NCBI GenBank assembly: GCA_902388455.1
Contig: CABMPD010000004.1
Location: 97,291-161,290, forward strand
Reading direction: 5' to 3'
DNA: 64,000 nt
Source: an uncultured Alistipes sp.
Lineage (GTDB): Bacteria > Bacteroidota > Bacteroidia > Bacteroidales > UBA932
The position numbers and the translations under genes are program-made. Below, piece by piece: positions 1-64,000 of the stretch. The notes under the pieces were generated by a model, which was given only the letters and a program-made list of their open reading frames with translations, ran no database searches and was not told where the DNA came from. How positions within the stretch are numbered: position 1 is the first letter of the stretch; each line of letters begins with the position of its first letter.

Positions 1-209
1 TCACCAAGGTAACGCTAAAGAACCTGCTCAACAACACCACCGTCCAGTACACCTTGGTCGGTGAGAGCGAGGCTAACTTCCGCGAGGGCAAGTTGGCTGC
101 CGGCACCCCTATAGGCAAGGCCCTGATAGGCAAGCGTAAGGGCGATGTAGTGGAGGTCAAGGTTCCCTCCGGCATCCTGAAGTTCGAAATCCTCGATATC
201 TCACTCTAA
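1..209 (+). CDS. greA: Transcription elongation factor GreA, C-terminal part
   Basis: This is the last 68 codons of a gene cut by the window edge; the reading frame starts at base 3 and the stop is TAA at 207-209. The translated end (SEANFREGKLAAGTPIGKAL, then GKRKGDVVEV) matches the C-terminal FKBP-like domain of GreA. That protein rescues backtracked RNA polymerase by stimulating transcript cleavage. The N-terminal coiled coil with the acidic tip lies outside the window. The HIT gene follows after 15 bases, so the two are probably cotranscribed. Confidence 0.93.
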   Translation, partial: TKVTLKNLLNNTTVQYTLVGESEANFREGKLAAGTPIGKALIGKRKGDVVEVKVPSGILKFEILDISL

Positions 210-224
210 TCCATACAGGAAATT

Positions 225-626
225 ATGGCATCTGTTTTTTCTAAAATAGTAAAGGGGGAGATACCCTCCTACAAGGTCGCTGAGACCGATAGCTGCTACG
301 CATTTCTGGACATCAATCCCCTGAAGGAGGGACATACCCTGGTTATTCCGAAGAAGGAGGTGGACTACCTCTTCGATCTGGACGAGCAGACCTACGTTGA
401 ACTGCAGCTTTTCGCCCGCAAGGTTGCCAAGGCCGTCAGGGCCGCAGTCCCCTGCAAGAGGGTAGGAGTGGCCGTGCTGGGGATGGAAGTGCCTCACGCA
501 CACATACATCTGGTGCCCCTGAACAGCGAGGGCGACATGGATTTCAGGAAGACGAAACTTTCACTGAGCGGCGAGCGCTTCGAGGCTCTGGCGGCCTCCA
601 TTGCTGCGGAATATGCTAAGCTCTGA
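225..626 (+). CDS. HIT family protein (histidine-triad nucleotide hydrolase)
   Basis: This 133-residue cytoplasmic protein has the usual length for the Hint branch of the HIT superfamily. These enzymes hydrolyse purine nucleoside phosphoramidates or AMP-linked compounds. The C-terminal triad HAHIHLVPL (about residues 91-99) is intact, and the N-terminal IFSKIVKGEIPSYKV-type segment (here VFSKIVKGEIPSYKV) is diagnostic. The ATG at 225 lies 15 bases after greA. Pairing greA with a HIT gene is common in Bacteroidota. The physiological substrate cannot be read from the sequence. Confidence 0.94.
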   Translation: MASVFSKIVKGEIPSYKVAETDSCYAFLDINPLKEGHTLVIPKKEVDYLFDLDEQTYVELQLFARKVAKAVRAAVPCKRVGVAVLGMEVPHAHIHLVPLNSEGDMDFRKTKLSLSGERFEALAASIAAEYAKL

Positions 627-630
627 GTCT

Positions 631-1803
631 ATGAAATCGAAATACTACTGGATTTGTTTATTCTCCCTGCCGTTGTTCACAGCCCTTATTACAACATGCG
701 GAAACAGGGATACAGCGCGTATAAGTCTTACGCTGGAAGGGGCCCCGGACAGTACCGTGGTAGTGGTTTCCCGACTGGCACTCAATGAGATTCAAGCGTT
801 GGATACGATATATGTATCGGACGGTCATGCAGAAAGCAGTGTGACTGTATTTCCGGAAGCTCCGGAGTTCATATACCTGACTTTCGGTAATGGCGGGAGC
901 GTCTCCCTTATTCTTCAGGACGGGGACAGGGTGAAAGTCTCGGCAGATTGGGCTGATCCTTCCTCAGGAACGTGTATAGAAGGATCGGAGGAGTCGGTTC
1001 TAATGCAGAAAGTAAGTCTGGAAATCGGAGCGTTCAATCATGTGTTCGATTCATTGTCCAGAGAACTGAATGCAGCATCGGAGATGGGACGTGAGAAGGA
1101 AATAATCCGTCTCAAACGGGAGTTGGGCGCTCTTTACGTCAAATGCAAGCAGGATGCAGTCAAGTATGTGGTCGAGCATCCCGCATCTATGAGTGTTATA
1201 CCTGTGCTATATCAGAAGACTTCGGGCGGTCTGCCTGTATTTGGCCAGGCAACGGATGCTATAATCATGGAAATGGTATATGATACGCTTCGTACTGTTT
1301 ACCCTGCTTCTCCATATCTGGTCTCATTGGCGGACGAGGTAAGCATAAGACGCAACACTCTGGAAATACAGAACCGTATCGCGTCTGTGGAGGCTGTGGA
1401 TTTTCCTGAGATAGTTCTTTCGGATGTCAATGGGCAGCAACAGTCGCTTACCGCTCTTAAAGGCAATGTGGTGATCCTGATGTTCTGGGACCCGACAAAT
1501 GTGCAGCAGAGGGTGTATAATTCGGATCTGAAGGTAATGTATGAAATGTATCATAACAGGGGCCTGGAGGTGTATCAGGTCGGACTATGCTCGGATAAAA
1601 CCGTATGGGCGATGCAGGTCAAGGAACAGGAACTGCCGTGGGTAAGTGTATGTGATCCGGCGGCGGGTGCCTCAGTCGCAGCCATGCTGTATAATGTGTC
1701 CCAGCTTCCGGCTATGTATATTATCTCTCGTGACGGAAGTATTCAGTCACGGGATGTTTTTGAGATGAGTCAACTTCAGGCGGAGATCCGGCGTCTGTTA
1801 TAG
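631..1803 (+). CDS. Thioredoxin-fold lipoprotein (DUF4369/TlpA-like), no CxxC
   Basis: The protein has 390 residues. I chose the ATG at 631, four bases after the HIT stop, because it gives a clean lipoprotein signal peptide (MKSKYYW, a hydrophobic stretch, then ITTCGN with the lipobox Cys). Upstream in-frame starts at 601 and 613 would overlap the HIT gene and spoil the signal. The N-terminal half resembles the DUF4369 beta domain found ahead of TlpA-like thioredoxins. The C-terminal half has the thioredoxin fold (VVILMFWDPTN, and a cis-Pro-like LPAMYIISRDG). The usual CxxC is replaced by DPTN, so it is probably not an oxidoreductase. The gene converges on tsaB, and the two stop codons overlap by 6 bases. 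Confidence 0.8.
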   Translation: MKSKYYWICLFSLPLFTALITTCGNRDTARISLTLEGAPDSTVVVVSRLALNEIQALDTIYVSDGHAESSVTVFPEAPEFIYLTFGNGGSVSLILQDGDRVKVSADWADPSSGTCIEGSEESVLMQKVSLEIGAFNHVFDSLSRELNAASEMGREKEIIRLKRELGALYVKCKQDAVKYVVEHPASMSVIPVLYQKTSGGLPVFGQATDAIIMEMVYDTLRTVYPASPYLVSLADEVSIRRNTLEIQNRIASVEAVDFPEIVLSDVNGQQQSLTALKGNVVILMFWDPTNVQQRVYNSDLKVMYEMYHNRGLEVYQVGLCSDKTVWAMQVKEQELPWVSVCDPAAGASVAAMLYNVSQLPAMYIISRDGSIQSRDVFEMSQLQAEIRRLL

Positions 1804-2535
1804 ATGCCGGTCGGGATGCAGCACTGCCTCCAGTTTGCGGGACGGGTCGGCTGCAATGAATTCCTTAAGATAGAATGGTTCGAAGTACGCTGTGTCTTCG
1901 AACCTTTTTTCTTGCAGGGCCTGGAAAGCAGGGGCTGCCATGTACTCAGCATCGGGGTGAGAGGGAAGGACTATGCACTTGTCGCGGTATTTTTCAGGTA
2001 TCATGGCTTCGTATTTGGCTGCACCGTCACCGGTAAATACAATGCGGCTATAACGCTCCAGCTCTTCGGAGAAAGTATCCGGCGTGAGTACGATGGCCGC
2101 GGTCTTGGTAATCCTGTTTCCGGTAATATCATAGAGGGCTGTATAGACCTCCATTCGGCGGGCGTCTGTCATAGGGACAATCAGAGTGTTTTCAGGGCCG
2201 TTTTTTACGGCATCGTCCTTGAGGGCTCCGTTAGCAATGATTGTCAGGGTTTCTATGCCTATAAGGGGTATTCCGGCTCCGAAGCAGATACCCTTGGCTG
2301 TCGATACACCCACCCTCAGACCGGTGTAGGATCCAGGGCCAGAGCTTACTGCTACTGCTGCAAGTCTGTGTACCTGTGTGTCTGTTTTCTTGAGAACATT
2401 CTGAATCATGGGCGCCAGCCGTGAAGCCTGGCTCCTGGCATCCGGGATATGTTCTGCTGAGAGAATCTGCTCTCCTTCAGCTATGGCCACGGAGCATACG
2501 TCTGTGGCGGTTTCTATGAGTAAAATTCTATTCAT
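1798..2535 (-). CDS. tsaB: tRNA N6-threonylcarbamoyladenosine protein TsaB
   Basis: The 245-residue protein is an ASKHA-fold pseudo-kinase that partners TsaD and TsaE in making t6A37 on ANN-decoding tRNAs. The start MNRILLIETATD and the motif SSGPGSYTGLRVG are typical of TsaB. The longer upstream start at 2592 lies inside the adaptor gene; the ATG at 2535 matches the family N-terminus. It overlaps the end of the HlyD-like gene by 8 bases, which indicates translational coupling at the distal end of the tolC-adaptor operon. Confidence 0.93.
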   Translation of the reverse strand: MNRILLIETATDVCSVAIAEGEQILSAEHIPDARSQASRLAPMIQNVLKKTDTQVHRLAAVAVSSGPGSYTGLRVGVSTAKGICFGAGIPLIGIETLTIIANGALKDDAVKNGPENTLIVPMTDARRMEVYTALYDITGNRITKTAAIVLTPDTFSEELERYSRIVFTGDGAAKYEAMIPEKYRDKCIVLPSHPDAEYMAAPAFQALQEKRFEDTAYFEPFYLKEFIAADPSRKLEAVLHPDRHL

Positions 2536-3760
2536 TGTCTGTTGTATTTTCGTTGTTGTCGGTCTGAGGATAGACTTCCATACCGTCCTCAAGTATTTTG
2601 CTTATGGTGCTGTAGGGACCTGTCACGATTTCCACTGTATCGGCAGCGTCCAATCCGGATATGACTTCTATGTTTCCGATGTCCTGAATTCCTGTTGTTA
2701 CCTGTATTTTCCTTACGGTTGAGGAAGCTCTGTCAAGAACATAGATGCAGCCATCAGGCGTTACGGCCTGCAGGGGGACAGTCGTGACACTGTCCTTGCG
2801 TTCTGTCTCAATCTCCACAGATGCAGACATTCCGGGCCTGAAAGGAATGGGGTCATTGGAAAGCAGGTCGGAGTAGGACTCCTGCAGTATCCGGACCTTG
2901 ACTTCGAAATTGGTCACGTCTGTCAGGGCAGAGGTGGTGCTGCTCAGGTTTTTTGCCGAGTTGGCTATCTGTGTGACAACGCCCTTGAAAGTTCTGCCAG
3001 GATAGGCATCGACCTCGATGTCCGCGGTGTCTCCCTTTGTTATGCGGATGATGTCGTTCTCGTTGACATCCACCAAGACTTCCATCATGTCGAAGTCTGC
3101 TATTCTGAGCATCTCCGTGCCGGCCATCTGTGATGTCCCGACAACTCTCTCGCCTTTCTCAACGCTCAGACTGGATACGATACCGGCTATCGGGGAATAT
3201 ATTACAGTCTTGGTCAGATTTTCCTCGGCTTCATCAAGGGATGCTACGGCGCTTTCGATATTGTATTCAGCGGCATTGAGCTGCTCGCGGGCCATCTCAT
3301 ATTCTGCGGTGGATGCCTGAAATTCCTGCAGGGAGATGGCACGCTGTTCATAAAGCTGCTTGTTACGCAAGTAGTTCTGCTCAGCCTGGGTAAAACTGGC
3401 TTTCTGCTGCTGGTACTGTGCTTTGGTGGCATTGAGAGTGGCTGCTGCTCTGTCCCGAAGGGAAAGGTACACATCCTGCTTAATCATAATGATCAGATCT
3501 CCACGGCTGACACGGTCGCCTTCCTCGACATTCAATTCTATTATTTCTCCCGATACGTCGGGTGATATTTTTACTTCGGTCACCGGATGAATCTTGCCGT
3601 TGGCCGGAATCCTTTCAATTATAGTGCCTGTGACCGGCCGTCCTACGGTGACCGGCTCGCCGTGCTCTGGATAGAGTATCGCATATACCACTACTGCAGC
3701 CAGAATAACGGCAACGGCGGCCAGAAGTCTTTTCAGTCCTTTATTTTTTGTTTTTCTCAT
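2528..3760 (-). CDS. Periplasmic adaptor (HlyD/MacA-type membrane fusion protein)
   Basis: This 410-residue adaptor has one N-terminal membrane anchor (about residues 10-30), a biotinyl-lipoyl half (ISPDVSGEIIELNVEEGDRV), a long coiled-coil hairpin (about 95-180), the second lipoyl half (YSPIAGIVSSLSVEKGERV) and a beta-barrel domain. Such proteins bridge an inner-membrane transporter to a TolC channel. It starts 14 bases after the tolC stop. No MacB or RND pump lies beside it. The only transporter in the cluster is the C39 ABC protein at 5642-7735, so I infer that these form one peptide-export tripartite system. It is closer in type to MacA than to classical HlyD, so a remote pump remains possible. 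Confidence 0.88.
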   Translation of the reverse strand: MRKTKNKGLKRLLAAVAVILAAVVVYAILYPEHGEPVTVGRPVTGTIIERIPANGKIHPVTEVKISPDVSGEIIELNVEEGDRVSRGDLIIMIKQDVYLSLRDRAAATLNATKAQYQQQKASFTQAEQNYLRNKQLYEQRAISLQEFQASTAEYEMAREQLNAAEYNIESAVASLDEAEENLTKTVIYSPIAGIVSSLSVEKGERVVGTSQMAGTEMLRIADFDMMEVLVDVNENDIIRITKGDTADIEVDAYPGRTFKGVVTQIANSAKNLSSTTSALTDVTNFEVKVRILQESYSDLLSNDPIPFRPGMSASVEIETERKDSVTTVPLQAVTPDGCIYVLDRASSTVRKIQVTTGIQDIGNIEVISGLDAADTVEIVTGPYSTISKILEDGMEVYPQTDNNENTTDNE

Positions 3761-3774
3761 CTGTATCTATGGGG

Positions 3775-5121
3775 TTAAAGGGTGAGGGGGATTCCTTTAT
3801 AATAGTCTATTATCTTGAGCTGGAAAACAAATTGATACTTAGCCTGTATGTATTCCGAACGGGCTTTGAGGAGGTTAGTTCTGGCTACGGTATAATCGGT
3901 GCCGTTGAGGATGCCTGCATCGAATTTTTCCTGAACGTAGCGCATGGATTCTTCCATGGATGCTACATTGGCCAGGGCTGCCTCCATCTGCCTGAAGAAG
4001 GTCTCTGCCTCAGTTACTGCTGTCTGTATGTCCTTGTAGAGAGTCTGTTGCTTCATCTGCAGGTCTATCTCCAGGTTTTGTCGTGTGAGCTTGGCATTCT
4101 TGACGTTGGTCCTGACGTTCCAGTTGTTGAATATCGGGATACTGAGGCCGATGCTTACGGATGGATTGATATTGTCCCTGAACTGTTCGAAAAAGGGATA
4201 TGTGCTTCCGTCCGGAGCAAAGGAGGAAGAGCTGTAGAATGTGCCGTAGCTGGCTGACAGAGATATTTTGGGATAGTACTGTCCTTGAGCCGTTTTAAGA
4301 TCCAGGTCTCCTTTTTCCAGAGCCAGTCGGGCGCTCTGTATTACCGGCATGGACATGGCAGAGGCATAGATGGCGTCTGTATTGTCCGGTGTATAAGCCG
4401 TCAGAACGTGACTTATGTCTGGAACAGCCACTTGAAACTCTTTGCTGTACGGTAAATCAAGAAGTTGCTGGAGGGCCAGCGTGTTGGTGGTCAGTTGATT
4501 CTGGGCAGTTACTACTTGGACGCGCTCGGATGCCAGCTGGGATTCTAGCTCCAGCAATGAAGAGTAGGGCTGGCTACCTGCCTCTACAAGGAGTACGGTT
4601 CTGTCCCGCTGTTCGGATACGGACCGCATGCTTTCCTGTGCGGCGGACAGTATTTCTTGTGAAAGCAGTATCTGCAGATAGCTGCGTACTATGGATATGG
4701 AAATCTCATCCTTCAGTCTCTCCACTTCCTGTATGGATATTTCCAGATTTTTCCGTGAACTGCGCAGGCTGTTGAGCTTGGAAAGTCCGTCAAGCAGGTA
4801 TATGGATGCGTTGACAGATGCACTTGTGCTCTGTGAAAGCTTGTTGCGGATAATTTCCAGATTCTGCAGGTCTACGGACCGGCCCCAGTTGAAATTGTGC
4901 CCCAGCGATGCGTTTACACCAGGGATAAAGTCCAGTTTGTCCTGAAGCAGCTGGTTCTCACTGCGGGATACTTCTATGCTCTGTTGCCGGATGCTGAGAT
5001 TGTTGGCCCAGGCATATTCTATGCATCGGTCCAAGGTCCAGATATCCTGGGCTTTGCCGGTGATGGAAAAGAGTGTGAGCAGTAAGAGCGCTGCGGTATG
5101 TTGTATTGTAGTGGCCTGCAT
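3775..5121 (-). CDS. TolC-family outer membrane efflux channel
   Basis: The protein has 448 residues with a signal peptide (MQATTIQHTAALLLLTLFSITGKAQ). It opens with the TolC-family start DIWTLDRCIEYAWANN and contains two long alpha-helical repeats. Repeat ends such as SASYGTFYSSS and SIGLSIPIFNNWNVRTNVKNA mark the barrel and helix transitions. It forms the outer-membrane and periplasmic tunnel for the adaptor just downstream. A terminator-like hairpin and a new -7 box separate it from the peptide genes upstream, so it can be transcribed independently of them. Confidence 0.93.
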   Translation of the reverse strand: MQATTIQHTAALLLLTLFSITGKAQDIWTLDRCIEYAWANNLSIRQQSIEVSRSENQLLQDKLDFIPGVNASLGHNFNWGRSVDLQNLEIIRNKLSQSTSASVNASIYLLDGLSKLNSLRSSRKNLEISIQEVERLKDEISISIVRSYLQILLSQEILSAAQESMRSVSEQRDRTVLLVEAGSQPYSSLLELESQLASERVQVVTAQNQLTTNTLALQQLLDLPYSKEFQVAVPDISHVLTAYTPDNTDAIYASAMSMPVIQSARLALEKGDLDLKTAQGQYYPKISLSASYGTFYSSSSFAPDGSTYPFFEQFRDNINPSVSIGLSIPIFNNWNVRTNVKNAKLTRQNLEIDLQMKQQTLYKDIQTAVTEAETFFRQMEAALANVASMEESMRYVQEKFDAGILNGTDYTVARTNLLKARSEYIQAKYQFVFQLKIIDYYKGIPLTL

Positions 5122-5139
5122 GAAGGAAATAAATACTTA

Positions 5140-5147
5140 CAAAAATA
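5140..5147 (-). promoter_or_regulatory. Putative -7 box for tolC-adaptor-tsaB
   Basis: On the minus strand this reads TATTTTTG, a full match to the Bacteroidota TAnnTTTG -7 box. It lies 18 bases before the tolC start and just downstream of the terminator at 5165-5201. The surrounding run of T bases makes chance matches easier, and no clear -33 TTTG is seen, so support is moderate. Confidence 0.45.
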
Positions 5148-5164
5148 GAAAAAATAATCTTTGA

Positions 5165-5201
5165 AAAGGTCCGCCGGGGCTGATTCTCTCCTCGGCGGAC
5201 C
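5165..5201 (-). terminator. Rho-independent terminator or attenuator after the peptide genes
   Basis: GGTCCGCCG at 5168-5176 and CGGCGGACC at 5193-5201 form a perfect 9-bp stem, extendable to about 12 bp with one G-U pair. On the minus strand it is followed by TTTT and then a T-rich tract. It sits between the second peptide gene and tolC. It could end most transcripts after the peptides and set a high ratio of peptide to exporter mRNA. Confidence 0.75.
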
Positions 5202-5218
5202 ATAATCAGGGAATAAGG

Positions 5219-5395
5219 CTACCAGCAACCGGCGGCCTGAGGATCCCGGTGTTTTCCGGTCAATAAGTCGTAGAGTGCCCTGAGGGCAGCGCCGACAAGG
5301 CGTCCCAGCATTCTGGCAACCCTGTCTTCAGGTGTTTTTGTCCCGCCCAGGATGTCACATGCCTGGTATCGTTCAATAGCGATGAATTTTTCCAT
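5219..5395 (-). CDS. Double-glycine precursor peptide B (putative bacteriocin subunit)
   Basis: This 58-residue ORF was read by hand. The leader MEKFIAIERYQACDILGG ends in Gly17-Gly18, with Ile at -4 and Ile at -12. This is the pattern C39 peptidases cut. The predicted mature part is 40 residues and starts TKTPEDRV. It has an amphipathic central helix with a GxxxG motif (Gly31-Gly35, GRLVG), a basic net charge, and a C-terminal tail ending GCW. It lies 15 bases downstream of the other peptide gene and in the same operon as a C39 ABC exporter. I do not recognise the family. Bacteriocin function is inferred from leader, size, charge and context. Confidence 0.72.
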   Translation of the reverse strand: MEKFIAIERYQACDILGGTKTPEDRVARMLGRLVGAALRALYDLLTGKHRDPQAAGCW

Positions 5396-5410
5396 AACAG
5401 ACAGTTTTAG

Positions 5411-5596
5411 TTAATTCACAAAAGCATCCACTATGTCCTGTCCGCTCCATCCTTCAATGAAGCCGAGGAGGAACTGGTCAAGGTGATCCTTGAAGAACTT
5501 TACGATGCTGCCCCAGAGGCCGCCGCCGTAGACTGTCGTGCTCAGGTCGGAATTAATGCATTCAAACCCTGCGTACCCGTTAATAATTCTTTCCAT
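5411..5596 (-). CDS. Double-glycine precursor peptide A (putative bacteriocin subunit)
   Basis: This 61-residue protein has a leader ending in a triple glycine (STTVYGGGLWG, Gly24-26). The likely cut is after Gly25, where Val22 sits at -4 and Ile14 at -12. The mature part is about 36 residues: a hydrophobic helix with aromatic residues, a GxxxG motif (Gly45-Gly49, GFIEG) and acidic residues that give a negative net charge, opposite to peptide B. Two adjacent peptides that both carry GxxxG recall class IIb two-peptide bacteriocins, whose helices pair through such motifs. A 7-bp GC-rich inverted repeat (5619-5641) lies between the transporter and this gene. Confidence 0.75.
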   Translation of the reverse strand: MERIINGYAGFECINSDLSTTVYGGGLWGSIVKFFKDHLDQFLLGFIEGWSGQDIVDAFVN

Positions 5597-5641
5597 GATG
5601 TTTGGTTTTAATGTTGTGCCGCGGATAAAAGGCGCCGCGGC

Positions 5642-7735
5642 TTACGCCTGTGAATGCGCATTCTTATTGATATCTATAATGTTGTCGGCAATAGTTTCTG
5701 CACCTTCCTCGTGTGATATGAGTATTATGGTTATTCCGTTGTCCCGGAGTGTGCGTACCGTTTTCTCAAGCCTGTCGCGGCTGTCGCTGTCCAGATGGGT
5801 GGCAGCTTCGTCCAGAATCAGAACTTTCGGTTTCCGGTATAGAGCTCTTGCGAGAGCTATCTTCTGACGCTCTCCTCCTGAAAGGCGGCAGGCATGCTCT
5901 CCTGTGTGGGCCATGATTCCGCCGGGGATATTATCCAGCATGGAACTGAGTCCTGCCATAGCGCATACGGCCGCAACTGAGCGGATATCATAGTCTGTGT
6001 CGCCCATGAGGATGTTCTCCAGTATGGTGCCGTCGAAGATGTCGGCTTTCTGAGGAACAATTGAGATATGTTTTCTCCAAATGTCAGGGTGTATGGTCTG
6101 AATATCAATGCCTCCGACAGTTATTTTGCCGCTTTGAGGAGTGTATCCCTTCATCAGCAGGGCGGCGACTGTGCTCTTTCCGCTGCCGTTGGCACCGCGG
6201 ATCAGATTTATTTTGCCCGGGAGTATATCGAAAGAGAGGTTTTCCAGCAGCTGCATCCTGCCTGGAAAGGAGAAGCACAGTCCGACGGCCCTGATGGTGT
6301 CTTCACTTCCGGGAATGAAATCCAGATATTTACCGCTGCTCTCTTCTTCCATATCCAGAATGTCAAAGATTCTTTCAGCGGATATCCTGGCTTCTGTAAT
6401 TTCTCTGTTGCTCTCTATCAGCATGACAATCGGGGCAGTGAATACGGATGTGAATGCGTAGAAAGAGACGAGTTCACCCACGCTCAGGCTGGAGTTGAGT
6501 ACGAGGAATGCTCCGGCCGTAAGGGTAAGTATATTTATTATCCGGCCGATGACGTCCGATGTGGAAGTCATGGCTGAGGTGAAAATACCTCCTCTGTAAA
6601 GAGCTGAGGCTGTTTGGAAATATTGTCTCTCGATGTGGCGTACTGCCTCGCGTCCTGAATTGAAATATTTGACGGCCCTGGCAGAAGACAGCCACTCTAT
6701 ACTGGTCTGCTCAAATTTGGCGTTGGCTTCTATGATGCGTCTGTTCAACCGGCTGTTCACTTTGTCCGAGATACGGTAGAGTAGAACGAACAGAGGTGTC
6801 AGGCTAAGTGTCAGCAGTGTGAGCTTCCAGTTGAATGTAAGCAGTATGCACGTGGCGATAATCAGTGTAATGACACTTACGGCTATCAGAAGCAGCCTTC
6901 CTGTGATAAATGCCCGTATTCGGTAAGCGTCGGAGATGCGGGAGTTGAGCTCTCCGCTGGTCATGGAGTCGAAGAAAGATACAGGCAATGAGAATAATTT
7001 GCGGAAGTAACTCATGATCAACCTGCAATCTATCTGAACACTGGCTCTTACCAGCAGTGTTGAGCGCATGAATGATATGACCCATGTCAATGCGGTCAGG
7101 CATATGAGAATTGCGCAGACCGCTCTCAGTGAGCTGCGGTCTTGTGACGGCAGGATGTCGTCTATGATTCTTTGGAGAAATACGGAAGTGCTGAGGGTTG
7201 CTGCGATAAAGGCTGCAGATCCGGCGAGGACCAGGCACATTTCTTTTCTATAATGGAGAAACAGTTCTTTGAACCGGGCCAGAACAGGGGTCCTGTAGTC
7301 TCCCTTGCTGAAAGTAGGGGAGGGGGCTGCTGCTACTATGAATCCGCTCCACTCTTCTTCGAGCTCTCCAAGATCCGTTTTGTGCAGTTTGCCGTCTTCC
7401 GGATCCATAATGATTGCCTGCGTGTTGTCCATGCTGTATAGGACTACGTAGTGGAGCCAGCCGTTTTTTTTCTGCAAGTGCATAATGACAGGCTTGGCGG
7501 CATCCCGCAGATCATGGATGCATTTTTCTTTCGCACGAAGCCCCGCTGCGTCCAGTCCCAGTTTGCCGCAGGCGTCGATGATACCCTGCAGTGTGGTGCC
7601 GTCCGGCCCTGTACCGCATACTTCTCTTATTTTTAGCAGCGGCAGTCTGAGCCCGTAATGTGCACATATTGAAGCAACACATGCCGCGGCACAATCGCTT
7701 CTGTCATGTTGTCTGACCTTGATCTCCTTCTTCAT
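5642..7735 (-). CDS. Peptidase-containing ABC transporter (C39 bacteriocin exporter)
   Basis: This 697-residue PCAT has three parts in order. First is a C39 cysteine peptidase (about 1-135): QHDRSDCAAAC with Gln9 and catalytic Cys15, then His95 (LHYVV) and Asp111 (DPEDG). Next is a six-helix exporter membrane domain (about 160-430). Last is an ABC ATPase with Walker A GANGSGKST, signature LSGGERQ and Walker B VLILDEAATHLD. All catalytic residues are present, so it should both cut double-glycine leaders and export the product. The two peptides immediately downstream are the obvious substrates, and the TolC and adaptor genes complete the path across the outer membrane. Confidence 0.93.
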   Translation of the reverse strand: MKKEIKVRQHDRSDCAAACVASICAHYGLRLPLLKIREVCGTGPDGTTLQGIIDACGKLGLDAAGLRAKEKCIHDLRDAAKPVIMHLQKKNGWLHYVVLYSMDNTQAIIMDPEDGKLHKTDLGELEEEWSGFIVAAAPSPTFSKGDYRTPVLARFKELFLHYRKEMCLVLAGSAAFIAATLSTSVFLQRIIDDILPSQDRSSLRAVCAILICLTALTWVISFMRSTLLVRASVQIDCRLIMSYFRKLFSLPVSFFDSMTSGELNSRISDAYRIRAFITGRLLLIAVSVITLIIATCILLTFNWKLTLLTLSLTPLFVLLYRISDKVNSRLNRRIIEANAKFEQTSIEWLSSARAVKYFNSGREAVRHIERQYFQTASALYRGGIFTSAMTSTSDVIGRIINILTLTAGAFLVLNSSLSVGELVSFYAFTSVFTAPIVMLIESNREITEARISAERIFDILDMEEESSGKYLDFIPGSEDTIRAVGLCFSFPGRMQLLENLSFDILPGKINLIRGANGSGKSTVAALLMKGYTPQSGKITVGGIDIQTIHPDIWRKHISIVPQKADIFDGTILENILMGDTDYDIRSVAAVCAMAGLSSMLDNIPGGIMAHTGEHACRLSGGERQKIALARALYRKPKVLILDEAATHLDSDSRDRLEKTVRTLRDNGITIILISHEEGAETIADNIIDINKNAHSQA

Positions 7736-7770
7736 GGCTTACCCCTCCAGAAATTTTTCCAGGATTATAC

Positions 7771-7917
7771 TTAAAAAACAGGAAGCAGAGGAAGCGCTGA
7801 CAGCAACATTGTGGCCGTGACAGCTGTAATATACCACAGAAATCTACCCTTGGCCATGGGCGGCAGCATGGTGTCCGCACTGAGGCCGATCTTCTCCTTT
7901 AAACTCATTTCTTCCAT
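7771..7917 (-). CDS. Small membrane protein, candidate immunity or accessory protein
   Basis: This 48-residue ORF, first in the export operon, ends 35 bases before the transporter start. It has a polar N-terminal half (MEEMSLKEKIGLSADT) and one C-terminal transmembrane segment rich in Leu, Ala and aromatics. It has no GG site, so it is not a third substrate of the usual type. Small single-span proteins next to class II bacteriocin genes are often immunity proteins, but an assembly helper for the exporter fits as well. The start is supported by a promoter about 30 bases upstream. Confidence 0.6.
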   Translation of the reverse strand: MEEMSLKEKIGLSADTMLPPMAKGRFLWYITAVTATMLLSALPLLPVF

Positions 7918-7943
7918 ATCCGTGTAATTTCATGTTTCAGATG

Positions 7944-7974
7944 CAAAGCTATGAAAATAATTTCACAACTTCAA
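7944..7974 (-). promoter_or_regulatory. Promoter of the peptide-export operon
   Basis: On the minus strand a perfect -7 box TAGCTTTG (7944-7951) is preceded by TTG (7972-7974) at a 20-base spacing. This fits the Bacteroidota TTTG-N(19-21)-TAnnTTTG pattern. Transcription would begin about 15-20 bases before the ATG at 7917 and run through the small membrane protein, the transporter and both peptides. Confidence 0.75.
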
Positions 7975-8018
7975 CCAAGACTTGAAATAATTTTACGAAA
8001 ATGGTTGATTAAAAATGA

Positions 8019-8513
8019 TTATGCGTTGAAAAGCTGCTTTAAATAAGGGAATACAGCATCTGTTATAGACGAGATAATTTGTACGCTTTTGGATGCGGCC
8101 ATCTGCTCCGGGGGAACAAGAACAAACCAAGTGGTGTTGACGTACTCGATAAGAGAGATAAGTGCTCCGACCAGCAGTACGACGGTGCATACAGAAAGAA
8201 GTACGCCCAGAAGACGGTTGACCCAGCCCAGTGTGGTAATCTTGATGATTTTCTCAAGCAACCGGCCCAAAAGATACATGCATAGGCATACTACAATGAT
8301 AATAATGGCAAAAGAGACAGCCTTGACTACGCTCTCCGAGGCGTCCAGCCATTGATGGAGCCATCCGGCCATTATTGCCGAGAACCGGCCCGCCAGAAAA
8401 ATACCGAGGATAAGGCCCGCGATGCCGCCTACCTGCCTTACCAGTCCGTCCTTGATGCCCTTGAACACCGCCAGGGCCAGGAGTACGAGAATGATGATAT
8501 CTATAACTGTCAT
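8019..8513 (-). CDS. CvpA family membrane protein
   Basis: The 164-residue protein starts MTVIDIIILVLLALAVFKGIKDG, the hallmark of the CvpA family, and has four predicted transmembrane helices. In E. coli CvpA is linked to colicin V production and envelope stress, but in most bacteria its role is unclear. It lies between the peptide-export operon and ileS. However, its own promoter is divergent from ileS, and CvpA is widespread housekeeping, so the neighbouring bacteriocin genes are probably coincidental. Confidence 0.88.
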   Translation of the reverse strand: MTVIDIIILVLLALAVFKGIKDGLVRQVGGIAGLILGIFLAGRFSAIMAGWLHQWLDASESVVKAVSFAIIIIVVCLCMYLLGRLLEKIIKITTLGWVNRLLGVLLSVCTVVLLVGALISLIEYVNTTWFVLVPPEQMAASKSVQIISSITDAVFPYLKQLFNA

Positions 8514-8521
8514 GACATGCG

Positions 8522-8548
8522 AAGATAGGAATATTTTCCCTATCTTTG
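8522..8548. promoter_or_regulatory. Overlapping divergent -7 boxes for cvpA and ileS
   Basis: AAGATAGG (8522-8529) and CCTATCTT (8539-8546) form a perfect 8-bp inverted repeat. The right arm contains TATCTTTG (8541-8548), a perfect -7 box for ileS 20 bases before its ATG. The left arm read on the minus strand gives TATCTTCG, a one-mismatch -7 box about 9 bases before the cvpA start. The dyad may simply reflect two facing promoter elements. Confidence 0.6.
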
Positions 8549-8568
8549 CCCATTAAAATTCAGAATAT

Positions 8569-11500
8569 ATGTTCAAAGAGTATAAAGGACTGGACCTGAC
8601 AGGTCTCTCCGCCGAGGTGCTGGAGAGCTGGAAGAAGCAGGATGTGTTTCACAAGACGTTGGAAATGAGGGAGGGTGCTCCCGAGTATGTGTTCTTCGAG
8701 GGACCTCCCTCGGCCAACGGCATGCCGGGCATACACCATGTGATGGCCCGCTCCATCAAGGACGTGATCTGCCGCTACAAGACTCAGTCCGGCTACCACG
8801 TAAGCCGCAAGGCCGGATGGGACACCCACGGTCTGCCCGTGGAGCTGGGAGTGGAGAAGGCCCTGGGCATCACCAAGGACGACATCGGAAAGAAGATATC
8901 CGTGGCGGAGTACAACTCTATCTGCCGCCGCGAGGTCATGAAATATACCAAGGAATGGGTCAACCTGACCGAGCGCATCGGCTACTGGGTGGACACCGAC
9001 AATCCATACATCACCTACGACAACCGCTATATCGAGACCCTCTGGTATCTCCTGAAGGAGATCTACAAGAAGGGTCTGCTGTACAAGGGCTACTCCATCC
9101 AGCCCTATTCCCCCGCCGCAGGCACCGGCCTGAGCACCCATGAGCTCAACCAGCCCGGCTGCTACCGCGACGTGAAGGACACCACGGCCGTAGCCCAGTT
9201 CAAGGTCATCCGCGACGAGGCTTCCGAGCCTTTCTTCCAGAAAGCCGGAGGGGATCCCCTCTATTTCATCGCCTGGACCACCACCCCCTGGACCCTGCCC
9301 TCGAACACCGCCCTCTGCGTAGGCCCCGGCATCGAGTACGTCTTAGTGCGCTCCTCGAACCCCTACACCGGTCTTCCCGGAGTGTACATCGTCGCAAAGG
9401 CATTGGTCCATGACCATTTCGGAGGAAAGATACCCTTCGAGGTGCTCGAAGGCTCCTACAAGGGCACTGACCTGGTGGGCATGCACTACGAGCAGCTGAT
9501 TCCCTGGGTGCGTCCCGACGAGGGCGCCTTCCGCGTGATTCCCGGCGACTACGTGACCACGGACGAGGGCACCACCGGTATTGTCCACATTGCCCCGACC
9601 TTCGGAGCCGACGACGCCAAGGTGGCCCGCCAGAGCGGAGTGCCCGCCCTGATGGTACGTGACGCCGCCGGAGTGATGCAGGCCCTGGTGGACCGCACCG
9701 GCAGGATGTACCGGATAGAGGACCTCGACCCGGAATTTGTCCGCGAGAGGGTGGATGTGGAGCTGTACGGGGAGTATTCCGGCCGCTATGTGAAGAATGC
9801 CTACGACCCTGAGGCCACCCCCGACACCCCGACCATCGACGTGGATATCTGCGTGATGCTCAAGGGCCAGAACAAGGCCTTCAAGATAGAGAAGCACGTG
9901 CACTCCTATCCCCACTGCTGGAGGACCGACAAGCCCGTGCTGTACTACCCCCTCGACTCCTGGTTCATCCGCACCACCGCCGTGCAGGATCAGATGATCG
10001 AGCTGAACAAGACCATAACCTGGAAGCCCGCATCGACCGGAGCAGGCCGCTTCGGCAAGTGGCTGGAGAATCTGCAGGATTGGAACCTCTCCCGCAGCCG
10101 CTATTGGGGTACACCGCTGCCCGTATGGAGGACAGAGGACGGGGCCGAGGAGAAGTGCATCGGCTCGGTGGCAGAGCTTTACGCCGAGATTGACAAGGCT
10201 GTGGCCGCCGGCATCATGAAGGAGAACCCGCTGGCAGCGGCAGGATTCGTCCCCGGGGACTATTCCAAGGACAATTACGAACGCATCGACCTGCACAGGC
10301 CGTATGTGGATGAGATATACCTCGTCTCGGACAAGGGACGGAAGATGGTGCGCGAGACCGACCTGATCGACGTGTGGTTCGACTCGGGCTCGATGCCATA
10401 CGCCCAGGAGGGGCTGCAGGCGCTCGGCTCTCCCAAGTTCGGACAGACCGCCGACTTCATCGCCGAGGGAGTGGACCAGACCCGCGGATGGTTCTTCACC
10501 CTGCACGCCATCCATACGATGATCAGCGGCAGCACGGCATTCAGGACCGTGATATCCAACGGACTGGTGCTCGACAAGGACGGCAACAAGATGAGCAAGC
10601 GCCTGGGCAATGCCGTGGATCCATTCAAGGCACTTGATAATTACGGACCCGACGCCCTGCGCTGGTACATGCTCACCAACTCCCAGCCCTGGGACAACCT
10701 CAAGTTCGACGAGGCGGGAGTGGACGAGGTGCGCCGCAAATTCTTCGGTACCTTATATAATACCTACTCGTTCTTCGCCCTCTATGCCAACGTGGACGGA
10801 TTCGGCACTAAGCCTGAGCACCTGCAGAAGCAGATACCCGTGGCTGAGCGTCCGGAGATCGACCGCTGGCTGATGTCCCTGCTCAATACCCTGATCAAGA
10901 ACGTCAAGGAGTGCTACGAGAGCTACGATATCACCGGCGCCGGCCGTCTGATTCAGGACTTTGTCTGCGACAACCTCAGCAACTGGTACGTGCGCCTGAA
11001 CCGCAAGCGTTTCTGGGGAGGCCAGATGAACGATGACAAGCTGGCAGCCTACCAGACCCTGTACTCGGCCCTCGAGACAGTGGCCGTGCTCGCGGCTCCC
11101 ATCGCGCCTTTCTATATGGACCGCCTTTTCTGCGACCTGAACAGCGCGACCGGGGCTCATGACGTGATGTCCGTACACATGATGCCCATGCCTGAGAGCG
11201 ACCCTGCCTGCGTGGATACTGACTTAGAGGAGCGCATGGCCCTGGCCCAGAAGTCTTCCTCGATGGTGCTCGCCCTGCGCCGCAAGGTCAATATAAAGGT
11301 GCGTCAGCCCTTAGCCCAGATGATCATCCCCGTCCTCGACCCTAAGATCGAGGAGCAGTTCGAGAAGGTGCGCAACTTAGTGCTCAGCGAGGTCAATGTC
11401 AAGGAGGTGGTCTACATCAAGGATACGACCGGCCTCATCACCAAGAAGATAAAACCCAACTTCAAGACCCTCGGCAAGCGTTACGGCAAGCAGATGAAGG

Positions 11501-11976
11501 AGATAGCCGCCGCGTTCGGGACTCTGTCCCAGCAGGAGATCGCCGCAGTGGAGCTCGCCGGCATGCAGGAGGAGGTCTATACCCTCCGTCTGCCCTCCGG
11601 GGACGTGGAGCTGCAGCCCGCTGACTATGAGGTGTCCTCCGAGGACATGCCCGGAAGGCTCGTGGCTACTGAGGGCAAGCTGACCATCGCCCTCGATATC
11701 ACCGTCACTCCGGAGCTCCGCAATGAGGGAGTGGCCCGCGAGCTGATCAATAGGATACAGAACCTCCGCAAGGACAGCGGATTCGAGGTTACGGACAGGA
11801 TCGTGGCCCGCATCCAGAGGCTGCCCGAGGTGGAGGAGGCCATAGCCGGATTCAAGGACTATATCGCTTCACAGACCCTCGCCCGCGAGATCATCCTGGA
11901 GGATGCCGTCTCCGGCGGAGTGGAGGTCGAATGGTTAGAAGACAATAAGATAACTCTTAAGCTCGAGAGAATATGA
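8569..11976 (+). CDS. ileS: Isoleucyl-tRNA synthetase
   Basis: The 1135-residue class I synthetase charges tRNA-Ile. The HIGH-type motif is in PSANGMPGIHHVMARS (about residue 50), the editing CP1 domain spans the middle (TTTPWTLPSNTALCVGP), and the KMSKS loop is KDGNKMSKRLGN (about 665). Length and motif style fit the long eukaryote-like type 2 IleRS common in Bacteroidota; that type is often naturally tolerant of mupirocin. The next gene overlaps the stop by ATGA. Very long antisense reading frames in this GC-rich gene are shadows. Confidence 0.97.
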   Translation: MFKEYKGLDLTGLSAEVLESWKKQDVFHKTLEMREGAPEYVFFEGPPSANGMPGIHHVMARSIKDVICRYKTQSGYHVSRKAGWDTHGLPVELGVEKALGITKDDIGKKISVAEYNSICRREVMKYTKEWVNLTERIGYWVDTDNPYITYDNRYIETLWYLLKEIYKKGLLYKGYSIQPYSPAAGTGLSTHELNQPGCYRDVKDTTAVAQFKVIRDEASEPFFQKAGGDPLYFIAWTTTPWTLPSNTALCVGPGIEYVLVRSSNPYTGLPGVYIVAKALVHDHFGGKIPFEVLEGSYKGTDLVGMHYEQLIPWVRPDEGAFRVIPGDYVTTDEGTTGIVHIAPTFGADDAKVARQSGVPALMVRDAAGVMQALVDRTGRMYRIEDLDPEFVRERVDVELYGEYSGRYVKNAYDPEATPDTPTIDVDICVMLKGQNKAFKIEKHVHSYPHCWRTDKPVLYYPLDSWFIRTTAVQDQMIELNKTITWKPASTGAGRFGKWLENLQDWNLSRSRYWGTPLPVWRTEDGAEEKCIGSVAELYAEIDKAVAAGIMKENPLAAAGFVPGDYSKDNYERIDLHRPYVDEIYLVSDKGRKMVRETDLIDVWFDSGSMPYAQEGLQALGSPKFGQTADFIAEGVDQTRGWFFTLHAIHTMISGSTAFRTVISNGLVLDKDGNKMSKRLGNAVDPFKALDNYGPDALRWYMLTNSQPWDNLKFDEAGVDEVRRKFFGTLYNTYSFFALYANVDGFGTKPEHLQKQIPVAERPEIDRWLMSLLNTLIKNVKECYESYDITGAGRLIQDFVCDNLSNWYVRLNRKRFWGGQMNDDKLAAYQTLYSALETVAVLAAPIAPFYMDRLFCDLNSATGAHDVMSVHMMPMPESDPACVDTDLEERMALAQKSSSMVLALRRKVNIKVRQPLAQMIIPVLDPKIEEQFEKVRNLVLSEVNVKEVVYIKDTTGLITKKIKPNFKTLGKRYGKQMKEIAAAFGTLSQQEIAAVELAGMQEEVYTLRLPSGDVELQPADYEVSSEDMPGRLVATEGKLTIALDITVTPELRNEGVARELINRIQNLRKDSGFEVTDRIVARIQRLPEVEEAIAGFKDYIASQTLAREIILEDAVSGGVEVEWLEDNKITLKLERI

Positions 11977-12443
11977 ACAGAGACGAACTGATGCTCAGGG
12001 CAGTGGCCCTTGCCGAACGCAACGCCGCCTCCGTGACGGGCGGACCCTTCGGGGCTGTCATCGTCAAGGACGGGAAGGTGGTCGCAGAGGCCTCCAACAC
12101 CGTCACGGTCGACAATGATCCGACGGCCCATGCCGAGGTCAATGCGATACGGAAGGCCTGTGCCGCCCTGGGAACATTCGATCTCTCCGGCTGCGAGCTT
12201 TATACCAGCTGCGAGCCCTGTCCGATGTGCCTTGCCGCCTGCTATTGGGCCCATATCGACAGGGTGTACTACGCTGCGGACCGGGAGGATGCCGCCGCGG
12301 CAGGATTCGACGACAGCGACATCTACAGGGAGGTCGCTCTGCCCGTGGACGGACGGAAGATACCGTTTGTCCACATCATGGAGAAGGAGGGGCTCCGTCC
12401 CTTCATGCTCTGGGCCTCGAATGATAAGAAAGTGGAATATTGA
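11973..12443 (+). CDS. Guanine deaminase-type nucleoside deaminase
   Basis: The 156-residue zinc enzyme belongs to the cytidine deaminase fold. It has the zinc and proton-shuttle motif AHAEVNAIR and the zinc pair CEPCPMCLAA. The GGPFGAVIVKDGKVVAEASN start and the C-terminal tail resemble B. subtilis-type guanine deaminase more than tRNA adenosine deaminase TadA. It would convert guanine to xanthine or act on a related base. It overlaps ileS by four bases. Confidence 0.88.
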   Translation: MNRDELMLRAVALAERNAASVTGGPFGAVIVKDGKVVAEASNTVTVDNDPTAHAEVNAIRKACAALGTFDLSGCELYTSCEPCPMCLAACYWAHIDRVYYAADREDAAAAGFDDSDIYREVALPVDGRKIPFVHIMEKEGLRPFMLWASNDKKVEY

Positions 12444-12467
12444 CAAAACACATAAAAATTTCAACTT

Positions 12468-12881
12468 ATGGACGACAACATGGATAACAGGAATGAAGTA
12501 CTCGAGAAGGTACGCTACAGCGATGAAGAGCTGCAGGAATTCAAGGAAATCATTCTGAAGAAGCTGGAAAAGGCCCGCGATGACTATGAGCAGCTCCGCT
12601 CGGCCATCACCCACAACACCAGCAACGACACTGAGGACACTTCGCCGACATTCAAGGTCCTCGAGGAGGGAGCATCCGCCCTGTCCAAGGAAGAGTCGGG
12701 ACAGCTGGCCCAGAGGCAGCTCAAGTTCATCAACTCGCTGGAGGCCGCTTTAGTCAGAATCGAGAACAAGACTTACGGAATCTGCCGTGAGACCGGCAAG
12801 CTGATCCCCAAGGAGAGGCTCAAGCTCGTTCCTCACGCTACCCTCAGCATAGAGGCCAAACTTAACTCCAAGAAGAAGTGA
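12468..12881 (+). CDS. DksA/TraR-family protein with degenerate zinc finger
   Basis: The 137-residue protein has an N-terminal coiled coil and a C-terminal DksA-like globular end (TYGICRETGKLIPKERLKLVP). DksA-family proteins enter the RNA polymerase secondary channel and modulate initiation with ppGpp. Only one of the four zinc-finger cysteines remains (in GICRE); the second is Thr and the last pair is replaced (PHATLSIEAK). ATG codons at 12468 and 12480 are both usable. The stop overlaps the GTG start of lspA. Confidence 0.85.
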   Translation: MDDNMDNRNEVLEKVRYSDEELQEFKEIILKKLEKARDDYEQLRSAITHNTSNDTEDTSPTFKVLEEGASALSKEESGQLAQRQLKFINSLEAALVRIENKTYGICRETGKLIPKERLKLVPHATLSIEAKLNSKKK

Positions 12882-13519
12882 AGCACCTCTCCCGCGGTAA
12901 GAAAACAGCCTTCATCGTCATTCTTGCTGTAGCGCTGCTGGTCTTCGATCAGATCACCAAGGTCCTGGTCAAGACCGGCATGCACATAGGGGAGTCCATC
13001 CCTGTCTTCGGGGAATGGTTCCAGATCCTCTTCATCGAGAACGAGGGCATGGCATTCGGCATGGCGTTCGGCGGGGAAGTCGGGAAATACGTCCTGACCT
13101 CCCTGCGGATCGTCCTCTCGGTCCTGCTGTTCTTCTATGTGCGGCATCTGCTGCTCAGGAAGGACGCTCCGCTCGGAGTGCTGCTCGGCCTGACGGCCAT
13201 CATGGTCGGGGCCATAGGCAATGTGGTGGACTGCATGTTCTACGGACTGATATTCGAGCCGTCGACCTACACCCATGTGGCTTCGGCCGTGCCTTTCGGA
13301 GAGGGATACGGAACGTTCGGCTTAGGTAAGGTGGTGGACATGCTGTACTTCCCGATAATCAACACCACGTGGCCGGACTGGGTGCCCGGCAAGGGAGGGG
13401 AACCGCTGATTTTCTTCCGGCCCATCTTCAACGTGGCTGACTCCTGCATCACTGTCGGAGCGCTGTACCTGCTGATCTTCAAGTGGAAGTATTTTCAGGT
13501 GCACGAGCTCTCCAAGTGA
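12878..13519 (+). CDS. lspA: Lipoprotein signal peptidase (signal peptidase II)
   Basis: The 213-residue integral membrane aspartyl protease cleaves the signal peptide of prolipoproteins ahead of the lipidated Cys. The two catalytic Asp regions are GAIGNVVDCMFYG and FNVADSCITVG, and the conserved Asn stretch is IENEGMAFG. It is longer than the roughly 165-residue E. coli enzyme because of a loop between helices 3 and 4, as is usual in Bacteroidota. The start is GTG within a GTGA overlap with the DksA-like gene. Confidence 0.95.
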   Translation: MKHLSRGKKTAFIVILAVALLVFDQITKVLVKTGMHIGESIPVFGEWFQILFIENEGMAFGMAFGGEVGKYVLTSLRIVLSVLLFFYVRHLLLRKDAPLGVLLGLTAIMVGAIGNVVDCMFYGLIFEPSTYTHVASAVPFGEGYGTFGLGKVVDMLYFPIINTTWPDWVPGKGGEPLIFFRPIFNVADSCITVGALYLLIFKWKYFQVHELSK

Positions 13520-14814
13520 TGTTCCCGCTGTTCTATATCATAGTATCCCTGCTGGTTGTGCTGCCGGATGTGTATATCCGGTGGGTGTGTCTGCGGGGGA
13601 TGGACTTAGGCTGGTGGAACCTGCTGTTCTGGGCTCCGCTGGCTTTTTTCGTGTTCCTGCTGGTGATGTATTTTGCCGGCGGGCCGCAGCCCTTTGTGTT
13701 CAAGGGGATGGTGTCCGCGATACTGTGCTTCACCGTGCCGAAGCTGCTCTTCTGCATCGTCTCGATAATCGGAAGGGCGGCGGGCTATATCGCCTGGGAC
13801 TCAGGCGGGTCGGAAGTGCTGCGCGGGGCTCTGACGGGCGGCTTCGATGTGGCGGGGATCGTGCTCGCGGGCTGTTTCTTAGTGTCGGCGGTCTACGGCC
13901 TGACCTACGGGCCGAAACGCTTGGAGGTGCGGGAGGAGACCCTGACCTTCGAGGACCTTCCGGCTTCCTTCGACGGATACCGGATAGTGCATCTGTCGGA
14001 CCTGCATGCCCGTTCGTACGCTGCGCCGGGACTGATTGAGAAGCTGGCCGCTACGGTCAATGATCTGGATGCGGACCTGATAGCATTTACCGGGGACTTA
14101 GTCAATTCCTCCCCGGAGGAGCTGGATCCGCGGATGACCGCGGCCCTGTCCTCCCTGCGGGCCCGGGACGGGGTGTTCTCCGTGGTGGGCAATCACGATT
14201 ATTGCGAGTACCACGACTATGCCACGGCTGACGGGGCGGCCCGCGCCTTCGCCGAGGTGGTCCGCCGGGAGCGGGCGATGGGGTGGAGGGTGCTGATGGA
14301 CTCTTCGGCGGTGATTACCCTGCCGGCTGTTTCGGACAATGGTGAGCCGGAGCGCAGGCAGGACAGCATCTATGTGGTAGGGGTGGAGCACTGCGGCAAG
14401 CCGCCTTTCGGCAGCAGGGGAGACCTGCAGAGGGCCCTTTACGGAGTGCCGCCGGTGTTTTTCTCGGCGGATTCCGCAGCTGTCGGTCTTGCCGGTTCTG
14501 ATACCGTGCGTTCTTCCTCGCCCTTTAAGATTCTCCTGAGCCATGACCCGAGCCATTGGCGCCTGGAAGTCCTGCGGAACTCCGATATTCAGCTGACCCT
14601 TTCCGGCCATACCCACGCCATGCAGTTCCGCATCGGGCGTTTCTCCCCCTCCCGCTGGATGTACCGCGAGTGGTACGGAGTGTACCTGGAGCCGGCGGCG
14701 GACTCTACAGGTGCCCGCGTCCTCAACGTGTCCGCAGGCATCGGCGGTTCCTTCCCCTTCCGCATCGGTGCCTGGCCGGAGGTCGTAGTCATTACCCTCC
14801 GCCGTCCGGGATAA
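13519..14814 (+). CDS. Membrane-anchored metallophosphoesterase
   Basis: The 431-residue protein has four N-terminal transmembrane helices (about 1-130) followed by a calcineurin-like phosphoesterase domain. All metal-binding motifs are present: LSDLHAR, FTGDLVNS, VGNHDY, LLSHDPSH and LSGHTHAMQF. It resembles the YkuE/YaeI group, some of whose members cleave UDP-diacylglucosamine or other lipid phosphoesters. The ATG at 13519 shares one base with the lspA stop. I reject the upstream start at 13483, which lies inside lspA. The substrate is unknown. Confidence 0.9.
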   Translation: MFPLFYIIVSLLVVLPDVYIRWVCLRGMDLGWWNLLFWAPLAFFVFLLVMYFAGGPQPFVFKGMVSAILCFTVPKLLFCIVSIIGRAAGYIAWDSGGSEVLRGALTGGFDVAGIVLAGCFLVSAVYGLTYGPKRLEVREETLTFEDLPASFDGYRIVHLSDLHARSYAAPGLIEKLAATVNDLDADLIAFTGDLVNSSPEELDPRMTAALSSLRARDGVFSVVGNHDYCEYHDYATADGAARAFAEVVRRERAMGWRVLMDSSAVITLPAVSDNGEPERRQDSIYVVGVEHCGKPPFGSRGDLQRALYGVPPVFFSADSAAVGLAGSDTVRSSSPFKILLSHDPSHWRLEVLRNSDIQLTLSGHTHAMQFRIGRFSPSRWMYREWYGVYLEPAADSTGARVLNVSAGIGGSFPFRIGAWPEVVVITLRRPG

Positions 14815-14849
14815 AACCATTTTTACATTGATATGATATTCCCTTTATT

Positions 14850-15365
14850 ATGACTAACAGACAGATATCATTGGACAATATTGACAGGGTGGAGAACCTT
14901 GCATTTGCCCCCCTTGAAAAGAAGTACCTAAAAGCACATACGGCCGCTACGGCATTGGCCTGGCTCGGGCTGATGCTGCTGCCGCTTTTTATTCTCTTAG
15001 CCGATGAGCTGGATGGGCGGAACCTGATCGTGATATGCGCGGAGGCGGTGTTGCTTGTGGCGGGGCTCGTCAATCTGGCGATTCTGCCCAGGGCATACGC
15101 CTACAAGGGCTATGCGGTCCGGGAGCACGATATCACCTACCGCTCCGGGATAGTCTTTCCGAAGACAGTTACGATTCCTTTCTGCAAGGTGCAGCAGGTG
15201 AGCGTCCGGCAGAATCCCGTTTCGCGGATGTTCGGACTCTATGCCGTGGATGTCGTAAGCGGGGCGCAGATGTTGGCGGAGACCGTCATCCCCGGGCTGA
15301 CGCAGGAGAAGGCGGAGGAGATAAAGTCACTGTTGATAGAGAGGACGCGGAATGAGAACAGGTGA
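14850..15365 (+). CDS. Bacterial PH-domain membrane protein, YdbS-like
   Basis: The 171-residue protein has two transmembrane helices (about 32-52 and 60-80) and a bacterial pleckstrin-homology domain (bPH_2, old DUF304) in the C-terminal half, with the typical IPFCKVQQVSVRQNPVSRMFGL stretch (residues about 108-129). It overlaps the next gene by 14 bases. YdbS/YdbT pairs occur across bacteria. In B. subtilis they were linked to envelope function and resistance to an antimicrobial peptide; here the role is not known. Confidence 0.88.
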   Translation: MTNRQISLDNIDRVENLAFAPLEKKYLKAHTAATALAWLGLMLLPLFILLADELDGRNLIVICAEAVLLVAGLVNLAILPRAYAYKGYAVREHDITYRSGIVFPKTVTIPFCKVQQVSVRQNPVSRMFGLYAVDVVSGAQMLAETVIPGLTQEKAEEIKSLLIERTRNENR

Positions 15366-16890
15366 TTTTTCCGAGCCAAGGCGGATGAGCGGGAGTGCTT
15401 ACTGGGTGTTGATGGCCAAGGGGCTGCGGGAGTATGCGAGCCTTTTCGTGATCCTTATCGTCCTGAAATTTATCGATGCCGATGACCAGCATACCTTCAT
15501 GGAGAGGATGCGGGCGGTATCGCTGCTGAGCGCCGGGTATCTGGCCCTGGCGGCTCTGACGGCTTTCATCAGCTGGTATTTCAAGAAATACTATATCGAG
15601 GGCGGCAAGCTGATTTTCATTCACGGGCTGCTGAGCAAGGAGACGACCAGCATACCTCTGAGCAAGGTCCAGTCGATGCGGACCAAGCAAGGGTTCATCT
15701 ACCGGGTCATGGAGATGCGGGGCGTACTCTTCGATACGCTGGCGTCCAAGTCGGCGGAGATAGAGCTTATCCTGGATGACCGGGACTGGAAGGCGCTGAT
15801 GGAGAGGGTGGAGGTGGAGGAGGTTGTTTCTGGCTCTTCTGAATTGTCAGACTCTTCTGAATTGTCCGTAGCTTCCGGCACCTCCCGCTTTCCCGAAGCG
15901 GCAGAGGAGCGGACCTCCGGGAGTTCGCTCAGTTTCAGCAATTCCAATTTGATCAAAGGGGCGTTCTGCCAGAACCACCTTCAGGGCATGGCCGTGCTCT
16001 TTGCCGCCTTAGCCGCTGTGTATAATACAGTCTCCACTGTCGACGACCATGCGGTGGACCATATCATAGACTATGTGGACACACATGCCGGGACTCTGTC
16101 GCTCCAGCCTTCGGGTTATGTGGTCGTCGCTGTGGCTCTGTACTTCTTCGTGATGCTGCTGTGGATAGGCAAGGTCTTTCTGCGTTATGCCAACATGGAA
16201 GTGCGTATCGCCCGCGGTCAGCTGACCTTCGAGAGCGGACTCATAGCCCGCAACAGCAGCCGCTTCTCCTACGATAAGATCTGTACGGTATATGTCAAGC
16301 GCAATTTCCTGGAGCAATGGCTGCACGGCAGTACCGTCATGCTGCGGCAGGCACTGAATGCCACCGATGAGAAAAAGGGTGCGGATGTGAGGGTCTACGG
16401 CTCGGAATCGGCTGCGGATTTCCTCAGCTGGTGGCTCGGAAGCAGCTACGGCTCTTCTCCGGAGATCGTTTCGGCCCGCTCGGGGTACGGCCTGATGTGG
16501 CACGTCATGCGTCTGGATATTCTGATATCGCTGGCCGCCGCGGTCACACTGGCCTGCTTCGGCCTGTATGTGTGGCTCGCTGTGCCGGCGGCCTGGCTGC
16601 TGATATCTGTGGCCAAAGGATTCATGGCCGTCCGCCGGGGCCGTATCACGCTGAAGGAGGACTACATCGAGATCCACAACGGCAGGTTTGCAGACATCCG
16701 GAACTACGTCAAATACAGCAACGTCGAGGTGGTCCGCCTTCGGAGCACTCCCTTCACCCCGTATTCCCGCCGGGTGAGCCTCACCCTCTCCACCAACGGC
16801 ACTTCCTTCACGCTCCGGAGCCTGCGGGTCGAGGAGGCCCGGGAGATCTACGAGCTGCTGCTGTGCAACTGCGCTGGCCGGCCCTCGTAG
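15352..16890 (+). CDS. Bacterial PH-domain membrane protein, YdbT-like
   Basis: The 512-residue partner of the preceding gene has alternating transmembrane pairs and PH-like domains: helices near 20-80, a domain with IPLSKVQSMRTKQG, a Ser-rich linker (about 160-195), helices near 205-275, a second domain (FSYDKICTVYVKRN), helices near 390-425, and a third domain at the C-terminus. This matches the YdbT arrangement. The Ser/Glu-rich linker, with a near-repeat of SSELSDSSELS, is unusual in length. Confidence 0.87.
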   Translation: MRTGDFSEPRRMSGSAYWVLMAKGLREYASLFVILIVLKFIDADDQHTFMERMRAVSLLSAGYLALAALTAFISWYFKKYYIEGGKLIFIHGLLSKETTSIPLSKVQSMRTKQGFIYRVMEMRGVLFDTLASKSAEIELILDDRDWKALMERVEVEEVVSGSSELSDSSELSVASGTSRFPEAAEERTSGSSLSFSNSNLIKGAFCQNHLQGMAVLFAALAAVYNTVSTVDDHAVDHIIDYVDTHAGTLSLQPSGYVVVAVALYFFVMLLWIGKVFLRYANMEVRIARGQLTFESGLIARNSSRFSYDKICTVYVKRNFLEQWLHGSTVMLRQALNATDEKKGADVRVYGSESAADFLSWWLGSSYGSSPEIVSARSGYGLMWHVMRLDILISLAAAVTLACFGLYVWLAVPAAWLLISVAKGFMAVRRGRITLKEDYIEIHNGRFADIRNYVKYSNVEVVRLRSTPFTPYSRRVSLTLSTNGTSFTLRSLRVEEAREIYELLLCNCAGRPS

Positions 16891-17204
16891 TCTGCTCCCC
16901 CATAGCCCGTTTCCTAATACTCCGTTCGTTCCGGTCCCATTCTCCCTGCCCTGTCCGGAAGGTGCCGACCGAAGCAGCCTTTCTCCGTCACCTTCTCGAA
17001 TTCGTTTGGAGAGATTGCGCCTAAAAGACAAGACCTGAATGCTGGCTGTGAATAACATTTTACATGGTGAAAAATCGTGTAAGTATCTGATTGCTACGAT
17101 GATGCGACGGAGTGTCCGCCATTCTGCCTGTGAATTTATTTATTGCCCCAGATGAGCTGTTCAGTATTATGTTTGCGGAAAATTTTCACAAACACGACAC
17201 GAAC
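16891..17204 (+). promoter_or_regulatory. Intergenic region with promoter for the outer-membrane protein
   Basis: No gene is seen in the first 250 bases. Near the end a perfect -7 box TATGTTTG (17168-17175) is preceded by TTG at 17143-17145, a 22-base gap. This places the transcript start just upstream of the ATG at 17205 and supports that start over the in-frame codon at 17112, which lies before the promoter. Confidence 0.65.
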
Positions 17205-19619
17205 ATGAATATGAACATGCCATACCGCTTAACCGCCATCCTCCTACTGACCGCCGTATCCGCGCTCTGCGCCTCGGCCTCCTCCCGCGACCTCAAGGGA
17301 AAAGTGACCGACCCGTCCGGAGCTCCCGTTGAGTCGGCGCTCATCGTCCTGATGTCCGGGGCAGACAGCACCGTCATGGATTTTACATACGCCGACACCT
17401 CCGGATTCTTCTCGCTTGACGGTATTTCCGACGGGGCATTTGTGGAAGTATCCTTCATAGGATTTGAAAAGGTCCTGAGACCGGTGACTGAGGATTTCCT
17501 GACCATAGTCCTGGAGCCGTCCGTGGAGCGGCTGGACGAGGTGACAGTTACCGCCAGCAGGGGGCTTGTGGACAGGCGTCCGGGCAGGCTGGTCTACTCG
17601 CCTCCGGCAGAGGTGGCCGCTGCGGTAAACGCATACACCATATTGGGATACGCGCCGCTTGTGACCGTCAACCGTGAAAACGTCTCGGTGGTAGGCGGGA
17701 AGAGCGCTGAGATATGGATAGACGGCCGTAAGCCTGTGATGGGGCAGGAGGCGGCAATGGACATCCTGCGCAACACCTCCGCTGACAAAATCGAGAAAAT
17801 CGAAGTCGTCACATCTCCCGGAGCATCCTACAGGGCCGCCGTCGGCAAGGCCGTAATCAACATCGTGTACAAGAAGGAACCGGGCCGGGGATTTGACGGA
17901 AGTGCCAGTGTAGAAGGCATGTACCAATTCAATAAAGTCTCACCCCGGGTGTCCCTGAACCTAGGCTATGCCGGGGAGAAACTGATCGTCTCGGGCAACA
18001 TCGGGTTCCGCAACACCAGCTCCCTTCTGGAGCAGGACGACGCCTATCACTACCGCGACACCGATGAGGACATCAGCTACATATCCAGCACCCGCCGCAA
18101 CAACTGGCTGCTCAACGGCAATCTGAACCTGAGCTATGATTTCAATTCCAAGAACCGGCTGGGAGCATCGCTCGCCCTCGGAGGAGCCTGGCAGGACAGC
18201 GACGGCAGCACCTATACCGACTATGCAAGGCACGGCGCTTTGGAGAGACGTACACTGGTCTCGTCTGTCTCCGACAATCCCGAGGTAAAGCCCTCGGTCG
18301 GAGCCGCACTGTACTACAACCTCAAGACTGACGACATGGGCAGCAACCTGGACATCAGCGTCAACTACTCCTCCTACAGCAGCAGTCTCCTCAACGGTAC
18401 GGACATCTCCGGGACATCCTCCTCCGGGGCGGACTCTCTCTTCCAGAGCTACAGGCAGCATACCGTCCATGACTTCCGGACTGTGGAGGCAAAAGCCGTC
18501 TACGAGCATGACTTCGAGGACGGCAGCATCCTGAAAGCCGGTCTGGAGAACTCCACGGCCTTCCTCTCCAACGACTTCCTCAGGACAGACCTGGACCTGC
18601 TGACAGGTGACTATATCCGCAACGACCGTTACTCCAACCTTTTCCGTTACGATGAGAACATAAGCAGTGCGTACATATCCTACGACCGGCAGTGGAACGA
18701 CGTCATCTGGTCCGTCGTAGGAGTAAGAGGCGAATACACCGGCATCAAGGGCGACCTCAGGACCACCGGGGAGACCTTCCGCCAGAGCTACCTCAACGTC
18801 TTCCCCTCCGCAAGCCTCATGTTCGACCTCGCGGAAGGCATGCACAGCATCTCCGTGGACTACGCCATGGGCATCGAAAGACCGTTCTACTCCGACCTCA
18901 ACCCCTTCGAGACATGGACGACCGAGAACACGTTCACCTCCGGCAACATCCGCTTAGGACCCTCCCTGTCCCACGAGGTGACCCTGACTTACGCCCTGAT
19001 GTTCGATTACATGGTGGGAGTCAGCTATTACCGGCTCTCGGACGCCATGTTCGACTATGACGAGTATGTCGGAGGGAACATTATGAAGACTTCCGTAGGC
19101 AACTTCGGCACAAACGACATCGTCATGTTCTTTCTGAACCTGAACCAGAGCATGTTCAACGGAATATGGCAGATTACGGTCGATGCCGGGGCCGACTACG
19201 AGAGTGTCCGGGCCAATATCGCCGGTGACGATATGTCCTACACAGTCTGGAGCTGGTCTGCAGGAATAAAGAACCTCATCAACCTGTCAAGAAATCACGG
19301 CATCAACATGTCCCTGAACTACAGCTACGCCTCCCCCACGAGATCCCTGACATGGGAAATCCCGGACAGGCACCAGCTGGGTCTGTCCTTCTCCAAGCAG
19401 TTCGGTTTTGGAGGGACGATAAGCATAGACGCCATAGACATACTCGGAAGCTTCGGCCCCAGGTTCTTCTCCACGGACAGCTACTCGTACAGGCGCAACC
19501 TCCGTACCTATCCCGGAATCTTCATACTCACTTACAGGCAGACCTTCGGGGACAAATTTGTCAGGAAGGCGTCGAACCGCTCCGCCGGAGGACTTCAGGG
19601 CAGGATAAAAGGCGAATGA
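17205..19619 (+). CDS. Outer-membrane beta-barrel protein with carboxypeptidase-like N-domain
   Basis: The 804-residue protein starts with a signal peptide (MPYRLTAILLLTAVSALCASA, preceded by MNMN). Next come a carboxypeptidase-regulatory-like beta sandwich (RDLKGKVTDPSGAPVESALI) and a plug-like domain (DEVTVTASRGLVDRRPGRLVY; IEKIEVVTSPGASYRA). A long outer-membrane beta-barrel of the TonB-receptor-like OMP_b-brl_3 type follows. It is not SusC: no SusD partner is present and the size is smaller. Ligand unknown. A TPR/HTH sensor gene follows and could regulate it. Confidence 0.87.
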   Translation: MNMNMPYRLTAILLLTAVSALCASASSRDLKGKVTDPSGAPVESALIVLMSGADSTVMDFTYADTSGFFSLDGISDGAFVEVSFIGFEKVLRPVTEDFLTIVLEPSVERLDEVTVTASRGLVDRRPGRLVYSPPAEVAAAVNAYTILGYAPLVTVNRENVSVVGGKSAEIWIDGRKPVMGQEAAMDILRNTSADKIEKIEVVTSPGASYRAAVGKAVINIVYKKEPGRGFDGSASVEGMYQFNKVSPRVSLNLGYAGEKLIVSGNIGFRNTSSLLEQDDAYHYRDTDEDISYISSTRRNNWLLNGNLNLSYDFNSKNRLGASLALGGAWQDSDGSTYTDYARHGALERRTLVSSVSDNPEVKPSVGAALYYNLKTDDMGSNLDISVNYSSYSSSLLNGTDISGTSSSGADSLFQSYRQHTVHDFRTVEAKAVYEHDFEDGSILKAGLENSTAFLSNDFLRTDLDLLTGDYIRNDRYSNLFRYDENISSAYISYDRQWNDVIWSVVGVRGEYTGIKGDLRTTGETFRQSYLNVFPSASLMFDLAEGMHSISVDYAMGIERPFYSDLNPFETWTTENTFTSGNIRLGPSLSHEVTLTYALMFDYMVGVSYYRLSDAMFDYDEYVGGNIMKTSVGNFGTNDIVMFFLNLNQSMFNGIWQITVDAGADYESVRANIAGDDMSYTVWSWSAGIKNLINLSRNHGINMSLNYSYASPTRSLTWEIPDRHQLGLSFSKQFGFGGTISIDAIDILGSFGPRFFSTDSYSYRRNLRTYPGIFILTYRQTFGDKFVRKASNRSAGGLQGRIKGE

Positions 19620-19635
19620 TGACGGGATTTCATGC

Positions 19636-19643
19636 TATCTTTG
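19636..19643 (+). promoter_or_regulatory. -7 box directly at the start of the TPR gene
   Basis: TATCTTTG matches the Bacteroidota -7 box perfectly and ends only four bases before the ATG at 19648. If used, the mRNA would be leaderless or nearly so. The start is well supported by a lipoprotein signal peptide, so a later start is unlikely. Confidence 0.5.
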
Positions 19644-19647
19644 CAGC

Positions 19648-21399
19648 ATGAAAACTCTATACCTGATAGTACTGCTCTGCTCACTGTGCTCGTGCACAGG
19701 CAGGCACCTGAGCCGGTATCCTGAGCTTGCCGCCGCGGACTCCCTGATGATGACGGATCCGCAGGGTGCCCTCGGCATTCTGAGCGGTATCGACAGTGCG
19801 GAGATCGGGAGAATGGACAGAGAGGAGCGTGCATTCCATACCCTGCTCATGACGGAGGCGGAGTATAAGAATTACCTGCCTGTAGCAGAGGACACAGCGG
19901 TGTCGGAAGCAGTAAGTTATTACCGCCGCCGCGGACCGGAAGAACTGCTGGCCCGTGCGCTGGTCATGCAGGGGGCTGTGCTCTCGGAGCGAGGCGACGC
20001 GGAGGGTGCGATGCTCGCCTATAAGGAGGCGGAGCCCTTGGTCGAGCGCATGGGCGACATGGAGCAGTTAGGCTTGCTCCACACCCGTATAGCCTCGCTC
20101 TACAGAAGTAGTTTTGTGAACGAACCGGAGGCTATTCTCAGGTATAGGAAAGCTCTCGAGTGCTTTGAGAAAGCAGAACAGCCCGAACGTATTATGTCTG
20201 CCCATCTTTCTCTGTCCAGAATATTGATGATTGACTCAGTAGACAAAGCCATTCCTCATTTGGAGAAGGCATTGTCAATGGCAGAGCAGTATGATAATCG
20301 ACTCTGTGGCCTCTCTGCATTTGACCTTCTCTGTTATGTCTATGAACCTGATGACGATGCAAGGAAAATCTTAGACTTGATCAAGAGAGCCTTCTCACGG
20401 TATGGGGAGACACCTCAAAATATTGCCGAAGAGAGCCTATATAATGATTTTCAATATCTTACCACAAAATGCTATGTTGGTTTAAAGATAGCAGACTCTG
20501 CCCGGTTCTATTGTGAATCTATTAAGGCCTACAGTCAGACGGACAGTCTTCTAATCTACTCGCTTTTTAAAGATATTGCAGAGTTGGAAAATAACAATGA
20601 TGACATATTGATAAACCAAAGTCACGCACATAGAATCGAGCTGGCACTACTTGGGGAAGGCTACGAATCTCAGCTCCGGGACTCGGAACTGCGGTATGAC
20701 CACTCCCGGCTCGAGGCGGAGCTGTACAGACGGGACAGGAGTATCCTGCTGCTTACCGTCATTTTCCTTCTGTCAGGCGCGGCGGTGGCAGCTGTGATCT
20801 TCCTCCTCAGGACAATGCTCCGGCGGCAGAGGGCCGAGGCCCGCAGGTTCAAGGCCCTGGCGGATATCCGCGGGAAGGAGCTGGACCGTCAGACAGCGGA
20901 GAGCAACAGCCTTCGTGAGGAGAAAATCCATGAGGAGGAGGCAAGAAAATCCATGGAGCAGATGTTCCGCCGCTATGCTGCTGCCAACAGCGGCCTGATG
21001 CGGTTCTACAACCTTACCTACAGTACCATGCGTAAGATCATCGACATCTACGACATCCATCAGAGCAATCCCGCTCACCTTCTTGACAAATCCGTGGACG
21101 TCGCCCGCGACTTCATCCGCGGCATCAACACCTACGGTGACGCGAGCACCCTGATAGACACCGTGTACCCGGGGTTCCTCAGCGGACTGTTCTCGGAATA
21201 TCCCGGCCTGTCGAAGGACGAGCGGTACCTTATAATCCTCACCTGCCTCGGATATCCCGCCAGCACATTGTGCACCATCCTCGACATCAGCGAGACCAAC
21301 CTCAGCACGCGCAAGACCAGGCTCGCCCGTAAAATGGGCCTTGACGGCAGCCTCGCAAAGTACCTCAGCAGCCGCTTGGCCGCCTGGGGAAAGCGGTAA
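19648..21399 (+). CDS. TPR lipoprotein/membrane regulator with C-terminal HTH
   Basis: The 583-residue protein has a lipoprotein-like signal (LLCSLCSCTG), a TPR-rich periplasmic part (about 60-330), a transmembrane helix (about 360-385: ILLLTVIFLLSGAAVAAVIF), a cytoplasmic coiled coil (about 390-440) and a C-terminal helix-turn-helix-like end (LGYPASTLCTILDISETNLS, then a basic stretch). This architecture is common in Bacteroidota as a one-protein signal transducer. Bases from about 20100 to 20650 are clearly richer in A+T than both ends of the gene, suggesting gene conversion within the TPR part. DNA binding is inferred from the C-terminal pattern only. Confidence 0.75.
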   Translation: MKTLYLIVLLCSLCSCTGRHLSRYPELAAADSLMMTDPQGALGILSGIDSAEIGRMDREERAFHTLLMTEAEYKNYLPVAEDTAVSEAVSYYRRRGPEELLARALVMQGAVLSERGDAEGAMLAYKEAEPLVERMGDMEQLGLLHTRIASLYRSSFVNEPEAILRYRKALECFEKAEQPERIMSAHLSLSRILMIDSVDKAIPHLEKALSMAEQYDNRLCGLSAFDLLCYVYEPDDDARKILDLIKRAFSRYGETPQNIAEESLYNDFQYLTTKCYVGLKIADSARFYCESIKAYSQTDSLLIYSLFKDIAELENNNDDILINQSHAHRIELALLGEGYESQLRDSELRYDHSRLEAELYRRDRSILLLTVIFLLSGAAVAAVIFLLRTMLRRQRAEARRFKALADIRGKELDRQTAESNSLREEKIHEEEARKSMEQMFRRYAAANSGLMRFYNLTYSTMRKIIDIYDIHQSNPAHLLDKSVDVARDFIRGINTYGDASTLIDTVYPGFLSGLFSEYPGLSKDERYLIILTCLGYPASTLCTILDISETNLSTRKTRLARKMGLDGSLAKYLSSRLAAWGKR

Positions 21400-21520
21400 T
21401 TGCGTCCGCACCTACGGTGATGTGACCTTTAAAATGTGGAAGCATGTAGGGTGTATGTGCTTGTATAAAAGCAGTTTGATGCTTGAAAGCCGCGCTGTGG
21501 CCCGTGATTTTATTTTTATC

Positions 21521-21548
21521 TTGCCGGAACTTTTCCATATTATATTTG
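21521..21548 (+). promoter_or_regulatory. Promoter of the small outer-membrane protein
   Basis: A perfect -7 box TATATTTG (21541-21548) is preceded by TTG (21521-21523) at 17 bases. It lies 30 bases before the ATG at 21579 and downstream of the in-frame codon at 21483, so it decides the start. Confidence 0.6.
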
Positions 21549-21578
21549 CGGCCTGAACCATATAACCGAATCAGAATC

Positions 21579-22361
21579 ATGAGCAAGCTTTCATTACTGT
21601 ACGCGGCCATCACAATATGCATGTTTGCCGCAGTGTGTAATCCCGCCGTCCTTACAGCGCAGAACACTGTCAGACTCTACGGCGGCATCGGTTACTGGGG
21701 ACTCTATTCCGAGTACTCCGGTCCGGCAGCCGGCGGCGGAGTGAACTTCGGGCAGAGATACCGAGCCACAGCTGTCTACGGATTCAGCTATCAGAGAGAC
21801 TTAGTGCGCAGATTGTCCCTGGAGCTGGACGTACAGAACTCCTACCGCAACACGTTTCCGGACATCGCGGATGCTCCGGCCGTCACCACGACGGACAGCC
21901 CTGGAGGCTATGAGGGTCTTGCCGATATGCCGTCTGTGCGCGACTATATCGACCGGTGGATAGCGGCGGGGAATGACCCCAACAATCTCACGTGGCTGCG
22001 TCACAACTCCCTGGCCGTCTCGGTCCGTCCAGTCTTCCATATGATCGACACCGAGCATCACCGCTTCTCCGCCTATGCCGGCATCGGATGGTACTTTGCC
22101 GACGGCCTCTGCTTTGAGACGGCGGCCCTGTTCCCGGAGATCGAGCCCGAAAACTACACCGCCTCCACCTGGCAGTACCATGTCTCCGGCCTGACAGGCA
22201 ACGCGGGCCTGCGCTATGAGTACACCTTCCTCGAGCACTACATGGTCGGCCTGGACGCAGGAGTGACATTCAACGACAGCGGCGCCCCCTGGCAGGATGA
22301 CCGCACCATGCTCACTGCCACGGATGCCCGTGCGCTGGTGTACGTGGGTTTCAGATTCTAA
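21579..22361 (+). CDS. Small outer-membrane beta-barrel protein
   Basis: The 260-residue protein has a signal peptide (MSKLSLLYAAITICMFAA to about TAQ) followed by alternating aromatic beta strands (VRLYGGIGYWGLYSEY, AYAGIGWYFADG, GLRYEYTFLEHYMVGLDAG) and a terminal strand ending in Phe (ALVYVGFRF), which is typical of a BAM substrate. No specific family is recognised. It lies after the TPR regulator and may belong to the same regulatory unit as the large barrel protein. Confidence 0.75.
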   Translation: MSKLSLLYAAITICMFAAVCNPAVLTAQNTVRLYGGIGYWGLYSEYSGPAAGGGVNFGQRYRATAVYGFSYQRDLVRRLSLELDVQNSYRNTFPDIADAPAVTTTDSPGGYEGLADMPSVRDYIDRWIAAGNDPNNLTWLRHNSLAVSVRPVFHMIDTEHHRFSAYAGIGWYFADGLCFETAALFPEIEPENYTASTWQYHVSGLTGNAGLRYEYTFLEHYMVGLDAGVTFNDSGAPWQDDRTMLTATDARALVYVGFRF

Positions 22362-22692
22362 ATTTACCTCGAATGGAGAAAAGCATCCTCGCAGCGGCAA
22401 CGGTAAGTGCTGCAGCACCTGCTTTTTGTAAAAGGCCGATAAATAAGAACTTACAAAAGTAACGAGAGCTTTTCGTACACCCCGAAGTGTCCGAAAAGAA
22501 CACGTTGAAAATAGAACGTATTGATAGTGAGGTTATTGTAATTTTATGCCGTGTATCTGCTTACCGTTGTCTGAAATCGATAAAGAGCGGCTTGCGGCAT
22601 GTTCGGAGCGAAGCGACCAAGCCTCCCCTCAGGGGAGGTTTGGAGGGGGTAGAAAAGAGAAAATGCGCAGCATTTTCATCCCTCCGCCCCCG
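22362..22692. other. Noncoding region with hairpin-rich, repeat-like sequence
   Basis: No gene is supported. The region contains a 12-base palindrome GTGCTGCAGCAC followed by a short T run (near 22408, possibly the end of the barrel-protein transcript). It also holds a perfect hairpin CCTCCCCT/AGGGGAGG near 22622 and the arms AAAATGC/GCATTTT near 22662. Runs of G and C frame the last element. It looks like an intergenic repeat unit. I cannot test for copies elsewhere. Confidence 0.4.
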
Positions 22693-22733
22693 CACTAAAA
22701 AAGCCCGCAGCAACGCTGCAGGCTTTTTTAGTG
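22693..22733 (-). terminator. Terminator after tRNA-Ser
   Basis: Two 13-base arms, CACTAAAAAAGCC and GGCTTTTTTAGTG, with an inner GCAGC/GCTGC stem form a long near-perfect hairpin with T runs in both directions. It begins at the base next to the tRNA 3' end. It can end the tRNA transcript on the minus strand and any read-through from the plus strand. Confidence 0.85.
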
Positions 22734-22818
22734 CGGAGGCGGAGGGATTCGAACCCCCGGAACGTTGCCGTTCAACAGTTTTCAAGACTGCCGCCATCGA
22801 CCACTCGGCCACACCTCC
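22734..22818 (-). tRNA. tRNA-Ser (anticodon UGA)
   Basis: The minus strand folds as a class II tRNA. The acceptor stem is GGAGGTG/CGCCTCC with a G discriminator; the anticodon stem is GCAGT/ACTGT around loop CTTGAAA (anticodon TGA). A long variable arm and the T loop GGTTCGAATCC follow. No CCA is encoded. No integrase or attachment-site duplication is seen beside it. Confidence 0.97.
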
Positions 22819-22898
22819 ATGTCCCTTCATTTCTGAATCGGGCGGCAAAGATATGTAAATTTTCCTAATCAGCAAAATTATCTGTAGGGCAATTTTGC

Positions 22899-24590
22899 CT
22901 ACCGCGGCACGTCCTCGTATATGATCCTGTCCTGCTCGGCGATTCTCTTCGGTACGGCTCCGATGACCTGATTCAGTTCATCTATGGAAAGAGCATTGAG
23001 CGGTTTGCCGAATTTTTTCTGCGAGTAATTGTCCCTGGCGGTGTCGTAGGCCTTGTCCATTGCGTTTCGGATCTGGACGTAGACCTCCGGGGACGAGTCT
23101 CTGTTGAATCCGATGCTGAATATTCCCAGGAACTGATCCGCATCTGTATCTGTGCGGATACCCTGTTCCATGATTATCCCGACGGCTTTTTCCGGAATTT
23201 CTTCCAGTGTCACCTGATATCCGTCCATCATGATCCTGTCGTTGCTGTTCACGCGGATCTGGTGGAAATATTTCCGATTGGCAGAGGTTACGGGAATGAC
23301 TGTCGAAATCTCCTCATTGTCGCTGATGGCCGGAGGCAGTATGTGTACTGATTCTGCGGACAGTACCGCACCGCCGCCAAGGTCTGCCGTGTAGCGGACT
23401 CTTAGGAGGCCGGCCTTCCGGAGGCTGTTTTTTACGTCGGTCACGGCCCCCATGTCGGTGCCGCCGGAGATTTCAATCTCAGCAATGGTGGGCTTGCCGG
23501 CAGCGATTCTGTCTGCAATGGCTTTGTCTATGTCCTCAGATCTGTATTGCTGACCGTCGATTGTCAGCATATCTTTCGATACAGTGATGGTCAGTACGCT
23601 GTCCTGCGCGGCGGAGACTGCGTCCGGAGAAGTGCTGTGAGTGCCGGTTGCCGTAGCGGAGACGGCACTCTTCTGTGTCTGATCCTTGGTCCCGCAGCCG
23701 AACGCGAGGAAAGTGGCGGTGAGCAGCGGGAGGGCGGCGGCCAGCCTCAGTGAGGCGTAGCGGCCGAGTCGTGTCTTTGTCATCATAATAAACCGTTTTT
23801 TAGTGAGTGAGTGATTCAACCCGCTGGATATATCCGGATTATAACCAAAGAGTTGCTTGAAGATGGCTGTTCTATATAGAGTCAGGTCATTTCCTTCGTT
23901 GAGAACGTCGCGGTCGGCCTCCCATTCCTGCACCTCCTTCAGGTCCTTCTCGGCTATCCACAGGAAGGGGTTGAACCACAGGAGGCTGCGCAGGAAGGAA
24001 AGGACGAGCCTCTCGTAGGAATGCCGGTGCCGGACGTGGCTGGCTTCGTGGGAGAGAATCATCCGGCGCTCGGAGGGGCTGTAGTTGAAGCCCATGTAGA
24101 CCGTCCGCAGGAAGGAGAACGGAGTCTGTATCTTCCCGCTTTCGGCTAAGGTCCAGTCCTCCATGCGGGTCAGGCGGGCTCCCCGGCGCAGGCGGCGTAT
24201 CCGTATGATATTCAGGATTATCAGGACAATAGAGGCTGCGGCAGTCCCTCCGTAGACGGCAGCGGCCGTTTTCAGGACAATGGCCTTTGCGGAGGTTTTC
24301 CGGGAGGTGGCGGCGGCATCCTCTGCCGTGACCGCGCCGTAGCCTCCGTCCTCCGGGAGCAGGCTCCCCCGGAATTCGTGGAGTACGGCCGTCCCCTCTG
24401 CTGCGGGCTCCGGGGCGGGGGAGTACAGCGGCACGTCGAGGGCGGGGATGAGGGCTGCGAGCAGCATTGTCCCGACGATGTATGCCCGGCACAGCCTGTA
24501 GCCGACCTTTCCTGCCAGCAGCCACCGGTAAAGGACAAGGAACAGGCCGCTGCAGATCAATACCTCTATTATGTATTCGACAGTCTTCAT
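22899..24590 (-). CDS. M56 family (BlaR1-like) membrane metallopeptidase
   Basis: The 563-residue protein has transmembrane helices near 1-25, 35-55, 105-125 and 285-305, and a zinc metallopeptidase motif ILSHEASHVRHRH with EWEADRDVL downstream. The C-terminal part after the last helix has an ExbD-like stretch (GTDMGAVTDVKNSLRKAGL). Such proteins cleave the partner BlaI repressor in response to an envelope signal. I chose the ATG at 24590, five bases after blaI; the longer frame to 25007 is only antisense-frame sequence over blaI. No beta-lactamase or penicillin-binding domain is fused, so the signal is unknown. Confidence 0.9.
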   Translation of the reverse strand: MKTVEYIIEVLICSGLFLVLYRWLLAGKVGYRLCRAYIVGTMLLAALIPALDVPLYSPAPEPAAEGTAVLHEFRGSLLPEDGGYGAVTAEDAAATSRKTSAKAIVLKTAAAVYGGTAAASIVLIILNIIRIRRLRRGARLTRMEDWTLAESGKIQTPFSFLRTVYMGFNYSPSERRMILSHEASHVRHRHSYERLVLSFLRSLLWFNPFLWIAEKDLKEVQEWEADRDVLNEGNDLTLYRTAIFKQLFGYNPDISSGLNHSLTKKRFIMMTKTRLGRYASLRLAAALPLLTATFLAFGCGTKDQTQKSAVSATATGTHSTSPDAVSAAQDSVLTITVSKDMLTIDGQQYRSEDIDKAIADRIAAGKPTIAEIEISGGTDMGAVTDVKNSLRKAGLLRVRYTADLGGGAVLSAESVHILPPAISDNEEISTVIPVTSANRKYFHQIRVNSNDRIMMDGYQVTLEEIPEKAVGIIMEQGIRTDTDADQFLGIFSIGFNRDSSPEVYVQIRNAMDKAYDTARDNYSQKKFGKPLNALSIDELNQVIGAVPKRIAEQDRIIYEDVPR

Positions 24591-24595
24591 GTCTT

Positions 24596-24979
24596 TTATT
24601 TGCCTGAGTTGAGGATCCTTAGGATCTCGTCGGTCTCCTCCACCGAGATGGACTTCTGCGAGGAGAAGAAGTTGACCATCCGGCTGACGGATCCGTCGAA
24701 GAAGTTGTCCAGCACCGTGCGCATGTAGGTGCCGGTGTACTCTTCCTTCGCCACGAGCGGGAAGTACTCGTAGGTCCGTCCGTAGGCCTTGTGCGAGACG
24801 AAGCCCTTGCTTTCCAGTATCCGCACGATGGTAGATACAGTGTTGTAGGCCGGCCGCGGCTCCGGCATCTCCTCCAGGATGTCGTGTACCAGCACCTTTC
24901 CCTTCTTCCAGATTACCTGCATTATCTCGAGCTCGGCGCGTGTGAGCTCCTGCCGTTCTTCCTTGACTATTTTTGCCAT
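24596..24979 (-). CDS. BlaI/MecI/CopY-family transcriptional repressor
   Basis: The 127-residue winged-helix repressor has the family pattern LTRAELEIMQVIWKKGK, RPAYNTVSTIVRILESKGFV and a C-terminal dimerisation part. The ATG at 24979 gives the usual N-terminus; an upstream codon at 25009 lies within the promoter. It is the first gene of a two-gene operon with the M56 peptidase. Probable operator half-sites overlap its promoter, so it should repress itself. Confidence 0.92.
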   Translation of the reverse strand: MAKIVKEERQELTRAELEIMQVIWKKGKVLVHDILEEMPEPRPAYNTVSTIVRILESKGFVSHKAYGRTYEYFPLVAKEEYTGTYMRTVLDNFFDGSVSRMVNFFSSQKSISVEETDEILRILNSGK

Positions 24980-25006
24980 GATGTGTGTAGTTTCTATTTC
25001 CGACCA

Positions 25007-25051
25007 CAAAGCTATAACTAAATTTTTAAATATGCAACTAAATCTTTAGTT
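25007..25051 (-). promoter_or_regulatory. blaI promoter with AACTAAA/TTTAGTT operator sites
   Basis: On the minus strand TAGCTTTG (25007-25014) is a perfect -7 box with TTG 20 bases upstream. On the plus strand AACTAAA occurs at 25016-25022 and 25036-25042, and the latter forms a dyad with TTTAGTT at 25045-25051. The two AACTAAA copies are 20 bases apart, about two helical turns. They cover the -7 to -33 region, as expected for a repressor site. Confidence 0.7.
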
Positions 25052-25188
25052 AATTTCACCACCCTTCCGCCACGGCAGTAAAATCCGCGATTCGGTGCCG
25101 TTGTGGGAGTGCTTTCAGGGTGTGAGTGGAAGTGGGAGAAGAAATGGGTCCAGCCGATAGTCCCGGACGGGGTCAGTCCCGTTCTAAC

Positions 25189-25980
25189 CTAGTCCCAGCC
25201 GAAATTGAACGAGAGGCCGAGGACATGAATGTACTGCTGCTCCTTGTTGAGGTAGATGTCGTAGATACCTGAGGAGCCGGTGGTGTAGCTGACATCGCGG
25301 GAGTTGCGGATGTCGAAGTAGTAGTAGAGCTCCATGTTGCAGAAGTCGGAGAAGTCCCACTTCACGCCCAGGCAGAACCGCATGCGGTCTACGAAGGGAC
25401 CTCCGCCGTAGTCCACTGTGTTGAGGGTGTTGGAGAGCTCGAAGAATGCGTAGGGGGTGAGTTCCGTCTTGGGGATGTCGTAGTCGACCTTGAGTTTGGA
25501 GCGGATGAGCCATTCGTCCAGCGGGTCGTGTATGCCGTCAGCCCAGGGGCGGAGGTTGACCAGCGGACGTTCGGTCAGGGAGAGTTTCCAGTCGTCGAGC
25601 TCGACTTCGGCCTTCAGGTCCAGGAAGACCCTGTGCCGGTACTGCCACTCCCGCTCGTATTCCACGTCTCCGATGTTGAGCACCGACTGGAAGATATAGC
25701 CGGCGTCCAGGGAAAAATAGTCGCAGGTCTCCCAGGAGAATGACCCCTGCAGGTAGTTGCGGTCTATCCTGGTCATATTGTCGCGGAAACGCAGCTCGTT
25801 GTTGAGCGTGAAGGTAAAATCGTCCGCCAGCGGGAACTCAAATCCGACGTCCACCCTCGGTTGGAAGTCGGAGGGTATGGTGCTCTCGAACACGTCGTAT
25901 CTCGGGGAATCCTGGGCTCCGGCGCACAGGACCGCACTTGCAAGGGCCGCGGAGGCTGATATAAGTCGAAGTCTGCTCAT
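25189..25980 (-). CDS. DUF2490 outer-membrane-like protein
   Basis: The 263-residue protein has a signal peptide (MSRLRLISASAALASAVLCAGAQ) and about a dozen amphipathic beta strands with conserved DUF2490 features (LNNELRFRDNMTRIDRNYLQ, YRHRVFLDLKAEVELDDWKL, ending FNFGWD). The family is a predicted outer-membrane barrel of unknown function. It is divided from blaI by 180 bases that hold the blaI promoter. Confidence 0.85.
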   Translation of the reverse strand: MSRLRLISASAALASAVLCAGAQDSPRYDVFESTIPSDFQPRVDVGFEFPLADDFTFTLNNELRFRDNMTRIDRNYLQGSFSWETCDYFSLDAGYIFQSVLNIGDVEYEREWQYRHRVFLDLKAEVELDDWKLSLTERPLVNLRPWADGIHDPLDEWLIRSKLKVDYDIPKTELTPYAFFELSNTLNTVDYGGGPFVDRMRFCLGVKWDFSDFCNMELYYYFDIRNSRDVSYTTGSSGIYDIYLNKEQQYIHVLGLSFNFGWD

Positions 25981-26080
25981 ATATACAAAGGTGTAAATTT
26001 CAGCAGCGCAAATATGAGCAATAATTCTGAAAAGAATCTGAAATGGCTGTTAAATAAATGTTACAAAATCAAAAATAAAA

Positions 26081-26425
26081 AAGGCGGGACTGTAAGCCGG
26101 GTTCTGTACTCCGGAGCGGACCCCGGAGCCTCTATCATTTATCTGAGCAGCCTACCCCCCGGCAAAGAGCGAGCAACCCTTGACTGCCGGTATATTTGGC
26201 CTTGCAGGCCGCAGGCGGATACTCCGATGATGTCGCCATCGAACGGACGCAGGCTCTTACCCTGCATTTTCACCCTTACCTCTCCCGAGGGAGGGGCGGT
26301 TGTTTTCTGTTACCCGTGACGTAAGCTTTCGCCTACCTGTGCTTTCCACAGTGCGGTGCTCTGTCCTGCCCGGACTTTCCTCTCCCGGACCTTACGGCCC
26401 GACAGCGATAGAGCGCCCCGCCTTA
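26081..26425 (-). ncRNA. rnpB: RNase P RNA (class A)
   Basis: The minus strand contains the universal core GAGGAAAGTCCGGGC (26368-26382), the ACAGAA segment, GAGTATCCGCC-type internal helices and the 3' core AGAACCCGGCTTACAG (26090-26105). The ends pair as P1 (AAGGCGGG with CCCGCCTT), so I set the limits there. A T-rich tract after the 3' end completes a terminator. It is the catalytic RNA that trims tRNA 5' leaders. Short reading frames across it are not genes. Confidence 0.95.
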
Positions 26426-26437
26426 AAGCATCTTTTC

Positions 26438-26507
26438 GGCAGATTCCTACTATCCTCTTCGTCAGATAGCAATAGTATCCTTCCTCATCGGATAGCAGAA
26501 ATCTGCC
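26438..26507 (-). repeat. Nested inverted repeat upstream of rnpB
   Basis: GGCAGATT (26438-26445) pairs with AATCTGCC (26500-26507), and inside it CTATCC (26450-26455) pairs with GGATAG (26490-26495) at matched 4-base offsets. The interior also holds a degenerate direct repeat of about 25 bases. It lies between the reductase stop and the RNase P RNA. It could be the reductase operon terminator, a processing signal, or a 5' extension of the rnpB transcript. Confidence 0.6.
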
Positions 26508-26520
26508 CGAAAATATATCT

Positions 26521-27756
26521 TTAACCATTATGGTAATATTTCTTAATGTTCCGCTCCACCTCGCGCTTCATGCGGGGAGAGAGCTTGCAGTTCTCGTGGC
26601 ACTGCATGTCGTAGTTCCAGATGCGGGCCACGCAGTAGTTGGCGTGACGGCAGCCGCTCTCGGTGCAGACTCCGTCGCGGAGCTTGTTGACGAAATCGGT
26701 GTCGTAGACCAGCGGACGGGCCATCTCCACGAACTCGAAGCCGGCATCGAGCACCCGGTTGATGGTCGCCATGGAGTTGACGCCGCCGACGAATGCCAGG
26801 GGCATTTTCAGCTCCCGGCGGAAGCGGATCGAGTCATCGAAGAAGAAGGCCTCCTTGAAGGGTTCGTCCTTAATCATCATCTTACCGAAGAGGTTGACTC
26901 CCATCTTGAGCCACCACAGTCTCCAGGGCATGTAGCCGGTGAGCACGCTGATGGGCATGGCACCGCGCATCACGTACATCGGGGCCCGGCTGACGAAACC
27001 GCCGCTGAGTACCAGACAATGGGCTCCGTCCTGCTCCAGCCGCTTGGCGACTTTGATGCAGTCCTCCACCTCTAGACCGCCCTTGAAGCCGTCGCGGGTA
27101 TTGGTCTTGACCAGTACCGCGATGTCGTCTCCAGCAGCCTTCATCACCTCCTCCATGACCATGTCCATGAATTTCATTCGGTTCTCCAGCGGGCCGCCGA
27201 ACTCATCGCGGCGGTGGTTGGTGTAGGGCGAGAGGAACTGCGAGATGAGGTAGCCGTGGCCGGCGTGTATCTCCACAGCGTCGAACCCTCCGTCGCGGGC
27301 GATGCGCACTGCGTTGCCGAAGTCCTTGACAGTCTGTAGTATCTCGTCCTTACGCAGACCGTGTACGAAGGTAGGGGAGTAGAGATTGAAGCCGCTCGAT
27401 GCTCCCACTGGTCTCTGGCCGCAGTACATCCGGTGCGACATGTTGCCGCAGTGACCGAGCTGGATGCAGGCCTTGGCACCGGCTGCGTGTATCGAGTCGG
27501 TCAGGTCGCGTAGGCCGGGGATGATCTCGGGACGCATCCACAGCTGGCGGTGGAAGGACAGGCCGCTCTTGTTGATGGAGGCGTAGGCCACGGAGGTCAT
27601 GCCGACTCCGCCGCGGGCCACAGCCGTGTGGTAGTCCTTGAGCTGCTGTGTGGGTACGTGTCCGTCGCACATGCCCTCGTAGGCCGAGGCGCGGATGACG
27701 CGGTTCTTGATTTCTATGGGGCCGATCTTGGCCGGGGTGAAGAGTAAGGATTCCAT
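26521..27756 (-). CDS. Old yellow enzyme-type NADH:flavin oxidoreductase (candidate steroid/bile-acid reductase)
   Basis: The 411-residue FMN TIM barrel starts LFTPAKIGPIEIKNR and carries the family signature HAGHGYLISQFLSPYTNHRR followed by DEFGGPLENR. The C-terminus is Cys-rich (CTESGCRHANYC, CHENC), but the second FAD/NADH domain of 2,4-dienoyl-CoA reductases and BaiCD/BaiH is absent. The gene begins at the base following the 5-alpha-reductase stop, so the two are translationally coupled. In some gut Bacteroidales an OYE-type 5-beta-reductase is paired with a 5-alpha-reductase acting on 3-oxo-delta4 bile acids and steroids. The same role is inferred here, not shown. Confidence 0.85.
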   Translation of the reverse strand: MESLLFTPAKIGPIEIKNRVIRASAYEGMCDGHVPTQQLKDYHTAVARGGVGMTSVAYASINKSGLSFHRQLWMRPEIIPGLRDLTDSIHAAGAKACIQLGHCGNMSHRMYCGQRPVGASSGFNLYSPTFVHGLRKDEILQTVKDFGNAVRIARDGGFDAVEIHAGHGYLISQFLSPYTNHRRDEFGGPLENRMKFMDMVMEEVMKAAGDDIAVLVKTNTRDGFKGGLEVEDCIKVAKRLEQDGAHCLVLSGGFVSRAPMYVMRGAMPISVLTGYMPWRLWWLKMGVNLFGKMMIKDEPFKEAFFFDDSIRFRRELKMPLAFVGGVNSMATINRVLDAGFEFVEMARPLVYDTDFVNKLRDGVCTESGCRHANYCVARIWNYDMQCHENCKLSPRMKREVERNIKKYYHNG

Positions 27757-28548
27757 TTAATATATAAAAGGTATGAGTCGTTTGCGTTTGAGGGAGGTGA
27801 ACTCCTCGCCGAATTCCTTGGCGTACTTCTCGTACAGGGAGTTGGCCCTCGGGGCCAGGTTGGCGAAGGTCCACATGCAGAAGATGATGCCCGGCAGGGA
27901 CCAGGTCAGTATAGCGAATCCGAACCACTCGGTGATCTCGCCGTAGTAGTTGGCCGAGGATACGAATCTGAACATGCCGCCCCGCGGGATATAGTGCTTG
28001 GTGTCACCGGGCTTGCGGAGATGACGGATGATGTGGTCGGAGTGAAGGTTTACCACCATGCCGAAGATGAATATCAGCGCTCCGATGATGAACTGCGGGG
28101 AGTACAGCCACTCGGGAGTGTAGCGTCCCTCGGGGGCCAGGACGAAGAGCCAGCCGCAGATCAGGTAAGCGTTGATGACGTTGAAGACCGCGCCCATGAG
28201 CACTACCGTCACCGGTATCCGGCTTTTGCCCCTCATCATGAAGGGGTAGATGAGCGAGCGCTGGATGTAGTGTACCAGCAGGAAGGACACCAGGATGAAT
28301 TCGGTCAGGTGCTGCCATCCGCGGGCGGGAATGATGATCAGCAGGGCGGCAATCAGCACCGGTATCTCCATCAGGACCCAGCCCAGCTTGTTGTCTATCA
28401 TGGGACCCCAGCCCTTGGCACGGAGGTAGCCGTAGCCCGCCTTGAAGTACTGCAGGGCCACGAAGACCACTACGGCCAGGACGATCATCACACGCTCGAC
28501 GGTGTGGAAGAACTCGGGGTCAAATATTGTCAGTTCGCTCAGATTCAC
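27757..28548 (-). CDS. Steroid 5-alpha-reductase family protein (SRD5A1-like)
   Basis: The 263-residue membrane enzyme has about seven helices and is strikingly similar to mammalian SRD5A1 in its C-terminal half: NLHSDHIIRHLRKPGDT (167-183), IPRGGMF (187-193) and SSANYYGEITEWFG (197-210). The two residues known to be catalytic in human SRD5A2, Glu57 and Tyr91, have counterparts in MEIP (Glu61) and HYIQR (Tyr94). Family members reduce the delta4 bond of 3-oxo steroids with NADPH to the 5-alpha product. It lies between an acyl-ACP thioesterase (31 bases upstream) and the OYE reductase. Steroid or bile-acid activity is inferred; endogenous isoprenoid substrates are the main alternative. Confidence 0.9.
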   Translation of the reverse strand: MNLSELTIFDPEFFHTVERVMIVLAVVVFVALQYFKAGYGYLRAKGWGPMIDNKLGWVLMEIPVLIAALLIIIPARGWQHLTEFILVSFLLVHYIQRSLIYPFMMRGKSRIPVTVVLMGAVFNVINAYLICGWLFVLAPEGRYTPEWLYSPQFIIGALIFIFGMVVNLHSDHIIRHLRKPGDTKHYIPRGGMFRFVSSANYYGEITEWFGFAILTWSLPGIIFCMWTFANLAPRANSLYEKYAKEFGEEFTSLKRKRLIPFIY

Positions 28549-28579
28549 GGTTTATGGTTTTAATACGATTTGTCAATAA

Positions 28580-29323
28580 TTAAGGTTTCAGCCGTATGGC
28601 GGCCTGGAACACGGCCTTGTCGCCGCAGCGTCCCTCTACGAAGAACTCTCCGGGTGCGGTGACTGCCCGGAAAAGGTCGACGCGGTCGCCCAGGCGGGTC
28701 TCGTGGTTGAAGTTGATCTGGTAGGAGTCAATGCCTCCGCCCCGGGACAGCTCTTCGGCGGGGAGGGCGTCGAAGGCCCACTCGACGTACTTGGCGTTGT
28801 TGGTGTGGAGGTTGAAGTCCATGTCGGAGTACAGAACTTCGTGGGTGCGGACCTGCTCCATGCCTTCGTCGGGAGTCATGAGCTTGCCGCAGGGCTCGGC
28901 CAGGGCGTTGCGGTCCAGGGCGGTGGAGGTGCTCTTCTCGCCCAGGACGTGGTCAGGGCGCAGCATCCTGCGGGTGCCGGCGTCTATCAGCAGCCAGGAG
29001 CTTGTGGCCTGGATCAGGGGAGAGCCGCCCCCGGCGGGAGTGATCTCGAAGTCCCTGAGGGAGAATACCCCCTCGCGGCCCTTGTGCCAGGTGGTCAGCT
29101 CCACCTCGTCCTCCCACTTCGGGGAACTGAGGTAGGAGACCTTCATCCGGGAGAGGACCCATACTATATTGTCCTTGATCAGGTCGGCGTAGCCGAATCC
29201 TATCCTGGAAGCGTGGTAGTTGGCTATCTCCTGGGCCTGCGTCATGAAAGAGAATGCCTTGTAGCTCTTGCGGATGTCCACGTCGCAGGTGCAGATTCTG
29301 TATCTTATTGTATGACTTTTCAT
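28580..29323 (-). CDS. Acyl-ACP thioesterase
   Basis: The 247-residue double hot-dog protein belongs to the FatA/FatB-type acyl-ACP thioesterases. The second hot dog contains SDMDFNLHTNNAKYVEWAFD, which holds the Asp/Asn/His catalytic pattern (D-x-N-x-H-x-x-N). It releases fatty acids from acyl carrier protein. It is the first gene of a minus-strand run with the two reductases, but its link to them may be only shared transcription. Confidence 0.9.
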   Translation of the reverse strand: MKSHTIRYRICTCDVDIRKSYKAFSFMTQAQEIANYHASRIGFGYADLIKDNIVWVLSRMKVSYLSSPKWEDEVELTTWHKGREGVFSLRDFEITPAGGGSPLIQATSSWLLIDAGTRRMLRPDHVLGEKSTSTALDRNALAEPCGKLMTPDEGMEQVRTHEVLYSDMDFNLHTNNAKYVEWAFDALPAEELSRGGGIDSYQINFNHETRLGDRVDLFRAVTAPGEFFVEGRCGDKAVFQAAIRLKP

Positions 29324-29348
29324 TCAGAGATAAGGTTGAAAAAATATC

Positions 29349-29379
29349 TTGCAAAGATAGTTTTTTTGCATTAACTTTG
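29349..29379. promoter_or_regulatory. Divergent promoters for pyrG and the thioesterase operon
   Basis: On the plus strand TTG (29349-29351), 20 bases, then TAACTTTG (29372-29379) fits the Bacteroidota promoter for pyrG. On the minus strand TATCTTTG (29352-29359) is a perfect -7 box for the thioesterase, 28 bases before its start. The two overlap, so the genes may compete for polymerase. Confidence 0.7.
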
Positions 29380-29398
29380 TTCCCCCGTAAGTAAATAA

Positions 29399-31839
<2,441 letters not shown>

Positions 31840-34023
31840 ATGAGCAATTTCAGGATACGGGCCCTGCAGGAGTTTTCCACGCACAGGGCCGAGCGGTTCT
31901 TCGAGGAGAACCGGCCGGTGTCCGAGTACTTCGGACAGAATGTGTTCACCATGGAGAGGATGCGCAAGTACCTCTCTCCCGATGCTTATGCTCACGTGCA
32001 GTCCTCCATCCGCGAGGGAACGAGCATTGACCGCCGCTTCGCCGACCAGATAGCCGCCGGCATGAAGGCCTGGGCCGTAGAGATGGGCGCCACCCATTAC
32101 ACCCACTGGTTCCATCCCATGACCGACTCCACCGCCGAGAAGCACGAGGCTTTCGTGGACCGCGACGCGGAGGGGCACGTGTTCGAGACATTCAAGGGCA
32201 ATACCCTGGTGCAGCAGGAGTCCGACGGCTCCAGCTTCCCCAACGGCGGCCTCCGCAACACCTTCGAGGCCAGGGGCTACACCGCATGGGACCCCAGCTC
32301 TCCCGCATTTATCCTGGACAATACCCTCTGCATCCCCACCGTCTTCGTCGCCTATACCGGTGAGTCCCTGGACATGAAGCTGCCTATGCTGAAGTCCCTG
32401 AGGGCTCTGGACAGGGCGGCAGTGGAGGTGGTGCGCCTCTTCGACCGCAACGTGCGGAAGGTCAATGTGATGCTCGGACCGGAGCAGGAGTATTTCCTGG
32501 TGGACGACGCATTCTACCGCGCAAGGCCCGACCTGCAGATATGCAACCGCACCCTCCTGGGGCACACCGCCGCCAAGGACCAGCAGCTGGAGGACCACTA
32601 TTTCGGCACCATCCCTTCGAGGACCATGGCCTTCATGAAGGACTTCGAGGTCAATGCCTACAAGCTCGGCATCCTCCTGAAGACCCGTCACAACGAGGTG
32701 GCTCCCAATCAGTTCGAGTGTGCGCCGCTCTACTGTGAGGCCAATCTGGCCATAGACCAGAACCTCATCCTCATGCTCCTGATGCGAAAAGTGGCCAAGA
32801 AGCATCATTTCAAGGTGCTCTTCCACGAGAAGCCCTTCGACGGAGTCAACGGTTCCGGCAAGCACTGCAACTGGTCCCTGGTCACCGACACGGGAGTCAA
32901 CCTCCTGTCGCCTGGCCGTACTCCGAGGACCAATCTCCAGTTCCTGAGCATTTTCGTCTCTGTGATCCGGGCTGTCCAGGAGCACAGCCACCTGCTCATG
33001 TCCAGTGTGGCCTCCCTGAGCAATTCCTACCGTCTGGGCGGGCATGAGGCCCCTCCCGCGATAATGTCCGTATTCGTGGGCACTACTCTCGACAAGGTGC
33101 TCCGCAGCATCGAGGACATGAGCGACTACGGAGGAGAGGACGGAGAGAGGGCCCGCCTGAAGGTGATCAACGACATTCCTGAGATTCTGCCCGACAATAC
33201 GGACCGCAACCGTACCTCGCCCTTTGCCTTTACAGGTAACCGTTTCGAGTTCAGGGCTGTAGGCTCTTCGGTCAATGTGTCGGCTCCGATGTATGTGCTT
33301 AACGCGGCGGTGGCCCGGCAGCTGGTGCGCTTCCGTTCCCTGGTGGACGAGCGTATAGCGGCCGGGGAGAAGCATGACGACGCCATCTTCAATGTCATAA
33401 GGCAGTATGTACTGGAATCCAAGGACATCCGCTTCGAGGGCAACGGCTACAGCCGGGAATGGCAGCAGGAGGCTTTGCGCCGCGGGCTGCGGCCCATGGG
33501 AGAGGTGCCCGAGGCCAACAAGGCTCTCGTCGAGCCGGCTACCGTCGCGCTCTTCTCCTCGCTGGGCATCCTGTCCGACCGGGAACTCTACGCCCGCTAC
33601 GAGGTGCAGCAGGAAACCTACACCAAGAAGCTGCAGATCGAGGCGCGGGTACTGGGCGACCTGATAGTCAACCATGTCGTACCCACGGCCATCAAGTTCC
33701 AGAACACCCTGATAGAGAACTGCCGGGGCCTCAAGGACCTCTTCGGGCCCGAGCGTATGCGGCAGATGTGCACATCCCAGCTGAGGATGATAGAAAAGAT
33801 ATCCCGCTATGTGGACTCGCTGCGCAAGGACGTGCACGATATGATAGAGGAGAGGCGTCTGGCCAACCAGATAACTGACGTTACAGAGAGAGCTGAGGCC
33901 TACTGCGCCCGGGTGCTGCCCTACATGCAGAAAATCCGCGAGGTATCGGACAAGCTTGAAATGCTTGTGGACGATGAGTTGTGGCCGCTGCCCAAGTATC
34001 GCGAGATGCTGCTGAGCCGGTAG
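31840..34023 (+). CDS. glnN: Glutamine synthetase type III
   Basis: The 727-residue protein has the size and motifs of GSIII: an N-terminal block ending FFEENRPVSEYFGQNVF, the core HTHWFHPMTDSTAEKH-type segment (here THYTHWFHPMTD), the ATP/glutamate loop FDGVNGSGKHCNWS and the late NRTSPFAFTGNRFEFR. It makes glutamine from glutamate and ammonia. Type III is characteristic of Bacteroidota and cyanobacteria. The ATG follows the preceding stop with no gap. Confidence 0.97.
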   Translation: MSNFRIRALQEFSTHRAERFFEENRPVSEYFGQNVFTMERMRKYLSPDAYAHVQSSIREGTSIDRRFADQIAAGMKAWAVEMGATHYTHWFHPMTDSTAEKHEAFVDRDAEGHVFETFKGNTLVQQESDGSSFPNGGLRNTFEARGYTAWDPSSPAFILDNTLCIPTVFVAYTGESLDMKLPMLKSLRALDRAAVEVVRLFDRNVRKVNVMLGPEQEYFLVDDAFYRARPDLQICNRTLLGHTAAKDQQLEDHYFGTIPSRTMAFMKDFEVNAYKLGILLKTRHNEVAPNQFECAPLYCEANLAIDQNLILMLLMRKVAKKHHFKVLFHEKPFDGVNGSGKHCNWSLVTDTGVNLLSPGRTPRTNLQFLSIFVSVIRAVQEHSHLLMSSVASLSNSYRLGGHEAPPAIMSVFVGTTLDKVLRSIEDMSDYGGEDGERARLKVINDIPEILPDNTDRNRTSPFAFTGNRFEFRAVGSSVNVSAPMYVLNAAVARQLVRFRSLVDERIAAGEKHDDAIFNVIRQYVLESKDIRFEGNGYSREWQQEALRRGLRPMGEVPEANKALVEPATVALFSSLGILSDRELYARYEVQQETYTKKLQIEARVLGDLIVNHVVPTAIKFQNTLIENCRGLKDLFGPERMRQMCTSQLRMIEKISRYVDSLRKDVHDMIEERRLANQITDVTERAEAYCARVLPYMQKIREVSDKLEMLVDDELWPLPKYREMLLSR

Positions 34024-34039
34024 GCCCCGTTTTGCTACA

Positions 34040-34098
34040 AATATTTTGCTCTATTTGCTGCAAAGTACTATATTTGCAAGTCAATAGAGCAAAATATT
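34040..34098. repeat. Perfect 16-bp inverted repeat around the polysaccharide promoter
   Basis: AATATTTTGCTCTATT (34040-34055) and AATAGAGCAAAATATT (34083-34098) are exact reverse complements separated by 27 bases. The left arm contains the -33 TTTG, the spacer contains the -7 box, and the right arm covers the first transcribed bases. A regulator dyad, an invertible promoter, or an insertion scar are possible readings. No recombinase gene lies beside it. Confidence 0.9.
34045..34076 (+). promoter_or_regulatory. Promoter of the surface-polysaccharide locus
   Basis: TTTG (34045-34048), 20 bases, then TATATTTG (34069-34076) is a full Bacteroidota consensus. It lies 44 bases before the ATG at 34121 and is embedded in the 16-bp inverted repeat. 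Confidence 0.8.
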
Positions 34099-34120
34099 GA
34101 CACGTATCCTAATCAATCAC

Positions 34121-36064
34121 ATGAAGAACGAGAGAATAGAGAAACTGGTATCATACTTCGCGAAGCACTATGTCAACAGGTATTGGGTATTGTTGATTGA
34201 TACTCTGACATCTGTAGTATCCACTGTTCTTGTACTCGGTGTGTTCGACTATTTTTCGTCCAATCAACTCAGTGCCGGCAGCTATCTCTCAGTAGCCGGG
34301 GCCTCGGCGCTCATTTCGCTGATATCTTTCTTCACTACCAGAAGTTATGCGGGAATAGTACGTCATACCACAATGAGGGAGATGTGGCGTATTTCGTTTG
34401 CTTCCATCATCAAGGGAGTACTCGATGTCGCCGCACTTTTCGTATTCATATCGTATTCGGAAGGGACAGGCTTCAGCAGCAACTGGGTACTGCTTTTTGC
34501 GGTCCTGGATATGATTCTCACCCTCTTCCTGCTGATAATGGTGCGTATTCTGCTGACCAACATATACAGCGTCCTGTCGCTCTCGGCCGCTCCGGAATAT
34601 TATGTCAAGAACACCCTTATTTTCGGAACTGACGACGACTCGGTCTATACCCTCAATTTCCTGGAGAAGACCCTGTATTCGTCCTACCGCTGTGCCGGAT
34701 TCATCACCCACGATACCCACGACAAGAGCAAGCTGCTGTGCGGCTATAAGATTTACCATATAGACAACAAGCGGGACTTTGCCCGTCTGGTCACATCCCG
34801 CATGATCTCGGCCATAGTATTCCCCAGCAATGTGGCTGCCCGCAACGAGCAGGACAATCTGGTCAAATTCTGCTCCGAGCGCCGCATCCAGATTCTGGTC
34901 CGTCCCTCACTGGCTACTTTCGACGAGAGCATCTTCCGCAACAAGATAAGGGAAATCAAGATAGAGGACCTGCTGGGCCGCGACGAGATCAAAATAAGCA
35001 TCCTCGAGATCCGCGAGTTCCTCACCGACAAGGTGGTGGTGGTCACGGGAGGTGCCGGCTCAATAGGCGGGGAGCTCTGCCGCCAGCTGGTCAACATGCC
35101 TATCCGCAAGCTGATACTGGTGGACTTCGCCGAGACGCCGATGCACAACATGCAGTTGGAGCTCCGTTCCCAGGCACCCAGGGTGGAGAAGAAGTTCGTC
35201 ATAGCCGACGTACGCAACAAGGACCGCATAGATGCCCTCTTCGACAAGTACCGCCCGAACGTGGTCTTCCACGCCGCAGCATACAAGCACGTGCCCCTGA
35301 TGGAGTCCAATCCCGTGGAGGCCGTGCAGGCCAATGTCTTCGGCACCAAGAATGTCGTGGACGCCTCCATCCGGTACAATGTGGAGAAGTTCGTGATGAT
35401 ATCCACCGACAAGGCCGTCAACCCGACCAATGTCATGGGAGCGTCCAAGCGCATAGCCGAGATCTACGTCCAGACCGTGGGCAAGGAGATAGCTTCCGGA
35501 AGGACGCCGGGCAAGACCAAGTTCGTCACCACCCGTTTCGGAAACGTGCTGGGATCCAACGGCTCCGTCATACCTCTCTTCAAGGAGCAGATAGCCAAGG
35601 GCGGCCCCGTGACCGTCACGGATCCACGTATCATCCGGTATTTCATGACCATCTCCGAGGCCTGCTCGCTGGTCCTGGAGGCCGCAACAATGGGAGAGGG
35701 CAACGATATCTTCGTCTTCGACATGGGAGAGCCGGTGAAGATAGACGATCTTGCAAAGAAGATGATTTCCCTTGCCGGGCTGCAGCTGGGCAAGGACATA
35801 GAGATAAAATATGTGGGACTCCGTCCGGGAGAGAAGCTTTACGAGGAGCTGCTTAAGGACGAGGAGAATACATTGCCTACAGTACATAAGAAGATTTTCC
35901 GGGCCAAGGTCCGCGAATATGATATGGCAGAGGTTGACAGGGAGCTTGAGAACCTGCGTGTCGCAGCCCTCGGAATGAAGAAGGACGACACAGTGCTGGC
36001 AATGAAGAGCATCGTCCCTGAGTACAAGAGTGCAAATTCCCGCTACGAGAGGCTGGACTCTTGA
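34121..36064 (+). CDS. Membrane UDP-sugar 4,6-dehydratase (CapD/WbpM/PglF family)
   Basis: The 647-residue protein has four N-terminal transmembrane helices (about 20-140), a regulatory CoA-binding-like Rossmann domain (about 150-280) and a catalytic SDR domain with GGAGSIGGELCRQL (about 305), ISTDKAVNPTNVMGASKR and the C-terminal GLRPGEKLYEELL. It likely turns UDP-GlcNAc into UDP-4-keto-6-deoxy-GlcNAc. I chose the ATG at 34121; the TTG at 34097 lies in the inverted repeat. With the aminotransferase at 62171 and the transferase at 53934 it could give a bacillosamine-type or QuiNAc-type first sugar. Confidence 0.93.
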   Translation: MKNERIEKLVSYFAKHYVNRYWVLLIDTLTSVVSTVLVLGVFDYFSSNQLSAGSYLSVAGASALISLISFFTTRSYAGIVRHTTMREMWRISFASIIKGVLDVAALFVFISYSEGTGFSSNWVLLFAVLDMILTLFLLIMVRILLTNIYSVLSLSAAPEYYVKNTLIFGTDDDSVYTLNFLEKTLYSSYRCAGFITHDTHDKSKLLCGYKIYHIDNKRDFARLVTSRMISAIVFPSNVAARNEQDNLVKFCSERRIQILVRPSLATFDESIFRNKIREIKIEDLLGRDEIKISILEIREFLTDKVVVVTGGAGSIGGELCRQLVNMPIRKLILVDFAETPMHNMQLELRSQAPRVEKKFVIADVRNKDRIDALFDKYRPNVVFHAAAYKHVPLMESNPVEAVQANVFGTKNVVDASIRYNVEKFVMISTDKAVNPTNVMGASKRIAEIYVQTVGKEIASGRTPGKTKFVTTRFGNVLGSNGSVIPLFKEQIAKGGPVTVTDPRIIRYFMTISEACSLVLEAATMGEGNDIFVFDMGEPVKIDDLAKKMISLAGLQLGKDIEIKYVGLRPGEKLYEELLKDEENTLPTVHKKIFRAKVREYDMAEVDRELENLRVAALGMKKDDTVLAMKSIVPEYKSANSRYERLDS

Positions 36065-36074
36065 CGAATTTTCT

Positions 36075-36176
36075 TATCTTTGCGGGCTTACACCGCCGGG
36101 ATAACGCCACCTGCTGGGATTCATTTTTACAGCCTCCGAGGTTGTGAAAATGGGACTCAGGAGGCGGAGCTGTAAA
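36075..36176 (+). promoter_or_regulatory. Promoter and leader hairpin before the unknown lipoprotein
   Basis: TATCTTTG (36075-36082) is a perfect -7 box, followed by a leader of about 90 bases. The leader ends in a hairpin with arms TTTACAGC (36126-36133) and GCTGTAAA (36169-36176), five bases before the ATG at 36181. The hairpin would overlap the ribosome-binding area and could limit translation. Confidence 0.5.
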
Positions 36177-36180
36177 TGGA

Positions 36181-37107
36181 ATGAGGATTTGTCCTACATA
36201 TAACTTCCTTGTATTAAGTTTGTTGGCCGTAGCCGTTACGGCCGGTTGTTCTCCGCTGTCCAAGGCTCAGATAGAAGCCGTAGGGGAGCTGACTTTCCGC
36301 AGCGATACTGTCTCGCGCTCTCCCGCCATACTCTTCGAAGAGATGTCGGAACTTCGTCTGGAACGCGGGCTCTACTATGCCGCCTCACTCTCTTCCGGTA
36401 CAGCAAGGTGTGAGGAAGTGACCGCCCTGGCAGAAACCTCGATGGACGACGAATCCCTGGTGCGCAAGGCCTCTGGCTATGTGGACGCCTTCAACAGTTA
36501 CGTCCGCGCCCTGCACAGCGTGAGCGCTGAAGCCAGGTGGAAGGGGATAGGCACAGAGCTCCGCGGCATAGGATCCAGAGTGGATTCGGTCATATACAGA
36601 TACAACAGACTCGATACCGGATACGAAGATATACCCACAGGATATGCCAGAATGGCCGGCAGAGTGCTGGCCTATGTGGCCGAAGAAGTGATGCAGGCCG
36701 TGCAGGGCACAGCCGTGAAAAACATTGTCATGGCCGGAGATACCCTGGTAGCTGCCAGCTGTGATTCGCTCATGGACATCCTCCGCAGTGACGCGATGGA
36801 CGAGCTGATCCGCCACGAGAAAGAGAGTCTCAGAGACAATTATTCCGCCTATCTCCGCTCCATGGAGCTGCGCGGGGTGCCGGTATCCCCCGAAAGCGAC
36901 CGCCACTATGTGGACCTGATCCGGCGGGCCGACAGGCTATCGGATGTACGCAACAGTTGCGTCTCGGCCCTCCGCTCAATGAAGAACGCCCATGCCAAGC
37001 TGGCGGCGGACTTCGCCTCCGGCAAGAAGGAAGTGGCCCAGGAGGTATGGGAAGAGCTCCTGCAGCTCAACTACATGGCATCACGGGTATCACAGATGCT
37101 GGACTGA
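36181..37107 (+). CDS. Unknown helical lipoprotein
   Basis: The 308-residue protein has a lipoprotein signal (LSLLAVAVTAGCSPLSK, lipid Cys about residue 23) and an almost wholly alpha-helical body with heptad-like stretches. I do not recognise the family. It has its own promoter and leader hairpin, and it is followed after 28 bases by a small helical cytosolic protein. Its place inside a polysaccharide locus is unexplained; envelope anchoring or chain control are guesses only. Confidence 0.7.
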   Translation: MRICPTYNFLVLSLLAVAVTAGCSPLSKAQIEAVGELTFRSDTVSRSPAILFEEMSELRLERGLYYAASLSSGTARCEEVTALAETSMDDESLVRKASGYVDAFNSYVRALHSVSAEARWKGIGTELRGIGSRVDSVIYRYNRLDTGYEDIPTGYARMAGRVLAYVAEEVMQAVQGTAVKNIVMAGDTLVAASCDSLMDILRSDAMDELIRHEKESLRDNYSAYLRSMELRGVPVSPESDRHYVDLIRRADRLSDVRNSCVSALRSMKNAHAKLAADFASGKKEVAQEVWEELLQLNYMASRVSQMLD

Positions 37108-37135
37108 TAAAAATATAAAAATCATATAAGCGACA

Positions 37136-37522
37136 ATGGCAGACGGCACAGCATACTCCCCTGCGGACAAGGCAGGCAAGACCGGCGGGACCTCCGGGCA
37201 GCAGCTCAGGACTCTCGCGGAGATACGCGAAGCCATAGCCGAAAACGACGGTCTCCGTCTCGACCCCGATACCACTGACGAAGAGCGCCGGGCCCTCGAG
37301 GAGGCAGCCCTGGCCCTGCGGGCTGTAGAACGGGAGCTAGTCGAGGCCACATCCGACACCCTCATGGACAGACTCGAGGCAGCCTCAGAGCCCATCGAAG
37401 ACCTCGCCCGAGACATCCGCGCCCGCGTCACATCGATGAACGCCCCTGCCAAATTCCTCGGTCACCTCAAGAAAGCCGCCTCCCTGCTCACCCGCTTCCT
37501 CACCGAAGCCGGCAGGTGGTAG
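37136..37522 (+). CDS. Unknown small helical protein
   Basis: The 128-residue protein has no signal peptide or membrane segment. It begins with a Gly/Ser/Thr-rich segment (ADKAGKTGGTSGQQL), followed by charged helices rich in Ala, Glu, Leu and Arg (TTDEERRALEEAALALRAVERE), which look like a coiled coil. It is probably cotranscribed with the lipoprotein upstream. No family recognised. A possible hairpin CCCTTGAC/GTCAGGGG lies about 60 bases after it. Confidence 0.65.
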   Translation: MADGTAYSPADKAGKTGGTSGQQLRTLAEIREAIAENDGLRLDPDTTDEERRALEEAALALRAVERELVEATSDTLMDRLEAASEPIEDLARDIRARVTSMNAPAKFLGHLKKAASLLTRFLTEAGRW

Positions 37523-37634
37523 AGCGTCCGACATCATCAGACCATCTACATCGACATCTTCCAGTCGGGTAACCGACAATAACCCTTGACCCTGTCAGGG
37601 GCTTAAACTTCATACGCTTCATAATTCATAAATC

Positions 37635-37724
37635 ATGAGATCTTACCGCATAGCCGTAGCCGGCACAGGCTACGTCGGGCTTAGCCTTGCTACGCTGCTG
37701 GCAATGGTAAGTCTTTTATCGTAA
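37635..37724 (+). pseudogene. Remnant of UDP-glucose/GDP-mannose 6-dehydrogenase gene
   Basis: The reading frame of 29 residues contains YRIAVAGTGYVGLSLATLLA, a clear match to the N-terminal NAD-binding GxGYVGL motif of Ugd-type nucleotide-sugar dehydrogenases (normally about 400 residues). After LLA the match stops and the frame ends at TAA 37722-37724. rfbA starts 12 bases later. The dehydrogenase gene was therefore lost except for its first 23 or so codons, most likely by deletion when rfbAB joined the locus. Confidence 0.85.
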
Positions 37725-37736
37725 ACCTATAAAACT

Positions 37737-38648
37737 ATGAAAGGAATAGTGCTCGCCGGAGGCTCCGGCACCAGACTGTATCCCATCACCAAAGGGGTAA
37801 GCAAACAGTTGCTTCCGATATATGACAAACCTATGGTGTATTACCCGATATCTGTCCTCATGTTGGCAGGCATCAGGGAAATACTGATAATCTCCACGCC
37901 TCAGGACCTGCCCGGCTTCCGCAGGCTGTTGGGAGACGGCTCTGACTTCGGGGTACATTTCGAGTATGCCGAGCAGCCTTCCCCTGACGGACTGGCGCAG
38001 GCATTCATCATCGGGGAGGAGTTCATAGGCAACGATGCAGCCTGTCTGGTATTGGGCGACAACATATTCTACGGAAGCTATTTTACACCCATGCTCAGCT
38101 ATGCAGTCAAGAGGGCGGAAGAGGAAGGAAAGGCTACAGTGTTCGGATACTGGGTTTCCGATCCCGAAAGATACGGAGTAGCCGAGATAGACAGGCAGGG
38201 GAATGTACTCAGCCTGGAAGAAAAGCCCAAGCAACCCAAGTCCAACTATGCAGTGACGGGTTTATACTTCTATCCCAACAAAGTGGTGGAAGTGGCCAAA
38301 CACATAAAACCCTCAGCCCGCGGAGAACTGGAGATAACCACCGTAAACCAGGAATTCCTTAAGGAAGGCAATCTCAAGCTTGAGACGCTCGGCCGTGGTT
38401 TCGCATGGCTGGACACCGGTACGCATGACTCTCTGGCGGAAGCATCTACATTTATCGAAGTGATAGAGAAGCGTCAGGGCCAGAAGGTGGCCTGCCTCGA
38501 GGACATCGCCCTCCGCAGCGGATGGATCACTCCGGAGCATCTGCGCGAGACGGCGCGTCCTATGGCCAAGAACCAGTACGGGCAGTATCTTCTCCGTATA
38601 GCGGATGAGGAGGAACAGAAAAACAGGAGGAAACACCATAAAGAATAA
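37737..38648 (+). CDS. rfbA: Glucose-1-phosphate thymidylyltransferase
   Basis: The 303-residue enzyme makes dTDP-glucose from dTTP and glucose-1-phosphate. The signature [20 protein letters not shown] is at the start, and the LGDNIFYG and [19 protein letters not shown] segments follow. Length is normal for the long RmlA type. It is followed by rfbB after 5 bases. No rfbC or rfbD is present, so the product feeds a branch other than dTDP-rhamnose. Confidence 0.97.
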
Positions 38649-38653
38649 TACCC

Positions 38654-39796
38654 ATGGAATACAGACGCAATATACTGATAACCGGCGGCGCAGGGTTCAT
38701 AGGAAGCCATGTAGTCCGTCTGTTCGTGAACAAATACCCGGAATACCGTATCATCAATCTGGACAAGCTGACGTATGCGGGCAACCTGGCGAACCTGAAG
38801 GACATCGAGGACAGGCCCAACTACGAGTTCGTGCGTGCGGACATCTGCGACTTCGAGACGGTGTGCGGGATTTTCCGGAAATACGGCATCGACGGAGTGA
38901 TCCATCTGGCCGCGGAGAGCCATGTGGACCGTTCGATCAAGGACCCTTTCACATTTGCAAGGACCAATGTTATGGGGACCTTGTCCATGCTCCAGGCAGC
39001 GAAGCTGTACTGGGAGTCCCTTCCTGAGAAGTATGAAGGCAAACGTTTCTACCATATCTCCACGGACGAGGTGTACGGGGCACTGGAACTGACAGATCCG
39101 GAAGGCATCGAACCTCCGTTCACGACCACAGCATCCTCATCGGAGCACCATTTAGCTTACGGCAGGGATTTCTTCTATGAGGATACCAAATACAATCCCC
39201 ATAGCCCTTATTCTGCCTCCAAGGCAAGCAGCGACCATTTCGTACGGGCCTTCCACGACACCTACGGGATGCCAACGATAGTGACGAACTGCAGCAACAA
39301 CTACGGGCCCTACCAGTTCCCGGAGAAGCTGATACCTCTGTTCATCAACAATATCCGTCACGGCAAACCCCTTCCGGTATACGGCAAGGGCGAGAATGTG
39401 CGGGACTGGCTGTATGTGGAGGACCACGCAAGGGCAATTGACCTGATCTTCCATAAGGGCAGGATCGCTGATACCTACAATATCGGCGGGTTCAACGAGT
39501 GGAAGAACATTGACCTGATAAAGGTGATGATAAAGACAGTGGACCGTATCTTAGGCAATCCGGAGGGCAGCAGTCTCGGACTGATAACATACGTCACGGA
39601 CCGTGCCGGGCACGACATGCGATACGCCATCGACAGCACGAAGCTCCAGAAAGAGCTGGGCTGGGAGCCGAGCCTCCAGTTCGAGGAAGGCATCGAAAAG
39701 ACCGTAAGATGGTACCTCGACAACCAGGAATGGATGGACAATGTCACCAGTGGGGACTACCAGAAATACTATGATGAAATGTACCGTAACAGGTAA
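38654..39796 (+). CDS. rfbB: dTDP-glucose 4,6-dehydratase
   Basis: The 380-residue SDR makes dTDP-4-keto-6-deoxyglucose. It has the NAD motif GGAGFIGSHVVRLF, the catalytic STDEVYG, and YSASKASSD with the Tyr/Lys pair. It is slightly longer than the usual 350-360 residues because of an insert around the EYR/LYWESLPEKYEGK region, which is common in Bacteroidota. Base composition is still backbone-like here and drops just after the gene. Confidence 0.97.
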   Translation: MEYRRNILITGGAGFIGSHVVRLFVNKYPEYRIINLDKLTYAGNLANLKDIEDRPNYEFVRADICDFETVCGIFRKYGIDGVIHLAAESHVDRSIKDPFTFARTNVMGTLSMLQAAKLYWESLPEKYEGKRFYHISTDEVYGALELTDPEGIEPPFTTTASSSEHHLAYGRDFFYEDTKYNPHSPYSASKASSDHFVRAFHDTYGMPTIVTNCSNNYGPYQFPEKLIPLFINNIRHGKPLPVYGKGENVRDWLYVEDHARAIDLIFHKGRIADTYNIGGFNEWKNIDLIKVMIKTVDRILGNPEGSSLGLITYVTDRAGHDMRYAIDSTKLQKELGWEPSLQFEEGIEKTVRWYLDNQEWMDNVTSGDYQKYYDEMYRNR

Positions 39797-39844
39797 ATTT
39801 CTTAACATAATCCAAACTGCGGCAGTTAGAAATAACTTATTATT

Positions 39845-39991
39845 ATGAGAATGACGGATATACTATGGAGGTACGTATTTTTCTCAAGTCCGCTTAAAAG
39901 AATTGTGAATCATTGTAATTTAGATTTTTTCGGTAAATTATTAATTCATCGACAGAATCGTTTTATAAAAATAATGTGGGAAAATATCTAA
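39845..39991 (+). CDS. Possible small ORF of unknown function
   Basis: This 48-codon frame (MRMTDILWRYVFFSSPLKRI onward) begins 48 bases after rfbB and ends 19 bases before the first ketoisomerase gene. It has an aromatic N-terminus and a basic C-terminal half. It sits exactly at the composition break. It may be a real small protein, a leftover of a replaced gene, or chance. Confidence 0.3.
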   Translation: MRMTDILWRYVFFSSPLKRIVNHCNLDFFGKLLIHRQNRFIKIMWENI

Positions 39992-40010
39992 TTGGAAGAA
40001 TGGTAATCAT

Positions 40011-40409
40011 ATGTATGAACAGTTAGTAACATTGCCAAAAGTATCTGATCGTAGAGGGAATTTATCCTTTGCAGAAAATTTTAATCAAATTCCTTTTGAG
40101 ATCCATCGATTATATTGGATTTATGATGTTCCAGGAGGTACTGAACGAGGAGGACATGCTTATAAAGAAAACATAGAGTTTGTTATAGCTCTTTCCGGCA
40201 GTTTTGATGTAATTATTGATGATGGTAATAGAATAGAAAAGGTCAGTTTGAATCGTTCATACTACGGATTATTGATCCCTAAAATGACATGGAGGAAAAT
40301 GACTAATTTCTCAACGAATTCTCTAGCTCTTGTATTATCTTCTACAGAGTATAATCCTCATGACTATATTCGGGACTATCAAGATTTTCTAAAAGTAGTA
40401 AAACCATGA
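40011..40409 (+). CDS. FdtA/QdtA-like cupin (dTDP-sugar 3,4-ketoisomerase family), first copy
   Basis: The 132-residue WxcM-like/FdtA cupin would isomerise dTDP-4-keto-6-deoxyglucose to the 3-keto sugar. The core IYDVPGGTERGGHAYKENIEF aligns with the second copy, but the usual HAHK is HAYK here. The second His lies in the active site of characterised FdtA, so this copy may have altered or no activity, or a different stereochemical outcome. It overlaps the second copy by ATGA. Confidence 0.85.
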   Translation: MYEQLVTLPKVSDRRGNLSFAENFNQIPFEIHRLYWIYDVPGGTERGGHAYKENIEFVIALSGSFDVIIDDGNRIEKVSLNRSYYGLLIPKMTWRKMTNFSTNSLALVLSSTEYNPHDYIRDYQDFLKVVKP

Positions 40410-40828
40410 GAAAAACAACTGTATTTGACTGCACAATAGTTGAGATGGATAAACATCATAGTGACGATAGAGGTAACATTACTGTAGTAGAGAACATGAA
40501 AACTGTGCCATTTAATGTGAAAAGGGCATATTATCTTTATGATGTTCCTGGAGGCGGATCTCGCGGTTCGCACGCCCACAAGCAATTACAACAACTTATT
40601 ATTGCAGCAAGTGGAAGTTTTGACGTAACACTTGATGATGGAAATGTGAAGAGAACTTTTACATTAAACAGACCTTATCAAGGATTGCTGATAGTCCCTG
40701 GTATTTGGAGAGATTTAAATAATTTTTCTGCAGGGTCAGTATGCCTGGTACTCGCTTCGGAAAAATATGATGAAGCAGATTATATCAGGAATTATGATGA
40801 ATTTATAAAATACAAAAATCATGAGTAA
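40406..40828 (+). CDS. FdtA/QdtA-like dTDP-4-keto-6-deoxyglucose 3,4-ketoisomerase, second copy
   Basis: This 140-residue cupin has the complete active-site motif (YDVPGGGSRGSHAHKQLQQL) and FDVTLDDGNVK. It is the better candidate for the active ketoisomerase in the route to dTDP-Fuc3N or dTDP-Qui3N. It overlaps the preceding copy by four bases and the acyltransferase by eight. Whether the product has the galacto or gluco configuration cannot be told from sequence. Confidence 0.9.
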   Translation: MRKTTVFDCTIVEMDKHHSDDRGNITVVENMKTVPFNVKRAYYLYDVPGGGSRGSHAHKQLQQLIIAASGSFDVTLDDGNVKRTFTLNRPYQGLLIVPGIWRDLNNFSAGSVCLVLASEKYDEADYIRNYDEFIKYKNHE

Positions 40829-41501
40829 TATAATTCACCCCACCGCTCTCATAGGGCATAATGTCGAATTAGGAGATAACAATGTCATCGGACCATATAC
40901 AATAATCGAAGGTAAAGTATGCATTGGTGACAATAACATCATAGGTCCGCATGTCATAATAGGATGTCCTCCAACAGATACTAAACATATTGAGATTCAG
41001 TTCGATAACCCAAAAGTACTTATAGGAAACAATAATGAAATTAGAGAATTTTCATTGATTGAGCAACCTTGTTACGAAGAGTTTACTATTGTTGGAAATA
41101 ATGTATTTATAATGCAAGGGGTACATCTTTCGCATGATGTTCATATAAATGATAGAGCTGTCATAACAAATTCATCAGTATTGGCTGGAATTGTAAAAAT
41201 ACTTGAAGGGGCAAATATTGCCATGTCCTGTAGCATCAATCAGTACACAATTATAGGTCAATACTCAATAGTCGCAACAAATTCTGCTTGTATGAAAAAT
41301 GTACGGCCATTTTCGAGATATATTCCGAATAAACCAGTAAGTGTCAATACATATGCTATTAATAAATTCGGATTTGAAAAATATGAAGAAGAAATCAACG
41401 CATACGTCTTGAACAATGAAATGGTAAAATCTCCTGTTTTGGTAGGGATTATTAATGAGTTCGAACAATGGGTCGCAAAGTATGGACATGCAACATATTA
41501 A
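40821..41501 (+). CDS. Left-handed beta-helix N-acyltransferase
   Basis: The 226-residue protein has many hexapeptide repeats of the LpxA type ([20 protein letters not shown], then [12 protein letters not shown]) and a helical C-terminal tail. Between the ketoisomerases and the aminotransferase it would N-acylate the 3-amino group, giving for example dTDP-Fuc3NAc. Its LpxA-like N-terminus differs from the short FdtC acetyltransferases, so a longer acyl donor such as acyl-ACP is possible. Confidence 0.85.
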
Positions 41502-41511
41502 AAATAACGCT

Positions 41512-42612
41512 ATGGTGAAGTTTTTAGATCTGCAGCAAATAACTAGGAAATATTCGGAAGAAATACATGAAGCTGTCAATCGGGTTATTGATTCAGGTTG
41601 GTATCTTCAAGGAAAAGAAAATGAATTATTCGAACAACATTATGCAGATTATATAGGAAGCAAGCATGCAATCGGAGTGGCAAACGGACTAGATGCTTTA
41701 ATTTGGATTCTACGGGGATATATAGAATTAGGCGTCATGCAACCCGGTGACGAAGTAATAGTCCCGGCTAATACATATATCGCAACTATACTAGCCATAA
41801 CAGAGAATGGCCTCAAACCTGTATTGGTGGAACCAAACATTGAAACATATCAGATTGATGAATCTCTTATAGAATCGGCAATAACTCCTAAGACAAAAGC
41901 TATAATGATCGTTCATCTTTATGGATGCTGCGCATATACTGAACGTATTGGTAACATCTGTAAAAGATATGGTTTAAAATTGATAGAAGACAATGCACAA
42001 GCACATGGGTGTATATATAATGGGAAAAAAACAGGTTCTTTAGGAGATGCGGCCGGTCACAGTTTTTATCCAGGAAAGAATCTCGGAGCATTAGGTGATG
42101 CAGGTGCGGTCACGACAGATGATGATGAACTGGCCTTCGTAATCAGGGCATTGGCAAATTATGGTTCATCTAAAAAATATGTTTTCAAATATACTGGCAG
42201 AAATAGCCGTTTGGATGAAATCCAAGCTGCCGTGCTAGATGTGAAATTAAAACATTTGGACGAGGACATAGAACTGAGAAAACAAGTAGCAAAATGCTAC
42301 ATAGATAATATCAATCATCCCGATATTATACTTCCCAAATTTGATAATTGGGATAGACACGTATTTCATTTGTTTCCTATAAGATGTCATAGGAGAGATG
42401 AATTACAACAATACCTTTCCGATAATGGTATACAGACTATAATTCATTATCCTATAGCTCCTCATAAACAAGAATGCTATAAGGATTGGAATTCCATGAG
42501 TTTTCCTATTACTGAGAAAATACATAGGGAAGAGTTGAGTTTGCCTATAAGTCCATGCTTACTAAAAAATGAGATTCTGTATATTTCTGAAATTATATGT
42601 TCTTGGAAATAA
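41512..42612 (+). CDS. DegT/DnrJ/EryC1/StrS aminotransferase (FdtB/QdtB-like)
   Basis: The 366-residue PLP enzyme likely aminates the 3-keto sugar made by the FdtA-like protein. The start [14 protein letters not shown] at 41512 fits FdtB-type enzymes; the earlier codon at 41455 is inside the acyltransferase. The PLP lysine is in [17 protein letters not shown], and EDNAQAHG carries the cofactor Asp. It overlaps the flippase gene by 16 bases. Confidence 0.93.
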
Positions 42613-43916
42613 AAAAATATGTGGCTTCCCTAATAAATAAAATTTTTAAAGCAGAGATATTTAGAGTATTCTCCTTTAATGCGTTAGCCACATTGGTCAA
42701 GATGTTGACAGGTTTTGTTAGTATTAAAATCGTTGCGGCTATAATAGGTCCAATCGGTGTTGCATTAATAGGTCAGTTAAATAATTTTGTCACAATTGCT
42801 GTAAATATAGCGAGTGCAGGAATAAATAATGGTATAACAAAATATATTGCGGAATACAAGAATCAAGAGTTTATTCAGAAACAATATATTTCTTCAGCTG
42901 CAAAGATCGTTCTGGGATTTTCTTTACTTACGTCTTTAATTTTAATTTTCTTCAGCGATTCTATTAGCAATATGGTTCTGCTTTCTGAAGAATATGCTTA
43001 TATATTTAAAATTTTTGGATTAACAATTGGTTTTTATGGTTTTAACACACTGCTTGTTTCTATTGTAAATGGGTATAAGGAATTTAAAAAATTTATTTAT
43101 ATCAGTATATGCGGAAGTCTAATCGGCTTGCTATTTACAGTAACGCTTGTGGTTTTATTTGATTTAGGCGGAGCACTTATAGGTATTGTCACATTTCAGA
43201 GCATTATGTTCTTTGTCACAATATTATTTGTCAAAAAAGATACATGGTTCAACTCATCATATTTTACACAAAAAATTAATACTAAATGCATAAGTAAGCT
43301 ATTGGCTTTTTCAGTAATGTCATTTACGACAATACTTTTATCACCAGTTTCCCAAATACTATTAAGGAGTTATGTGATTTCAGAAATTTCACCGGATCAA
43401 GCAGGATGGTGGGAAGGGATGAATCGAATATCAGGGATGTACCTCAATGTTATTACGTCCGCGTTTAGTATATACTACTTACCCCAATTATCAGCGACAT
43501 TAGATAAACAATCGTTGAAAAATGAGATCAAAAAAGCTTATAAGATGATTATATCAATCATGTTATTAAGTTTTCCAATAATATATTTCTTTCGTGGGAT
43601 TATTATCAGATTATTATTTACACCCGAGTTTATGCCTATGGAACAATTATTCATGTGGCAATTATTAGGTGATTTTTTTAAGATTTCAAGTTGGTTGCTC
43701 TCTTTTGTTATGGTTGCGAAAGGGATGGTTAAGGAATATGTGTTAACTGAAATAGTTTTTTCACTCATATTTTTAGGTTTGGCATTTATTCTAATCCAGA
43801 GAAATAGTGTAGTTGGCATAACTCAGGCATATTTTATTAATTATACGATTTATATGCTTTTTATGTGTTTTTTCTTTAGAAAGAGACTCTTAAGTGATAC
43901 AAATATCTGTATATGA
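42597..43916 (+). CDS. wzx: Wzx-type polysaccharide flippase
   Basis: The 439-residue protein has about 12 transmembrane helices of the MOP superfamily with the O-antigen translocase start ([20 protein letters not shown], then [13 protein letters not shown]). It would move the lipid-linked repeat unit across the inner membrane. The ATG at 42597 lies in the aminotransferase end. It overlaps the polymerase by ATGA. Confidence 0.9.
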
Positions 43917-45082
43917 GAATTATTTTTTCTGAAAATAGTTTTATATATTTTCTCTCCTTTCTATTCTTCTTGTTATTATTACCTTACTTTGTATGGCATA
44001 CACCATTAATAAGACATGCGGTAGAAGTAATTTTCATTGTAGGATGTATACCATTTATTGAAAAGAAGATTTCTAAGAATCAAATTATTTTGTCTTCTCT
44101 TTTATTATTACTTTTGCTATATCTTATTACTCAGACATCGGTTACTGGGTTAATATCAAATTTATTTCTTTTAGTTATTTTCTTTTTAAAATCTGATTTC
44201 AAAATAAAACTGTTAGATTGTGTAATAAGTGTTTTTGCTATAGGTGTTGGAATTTCATTACTTGTATATATTCTAGTTTGTTGGCTATCAATGCCATTCC
44301 CTTCACAAGTGTTGGAACCTTTAAATCCCTTGAAAGAAACAGAATATTTGCAGTATCCGTTTTTAGTTGTATATAATAGTCCCTATAATTTTGCCAATAT
44401 GAGGTTTTACTCTGTTTTCGACGAACCTGGTGTGGTAGGGACTGTTGCTGCGCTATTGCTATACAGTAACGAGTATAAGTTGAATTCATGGAAATTTATA
44501 ATCATTTTTATTGCTGGAATATTTTCTTTCTCATTTTTCTTTATAGTCATGTCTTTTTTATGCCTCTTCAGAAAATCATATATTAAATACATACTTTTTT
44601 TTATAGTCTTTTCAATAATAATATATCTTCTATTTAAAGATTTTTTTATTAAAAATGGCGAGCTGTTTAATAGCCTGATTTTTTCAAGATTTACTGCAGA
44701 CGGGAATTATGGAGGAGACAGAGTTAGTAGCCTGTTTAATCGGGAATATTACGAATTCTTAGTATCAAATGATGTTTTTTTCGGGAGGGGATCAGAAGAG
44801 TTGAGTAAAATATTATCAGGAGGTTCGTCATACAAATCATTAGTATATTCAAATGGTGTAATATGGTTTATTGGAGTCTGTTTGTTTTTTATACTCAATA
44901 TTCTTACAATTAGCCAAAATAAAAAGATAGTTTTTTATAGCACAATTATTTTTTTGGGAGTATTGTATCAAAGACCTAATATTTTTGATCTTCCATATTT
45001 TTTTATGTTTATTACCTTGCCATTAGTATTACAAGTTCGTAGCTTAGATAAAACTGAGTCAGCAACTAATACTGTAGGATAA
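43913..45082 (+). CDS. wzy: Wzy-type polysaccharide polymerase
   Basis: The 389-residue protein has ten or more transmembrane helices, a large loop with RFYSVFDEPGVVGTVAALL, and a later polar loop (FTADGNYGGDRVSSLFNREYYEF). This matches the low-conservation Wzy/O-antigen ligase-like family that joins repeat units in the periplasm. It is placed directly after the flippase and is very AT-rich. Assignment rests on topology and context. Confidence 0.8.
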   Translation: MRIIFSENSFIYFLSFLFFLLLLPYFVWHTPLIRHAVEVIFIVGCIPFIEKKISKNQIILSSLLLLLLLYLITQTSVTGLISNLFLLVIFFLKSDFKIKLLDCVISVFAIGVGISLLVYILVCWLSMPFPSQVLEPLNPLKETEYLQYPFLVVYNSPYNFANMRFYSVFDEPGVVGTVAALLLYSNEYKLNSWKFIIIFIAGIFSFSFFFIVMSFLCLFRKSYIKYILFFIVFSIIIYLLFKDFFIKNGELFNSLIFSRFTADGNYGGDRVSSLFNREYYEFLVSNDVFFGRGSEELSKILSGGSSYKSLVYSNGVIWFIGVCLFFILNILTISQNKKIVFYSTIIFLGVLYQRPNIFDLPYFFMFITLPLVLQVRSLDKTESATNTVG

Positions 45083-45133
45083 TGGATTATTGTTCTAAAC
45101 CGATGATTTAAATCAGTAAATTTCGTTATTTCA

Positions 45134-46117
45134 ATGAACGCTCAAATGATGTCAGACTTAGTATCTGTAATTGTAGTTAGTTTTAATTCTTCATCTTTTG
45201 TACTGCATACCCTGAATAGTGTTTTTAACCAAACATACAGGCATATAGAATTGATAATTTCTGATGATTCTTCGAGTGATAATACAATTAATCTGGTTGA
45301 GGATTGGATTACAAATCATGCGAATAGGTTTGTATCCGTAAAAATAACACAATCAAGTATCAACAAAGGAACAGCATACAATATTAATAGAGGGCTACAA
45401 TATGCCCATGGTACTTGGATTATGCCATTGGCAGCAGATGATGTTTTGAAGACAAACTATCTTCAAGAAATGCTAGAATTCTTTCATTCAAATAATGAGA
45501 TTAAGATTGCCTATTCTAATGTAGAATATATTGATTCAAAAGGAAATCTTATTTCACAGTGTTCAAAATATTATTCAAGATTCAATCTGAATACTACTGA
45601 TTCTAATTTTCAACACGAAGTATTATTAAGGTATAATCCTGTTTTCTCACCTTCATTAATATTTAATAGGTCAATTATTGACAATTATGGTATGTTTGAT
45701 GAAAGATTCCCTTTATGCGAAGATCTGTTTTTTCTTATAAAAATCACAGGTAAGGGAGAAAAAATATATTATAATCCAACTATTTTATTACAATACCGTT
45801 TACATCAATCTTCCATCCAACAAAGAACAAAAGAAATTTTAAGGAAGTATGATTTTGACTATTATAATGGTTTACATGAATATGCACTCTCTTTCTACTC
45901 AGCTCTAGAAAGGTCATTATTTAGTTTTGTATGGAAAAAGTTGCAGCTTTTTTCTAGAATTTATGATAACAAGAATACATTATGGGCTAAGTTATCAATA
46001 TTCATGACAACTTCACTTCCACATTTTATCTTACGAATTATTCGGTTTAAATACTATCTAGCCATAAAACCTAGGAGAGGAGTTGGGAAGCCAAATGATA
46101 AAAGTTGTTCCAATTAA
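45134..46117 (+). CDS. Family 2 glycosyltransferase
   Basis: The 327-residue GT-A enzyme has the N-terminal VSVIVVSFNSSSFVLHTL, the nucleotide Asp pair ISDDSSSDNT, the substrate loop WIMPLAADDVLKTNYL and FDERFPLCEDLFF. The start may be at 45134 or at the ATG at 45149, just before the fold. It would add one sugar of the repeat unit on the cytoplasmic face. Donor and acceptor are unknown. Confidence 0.88.
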   Translation: MNAQMMSDLVSVIVVSFNSSSFVLHTLNSVFNQTYRHIELIISDDSSSDNTINLVEDWITNHANRFVSVKITQSSINKGTAYNINRGLQYAHGTWIMPLAADDVLKTNYLQEMLEFFHSNNEIKIAYSNVEYIDSKGNLISQCSKYYSRFNLNTTDSNFQHEVLLRYNPVFSPSLIFNRSIIDNYGMFDERFPLCEDLFFLIKITGKGEKIYYNPTILLQYRLHQSSIQQRTKEILRKYDFDYYNGLHEYALSFYSALERSLFSFVWKKLQLFSRIYDNKNTLWAKLSIFMTTSLPHFILRIIRFKYYLAIKPRRGVGKPNDKSCSN

Positions 46118-46820
46118 AAATCAAAGGACTTTGAACGTTGCAGATTCCATTAAGATGTACTAAGTTAAATCCAGCTTTATATCTGGCACTGCTATCATCT
46201 TAATTCAACATGATGTCAACATCTATATCTATATTCAGAATATGGATGTATAAAATATGTAAGAATCATTTCCTGAATAAATATTTTGGAAAGATTAAAA
46301 TCTCAACATAATTTGTTATTCTACAAAAAGTAAACATATAGGATATAATTCAAGAAACATCTTCCGAGAAGGGCATCCGTCTTGGGTCAATAATGTTTGA
46401 GCGGTGTACAATCTCTATATAATAGTAACTTACAAATTGCAACAAGGAGCTTAGGGTTCAGATTTGTGCTAATAATAAATGTAAATCATTTCGTTTTTTG
46501 TCATAGATATCAGATCTATTGAATTAACCTTTTTATGAGTAACCAGATAGAATCTTCTTACTATCATTGCAATATTGTATTACATATCATTAGAAGGCGG
46601 ATAAATTATTATTCCGCATCATATAACAACTCTTTAAGAATAATGTCTTTTTATAAAAAAGTAGTATAATTCATTGTTAAATGTAGAAGATGTAGCTAAT
46701 AATCAATCTGAACAATTTGTCAGGAAAACCATTCTATTATTCTGATTTAATGAAATAAAGAGAGTTCTCTTAAGTACTCGTATTGATAAATATAAAAACA
46801 ATAGATAACCTTATATAGTC
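46118..46820. other. 703-base AT-rich gap, probably decayed sequence
   Basis: No open reading frame of useful length is found in either direction and no RNA gene is recognised. Short coding-like stretches broken by stops suggest a decayed gene. The gap separates the sugar and Wzx/Wzy block from the fnlABC block, so it may mark a join between modules. No clear promoter for the next gene is seen. Confidence 0.5.
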
Positions 46821-47861
46821 ATGTCAATTTTCAAAGATAAAGTACTTCTTATTACCGGAGGTACTGGATCATTCGGGAATGCGGTCTTGAATCGCTTTTT
46901 AACATCAGATATAAAGGAAATAAGAATATTTTCTCGTGATGAAAAGAAACAGGATGATATGCGCCATGAGTATCAGGCTAGGTATCCGGAGTATGCAGAC
47001 AAAATACAGTTCTATATTGGAGATGTCCGCAACATAGACTCTATACGCCCTGCAATGTATGGAGTGGATTATATCTTTCATGCAGCTGCATTGAAGCAGG
47101 TTCCTTCCTGCGAATTCTTTCCAATGGAAGCGGTGCGTACAAATGTAGTAGGAACAGAAAATGTACTTACTTCAGCAATAGATGCTGGGGTGAAATCTGT
47201 AATCTGTCTTTCAACAGATAAAGCGGCTTACCCGGTAAATGCAATGGGGACATCTAAAGCGATGATGGAGAAAGTAATTGTTGCCAAGTCCAGGACTGTT
47301 GATCCATCTAAGACGAAGATATGCTGTACACGTTATGGTAATGTGATGTGTTCTAGGGGTTCGGTTATTCCATTATGGATAGAACAGATTCGTCAGGGGA
47401 AGCCTATTACAATTACAGACCCGAAGATGACAAGATTCATCATGAGTCTTGAGGAGGCTGTAGATTTGGTATTGTTTGCATTTGAACATGGAACTTCTGG
47501 AGATATACTGGTTCAAAAAGCACCCGCTTGTACAATAGAAACACAGGCAAAAGCGGTCATCGAATTGTTTGATCCTGAAAAGAAAACAGAAATAAAGATT
47601 ATCGGTATTCGTCATGGAGAAAAGATGTATGAAACACTTCTTACAAATGAAGAATGTGCAAATGCAATGGATATGGGTAATTTCTATAGGGTTCCTTGTG
47701 ACAAACGTGGTTTGAATTATGATAAGTATTTTAAAGATGGGGATGTCAAAAGGAATACATTGACTGAATTCAATTCGAATAATACGGAGTTGTTGACGGT
47801 TGAACAGACTAAGAAAAAGATAGCATCTCTCAGTTATATACAGGAAGAACTTGCAAAATAA
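46821..47861 (+). CDS. UDP-GlcNAc 4,6-dehydratase/5-epimerase (FnlA/CapE/WbjB)
   Basis: The 346-residue soluble SDR starts FKDKVLLITGGTGSFGNAVL and has the catalytic LSTDKAAYPVNAMGTSKAMM typical of FnlA/CapE. It turns UDP-GlcNAc to UDP-2-acetamido-2,6-dideoxy-beta-L-arabino-4-hexulose, the first step to UDP-L-FucNAc. CapB/CapG-type partners follow in the usual order. It is distinct from the membrane dehydratase at 34121. Confidence 0.94.
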   Translation: MSIFKDKVLLITGGTGSFGNAVLNRFLTSDIKEIRIFSRDEKKQDDMRHEYQARYPEYADKIQFYIGDVRNIDSIRPAMYGVDYIFHAAALKQVPSCEFFPMEAVRTNVVGTENVLTSAIDAGVKSVICLSTDKAAYPVNAMGTSKAMMEKVIVAKSRTVDPSKTKICCTRYGNVMCSRGSVIPLWIEQIRQGKPITITDPKMTRFIMSLEEAVDLVLFAFEHGTSGDILVQKAPACTIETQAKAVIELFDPEKKTEIKIIGIRHGEKMYETLLTNEECANAMDMGNFYRVPCDKRGLNYDKYFKDGDVKRNTLTEFNSNNTELLTVEQTKKKIASLSYIQEELAK

Positions 47862-47870
47862 ATTTGCGCT

Positions 47871-49073
47871 ATGAAAATACTTGTTACAGGAGCAAAAGGA
47901 TTTGTTGGAAAGAATCTTTGTGCCCAACTCAACAATATAAAGGATGGTAACGCGAAATGCTACGGAGACCTTATTGTCAGTGCGGTTTACGAATATGATG
48001 TTGATTCAACTTTTGAACAATTAGATGAGTGGTGTAGGAATTGTGATTTTGTATTCAATTTTGCAGGTGTAAACCGCCCGCAGAATCAGGAAGATTTCAT
48101 GAAGGGAAATTTCGGATTTGCAAGTATACTGCTTGATTGTCTGAAGAAACATGGCAATACATGTCCTGTAATGATAAGTAGTTCGATTCAGGCTACACTC
48201 GCCGGACGCTTTGGAACAAGTGAATATGGCAAAAGTAAGAAAGCTGGAGAAGAACTTATGTTCGAATATTCAAAAGAGACGGGAGCAAAAGTTTTTGTCT
48301 ATCGTTTTCCGAATCTCTTCGGTAAATGGTGTAGACCAAACTATAACTCTGCAATAGCGACATTCTGCAACAATATTGCAAATGATCTTCCTATACAGGT
48401 CAATGACAGAAGTGTTGAATTGGAACTTTTGTATATTGATGATTTGGTTGATGAAATGATTGAGGCTTTGAAGGGCAATTCTCATACATGTGAGTTTGAT
48501 GGAGTGGATACAGTTCCATCTGAAAACGGGAGATATTGTTATTGTCCTATTACGCATAAGACAACACTTGGTGAGATAGTAGATATGATTTATAGTTTTG
48601 CAGATCAGCCGAAGACGCTCAATATACCCGAAATGCCATCAAACAGCCTTGCAAAGAAACTTTACAGTACGTATTTGAGTTACCTTCCTCAAAGAAAAGT
48701 TTCTTTTCCACTTAAGATGAATGTTGATGACAGGGGCTCCTTTACAGAATTGGTACATACTTTGAATACTGGACAGGTAAGTATCAACATATCAAAGCCG
48801 GGAATAACTAAAGGACAGCATTGGCATAATACGAAGTGGGAGTTTTTTATAGTTGTTGCAGGTCATGGTCTTATACAACAACGCAGGATAGATTCTGATG
48901 AAGTGATAGAGTTTGAGGTATCGGGAGGCAATATACAGTGTGTCCATATGTTGCCAGGATATACCCATAATATAATAAATCTTTCGGAGACGGAGAATCT
49001 TGTCACAGTAATGTATTGTAATGAGATTTTCAATCCGGAAAAACCTGATACATTTTTCTTACCAGTAAAATAA
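47871..49073 (+). CDS. UDP-2-acetamido-2,6-dideoxyhexulose reductase (FnlB/CapF/WbjC)
   Basis: The 400-residue bifunctional protein has an N-terminal SDR (KILVTGAKGFVGKNL) and a C-terminal cupin (FTELVHTLNTGQVSINISKP, then KGQHWHNTKWEFF). This two-domain layout is specific to CapF, where the cupin epimerises C3 and the SDR reduces C4 to UDP-L-TalNAc. It starts nine bases after FnlA and abuts FnlC. Confidence 0.94.
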   Translation: MKILVTGAKGFVGKNLCAQLNNIKDGNAKCYGDLIVSAVYEYDVDSTFEQLDEWCRNCDFVFNFAGVNRPQNQEDFMKGNFGFASILLDCLKKHGNTCPVMISSSIQATLAGRFGTSEYGKSKKAGEELMFEYSKETGAKVFVYRFPNLFGKWCRPNYNSAIATFCNNIANDLPIQVNDRSVELELLYIDDLVDEMIEALKGNSHTCEFDGVDTVPSENGRYCYCPITHKTTLGEIVDMIYSFADQPKTLNIPEMPSNSLAKKLYSTYLSYLPQRKVSFPLKMNVDDRGSFTELVHTLNTGQVSINISKPGITKGQHWHNTKWEFFIVVAGHGLIQQRRIDSDEVIEFEVSGGNIQCVHMLPGYTHNIINLSETENLVTVMYCNEIFNPEKPDTFFLPVK

Positions 49074-50234
49074 ATGAATATGTTTAAGAATAATGGAAAG
49101 CTGAAATTACTGATAATAGTAGGAACCAGACCTGAGATTATCCGTCTGGCAGCGGTAATAAATAAATGTAGAAAATATTTTGATGTAGTTCTTGCACATA
49201 CAGGCCAGAACTATGACTATAATCTTAACGGTATATTTTTCCGCGATCTCAAACTTGCGGATCCCGAAGTGTATTTGGATGCAGTAGGAGATGATCTTGG
49301 TGCAACTATGGGCAATATTATCGACAAGAGTTACAAACTGATGGTTAAGATAAAACCTGACGCAGTACTTGTTTTGGGAGATACAAACTCTTGTCTTTCA
49401 GTGATAGGCGCAAAAAGACTTCATATCCCAATTTTCCACATGGAAGCTGGAAACAGATGTTTTGATGAATGTCTCCCTGAAGAGACAAACCGTAGAATTG
49501 TAGATATAATATCTGATGTAAATATATGCTATTCAGAGCATGCACGAAGGTATCTTAATGCAAGTTCAGTTGCTCCACAGAGAACATACGTATCAGGTTC
49601 TCCTATGGCGGAGGTGCTTCATGAAAATCTTGCCGATATAGAAGCATCCGATATACATAAACGTCTTGGTTTGGAAAAAGGTAAATATATTCTTCTAAGT
49701 GCCCATAGAGAGGAAAATATTGATACGGAAAAGAACTTTATATCATTGTTTACTGCCATAAATAAGATGGCTGAAAAATATGATATGCCTATATTGTATT
49801 CATGTCATCCTCGCTCACGTAACAGATTGAATGCTTCCAGTTTTGAGTTGGATTCACGTGTAGTACGGCATGAGCCTCTTGGATTCCACGATTACAATTG
49901 TCTACAGATGAATGCTTTTTGTGTAGTGTCAGATAGTGGAACGCTTCCTGAAGAAAGTTCTTTTTTCACAAGTATAGGACATTCTTTTCCAGCCGTATGT
50001 ATAAGAACTTCAACAGAACGCCCAGAAGCATTGGACAAAGGTTGCTTTGTACTTGCCGGAATTAATACACATGATCTTCTGCAAGCTGTAGATCTTGCTG
50101 TAGAAATGAACGTTAACGGGGACAATGGTATACCTGTACCGAATTATGTAGATGAAAATGTCAGTACGAAGGTCGTTAAACTGATACAGAGTTATACTGG
50201 TGTTGTAAATAAAATGGTTTGGAGGAAGGAATAA
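49074..50234 (+). CDS. UDP-N-acetyl sugar 2-epimerase (FnlC/CapG/WbjD)
   Basis: The 386-residue WecB-like epimerase has the pattern LLIIVGTRPEIIRLAAV, LVLGDTNSCLS, HMEAGNRCFDECLPEETNRR and VSDSGTLPEESSFF. Behind FnlA and FnlB it should convert UDP-L-TalNAc to UDP-L-FucNAc. The ATG at 49074 follows the preceding stop with no gap; an alternative ATG lies at 49080. Confidence 0.94.
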   Translation: MNMFKNNGKLKLLIIVGTRPEIIRLAAVINKCRKYFDVVLAHTGQNYDYNLNGIFFRDLKLADPEVYLDAVGDDLGATMGNIIDKSYKLMVKIKPDAVLVLGDTNSCLSVIGAKRLHIPIFHMEAGNRCFDECLPEETNRRIVDIISDVNICYSEHARRYLNASSVAPQRTYVSGSPMAEVLHENLADIEASDIHKRLGLEKGKYILLSAHREENIDTEKNFISLFTAINKMAEKYDMPILYSCHPRSRNRLNASSFELDSRVVRHEPLGFHDYNCLQMNAFCVVSDSGTLPEESSFFTSIGHSFPAVCIRTSTERPEALDKGCFVLAGINTHDLLQAVDLAVEMNVNGDNGIPVPNYVDENVSTKVVKLIQSYTGVVNKMVWRKE

Positions 50235-50263
50235 TAGATTTTACTTAATTATATTAATAGAGT

Positions 50264-51430
50264 ATGAACTTTTCAAATAAGAAAATATTACTGATAGGAA
50301 CAAAGTGTAATCTTAAAAAGAGAAGATTCACAGGGCAGTCGGTAATGTTTGATGGCATTGTTAATGCACTTGGTTCTATCTGCACTATATCAGTATTGGA
50401 TATTTCATCTCATTTCAGTTCTAAAAATACGTTCTATAGAGCTTTAGATTATATTTTAATACTTCTTAAATTGATCTTTTTATGTATTTTTAATAAATAT
50501 AATCTGGTATATTTGGTTACGTCCCAATCAAGAAGGGGATTTTATAGGGATTATTGTATGATTTCTATATGTAAACTTTTTAATATAAAGGTACTTACAC
50601 ATCAATATGGAGCAAACTACAATCAAATGTTGGAGGTTCTAAGTAAAAAGGAAAGAATTAACTTGATAAAGTTGCTTGACTATGTTTCTACGATTATAGT
50701 AGAAGGGGAATATATGAAAAAGCAATTTTCTTTTTATGATAAATATATTGAAAAGGTAAAAGTAATACCTAACGGATTACCCATAGAAGGTAAAAACATT
50801 CTGTCCCCAAAGAGTTATGACCAAGGTTCTCCGTTTACTTTATTGTATTTAAGTAATTTAATATATTCTAAGGGGTACTTTGACGTTGTTAAAGCTGTTG
50901 ATATATTGGTTAATAAAGAAAATGCTGATGTAAAGTGTATCTTTGTCGGACAATTTATGAAATCAAGTGATGATCCTTCTTATAATCATGATTATAAAAA
51001 AGAATTTGAAGATTTTATAGTAGAGCATAAATTAGAAAGTAGAATCAAGTATTTTACAGGTCTGTATGGTGATGAAAAAGATAAAGTTTTTTCGGAGGCA
51101 AATGTTTTTGTGCTGCCAACATATTATATAAATGAAGGGCAGCCAGTATCAATAATTGAAGCCATGTCGTATGGTTGTGTGCCATTAGTTACTGAATACA
51201 GACATATACCAATGATGGTAACATGTGAGAATGGATGTTTTCTTCAGCCTCGTTCACCAGAAACAATAGTGGATGCAGTAAAAACTTTAATGGGAAATTC
51301 TAATTTGTATTATCTTAAGTCCAAAAGGGCAATAGAAGATTATAAATCTAAATTTAGATTTGAAATGTATGTTACCAAGGTTCTAAAAGAAGTAGAACTT
51401 ATAATAGATTCATCATATAAGATTAAATGA
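50264..51430 (+). CDS. Family 4 glycosyltransferase
   Basis: The 388-residue GT-B enzyme has the C-terminal nucleotide-sugar domain with TLLYLSNLIYSKGYFDVVKA, FVGQFMKSSDD and the EX7E region SIIEAMSYGCVPLVTE. The N-terminus (LIGTKCNLKKRRFTGQSVMF) is typical of capsular GT4 enzymes. The donor is unknown. A 228-base AT-rich stretch without a gene follows (51431-51658). Confidence 0.9.
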   Translation: MNFSNKKILLIGTKCNLKKRRFTGQSVMFDGIVNALGSICTISVLDISSHFSSKNTFYRALDYILILLKLIFLCIFNKYNLVYLVTSQSRRGFYRDYCMISICKLFNIKVLTHQYGANYNQMLEVLSKKERINLIKLLDYVSTIIVEGEYMKKQFSFYDKYIEKVKVIPNGLPIEGKNILSPKSYDQGSPFTLLYLSNLIYSKGYFDVVKAVDILVNKENADVKCIFVGQFMKSSDDPSYNHDYKKEFEDFIVEHKLESRIKYFTGLYGDEKDKVFSEANVFVLPTYYINEGQPVSIIEAMSYGCVPLVTEYRHIPMMVTCENGCFLQPRSPETIVDAVKTLMGNSNLYYLKSKRAIEDYKSKFRFEMYVTKVLKEVELIIDSSYKIK

Positions 51431-51658
51431 TATTTTATTTCTTTTAACAATGTCTTTAGGATATTTATCCAGATATTAAGTAGTGTAGCTAAATTTGACA
51501 AATAGGATATTCGTTTATTTATAGAAGGTGCATTTTGCCGGAATTGAAAAAGGCAGAAATCCTATAATAAAAACTTCTTTTTTGTCAAAAGTCAGTATTT
51601 ATCGTCATTTTAGTATAAACTTATCCCATTGATTCTCTGAGATATTTAATATTAATAT

Positions 51659-52591
51659 ATGAAAAATATTCTTGTTTTAGGTGGATTCGGTTTTATTGGA
51701 ACAAATATCATGAAGTATGTAGAAAACACTGTAAACAAATATAGGTTTATTGTGTTCGATAGGTTTAGTAAGCATCTGGGAGGGGTATTATTTAAAAATA
51801 TAAGTAGTGTTTACAGTGGTGATTTTTCTGATGAATATGTGTTAAATAAAATTTTTGACGAAAATAAAATAGATATAGTTGTGCATTCAATTAGTGCAAG
51901 TGTTCCTGCCACATCTGTTGACAATGTATTTGACTTGCAATTTAATGTTATTCCTACGATAAAGTTGTTGGATATAATGAGAAAGAACGAGGTTAAAAAT
52001 ATTGTCTTTATATCATCAGGTGGTGCTGTTTATGGAGATATCTTTTGTCAGGGAGGACATAAAGAGAATGATGTATTATTTCCCAAAAGTGCCTACGGTT
52101 TATCAAAACTTACAATTGAAAAATATTTGTACCTATATTCTTTCCAGCATAGTTTTAAATCGTTGATATTAAGGCTTTCAAATCCTTATGGACCGTATCA
52201 TTATTCTCAAAAACAAGGCGTTGTTAATATATCTTTAGAGAAAGCATTAAAAGGTGAGTGTTTTGAAATTTGGGGGACTGGAGAGGGTAGAAAGGATTAT
52301 ATTTATGTAAAAGATTTTTGTGATATATTGTTTAAATTGTTGGATTTCGATTATGGTCAATATGCTGTCATCAATGTGGGAAGCGGGTATCTTATGTCTG
52401 TAAATGATATTGTTTCCGAGATAAAAATGAATTATATTCATAATTTTAAATTTTCATACAAACAGTCGAATACGTTAGATGTCTGTTCATTTGAATTAAA
52501 TCTTGAAAAATTAAAATCTTTTATAGGTGAAAATTACCCTTTCACTACATTTAAAGATGGCTTAAGAGAGACCTACAAATGGTATAAATAA
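51659..52591 (+). CDS. NAD-dependent sugar epimerase/dehydratase/reductase
   Basis: The 310-residue extended SDR has the NAD motif GGFGFIGTN, the catalytic SSGGAVYG and YGLSK, and the GalE-like RLSNPYGPYHYSQKQGV segment. It could be a UDP-hexose 4-epimerase or the 4-reductase that makes UDP-QuiNAc or UDP-FucNAc from the product of the dehydratase at 34121. A position shortly before the initiating transferase favours making the first sugar. Confidence 0.87.
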   Translation: MKNILVLGGFGFIGTNIMKYVENTVNKYRFIVFDRFSKHLGGVLFKNISSVYSGDFSDEYVLNKIFDENKIDIVVHSISASVPATSVDNVFDLQFNVIPTIKLLDIMRKNEVKNIVFISSGGAVYGDIFCQGGHKENDVLFPKSAYGLSKLTIEKYLYLYSFQHSFKSLILRLSNPYGPYHYSQKQGVVNISLEKALKGECFEIWGTGEGRKDYIYVKDFCDILFKLLDFDYGQYAVINVGSGYLMSVNDIVSEIKMNYIHNFKFSYKQSNTLDVCSFELNLEKLKSFIGENYPFTTFKDGLRETYKWYK

Positions 52592-52702
52592 AATAATGAT
52601 ATCAGAAATGTCTAATATAGCATTATTGTTATCTTAAGCAATATATGTATTCCATTTTAGATTTTGTCAACTTCAATATCACTTGCTATAAAAAGTCTCT
52701 GC

Positions 52703-53917
52703 ATGAATGTTTTGTTTCTTACAATGTCCTCAGGATTGAGGAATATATATACTAGTGGCATATATACAGATTTGATGCGTAAGTTTTGCAAGGATGGACA
52801 TGATGTATATATTGTGTACCCGATCGAAAGGCGCATGTCTAAACCAACTGAACTTAAAGAGGATGGTAACTTACATACTTTAGGAGTGAGAACTTTAAAT
52901 GTCACTAAGACCAATGTAATAGAGAAGGGAATAGGTCAAGTGTTATTGGAGAGTCAGTTTGAAAGAGCCATTAAAAAGTATCTAAAATCTGTACACTTTG
53001 ATTTGATTTTGTATTCAACACCTCCAATTACATTTACAAATGTTATTAAATTTGTCAAGAAGCATAGTCCAAATGCTATTACTTATTTACTGTTGAAGGA
53101 TATTTTTCCTCAAAATGCTGTTGATTTAGGAATGATATCTAAACGTGGGTTGAAAGGAATATTGTACAAATATTTTAGGGGAGAAGAGAAAAATATGTAT
53201 GGAATATCAGATTATATAGGTTGCATGAGCCCTGCAAATGTCGATTATTTATTGGAGCATAATCCTGAAATCCCTAAGAATAAAGTTGAACTGGCTCCTA
53301 ATTCTTATGATGAACCAACGCCTCAAGCAGCAATTAACAGTAGAGATGAAATTAGACTAAAATATTGTCTGCCAATAGACGTTCCCATCTTCATTTATGG
53401 CGGTAATATGGGGAAACCTCAGGGTATTCCATTTTTTGTGGAATGTATGAAGTCTGTAATGGACAGGCAGGATTGTTATTTTGTAATAGTTGGGTATGGC
53501 ACTGAATATCATAGACTGGAGTCTTTTATGCAGGAATATAAACCAAAGGCAGTGTCGTTGTTTAAAAGATTACCTAAAGATGATTATGATGCTTTAGCAA
53601 ATTCATGTGATATAGGTATGATTTTTTTGGATTATAGGTTTACTATTCCAAACTATCCCAGTCGTTTGTTGCCATATCTTATGGGCAAGAAACCAATATT
53701 GGCAGTGACAGATAAAAATTGTGATACAGGTCTTTTGGCAGAAAAAAATGGTTATGGTTTTTATGTGCCTAGTAATTCAGTAAATGCATTTGTTGAGGCG
53801 GTTGATAAGATATTGTCTTCTGATATAAAAAAAATGGGCGAAATCGGATATGATTTTTTTCTGAACAACTATACTACAGAGCATACTTATGCTGCAATAA
53901 TGAAACATATCAAATAG
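52703..53917 (+). CDS. Family 4 glycosyltransferase, WbuB-like (likely L-FucNAc transferase)
   Basis: The 404-residue GT-B protein starts MNVLFLTMSSGLRNIYTSGI; I prefer this ATG to the TTG at 52664. It has YLLLKDIFPQNAVDLGM, IFIYGGNMGKPQGIPFFVEC and YPSRLLPYLMGKKPILAVTD. This pattern is that of WbuB, which transfers L-FucNAc in some O-antigens, and fits the fnlABC genes upstream. It would be the second step after the initiating transferase. Confidence 0.87.
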   Translation: MNVLFLTMSSGLRNIYTSGIYTDLMRKFCKDGHDVYIVYPIERRMSKPTELKEDGNLHTLGVRTLNVTKTNVIEKGIGQVLLESQFERAIKKYLKSVHFDLILYSTPPITFTNVIKFVKKHSPNAITYLLLKDIFPQNAVDLGMISKRGLKGILYKYFRGEEKNMYGISDYIGCMSPANVDYLLEHNPEIPKNKVELAPNSYDEPTPQAAINSRDEIRLKYCLPIDVPIFIYGGNMGKPQGIPFFVECMKSVMDRQDCYFVIVGYGTEYHRLESFMQEYKPKAVSLFKRLPKDDYDALANSCDIGMIFLDYRFTIPNYPSRLLPYLMGKKPILAVTDKNCDTGLLAEKNGYGFYVPSNSVNAFVEAVDKILSSDIKKMGEIGYDFFLNNYTTEHTYAAIMKHIK

Positions 53918-53933
53918 CTCAAAATAATAATTC

Positions 53934-54530
53934 ATGTACAAAAGTTTTTTTAAAAGATTAATTGATTTTGCAATAGTTTTTATAGCGTTGCTGATATTAT
54001 GGCCTTTTTTATTGATAATAACCATTTGTTTACACTTTGCTAACAAAGGAGCAGGGGTGTTTTTCACACAAGAAAGACCTGGAAAAAATGGAAAGATTTT
54101 CAAGGTTATAAAATTTAAATCAATGACTGATGATAAAGATCAAGATGGTAAATTGTTGCCAAATGAACAACGAGTTACAAAGATAGGATTATTGATTAGA
54201 AAAACTTCAGTCGATGAATTACCGCAATTATTTAATGTCTTAAAGGGTGATATGTCATTAGTTGGTCCTCGTCCGTTATTGTCAAGGTATTTGGATTTAT
54301 ATACTCCTGAGCAAGCACGTAGACATGAAGTCAGACCAGGGATAACAGGATGGGCACAAGTGAATGGTCGTAATGCTATAACATGGACTAAAAAATTTGA
54401 ATTAGACGTATGGTATGTAGATCATTGTTCTTTATTTTTAGATGTGAAGATTGTATTTAAGACAATTGTAAATGTTTTGCGTAGAAAAGATATTGCTATA
54501 TCTACAGGCGGTTTTAATGGAAATAATTAG
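53934..54530 (+). CDS. Initiating phosphoglycosyl transferase (PglC/WbpL-like sugar transferase)
   Basis: The 198-residue monotopic enzyme has one N-terminal membrane hairpin (FAIVFIALLILWPFLLIITI) and the catalytic Asp-Glu dyad in TSVDELPQLFNVLKGDMSLV, followed by GPRPLL and RPGITGWAQVNGRN. It starts the repeat unit by moving a sugar phosphate to undecaprenyl phosphate. The size matches the minimal PglC form, not the long WbaP type. PglC usually uses UDP-diacetylbacillosamine or a related 6-deoxy amino sugar. Confidence 0.94.
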   Translation: MYKSFFKRLIDFAIVFIALLILWPFLLIITICLHFANKGAGVFFTQERPGKNGKIFKVIKFKSMTDDKDQDGKLLPNEQRVTKIGLLIRKTSVDELPQLFNVLKGDMSLVGPRPLLSRYLDLYTPEQARRHEVRPGITGWAQVNGRNAITWTKKFELDVWYVDHCSLFLDVKIVFKTIVNVLRRKDIAISTGGFNGNN

Positions 54531-54543
54531 GTAATTAGTTTAT

Positions 54544-55782
54544 ATGGATTCGATAAAGAAAGCTATTGTTTTAGCAGGTGGAAATGATCAAATTGCACTT
54601 ATAAATAAGTTAAGAAATAAATTCAACGATATTTATATTTATTTAGTTGATTATGCGGAAAATCCTGTGGCTAAAACTTATGCAGACGAGCATCTTAGAA
54701 TCAGTACTATGGATCAAGATGCTGTGTTAAAAGTGGCCAAAGAGAAAAATGTTGATTTGGTTATAATAACTTGTGGAGATCAGCCTTTGCCAATAATGGC
54801 ATATGTATCAGAACAATTAAAATTACCGACCTATCTTTCTTTTGAGCAGGCAGTTAATCTTACTAATAAGATGAAAATGAAAGAATTGATGGTTAGTAAT
54901 AATATTCCAACTGCGAAATATAAAATCTGTACTACGACAGAAGATATAAATATAAGTAATTTAAAATTTCCATTAATTGTTAAACCTTCTGATTGTAATG
55001 GATCAAAAGGTGTTAGAAAGGTCCAAAATGAGCAGGAACTGCTTTTTTATTTGGACCAAGCTTTGAATTTTAGTCGTTCTCATACTGCAATAATAGAGGA
55101 ATTTAAGGATGGGATTGAGATAAGCGTTGATGCTTATATTTGTGAAGGGAATGTTTTTATTATATTGATGAGTCAATTAAATAAATATTATGTTGATGCT
55201 TCAACTCAAATTATATATCAAAGTGTAGGACCGGCACAAATTTCTGACAATGTAAAAAATACAATTCAGGACATTGCTTATAAAATAAGTAAGGCCTTTT
55301 CACTATATAACTCGCCACTTTTAATTCAGGTTATTGTAAATGGAGATGAAGTTAATGTAGTTGAATTTTCTGCACGTATAGGAGGAGGAGCTAAATATCA
55401 AACTATTGAAAAAGTAACAGGTTTTGATATTTTGGGCGCTAATGTAGATGCTTTCTTTGACAAAAAAACAGATGTGAAAACTAATGAAAAACAATTGTTT
55501 TATTCAAGATGTCATCTGTATACTAAAGGTGGTATTTTAGGTAAAATAACGGGGTTGGACGAGTTGGTTAAATCAGGAGAGGTCGATAGTGTAACTTATA
55601 CCAAAACTAAAGGAACAATGGTTACAACTCCTCATGGTAGTAGCGATAGGGTGGCGTCTTTCTTTGTTTTAGCTGAAGATTTTGATTCGTTAAATAGTAG
55701 AATAAATAAGTCTTTGGAGGAAATAAAGATATATGATGAGGATGGTAATGATATAACATTTAGAGAAATGTACCAAATATAA
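54544..55782 (+). CDS. ATP-grasp ligase (amino-acid/carboxylate ligase-like)
   Basis: The 412-residue protein has an N-terminal Rossmann-like domain (KKAIVLAGGNDQIALINKLR) and an ATP-grasp domain with FPLIVKPSDCNGSKGVRKV, AIIEEFKDGIEISVDAYI and the metal-binding VVEFSARIGGGAKY. The C-terminal part resembles PurK/BtrJ/carbamoyl-phosphate-synthase-like ligases. Such enzymes join a carboxylate to an amine through an acyl phosphate. Next to a cobalamin protein and within a sugar locus, it may attach an amino acid to an amino sugar. The product is unknown. Confidence 0.88.
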   Translation: MDSIKKAIVLAGGNDQIALINKLRNKFNDIYIYLVDYAENPVAKTYADEHLRISTMDQDAVLKVAKEKNVDLVIITCGDQPLPIMAYVSEQLKLPTYLSFEQAVNLTNKMKMKELMVSNNIPTAKYKICTTTEDINISNLKFPLIVKPSDCNGSKGVRKVQNEQELLFYLDQALNFSRSHTAIIEEFKDGIEISVDAYICEGNVFIILMSQLNKYYVDASTQIIYQSVGPAQISDNVKNTIQDIAYKISKAFSLYNSPLLIQVIVNGDEVNVVEFSARIGGGAKYQTIEKVTGFDILGANVDAFFDKKTDVKTNEKQLFYSRCHLYTKGGILGKITGLDELVKSGEVDSVTYTKTKGTMVTTPHGSSDRVASFFVLAEDFDSLNSRINKSLEEIKIYDEDGNDITFREMYQI

Positions 55783-55804
55783 TATTTAGAGAAAGACAAT
55801 TATA

Positions 55805-57640
55805 ATGGATAGACAGAATATTTTTTTAGCTTCAACGTTGGCAAATGATCCACATACTGAAGGTATCCATAATGCTGGCAGAATTGCAAGAATGGCAGGG
55901 ATTAGAACAATTCTATTGGAGCCATCGGATAATTTAGATATAATTTGTAATGCCATAAAAGAAAATAGGCCACGCTATATAGGATTAAGTTATAGGTTAA
56001 CACCCTCTGTTGCATGTGACCAGTTTGAGAAAGCGTTAAATTATTTTGTAAATACTGGTCTGATGACGAGAGACGATGATGTTAAAATTACATTGGCAGG
56101 TTTGCCCGAAACCATAAAAATTTTAGAAAGTAGGTTGGATAAATTGCCATTAAGGGTTTATTTGTGTTCAGCTTCTCCAAATGTGATGGATAGGGCTATA
56201 GAAACTATTGAATTTTTTGATATTATAGATAATAAAGAAAAAATAATTGAACAGGTTCGTGAAGAAATAGTTCCACCTGGAATAAAGATTTTTGATGAGC
56301 TGGCAAGTGAAGTGGTTGCGCATGATAACTATAAATCAGTATTGCCTTTGCCCGTTCCGTCCAATGAGGCTATTTATAGTTATACAAAAAGAATAGAAGA
56401 GTCGCCAATACCGCTTTTAAGGTCGCATTTTGGGATACCAGATAATAGTATTGAACCTACTGTTGAAGGGATTAAGCAAATTGCAGAGGCAAGAGTTATT
56501 GATGAGTTGTCATTAGGTTCGTCTGATTTGTCTCAAAGATATTTTGGATATCCTGAAATGTTTAAGGAAAGAAAAAATGATGGAGGAGTACCATATAAAA
56601 ATATAGAGGACCTTAAAAGGTTGTTCTATGCTTCTAGAACTGGTAATTTCCCATCAGTTAAGCCATATTGTCATGTTTCCAACATTTCAAAATTTGTGGA
56701 TGAATGTATATCCATTGGACTTTTGAGAGGAGCACATCAAGCCATTCCATTATATTGGTTCAATGAATTAGATGGAAGAGGTCCAGCTAATGTAAGGCAA
56801 TCAATACATGAACATTTTGAAGCTGTAAAGAAATTAGCAGATTATGGTATTCCAGTAGAAATGAATGATCCAAATCAATGGAGTTCCAGACAGGCTCATG
56901 ATACAATCATAGTTACAAGTTATGCTTTGATATCTGCTGTAATGACGATGTATGGAGTTACGGATATGGTTCTTCAAATGCAGTTTAATAAACCTAAAGA
57001 AACTGGTGATTATGCAGATTTGGCAAAGATGGCTGCTGGTTTTGAAATGGCAAAAATGATGAGTTCTTATTCTGGTAGAACAATCAATCTTATAACAGAA
57101 ACTAGGACAGGTATTGAACATTTGAGTCCAGATTTGGAATATGCGAAATGGCAACTTGCTCGTTCTACAATGCTTCAGATGTGTATGAATCCTCAAGTTA
57201 TTCATGTCGTTAGTTATTGTGAAGCCAATTATGCTGCCAAGCCTGAGGATATCATAGATAGTTCTAAATTGATAAGAAAGGCTATAGAGATCTTTAGACA
57301 AAATAAACCTGAAGTAGAAATGTATTTAAAAAATTCTATTATCAGTGAAAGAAAAAACTTTTTGATAAATGAGTCTTCTTATTTGTTGGATGAAATAGCT
57401 AAGCTTAATGTTAGATATCAACCAGGTATATATACTCTAAATCAATTGACGCCATATCTTGCAGATGCGGATACCATATCTACTTCTATAGAGAAAAAAA
57501 TCATGACTGCTCCAGGTATAATTAATCCAAAATATAAAGGAGATTTTATGACTAAACCTATGAAATATGGAATGATTAACGTTGTAGATGATTATGTGAA
57601 CCCTAGAATCATAACTGAGAAAGAAAGGTTATCAAAATAA
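55805..57640 (+). CDS. Cobalamin-binding, glutamate-mutase-like protein
   Basis: The 611-residue protein has an N-terminal B12-binding Rossmann domain with the base-off DxHxxG motif (NDPHTEGIHNAG: Asp15, His17, Gly20) and a GLSYRLTP segment at the SxL position. The rest (about 250-600) resembles the TIM barrel of methylaspartate/glutamate mutase subunit E in its segment order (NDPNQWSSRQAHDTIIVTSY, MAAGFEMAKMM). Normal glutamate mutase splits these parts over two proteins. A fused form in a polysaccharide locus is unusual. I infer an adenosylcobalamin carbon-skeleton rearrangement of an amino acid. No MutL-like chaperone or reactivase is nearby. Confidence 0.75.
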   Translation: MDRQNIFLASTLANDPHTEGIHNAGRIARMAGIRTILLEPSDNLDIICNAIKENRPRYIGLSYRLTPSVACDQFEKALNYFVNTGLMTRDDDVKITLAGLPETIKILESRLDKLPLRVYLCSASPNVMDRAIETIEFFDIIDNKEKIIEQVREEIVPPGIKIFDELASEVVAHDNYKSVLPLPVPSNEAIYSYTKRIEESPIPLLRSHFGIPDNSIEPTVEGIKQIAEARVIDELSLGSSDLSQRYFGYPEMFKERKNDGGVPYKNIEDLKRLFYASRTGNFPSVKPYCHVSNISKFVDECISIGLLRGAHQAIPLYWFNELDGRGPANVRQSIHEHFEAVKKLADYGIPVEMNDPNQWSSRQAHDTIIVTSYALISAVMTMYGVTDMVLQMQFNKPKETGDYADLAKMAAGFEMAKMMSSYSGRTINLITETRTGIEHLSPDLEYAKWQLARSTMLQMCMNPQVIHVVSYCEANYAAKPEDIIDSSKLIRKAIEIFRQNKPEVEMYLKNSIISERKNFLINESSYLLDEIAKLNVRYQPGIYTLNQLTPYLADADTISTSIEKKIMTAPGIINPKYKGDFMTKPMKYGMINVVDDYVNPRIITEKERLSK

Positions 57641-57648
57641 ATATAGAT

Positions 57649-58614
57649 ATGACAAATAGAATTATTAAAGAAATAAAAGCATGCAAAGATTGTCTGTCTT
57701 TGCTTCCAAAAAATAGAAAACATTCGAAATTTTATTATTTCATTGATATGCTATATTGTATAGCAAGATATGGGGCAATAGGAGAAGATTATATTTCACT
57801 TAAATTCTGTGATAGGCCTGCGTCAGAGCGTAAAAAATTCGTTACCCAAGGTAATAAGAGAAAATTTTATAGGGAATTCTATACAGAAGAAGCTAGAGAA
57901 ATACTAAGACTTAAATATGAGTTTAGTAAAAAATTCTCAGAATTTGTAAAGCGAGATTGGATTTTTACGGGTTCTTCAACTGAAGAGCAAATTAGAAAAT
58001 TTATAAATTCACACGACAAAGTCATTATTAAACCAATAAGTTCTACATGGGGTATGGGTATTGAAGTCATATCACCTGAGCAAGCTGATATTAAAAAACT
58101 TATGGCTGGCGAATATATGATTGAAGAAGTATTACAAAATCATGAATCATTAAAAAGGCTTAATCCTTCGTCTCTTCAAACATTACGTGTGGAAACATGT
58201 ATTGATAACAAAGGTGAATTCCATCTTCTCAATGTCTTATTAATGATTGGTACGAAAAAAGTGATTATGTCTAACTGCCATAGTGGAGGATGTATGGCAC
58301 ATATTGATATTGAAAAGGGAGAAGTGGATTCTCCAGGCTGGAATCCAACGGGATGGGAATGTACAATACACCCGTCAAGTAATATAGAGTTGATTGGTTA
58401 TAAAGTTCCATTTATGGATAAGTTGTACGATTATATCAAACGAGTTGCATATGTTATGCCTGAAGCGCGTTATGTTGGCTGGGATGTTACTATTACAGAA
58501 AATGGCGATTTTGAATTAATTGAAGGTAATTTTTGTCCAGGCCAATGTACACAAGTTTGTGATAATGTTCCGAAATATGAGATACTTTTGTCATATTTGG
58601 GCGAAACTAAATAG
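57649..58614 (+). CDS. Sugar-transfer-associated ATP-grasp protein
   Basis: The 321-residue protein has an ATP-grasp domain of the polysaccharide-associated type (ATPgrasp_ST): VIIKPISSTWGMGIEVI, EYMIEEVLQNHESLKRLNPS, TLRVETCIDN and the metal-binding WDVTITENGDFELIEGN. Relatives near polysaccharide genes are thought to form amide or peptide bonds on sugars. It follows the cobalamin protein by eight bases. Two ATP-grasp enzymes in a row suggest either two bonds or one activation and one transfer. Confidence 0.88.
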   Translation: MTNRIIKEIKACKDCLSLLPKNRKHSKFYYFIDMLYCIARYGAIGEDYISLKFCDRPASERKKFVTQGNKRKFYREFYTEEAREILRLKYEFSKKFSEFVKRDWIFTGSSTEEQIRKFINSHDKVIIKPISSTWGMGIEVISPEQADIKKLMAGEYMIEEVLQNHESLKRLNPSSLQTLRVETCIDNKGEFHLLNVLLMIGTKKVIMSNCHSGGCMAHIDIEKGEVDSPGWNPTGWECTIHPSSNIELIGYKVPFMDKLYDYIKRVAYVMPEARYVGWDVTITENGDFELIEGNFCPGQCTQVCDNVPKYEILLSYLGETK

Positions 58615-58656
58615 ATAAGATATTCAATTATTTTGTTATAGTATTTGCAAAGAAAT

Positions 58657-59484
58657 ATGAGTATGAAAGTATTAGCATTTATATTGAAATTTTTTAAGTA
58701 TTTGAGATGGTGTACACAAGGTGGATATACGCATATAGTATTGTCGCAAATACAATATCCGGAAATTTTAAAGGGTAAGAAGATTCTTATAACAGGTGGA
58801 AGTGAGGGTATTGGTTTTGCTATGGCTAATAAGTTTATTGAAGCAGGGGCGGAAGTAATGATTACAGGACGAAATATTGATAAATTAAAAAAAGCTAAGC
58901 AATCTATAGACTCGAAAAGATTATATACCATACAATGGGATATGGCAGATATTAATAATATTGATAAATATATTGATCAAGTGAAAACCGAGATGGGAGG
59001 AATAAATATTCTAATTAACAATGCAGCATTTTTAGCGCATTATAGACCAACTGAAGAGTATTTTGATAATCTGATGCATATCAATGTAAAAGCAGTATAT
59101 ATTCTTTCACAAAAAATAGCAGAAATAATGCACTTGGAGAATGGTGTGCAAGGAGGAAAAATTATTAATATATCATCCATTAATGCATATGAGTCAAATA
59201 TTAATCCGTATTTTATATCAAAAAGGGCTTTAAATGCTATTACTGAGGGTTTTGCAAAAAAATATGCACCTTTTAATATTATTGTGAATGGAATTGCTCC
59301 AGGATATTGTGATAGTAGTATTAATAAGATTAGTGCAGAAACAAATGCTTATCATGAAAAACCTATAAATAATCGTATTACTACTCCTTATGAAATTGCA
59401 GAGTTAGCAATGTTTTTATGTTGTGATGCATCAAATGGTATTATTGGTCAAACAATAGTTTGCGATGGTGGTTCGTTACTTTGA
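58657..59484 (+). CDS. Short-chain dehydrogenase/reductase
   Basis: The 275-residue classical SDR has a short hydrophobic N-terminal extension (about 1-40), the NAD(P) motif TGGSEGIGFAMA, NNAAFLAHY, IINISSINAYESNINPYFIS with Ser and the YFISK Tyr/Lys pair, and a terminal GQTIVCDGGSLL. I chose the ATG at 58657 over the TTG at 58645; an ATG at 58663 is also possible. It likely interconverts a ketone and an alcohol in the substituent pathway. It is followed at once by an aldo/keto reductase. Confidence 0.9.
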   Translation: MSMKVLAFILKFFKYLRWCTQGGYTHIVLSQIQYPEILKGKKILITGGSEGIGFAMANKFIEAGAEVMITGRNIDKLKKAKQSIDSKRLYTIQWDMADINNIDKYIDQVKTEMGGINILINNAAFLAHYRPTEEYFDNLMHINVKAVYILSQKIAEIMHLENGVQGGKIINISSINAYESNINPYFISKRALNAITEGFAKKYAPFNIIVNGIAPGYCDSSINKISAETNAYHEKPINNRITTPYEIAELAMFLCCDASNGIIGQTIVCDGGSLL

Positions 59485-59486
59485 TT

Positions 59487-60335
59487 ATGGAATATATTTA
59501 TACGAATCTGGGAGTATTCCCGAAACTAGGCTTTGGTACTTACTCTGTACCTAAAGATAAACTACAAGAACTTATTTTGGAAGCTTTAAGAATAGGTTAC
59601 ACTCTTTTTGATACTGCAAATAAATATAAAAATGAGGAATTAATAGGCAGAGTACTTCATGATACAGGATATAATAGAATGAATTATCTTCTTGAAACAA
59701 AGGTTCATGCAGCATTGTTGTTGGGAAATCTCCGCTATTTACGATTAAATAGAAAATCTCCTAGATCTGCGCTTCATAGAGCTTGTCGTAATTTGAGGAC
59801 TGATTATATAGATGTATTTATGATTCATGGCTTTTTTAAAGGTTATGAAAATTTTCTAAGAAGGTATATTGCTCTGAAAGAATTAGGTTTAATAAAATAC
59901 ATTGGTTTGTGTAATGTAAATTTGCATCAATTGGAATCATTGTATGCTATGCGTTTACTGCCTGACATAGTGCAAGTTGAAATACATCCTTATCATTCAA
60001 ATAAACCTTTGATAGAGTTTTGCCATTTACACAATATAGTGGTAGAAGCTCGTTCTCCTTTTGCACACGGTGATGCGATAGTAGATTGGATGAAAGAACC
60101 AATACTTCAAAATATTGCAAATGTTCATAAAGCAACTATTCCTCAAGTGATTCTAAGGTGGATAACTCAACAAGAAATAGTAGCATTACCAAGAACTTCA
60201 AATATTCATCATCTGAAAGAAAATATACAATCTTTTAAAATAACATTGTCAGAAGAAGAAATTTGTGCAATTGATTCTGTGAATAAGGATAAGTCATACG
60301 GTTATATATCATTTAGGGAATATGTTAAACAGTAG
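59487..60335 (+). CDS. Aldo/keto reductase
   Basis: The 282-residue TIM barrel has the AKR catalytic set: Asp and Tyr in FDTANKYKNEELIGR, Lys in LLETKVHA and His in DVFMIHGF. NADPH-site residues are in the C-terminal LPRTSNIHHLKENI. The ATG at 59487 lies two bases after the SDR stop; the earlier codon at 59460 lies inside the SDR. It would reduce an aldehyde or ketone. A 295-base AT-rich stretch without a gene follows. Confidence 0.9.
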   Translation: MEYIYTNLGVFPKLGFGTYSVPKDKLQELILEALRIGYTLFDTANKYKNEELIGRVLHDTGYNRMNYLLETKVHAALLLGNLRYLRLNRKSPRSALHRACRNLRTDYIDVFMIHGFFKGYENFLRRYIALKELGLIKYIGLCNVNLHQLESLYAMRLLPDIVQVEIHPYHSNKPLIEFCHLHNIVVEARSPFAHGDAIVDWMKEPILQNIANVHKATIPQVILRWITQQEIVALPRTSNIHHLKENIQSFKITLSEEEICAIDSVNKDKSYGYISFREYVKQ

Positions 60336-60630
60336 TATCTATTGAAATGTTGAAAATTATGTATTTGTAGCTAATATAATATCCGTGATTAGCAATATGT
60401 GAAGATTGTTTTAAGCTATACAATAGTTTTTTGTAAGGAAAATCTTTTATAAAAACTGATGATATTTATACGATTAACCTATTATGAATTAGATATGCAA
60501 TCTTCTCTAAAATAAAAGTTGTGCAGATGTATTTGGAATGAAGGATATTCATGATATTTGATGACATTTATTTTATAAATATATTTAAAAAAATTTCTAT
60601 TGGTAAATTCTGCAATACATATAACACTAT

Positions 60631-61881
60631 ATGATAACAATTGGAATTCATGGTCTTGCATCTCAAAGTGGCCGGGCTTTTTTTGCAGACTATGCAAGTA
60701 AGAATTATAAAGTAATTGGATATAACCGACTTTCAGATCATGGAGTCGCTGTTATTAATGAGATTAATAAACAAGGAGGTATTTATTTAGAACGTCCTTT
60801 GAATACTAATAATGAGATATCTCATTTTGTCCCTTTAAACAACTGTAAAGTAACAAATGATATATCTGTTTTAGTGTCAGAGTCAGATTTGATCATTATA
60901 GCGTTACCGTCAATATTCCAGATAGATGCAGTCAAAGAAATGGCTATGGCGGGATTAAAAGAAAAGAATACTGCAATTATACTCGCTCCTTCTCGTACTA
61001 TAGCTAGCCCTTATATATGGCAAATAATGGGAGATGAATATCCAGTAGCATGTTTTTCAACATGTCCGTATTCATGTAAAGCTCCTGCATTGGGGACTTC
61101 ATTAATCAAGAGAAGAAAAAGAACATGGGCAATTTCTCTAGAAGGACAATTTACAGAAAAACAAAAAGATATACTAAGAGAACTTTTCCCACAGGCGGCA
61201 ATTTCGAAAGTTCCTGCATTAACATCTTTAAATAATATAGGAGCTGTTTTTCATTGTGCTACTTATTTGCTTAATTATGAAAATATTAAAAGAAGTGAAC
61301 AGTCTGGTGAAATTTTCTCGTTTTATATGGATGGAATTGCATCAAGGCCAGAAGTCGGAGAAGTTCTTGAATCTATTGATCAAGTAAGGCTTCAGATAGC
61401 TGATAAACTCGGCTTAAGCACTTTTGGACTTAAGGAAAATCCTCGTGAAGATATCTGGAGAAAACTGACAAATGGGTTGCGAGCATTGGAAGAGGAACAT
61501 GAAGGAGAAATTGATATTTTGAGAAAATTGAGACGATTATTTTCTGAATACTTGAGTACAAGTATTATTTCAGCGCAACATTGGCTGGATATTACATATG
61601 GTGTAAATAGAATAGAAGGAGAATCGTTGTCACATGCTATTGGAAGAACTCCTACATATCAAAAGAATTCTGTACCACAAGAACGTTATATGACAGAAGA
61701 TATTCCTACGGGTTTGGTTCCATTTGAGGCTCTTGCGAAAATGTTAGATATAAATTCGGCTCCAATAACTTCAATTATTGATGAATACGAATGTCGTTTT
61801 GATCCTAATGTTAGAGTAAAAGGAAGAAATTTAAATGATTTTAGTAAGGAACAAATATTGAAATATTTGAAAGGTGAATAA
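60631..61881 (+). CDS. Opine-dehydrogenase-like NAD(P) oxidoreductase
   Basis: The 416-residue protein has an N-terminal Rossmann domain (ITIGIHGLASQSGRAFFADY) with the IIIALPSIFQIDAV segment. Its all-helical C-terminal domain resembles octopine/nopaline dehydrogenases (TSLNNIGAVFHCATYLLNYE; later ISAQHWLDITYGVNRIEGES). Opine dehydrogenases couple a 2-keto acid to an amino acid by reductive N-alkylation. Opine-type amino acids such as N-carboxyethyl-lysine are known on bacterial polysaccharides, so a substituent role fits. A 289-base AT-rich stretch without a gene separates it from the next aminotransferase. Confidence 0.82.
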   Translation: MITIGIHGLASQSGRAFFADYASKNYKVIGYNRLSDHGVAVINEINKQGGIYLERPLNTNNEISHFVPLNNCKVTNDISVLVSESDLIIIALPSIFQIDAVKEMAMAGLKEKNTAIILAPSRTIASPYIWQIMGDEYPVACFSTCPYSCKAPALGTSLIKRRKRTWAISLEGQFTEKQKDILRELFPQAAISKVPALTSLNNIGAVFHCATYLLNYENIKRSEQSGEIFSFYMDGIASRPEVGEVLESIDQVRLQIADKLGLSTFGLKENPREDIWRKLTNGLRALEEEHEGEIDILRKLRRLFSEYLSTSIISAQHWLDITYGVNRIEGESLSHAIGRTPTYQKNSVPQERYMTEDIPTGLVPFEALAKMLDINSAPITSIIDEYECRFDPNVRVKGRNLNDFSKEQILKYLKGE

Positions 61882-62170
61882 TGTTTTAGCTGATCATTTG
61901 AAAGATAGGAGAATGTAAATTGTAATATTTTCAGTTATTTATTAGAATTTACTTTAAGTATTCAGACTGATGTGTAAAAATACAGATGGGTATCAATATT
62001 CGCAAATACTGGATTTCTGATGTTTATATCCACATTATTAGGGGTTGAAATATTCTTCGTTTTTTAGTATTAAATACTTTGTGTTTACCTAAAATGATCT
62101 CTTTGTAAAATAAAATTGACTGAAGAGTTATACTAGGCACATTGAATGGATTTTTTGTAAATAAAATAAT

Positions 62171-63421
62171 ATGACGCAAAACCGCATTTACCTCTGCCTA
62201 GCCCACATGAGCGGTAACGAGCAGAAATTCATACAGGAGGCTTTCGATACAAACTGGGTAGTACCTCTTGGCCCGAATGTGAACGGATTCGAAGAAGACC
62301 TTAAACAATATGTAGGAGAAGGGAAGGAAGTCGTGGCTCTGGCATCCGGAACTTCTGCCGTCCATCTGGCCCTAATGGCATGTGGGGTTGGACCGGGAGA
62401 TGAAGTCCTGGTCCAGAGCTTTACTTTCTGCGCATCCTCACACCCGATCACATATCTGGGAGCCACTCCGGTATTCATAGATTCTGAAGATGACACATGG
62501 AATATGGATCCGGCTTTGCTGGAAAAGGCCATAATTGACAGAATTGAGAAAACCGGCAAAAAGCCTAAGGCAATAGTTCCGGTGTATCTGTATGGTATGC
62601 CGGCAAAGATAGACGAGATAATGGCGATAGCGGGAAAATACGGTATCCCGGTCATCGAGGATGCAGCTGAAGGGTTCGGCAGCCGCTTTGACAGACGTGT
62701 CTGCGGGACATTCGGACGTTATGGAGTCCTGTCGTTCAACGGCAACAAGATGATTACCACCTCCGGAGGAGGGGCGCTCATATGCCCTGATGCTGAAGCC
62801 AAGAAGGAAATCATGTTCTATGCCACCCAGGCCAGGGAATCATATCCATACTACCAGCATGAAAAGATAGGATATAACTACCGCATGTCGAATATCTGTG
62901 CAGGTATCGGACGCGGACAGATGACGGTCATGGACGATCATGTCGCCCACCACAAGCATACATACGAACTGTACCGGGAACTTCTGAAGGATGTAAGGGG
63001 AATAGGACTGCATGGCAATCCTTCCGGACGTTATGACAGCAACTTCTGGCTCAATACCATTACCATTGATCCGGAACTGAAAATCAAGGGACAGGAAAAG
63101 GCTTATGCCACAGCGATTCAGGGAGCTGTCGGAGGAGCTGCCGGTGTTACACATGAAGCATCGGCACTGCATACCGATTGCGAACCCAATGCCAATGTCG
63201 AAGCCATGAGAATAGGACTGGATGCATTGGGGATAGAAGCCAGACCGCTTTGGAAACCCATGCACAGGCAGCCTGTGTATAAAGACTGTCCGGCATATCT
63301 GAACGGGGTGAGCGAAAAACTCTTCAAGGTCGGCATGTGCCTGCCCTCAGGACCCTGCGTCACAGACGAAGACATCAGGTACATCGTTGAGTCAATAAAG
63401 AATATGATATCATTTGAGTGA
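62171..63421 (+). CDS. DegT/DnrJ/EryC1/StrS aminotransferase (PglE/WbpE-like)
   Basis: The 416-residue PLP enzyme has a start typical of the PglE group in Bacteroidota (IYLCLAHMSGNEQKFIQEAF, NWVVPLGPNVNGFE), IEDAAEGFGS for the cofactor Asp, and SFNGNKMITTSGGGA with the PLP Lys. It probably aminates UDP-4-keto-6-deoxy-GlcNAc made by the dehydratase at 34121. Its composition is backbone-like, unlike the gene before it. This marks the right end of the variable core. Confidence 0.93.
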   Translation: MTQNRIYLCLAHMSGNEQKFIQEAFDTNWVVPLGPNVNGFEEDLKQYVGEGKEVVALASGTSAVHLALMACGVGPGDEVLVQSFTFCASSHPITYLGATPVFIDSEDDTWNMDPALLEKAIIDRIEKTGKKPKAIVPVYLYGMPAKIDEIMAIAGKYGIPVIEDAAEGFGSRFDRRVCGTFGRYGVLSFNGNKMITTSGGGALICPDAEAKKEIMFYATQARESYPYYQHEKIGYNYRMSNICAGIGRGQMTVMDDHVAHHKHTYELYRELLKDVRGIGLHGNPSGRYDSNFWLNTITIDPELKIKGQEKAYATAIQGAVGGAAGVTHEASALHTDCEPNANVEAMRIGLDALGIEARPLWKPMHRQPVYKDCPAYLNGVSEKLFKVGMCLPSGPCVTDEDIRYIVESIKNMISFE

Positions 63422-63459
63422 ATTCAATCATTGATTTTGGTAGTGTTTCATTCAGTGTG

Positions 63460-63486
63460 TCTGGAGTAAGCCTTCAGACCTTTTAG
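63460..63486 (+). terminator. Terminator of the polysaccharide locus
   Basis: GTCTGGAG (63460-63467) pairs with CTTCAGAC (63473-63480) with one G-T pair around a 5-base loop, followed by CTTTT. It lies 39 bases after the aminotransferase stop. It may also be the end region of the neighbouring insertion sequence. Confidence 0.65.
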
Positions 63487-63929
63487 TTTTGCAAATATAT
63501 CAATTTATCTGTTACCTCATTGGCAGGCATGCCTGCCAATGAGGATTTTTTATCCGTCCGGAACAGGTCCTTGTCAAGATCGATTCTGGGCACCTTCCTC
63601 AGGTATGACTTCTTGTCCATGGCCGTCTTACCCATGAGCAGGATGACGGACTCCTCGTTCGGCATGGCGCCGCGCATTCTGGTGACCCTCCGGAAGTCCT
63701 TCTGCAGCCGCTCTATCCAGTTCGTGGTGTATATCATCGACTGGATGCGGTGGTCGTAGTTCAGATAAGTGAAGTACGCCTTGTAGGAGGCATCCTCGCC
63801 GCGCCTCTTTATGCCCCTGTAGTGCCTGCCCCATTTGGAGCAGAAGCCCTGCCATTCGACCCATGCCTGCTCCACGGTGTAGTTGCGTATTTCGGTCGAT
63901 AGCCACCCAGGGATTTCAGTCATAACCAC
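63483..63929 (-). pseudogene. Truncated IS256-family transposase
   Basis: The 148-codon frame encodes only the C-terminal third of a mutator/IS256 transposase, usually about 400 residues. IRSMIYTTNWIERLQKDFRR-type sequence (here IQSMIYTTNWIERLQKDFRR), then VTRMRGAMPNEESVILLMG, includes the late catalytic region. Homology begins near IRNYTVEQAWVEW; the residues before it come from the tandem repeat at 63889-63932. The 5' two thirds are missing, so the element is inactive. Confidence 0.85.
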
Positions 63930-63932
63930 CCA
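63889..63932 (-). repeat. Tandem 20-21 base repeat at the transposase break point
   Basis: ATTTCGGTCGATAGCCACCC plus A (63889-63909) is followed by ATTTCAGTCATAACCACCCA (63913-63932), differing at only a few positions. The transposase match ends exactly here. Multiple short repeats at an end recall IS21-family termini, so a second element may have inserted in the IS256 copy. The remaining 68 bases show no gene. Confidence 0.55.
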
Positions 63933-64000
63933 CTAAGATTACCTGTTGTAAACAGAAATCACGAGTGCACAGAAAATGGTAAGGAGAATGCACAAAAAAC

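What the first reader, a model, noticed from the sequence alone, without database searches (positions are those of the whole stretch)
54544..61881. Cobalamin mutase, two ATP-grasp ligases and an opine dehydrogenase inside a polysaccharide locus
Six consecutive plus-strand genes encode an ATP-grasp ligase, a fused B12-binding (DxHxxG) glutamate-mutase-like protein, a polysaccharide-type ATP-grasp protein, an SDR, an aldo/keto reductase and an opine-dehydrogenase-like protein. Each family is known, but I know of no described pathway with this set. Inference: the mutase rearranges an amino-acid skeleton, the reductases and opine enzyme tailor it, and the ATP-grasp enzymes attach it to an amino sugar of the repeat unit. 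This would make surface decoration depend on vitamin B12, which gut Bacteroidales often must take up.
Basis: partly seen in the sequence, partly recalled or inferred. Interest (0 to 1): 0.87.

Follow-up and report, generated by a model that had tools for sequence, protein, structure and literature searches.

The report
B12 mutase–opine dehydrogenase capsule cassette
A surface-sugar gene cluster carries a vitamin-B12 enzyme of unknown job that nearly always travels with an enzyme predicted to join acidic amino acids to keto acids, so the pair probably makes an unknown building block for the bacterial coat.

Summary

The conserved unit is mutase plus opine dehydrogenase: 41 of 45 loci from three mutase classes hold both in the fetched stretch. 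All 59 such dehydrogenases aligned carry the two residues shown experimentally to switch an opine dehydrogenase to aspartate. In a related locus with the same flanking capsule genes, mutase and dehydrogenase are both another class, as if swapped together.

A 2009 paper already predicted a B12 family beside this dehydrogenase, function unknown. The fold, the acid-specificity prediction and the capsule cassette were not found in my ten literature searches. Most likely an acidic opine or branched acidic amino acid is made and amide-linked to an amino sugar. No chemistry is tested.

The parts
54544..55782 (+). ATP-grasp ligase (ATPg1), L-amino-acid-ligase type
   Evidence: ATP-grasp_4 and LAL_C2 over cut-off; solved relatives 4dim, 3vot L-amino acid ligase BL00235, BacD; directly upstream of mutase or of the ODH-mutase pair in 12 of 25 class 1 loci
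55805..57640 (+). Cobalamin mutase: N-terminal B12 domain (about residues 1-140) and glutamate-mutase-like barrel (about 186-607)
57649..58614 (+). Sugar-transfer-associated ATP-grasp protein (ATPgST)
   Evidence: PF14397 131.9 bits, cut-off 31.4; directly after the mutase in 7 of 25 class 1 loci
58645..59484 (+). SDR reductase; accessory, not part of the conserved set
   Evidence: adh_short_C2 149.7 bits; not a best match for any ORF of the 25 class 1 loci
59460..60335 (+). Aldo/keto reductase
   Evidence: PF00248 145.6 bits; AKR also found in L001, L002, L003, L004, L007, L023
60631..61881 (+). Opine dehydrogenase (ODH) with the acidic-amino-acid signature R122/G204 and the NADPH-type R33
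   Evidence: PF02317 92.7 bits; 1bg6 E 1.6e-14; signature in 59 of 59 relatives
62171..63421 (+). DegT-family sugar aminotransferase, candidate source of the acceptor amine
   Evidence: PF01041 293.9 bits; nearest solved chains 1o61 and 4ztc (that these are PglE is recalled)
53934..54530 (+). Initiating sugar transferase, directly upstream of the cassette
   Evidence: PF02397 218.4 bits; same place before ATPg1 in 7 of 12 ATPg1-bearing class 1 loci

Best explanation
The cassette makes an acidic, amino-acid-derived building block and attaches it to the repeat unit. Step 1 (fold shown, reaction inferred): an adenosylcobalamin mutase without PLP rearranges the skeleton of a glutamate/aspartate-type acid, for instance to a branched aspartate. 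Step 2 (specificity residues shown, reaction inferred): the NADPH opine dehydrogenase joins the amine of that acid to a 2-keto acid such as pyruvate, giving an N-(1-carboxyalkyl) acidic opine and pulling the mutase equilibrium forward. Step 3 (inferred): the amino-acid-ligase-type ATP-grasp enzyme activates a carboxylate and forms an amide with the amino group of a sugar made by the aminotransferase. The order of steps 1 and 2 is open.
For: Mutase fold (class 2). Profile match to MutE over 444 columns. No PLP lysine. Pairing in 41 of 45 loci. Acid signature in 59 of 59, and in a Clostridia control in 12 of 12 mutase-adjacent against 3 of 18 other ODHs. Joint class change of mutase and ODH between like flanks in L123. 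Ligase upstream in 12 of 25 class 1 loci, among them all 10 whose title names a Bacteroidota group. One relative fused to a MutL/GlmL domain beside an ODH with the signature. Published assays of opine dehydrogenases with this residue pair prefer L-Asp and L-Glu with pyruvate (PMC10787698).
Against: No activity is known for any member. The positions aligned to MutE R66, R100 and R149 are H208, Q244 and Y288, so the substrate is probably not free glutamate bound as in MutE. Class 1 alone matched MutE by profile at only 0.5%. 22 of 44 scored loci have no amide ligase that my seed search detects, and several lie by transporters or in no polysaccharide context. In 6 of 25 class 1 loci, and in the window, ODH is not next to the mutase.
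Confidence: 0.42

Rival explanations
1. The ODH acts first and the mutase rearranges the opine itself, for example an N-(1-carboxyethyl) glutamate or aspartate. This would be a B12 reaction I know of no example for.
For: Mutase pocket residues aligned to MutE's arginines differ but are fixed over three classes, as expected for a larger shared substrate; ODH residues fit plain Asp/Glu.
Against: No direct evidence for order; measured Km values of such ODHs for L-Asp reach 15-25 mM in three of six enzymes, which leaves room for a different natural substrate such as a mutase product.
Confidence: 0.27
2. The pair is a small-molecule pathway (opine catabolism or a free solute or metal-binding opine) that sits in polysaccharide loci by chance of gene traffic and does not decorate the sugar.
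For: Stand-alone ODH-mutase pairs in Bacillota, Chloroflexota and Myxococcota; a fused mutase beside an oligopeptide-type transporter; ODHs with the signature but no mutase next to an OCD_Mu_crystall protein and an NMT1-like binding protein.
Against: In L123 the same capsule flanks hold another class of the pair; ATPg1 is directly upstream in all 10 loci with a Bacteroidota title.
Confidence: 0.2
3. The 611-aa protein keeps the fold but is no isomerase: a corrinoid-binding sensor or a methyl-transfer protein.
For: Class 2 has Cys at the motif Asp in 14 of 14 readable sequences; Pfam B12 score of the window protein is under the cut-off; class 2 N-terminal domain resembles corrinoid proteins of methyl transfer.
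Against: 57 columns kept in at least 93% of 46 sequences of three classes, among them E473 at the place of MutE E330; whole mutase barrel; fused MutL domain in one relative.
Confidence: 0.06

Closest known systems
Predicted B12-dependent family of Zhang, Rodionov, Gelfand and Gladyshev 2009 (PMC2667541)
   Same: B12 protein always adjacent to pfam02317, with D-Ala-D-Ala ligase or asparagine synthase nearby in several organisms; our class 2 loci show the same neighbours
   Different: Found there in 11 bacteria of Clostridia, Lactobacillales, Chloroflexi and Thermotogae; no mutase fold, substrate or polysaccharide link given in the section read. I did not compare sequences with theirs
Glutamate mutase (MutS/MutE)
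   Same: B12 domain, barrel fold, E330 equivalent E473, no PLP lysine
   Different: One chain with the B12 domain first; residues aligned to R66, R100, R149 and K326 are H, Q, Y and V; always-near opine dehydrogenase
Ornithine 4,5- and lysine 5,6-aminomutase (OraE, KamDE)
   Same: Same barrel superfamily
   Different: Lys eleven after the motif His in 7 of 7 OraE, Ala or Val in 51 of 51 here
Acid-specific opine dehydrogenases (mODHs) of Telek et al. 2024 (PMC10787698)
   Same: Arg at ArODH position 111 and Gly at 198 in every ODH checked
   Different: No genomic context is given in the parts read; whether mODHs are partners of class 2 mutases was not tested
PylB/PylC/PylD pyrrolysine pathway (recalled)
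   Same: Alike in outline: mutase, ATP-grasp ligase (ATPg1 scores 62.9 bits for PylC, cut-off 248.3), dehydrogenase
   Different: PylB is a radical SAM enzyme; analogy only

Membership tests
Cobalamin mutases of the glutamate-mutase type | B12-binding domain with DxHxxG | tested here: met
   D15-P-H17-T-E-G20 in the window protein, H17 and G20 invariant in 51; PF02310 matched by 35 of 51 at E <= 0.1. Class 2 has Cys for Asp
Cobalamin mutases of the glutamate-mutase type | MutE-like barrel | tested here: met
Glutamate mutase (substrate glutamate) | Arginines at MutE 66, 100, 149 (roles recalled) | tested here: not met
   H208, Q244, Y288 in 46 of 46 by profile alignment; the mapping is approximate
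Glutamate mutase (substrate glutamate) | AdoCbl-dependent isomerisation of glutamate | not testable with these tools
   Needs an enzyme assay
PLP aminomutases (OraE, KamDE) | PLP lysine eleven after the motif His | tested here: not met
   Ala 50, Val 1 of 51; OraE Lys 7 of 7
Opine dehydrogenases (PF02317) | Octopine_DH domain and His-Asp dyad with active-site Trp | tested here: met
   92.7 bits, cut-off 30; H208 59 of 59, W318 59 of 59, D357 57 of 59 with Glu in 2
Acid-specific opine dehydrogenases (mODH type) | Arg at ArODH 111 with Gly at 198 | tested here: met
   59 of 59; also the ODH beside the fused mutase
Acid-specific opine dehydrogenases (mODH type) | Activity with L-Asp or L-Glu | not testable with these tools
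   Needs an enzyme assay
Zhang 2009 B12 family | Adjacent to pfam02317 | tested here: met
   41 of 45 loci in one held stretch, 34 of them next to each other
Zhang 2009 B12 family | Sequence relation to their 11 proteins | not tested
   Their sequences were not fetched
L-amino-acid-ligase ATP-grasp enzymes | ATP-grasp domain with LAL C-terminal domain | tested here: met
   54.6/27 and 34.3/29.4 bits; 3vot E 6.9e-15

The most novel reading that the evidence does not exclude
A widespread, uncharacterised AdoCbl mutase family rearranges acidic opines (N-carboxyalkyl glutamate/aspartate-type compounds), a B12 reaction for which I know no example, and Bacteroidota use it as a swappable capsule cassette, so that part of their surface antigen is made by vitamin-B12 chemistry.
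Probability: 0.25. Interest if true: 0.9.

Novelty: new variant of a known kind. Interest (0 to 1): 0.74.

Why it matters
Few B12 mutase reactions are known (recalled), and the function of this pairing has been open in print since 2009. The residue signature turns it into a cheap, specific assay: acidic amino acid, 2-keto acid, NADPH and adenosylcobalamin with two purified proteins. If the product is on the polysaccharide, the surface chemistry of some gut Bacteroidales would depend on a vitamin that many of them must import (recalled), with consequences for antigenicity and phage receptors.

Tried and rejected
Rejected: PLP aminomutase reading (PLP lysine absent). Rejected: SDR as a core member (no best match among ORFs of the 25 class 1 loci). 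Not found: RNA control element near the cassette (Rfam at gathering thresholds). Rejected: L004 as an exception; its ODH is on the same contig about 12.8 kb downstream.

Led nowhere: Pfam, NCBIfam and PDB sequence look-ups of the 611-aa protein; profile comparison of class 1 alone with MutE (0.5%) and of any class with KamD. Class 2 alone gave 83.7% with MutE, class 3 16.9%, the three together 90.6%. Paper searches for the MutE arginines and for carboxyethyl-alanine O-antigens gave nothing on the point, except that one search listed the mODH paper. A Thermoanaerobacter paper (PMC3751872, passages) reports a raised octopine dehydrogenase in an ethanol-adapted strain; too indirect to use.

Literature scope: ten paper runs ran (16, 43, 44, 48, 50, 52, 53, 61, 62, 93). 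They found no description of this pair's chemistry or of the pair in a polysaccharide locus, in the held open-access library only. One search listed 5 of 6, one search listed 15 of 19, one search listed 4 of 5. Read: PMC2626281 passages; PMC2667541 passages and section 8; PMC3751872 passages; PMC10787698 abstract and outline, passages, Results part 1 of 3, sections 8, 28 and 30. All other papers: listing only.

Limits: the ligase count (22 of 44) is from seed searches with my own seeds. Of these, L119 and L120 are over a Pfam ATP-grasp cut-off, while L024 is just under (25.1/27).

Full report
What is there. The six ORFs are at the stated coordinates. They lie at the downstream end of a polysaccharide locus with nucleotide-sugar genes, a flippase-type protein, glycosyltransferases and an initiating sugar transferase, and are followed by a DegT aminotransferase. 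Its nearest solved relatives are 1o61 and 4ztc (that these are PglE is recalled). Pfam supports an ATP-grasp with an L-amino-acid-ligase C-terminus, ATPgrasp_ST, SDR, AKR and Octopine_DH. The 611-aa protein is nearly invisible to family libraries: B12-binding at 18.1 bits under a cut-off of 32.1, no NCBIfam match, no PDB sequence match. Yet 599 homologues were found among the 7993 candidates scored.

How it differs from known mutases. OraE has Lys eleven residues after the motif His in 7 of 7 sequences; here it is Ala in 50 and Val in 1 of 51. PLP chemistry of that kind is therefore unlikely. Positions aligned to MutE R66, R100 and R149 (roles recalled) are H208, Q244 and Y288, each in 46 of 46; E473 aligns to E330 and is kept; V469 stands at K326. 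R206, R325, R362 and R434 are invariant too. I read this as the same type of chemistry on another substrate.

The conserved unit is mutase plus opine dehydrogenase. The genome scan gave 25 class 1 loci. In 15 the Octopine_DH gene is next to the mutase, and in 6 more it is in the held stretch within about 7 kb. L005, L008 and L022 stop at a contig end beside or inside the mutase. L004 has its ODH on the same contig about 12.8 kb downstream. The genomes of L005 and L008 hold such an ODH on other contigs, that of L005 interrupted by a stop and that of L008 near the end of a 3.9-kb contig; in the genome of L022 none was found. Wider searches matched 10 of 393 genomes of the order of L001, 16 of 301 Chloroflexota (phylum of L013), 21 of 341 of the class of L019 and 3 of 159 of the family of L021, the last three being genomes already in hand; the centre genomes are counted, and a few matches are weak or partial. 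From these I fetched 20 regions. Class 2 (about 560 aa, Cys for the motif Asp) has an ODH in 15 of 15, once with an ATP-grasp gene between; class 3 (about 630 aa) in 5 of 5. In one held stretch: 41 of 45; directly next to each other: 34 of 45.

The dehydrogenase is predicted to be acid-specific. Telek et al. 2024 found opine dehydrogenases that prefer L-Asp and L-Glu with pyruvate and switched the preference between L-Phe and L-Asp by two positions, ArODH 111 (Ala or Arg) and 198 (Asn or Gly). By the 1bg6 alignment these are R122 and G204 here. Both are present in 59 of 59 ODHs (39 class 1, 20 of classes 2 and 3), as is Arg at position 35, which they link to NADPH. Control: 30 Octopine_DH loci, one per genome, from 35 genomes with a match among 245 of one class. 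The pair is in 12 of 12 ODHs with a mutase within 1.5 kb and in 3 of 18 without; Fisher p is 1e-5. Seven of the 12 come from genomes that also gave the rule, five are new; relatives are not independent; one control ODH (L172) is partial. The three exceptions lie in regions where, in the one scanned, an OCD_Mu_crystall protein and an NMT1-like binding protein flank the ODH, so acid-signature ODHs may also serve catabolism. A further test: the ODH beside the fused mutase of L187 has both residues but not the Arg at 35, while a second ODH in L188 with no mutase beside it has Gly and Asn.

The capsule cassette. ATPg1 is directly upstream of the mutase or of the ODH-mutase pair in 12 of 25 class 1 loci, among them all 10 whose titles name a Bacteroidota group; in 7 of the 12 the initiating transferase precedes it. 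Both differ together, as expected of one functional unit that decides one feature of the polysaccharide. Over all classes 22 of 44 scored loci have an amide-forming ligase within three genes; 22 have none that my seeds detect; L111 was not scored but has a D-Ala-D-Ala-ligase-type gene.

Adenosylcobalamin chemistry. A Chloroflexota relative is fused to MutL (243 bits, cut-off 27; NCBIfam GlmL 227.5 bits, under its cut-off of 475, on a stretch cut by the locus end). It lies between an ODH and an oligopeptide-type transporter and keeps the conserved residues listed above. GlmL is named for glutamate mutase, so this favours true mutase activity, in that relative at least.

What was known. Zhang et al. 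2009 predicted a B12-dependent family in 11 bacteria, always adjacent to pfam02317, with D-Ala-D-Ala ligase or asparagine synthase nearby in several, and called for experiments. The Halothermothrix orenii genome paper notes such an operon with unknown role. Class 2 fits both descriptions; sequences were not compared.

Mechanism. I favour mutase plus acidic-opine dehydrogenase making an acidic, rearranged building block that the ligase joins to an amino sugar. Shown: fold, pairing, specificity residues, locus architecture. Inferred: substrate, order, linkage. Confidence is 0.42 for the whole chain and about 0.8 for 'a cobalamin mutase partnered with an acid-specific opine dehydrogenase'.

Noticed in passing
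L187:3022-8027 (also L062): A 1264-aa fusion of this mutase with a MutL domain, next to an ODH and an oligopeptide-type transporter.
   Followed up: partly
L178, L179, L180: ODHs with the acid signature but no mutase within 1.5 kb, beside an ornithine-cyclodeaminase-family gene and an NMT1-like binding protein (Pfam run on L178 only; L179 and L180 read by eye); perhaps acidic-opine uptake and breakdown.
   Followed up: partly
L114:2186-3844: An amidohydrolase next to transporter-like genes and upstream of an ODH-mutase pair, possibly a catabolic version (transporter read by eye).
   Followed up: no
L108, L109, L110: An asparagine-synthase-type gene follows mutase and ODH in three Chloroflexota genomes (Pfam on L108, seed search on the others).
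   Followed up: partly
window:46821-50234: Three sugar-nucleotide genes in the order expected for UDP-L-FucNAc-type synthesis (FnlA, FnlB, FnlC names recalled; Pfam Polysacc_synt_2, Polysacc_synt_C, Epimerase_2).
   Followed up: no
window:40011-42612: Two FdtA-type proteins in tandem, a hexapeptide transferase and a second DegT aminotransferase: a second amino-sugar branch in the same locus.
   Followed up: no
window:63483-63929: Minus-strand piece of a Mutator-family transposase at the window's end (50.8 bits, cut-off 21).
   Followed up: partly
window:26077-26424: Bacterial RNase P RNA class A on the minus strand, 211 bits.
   Followed up: no
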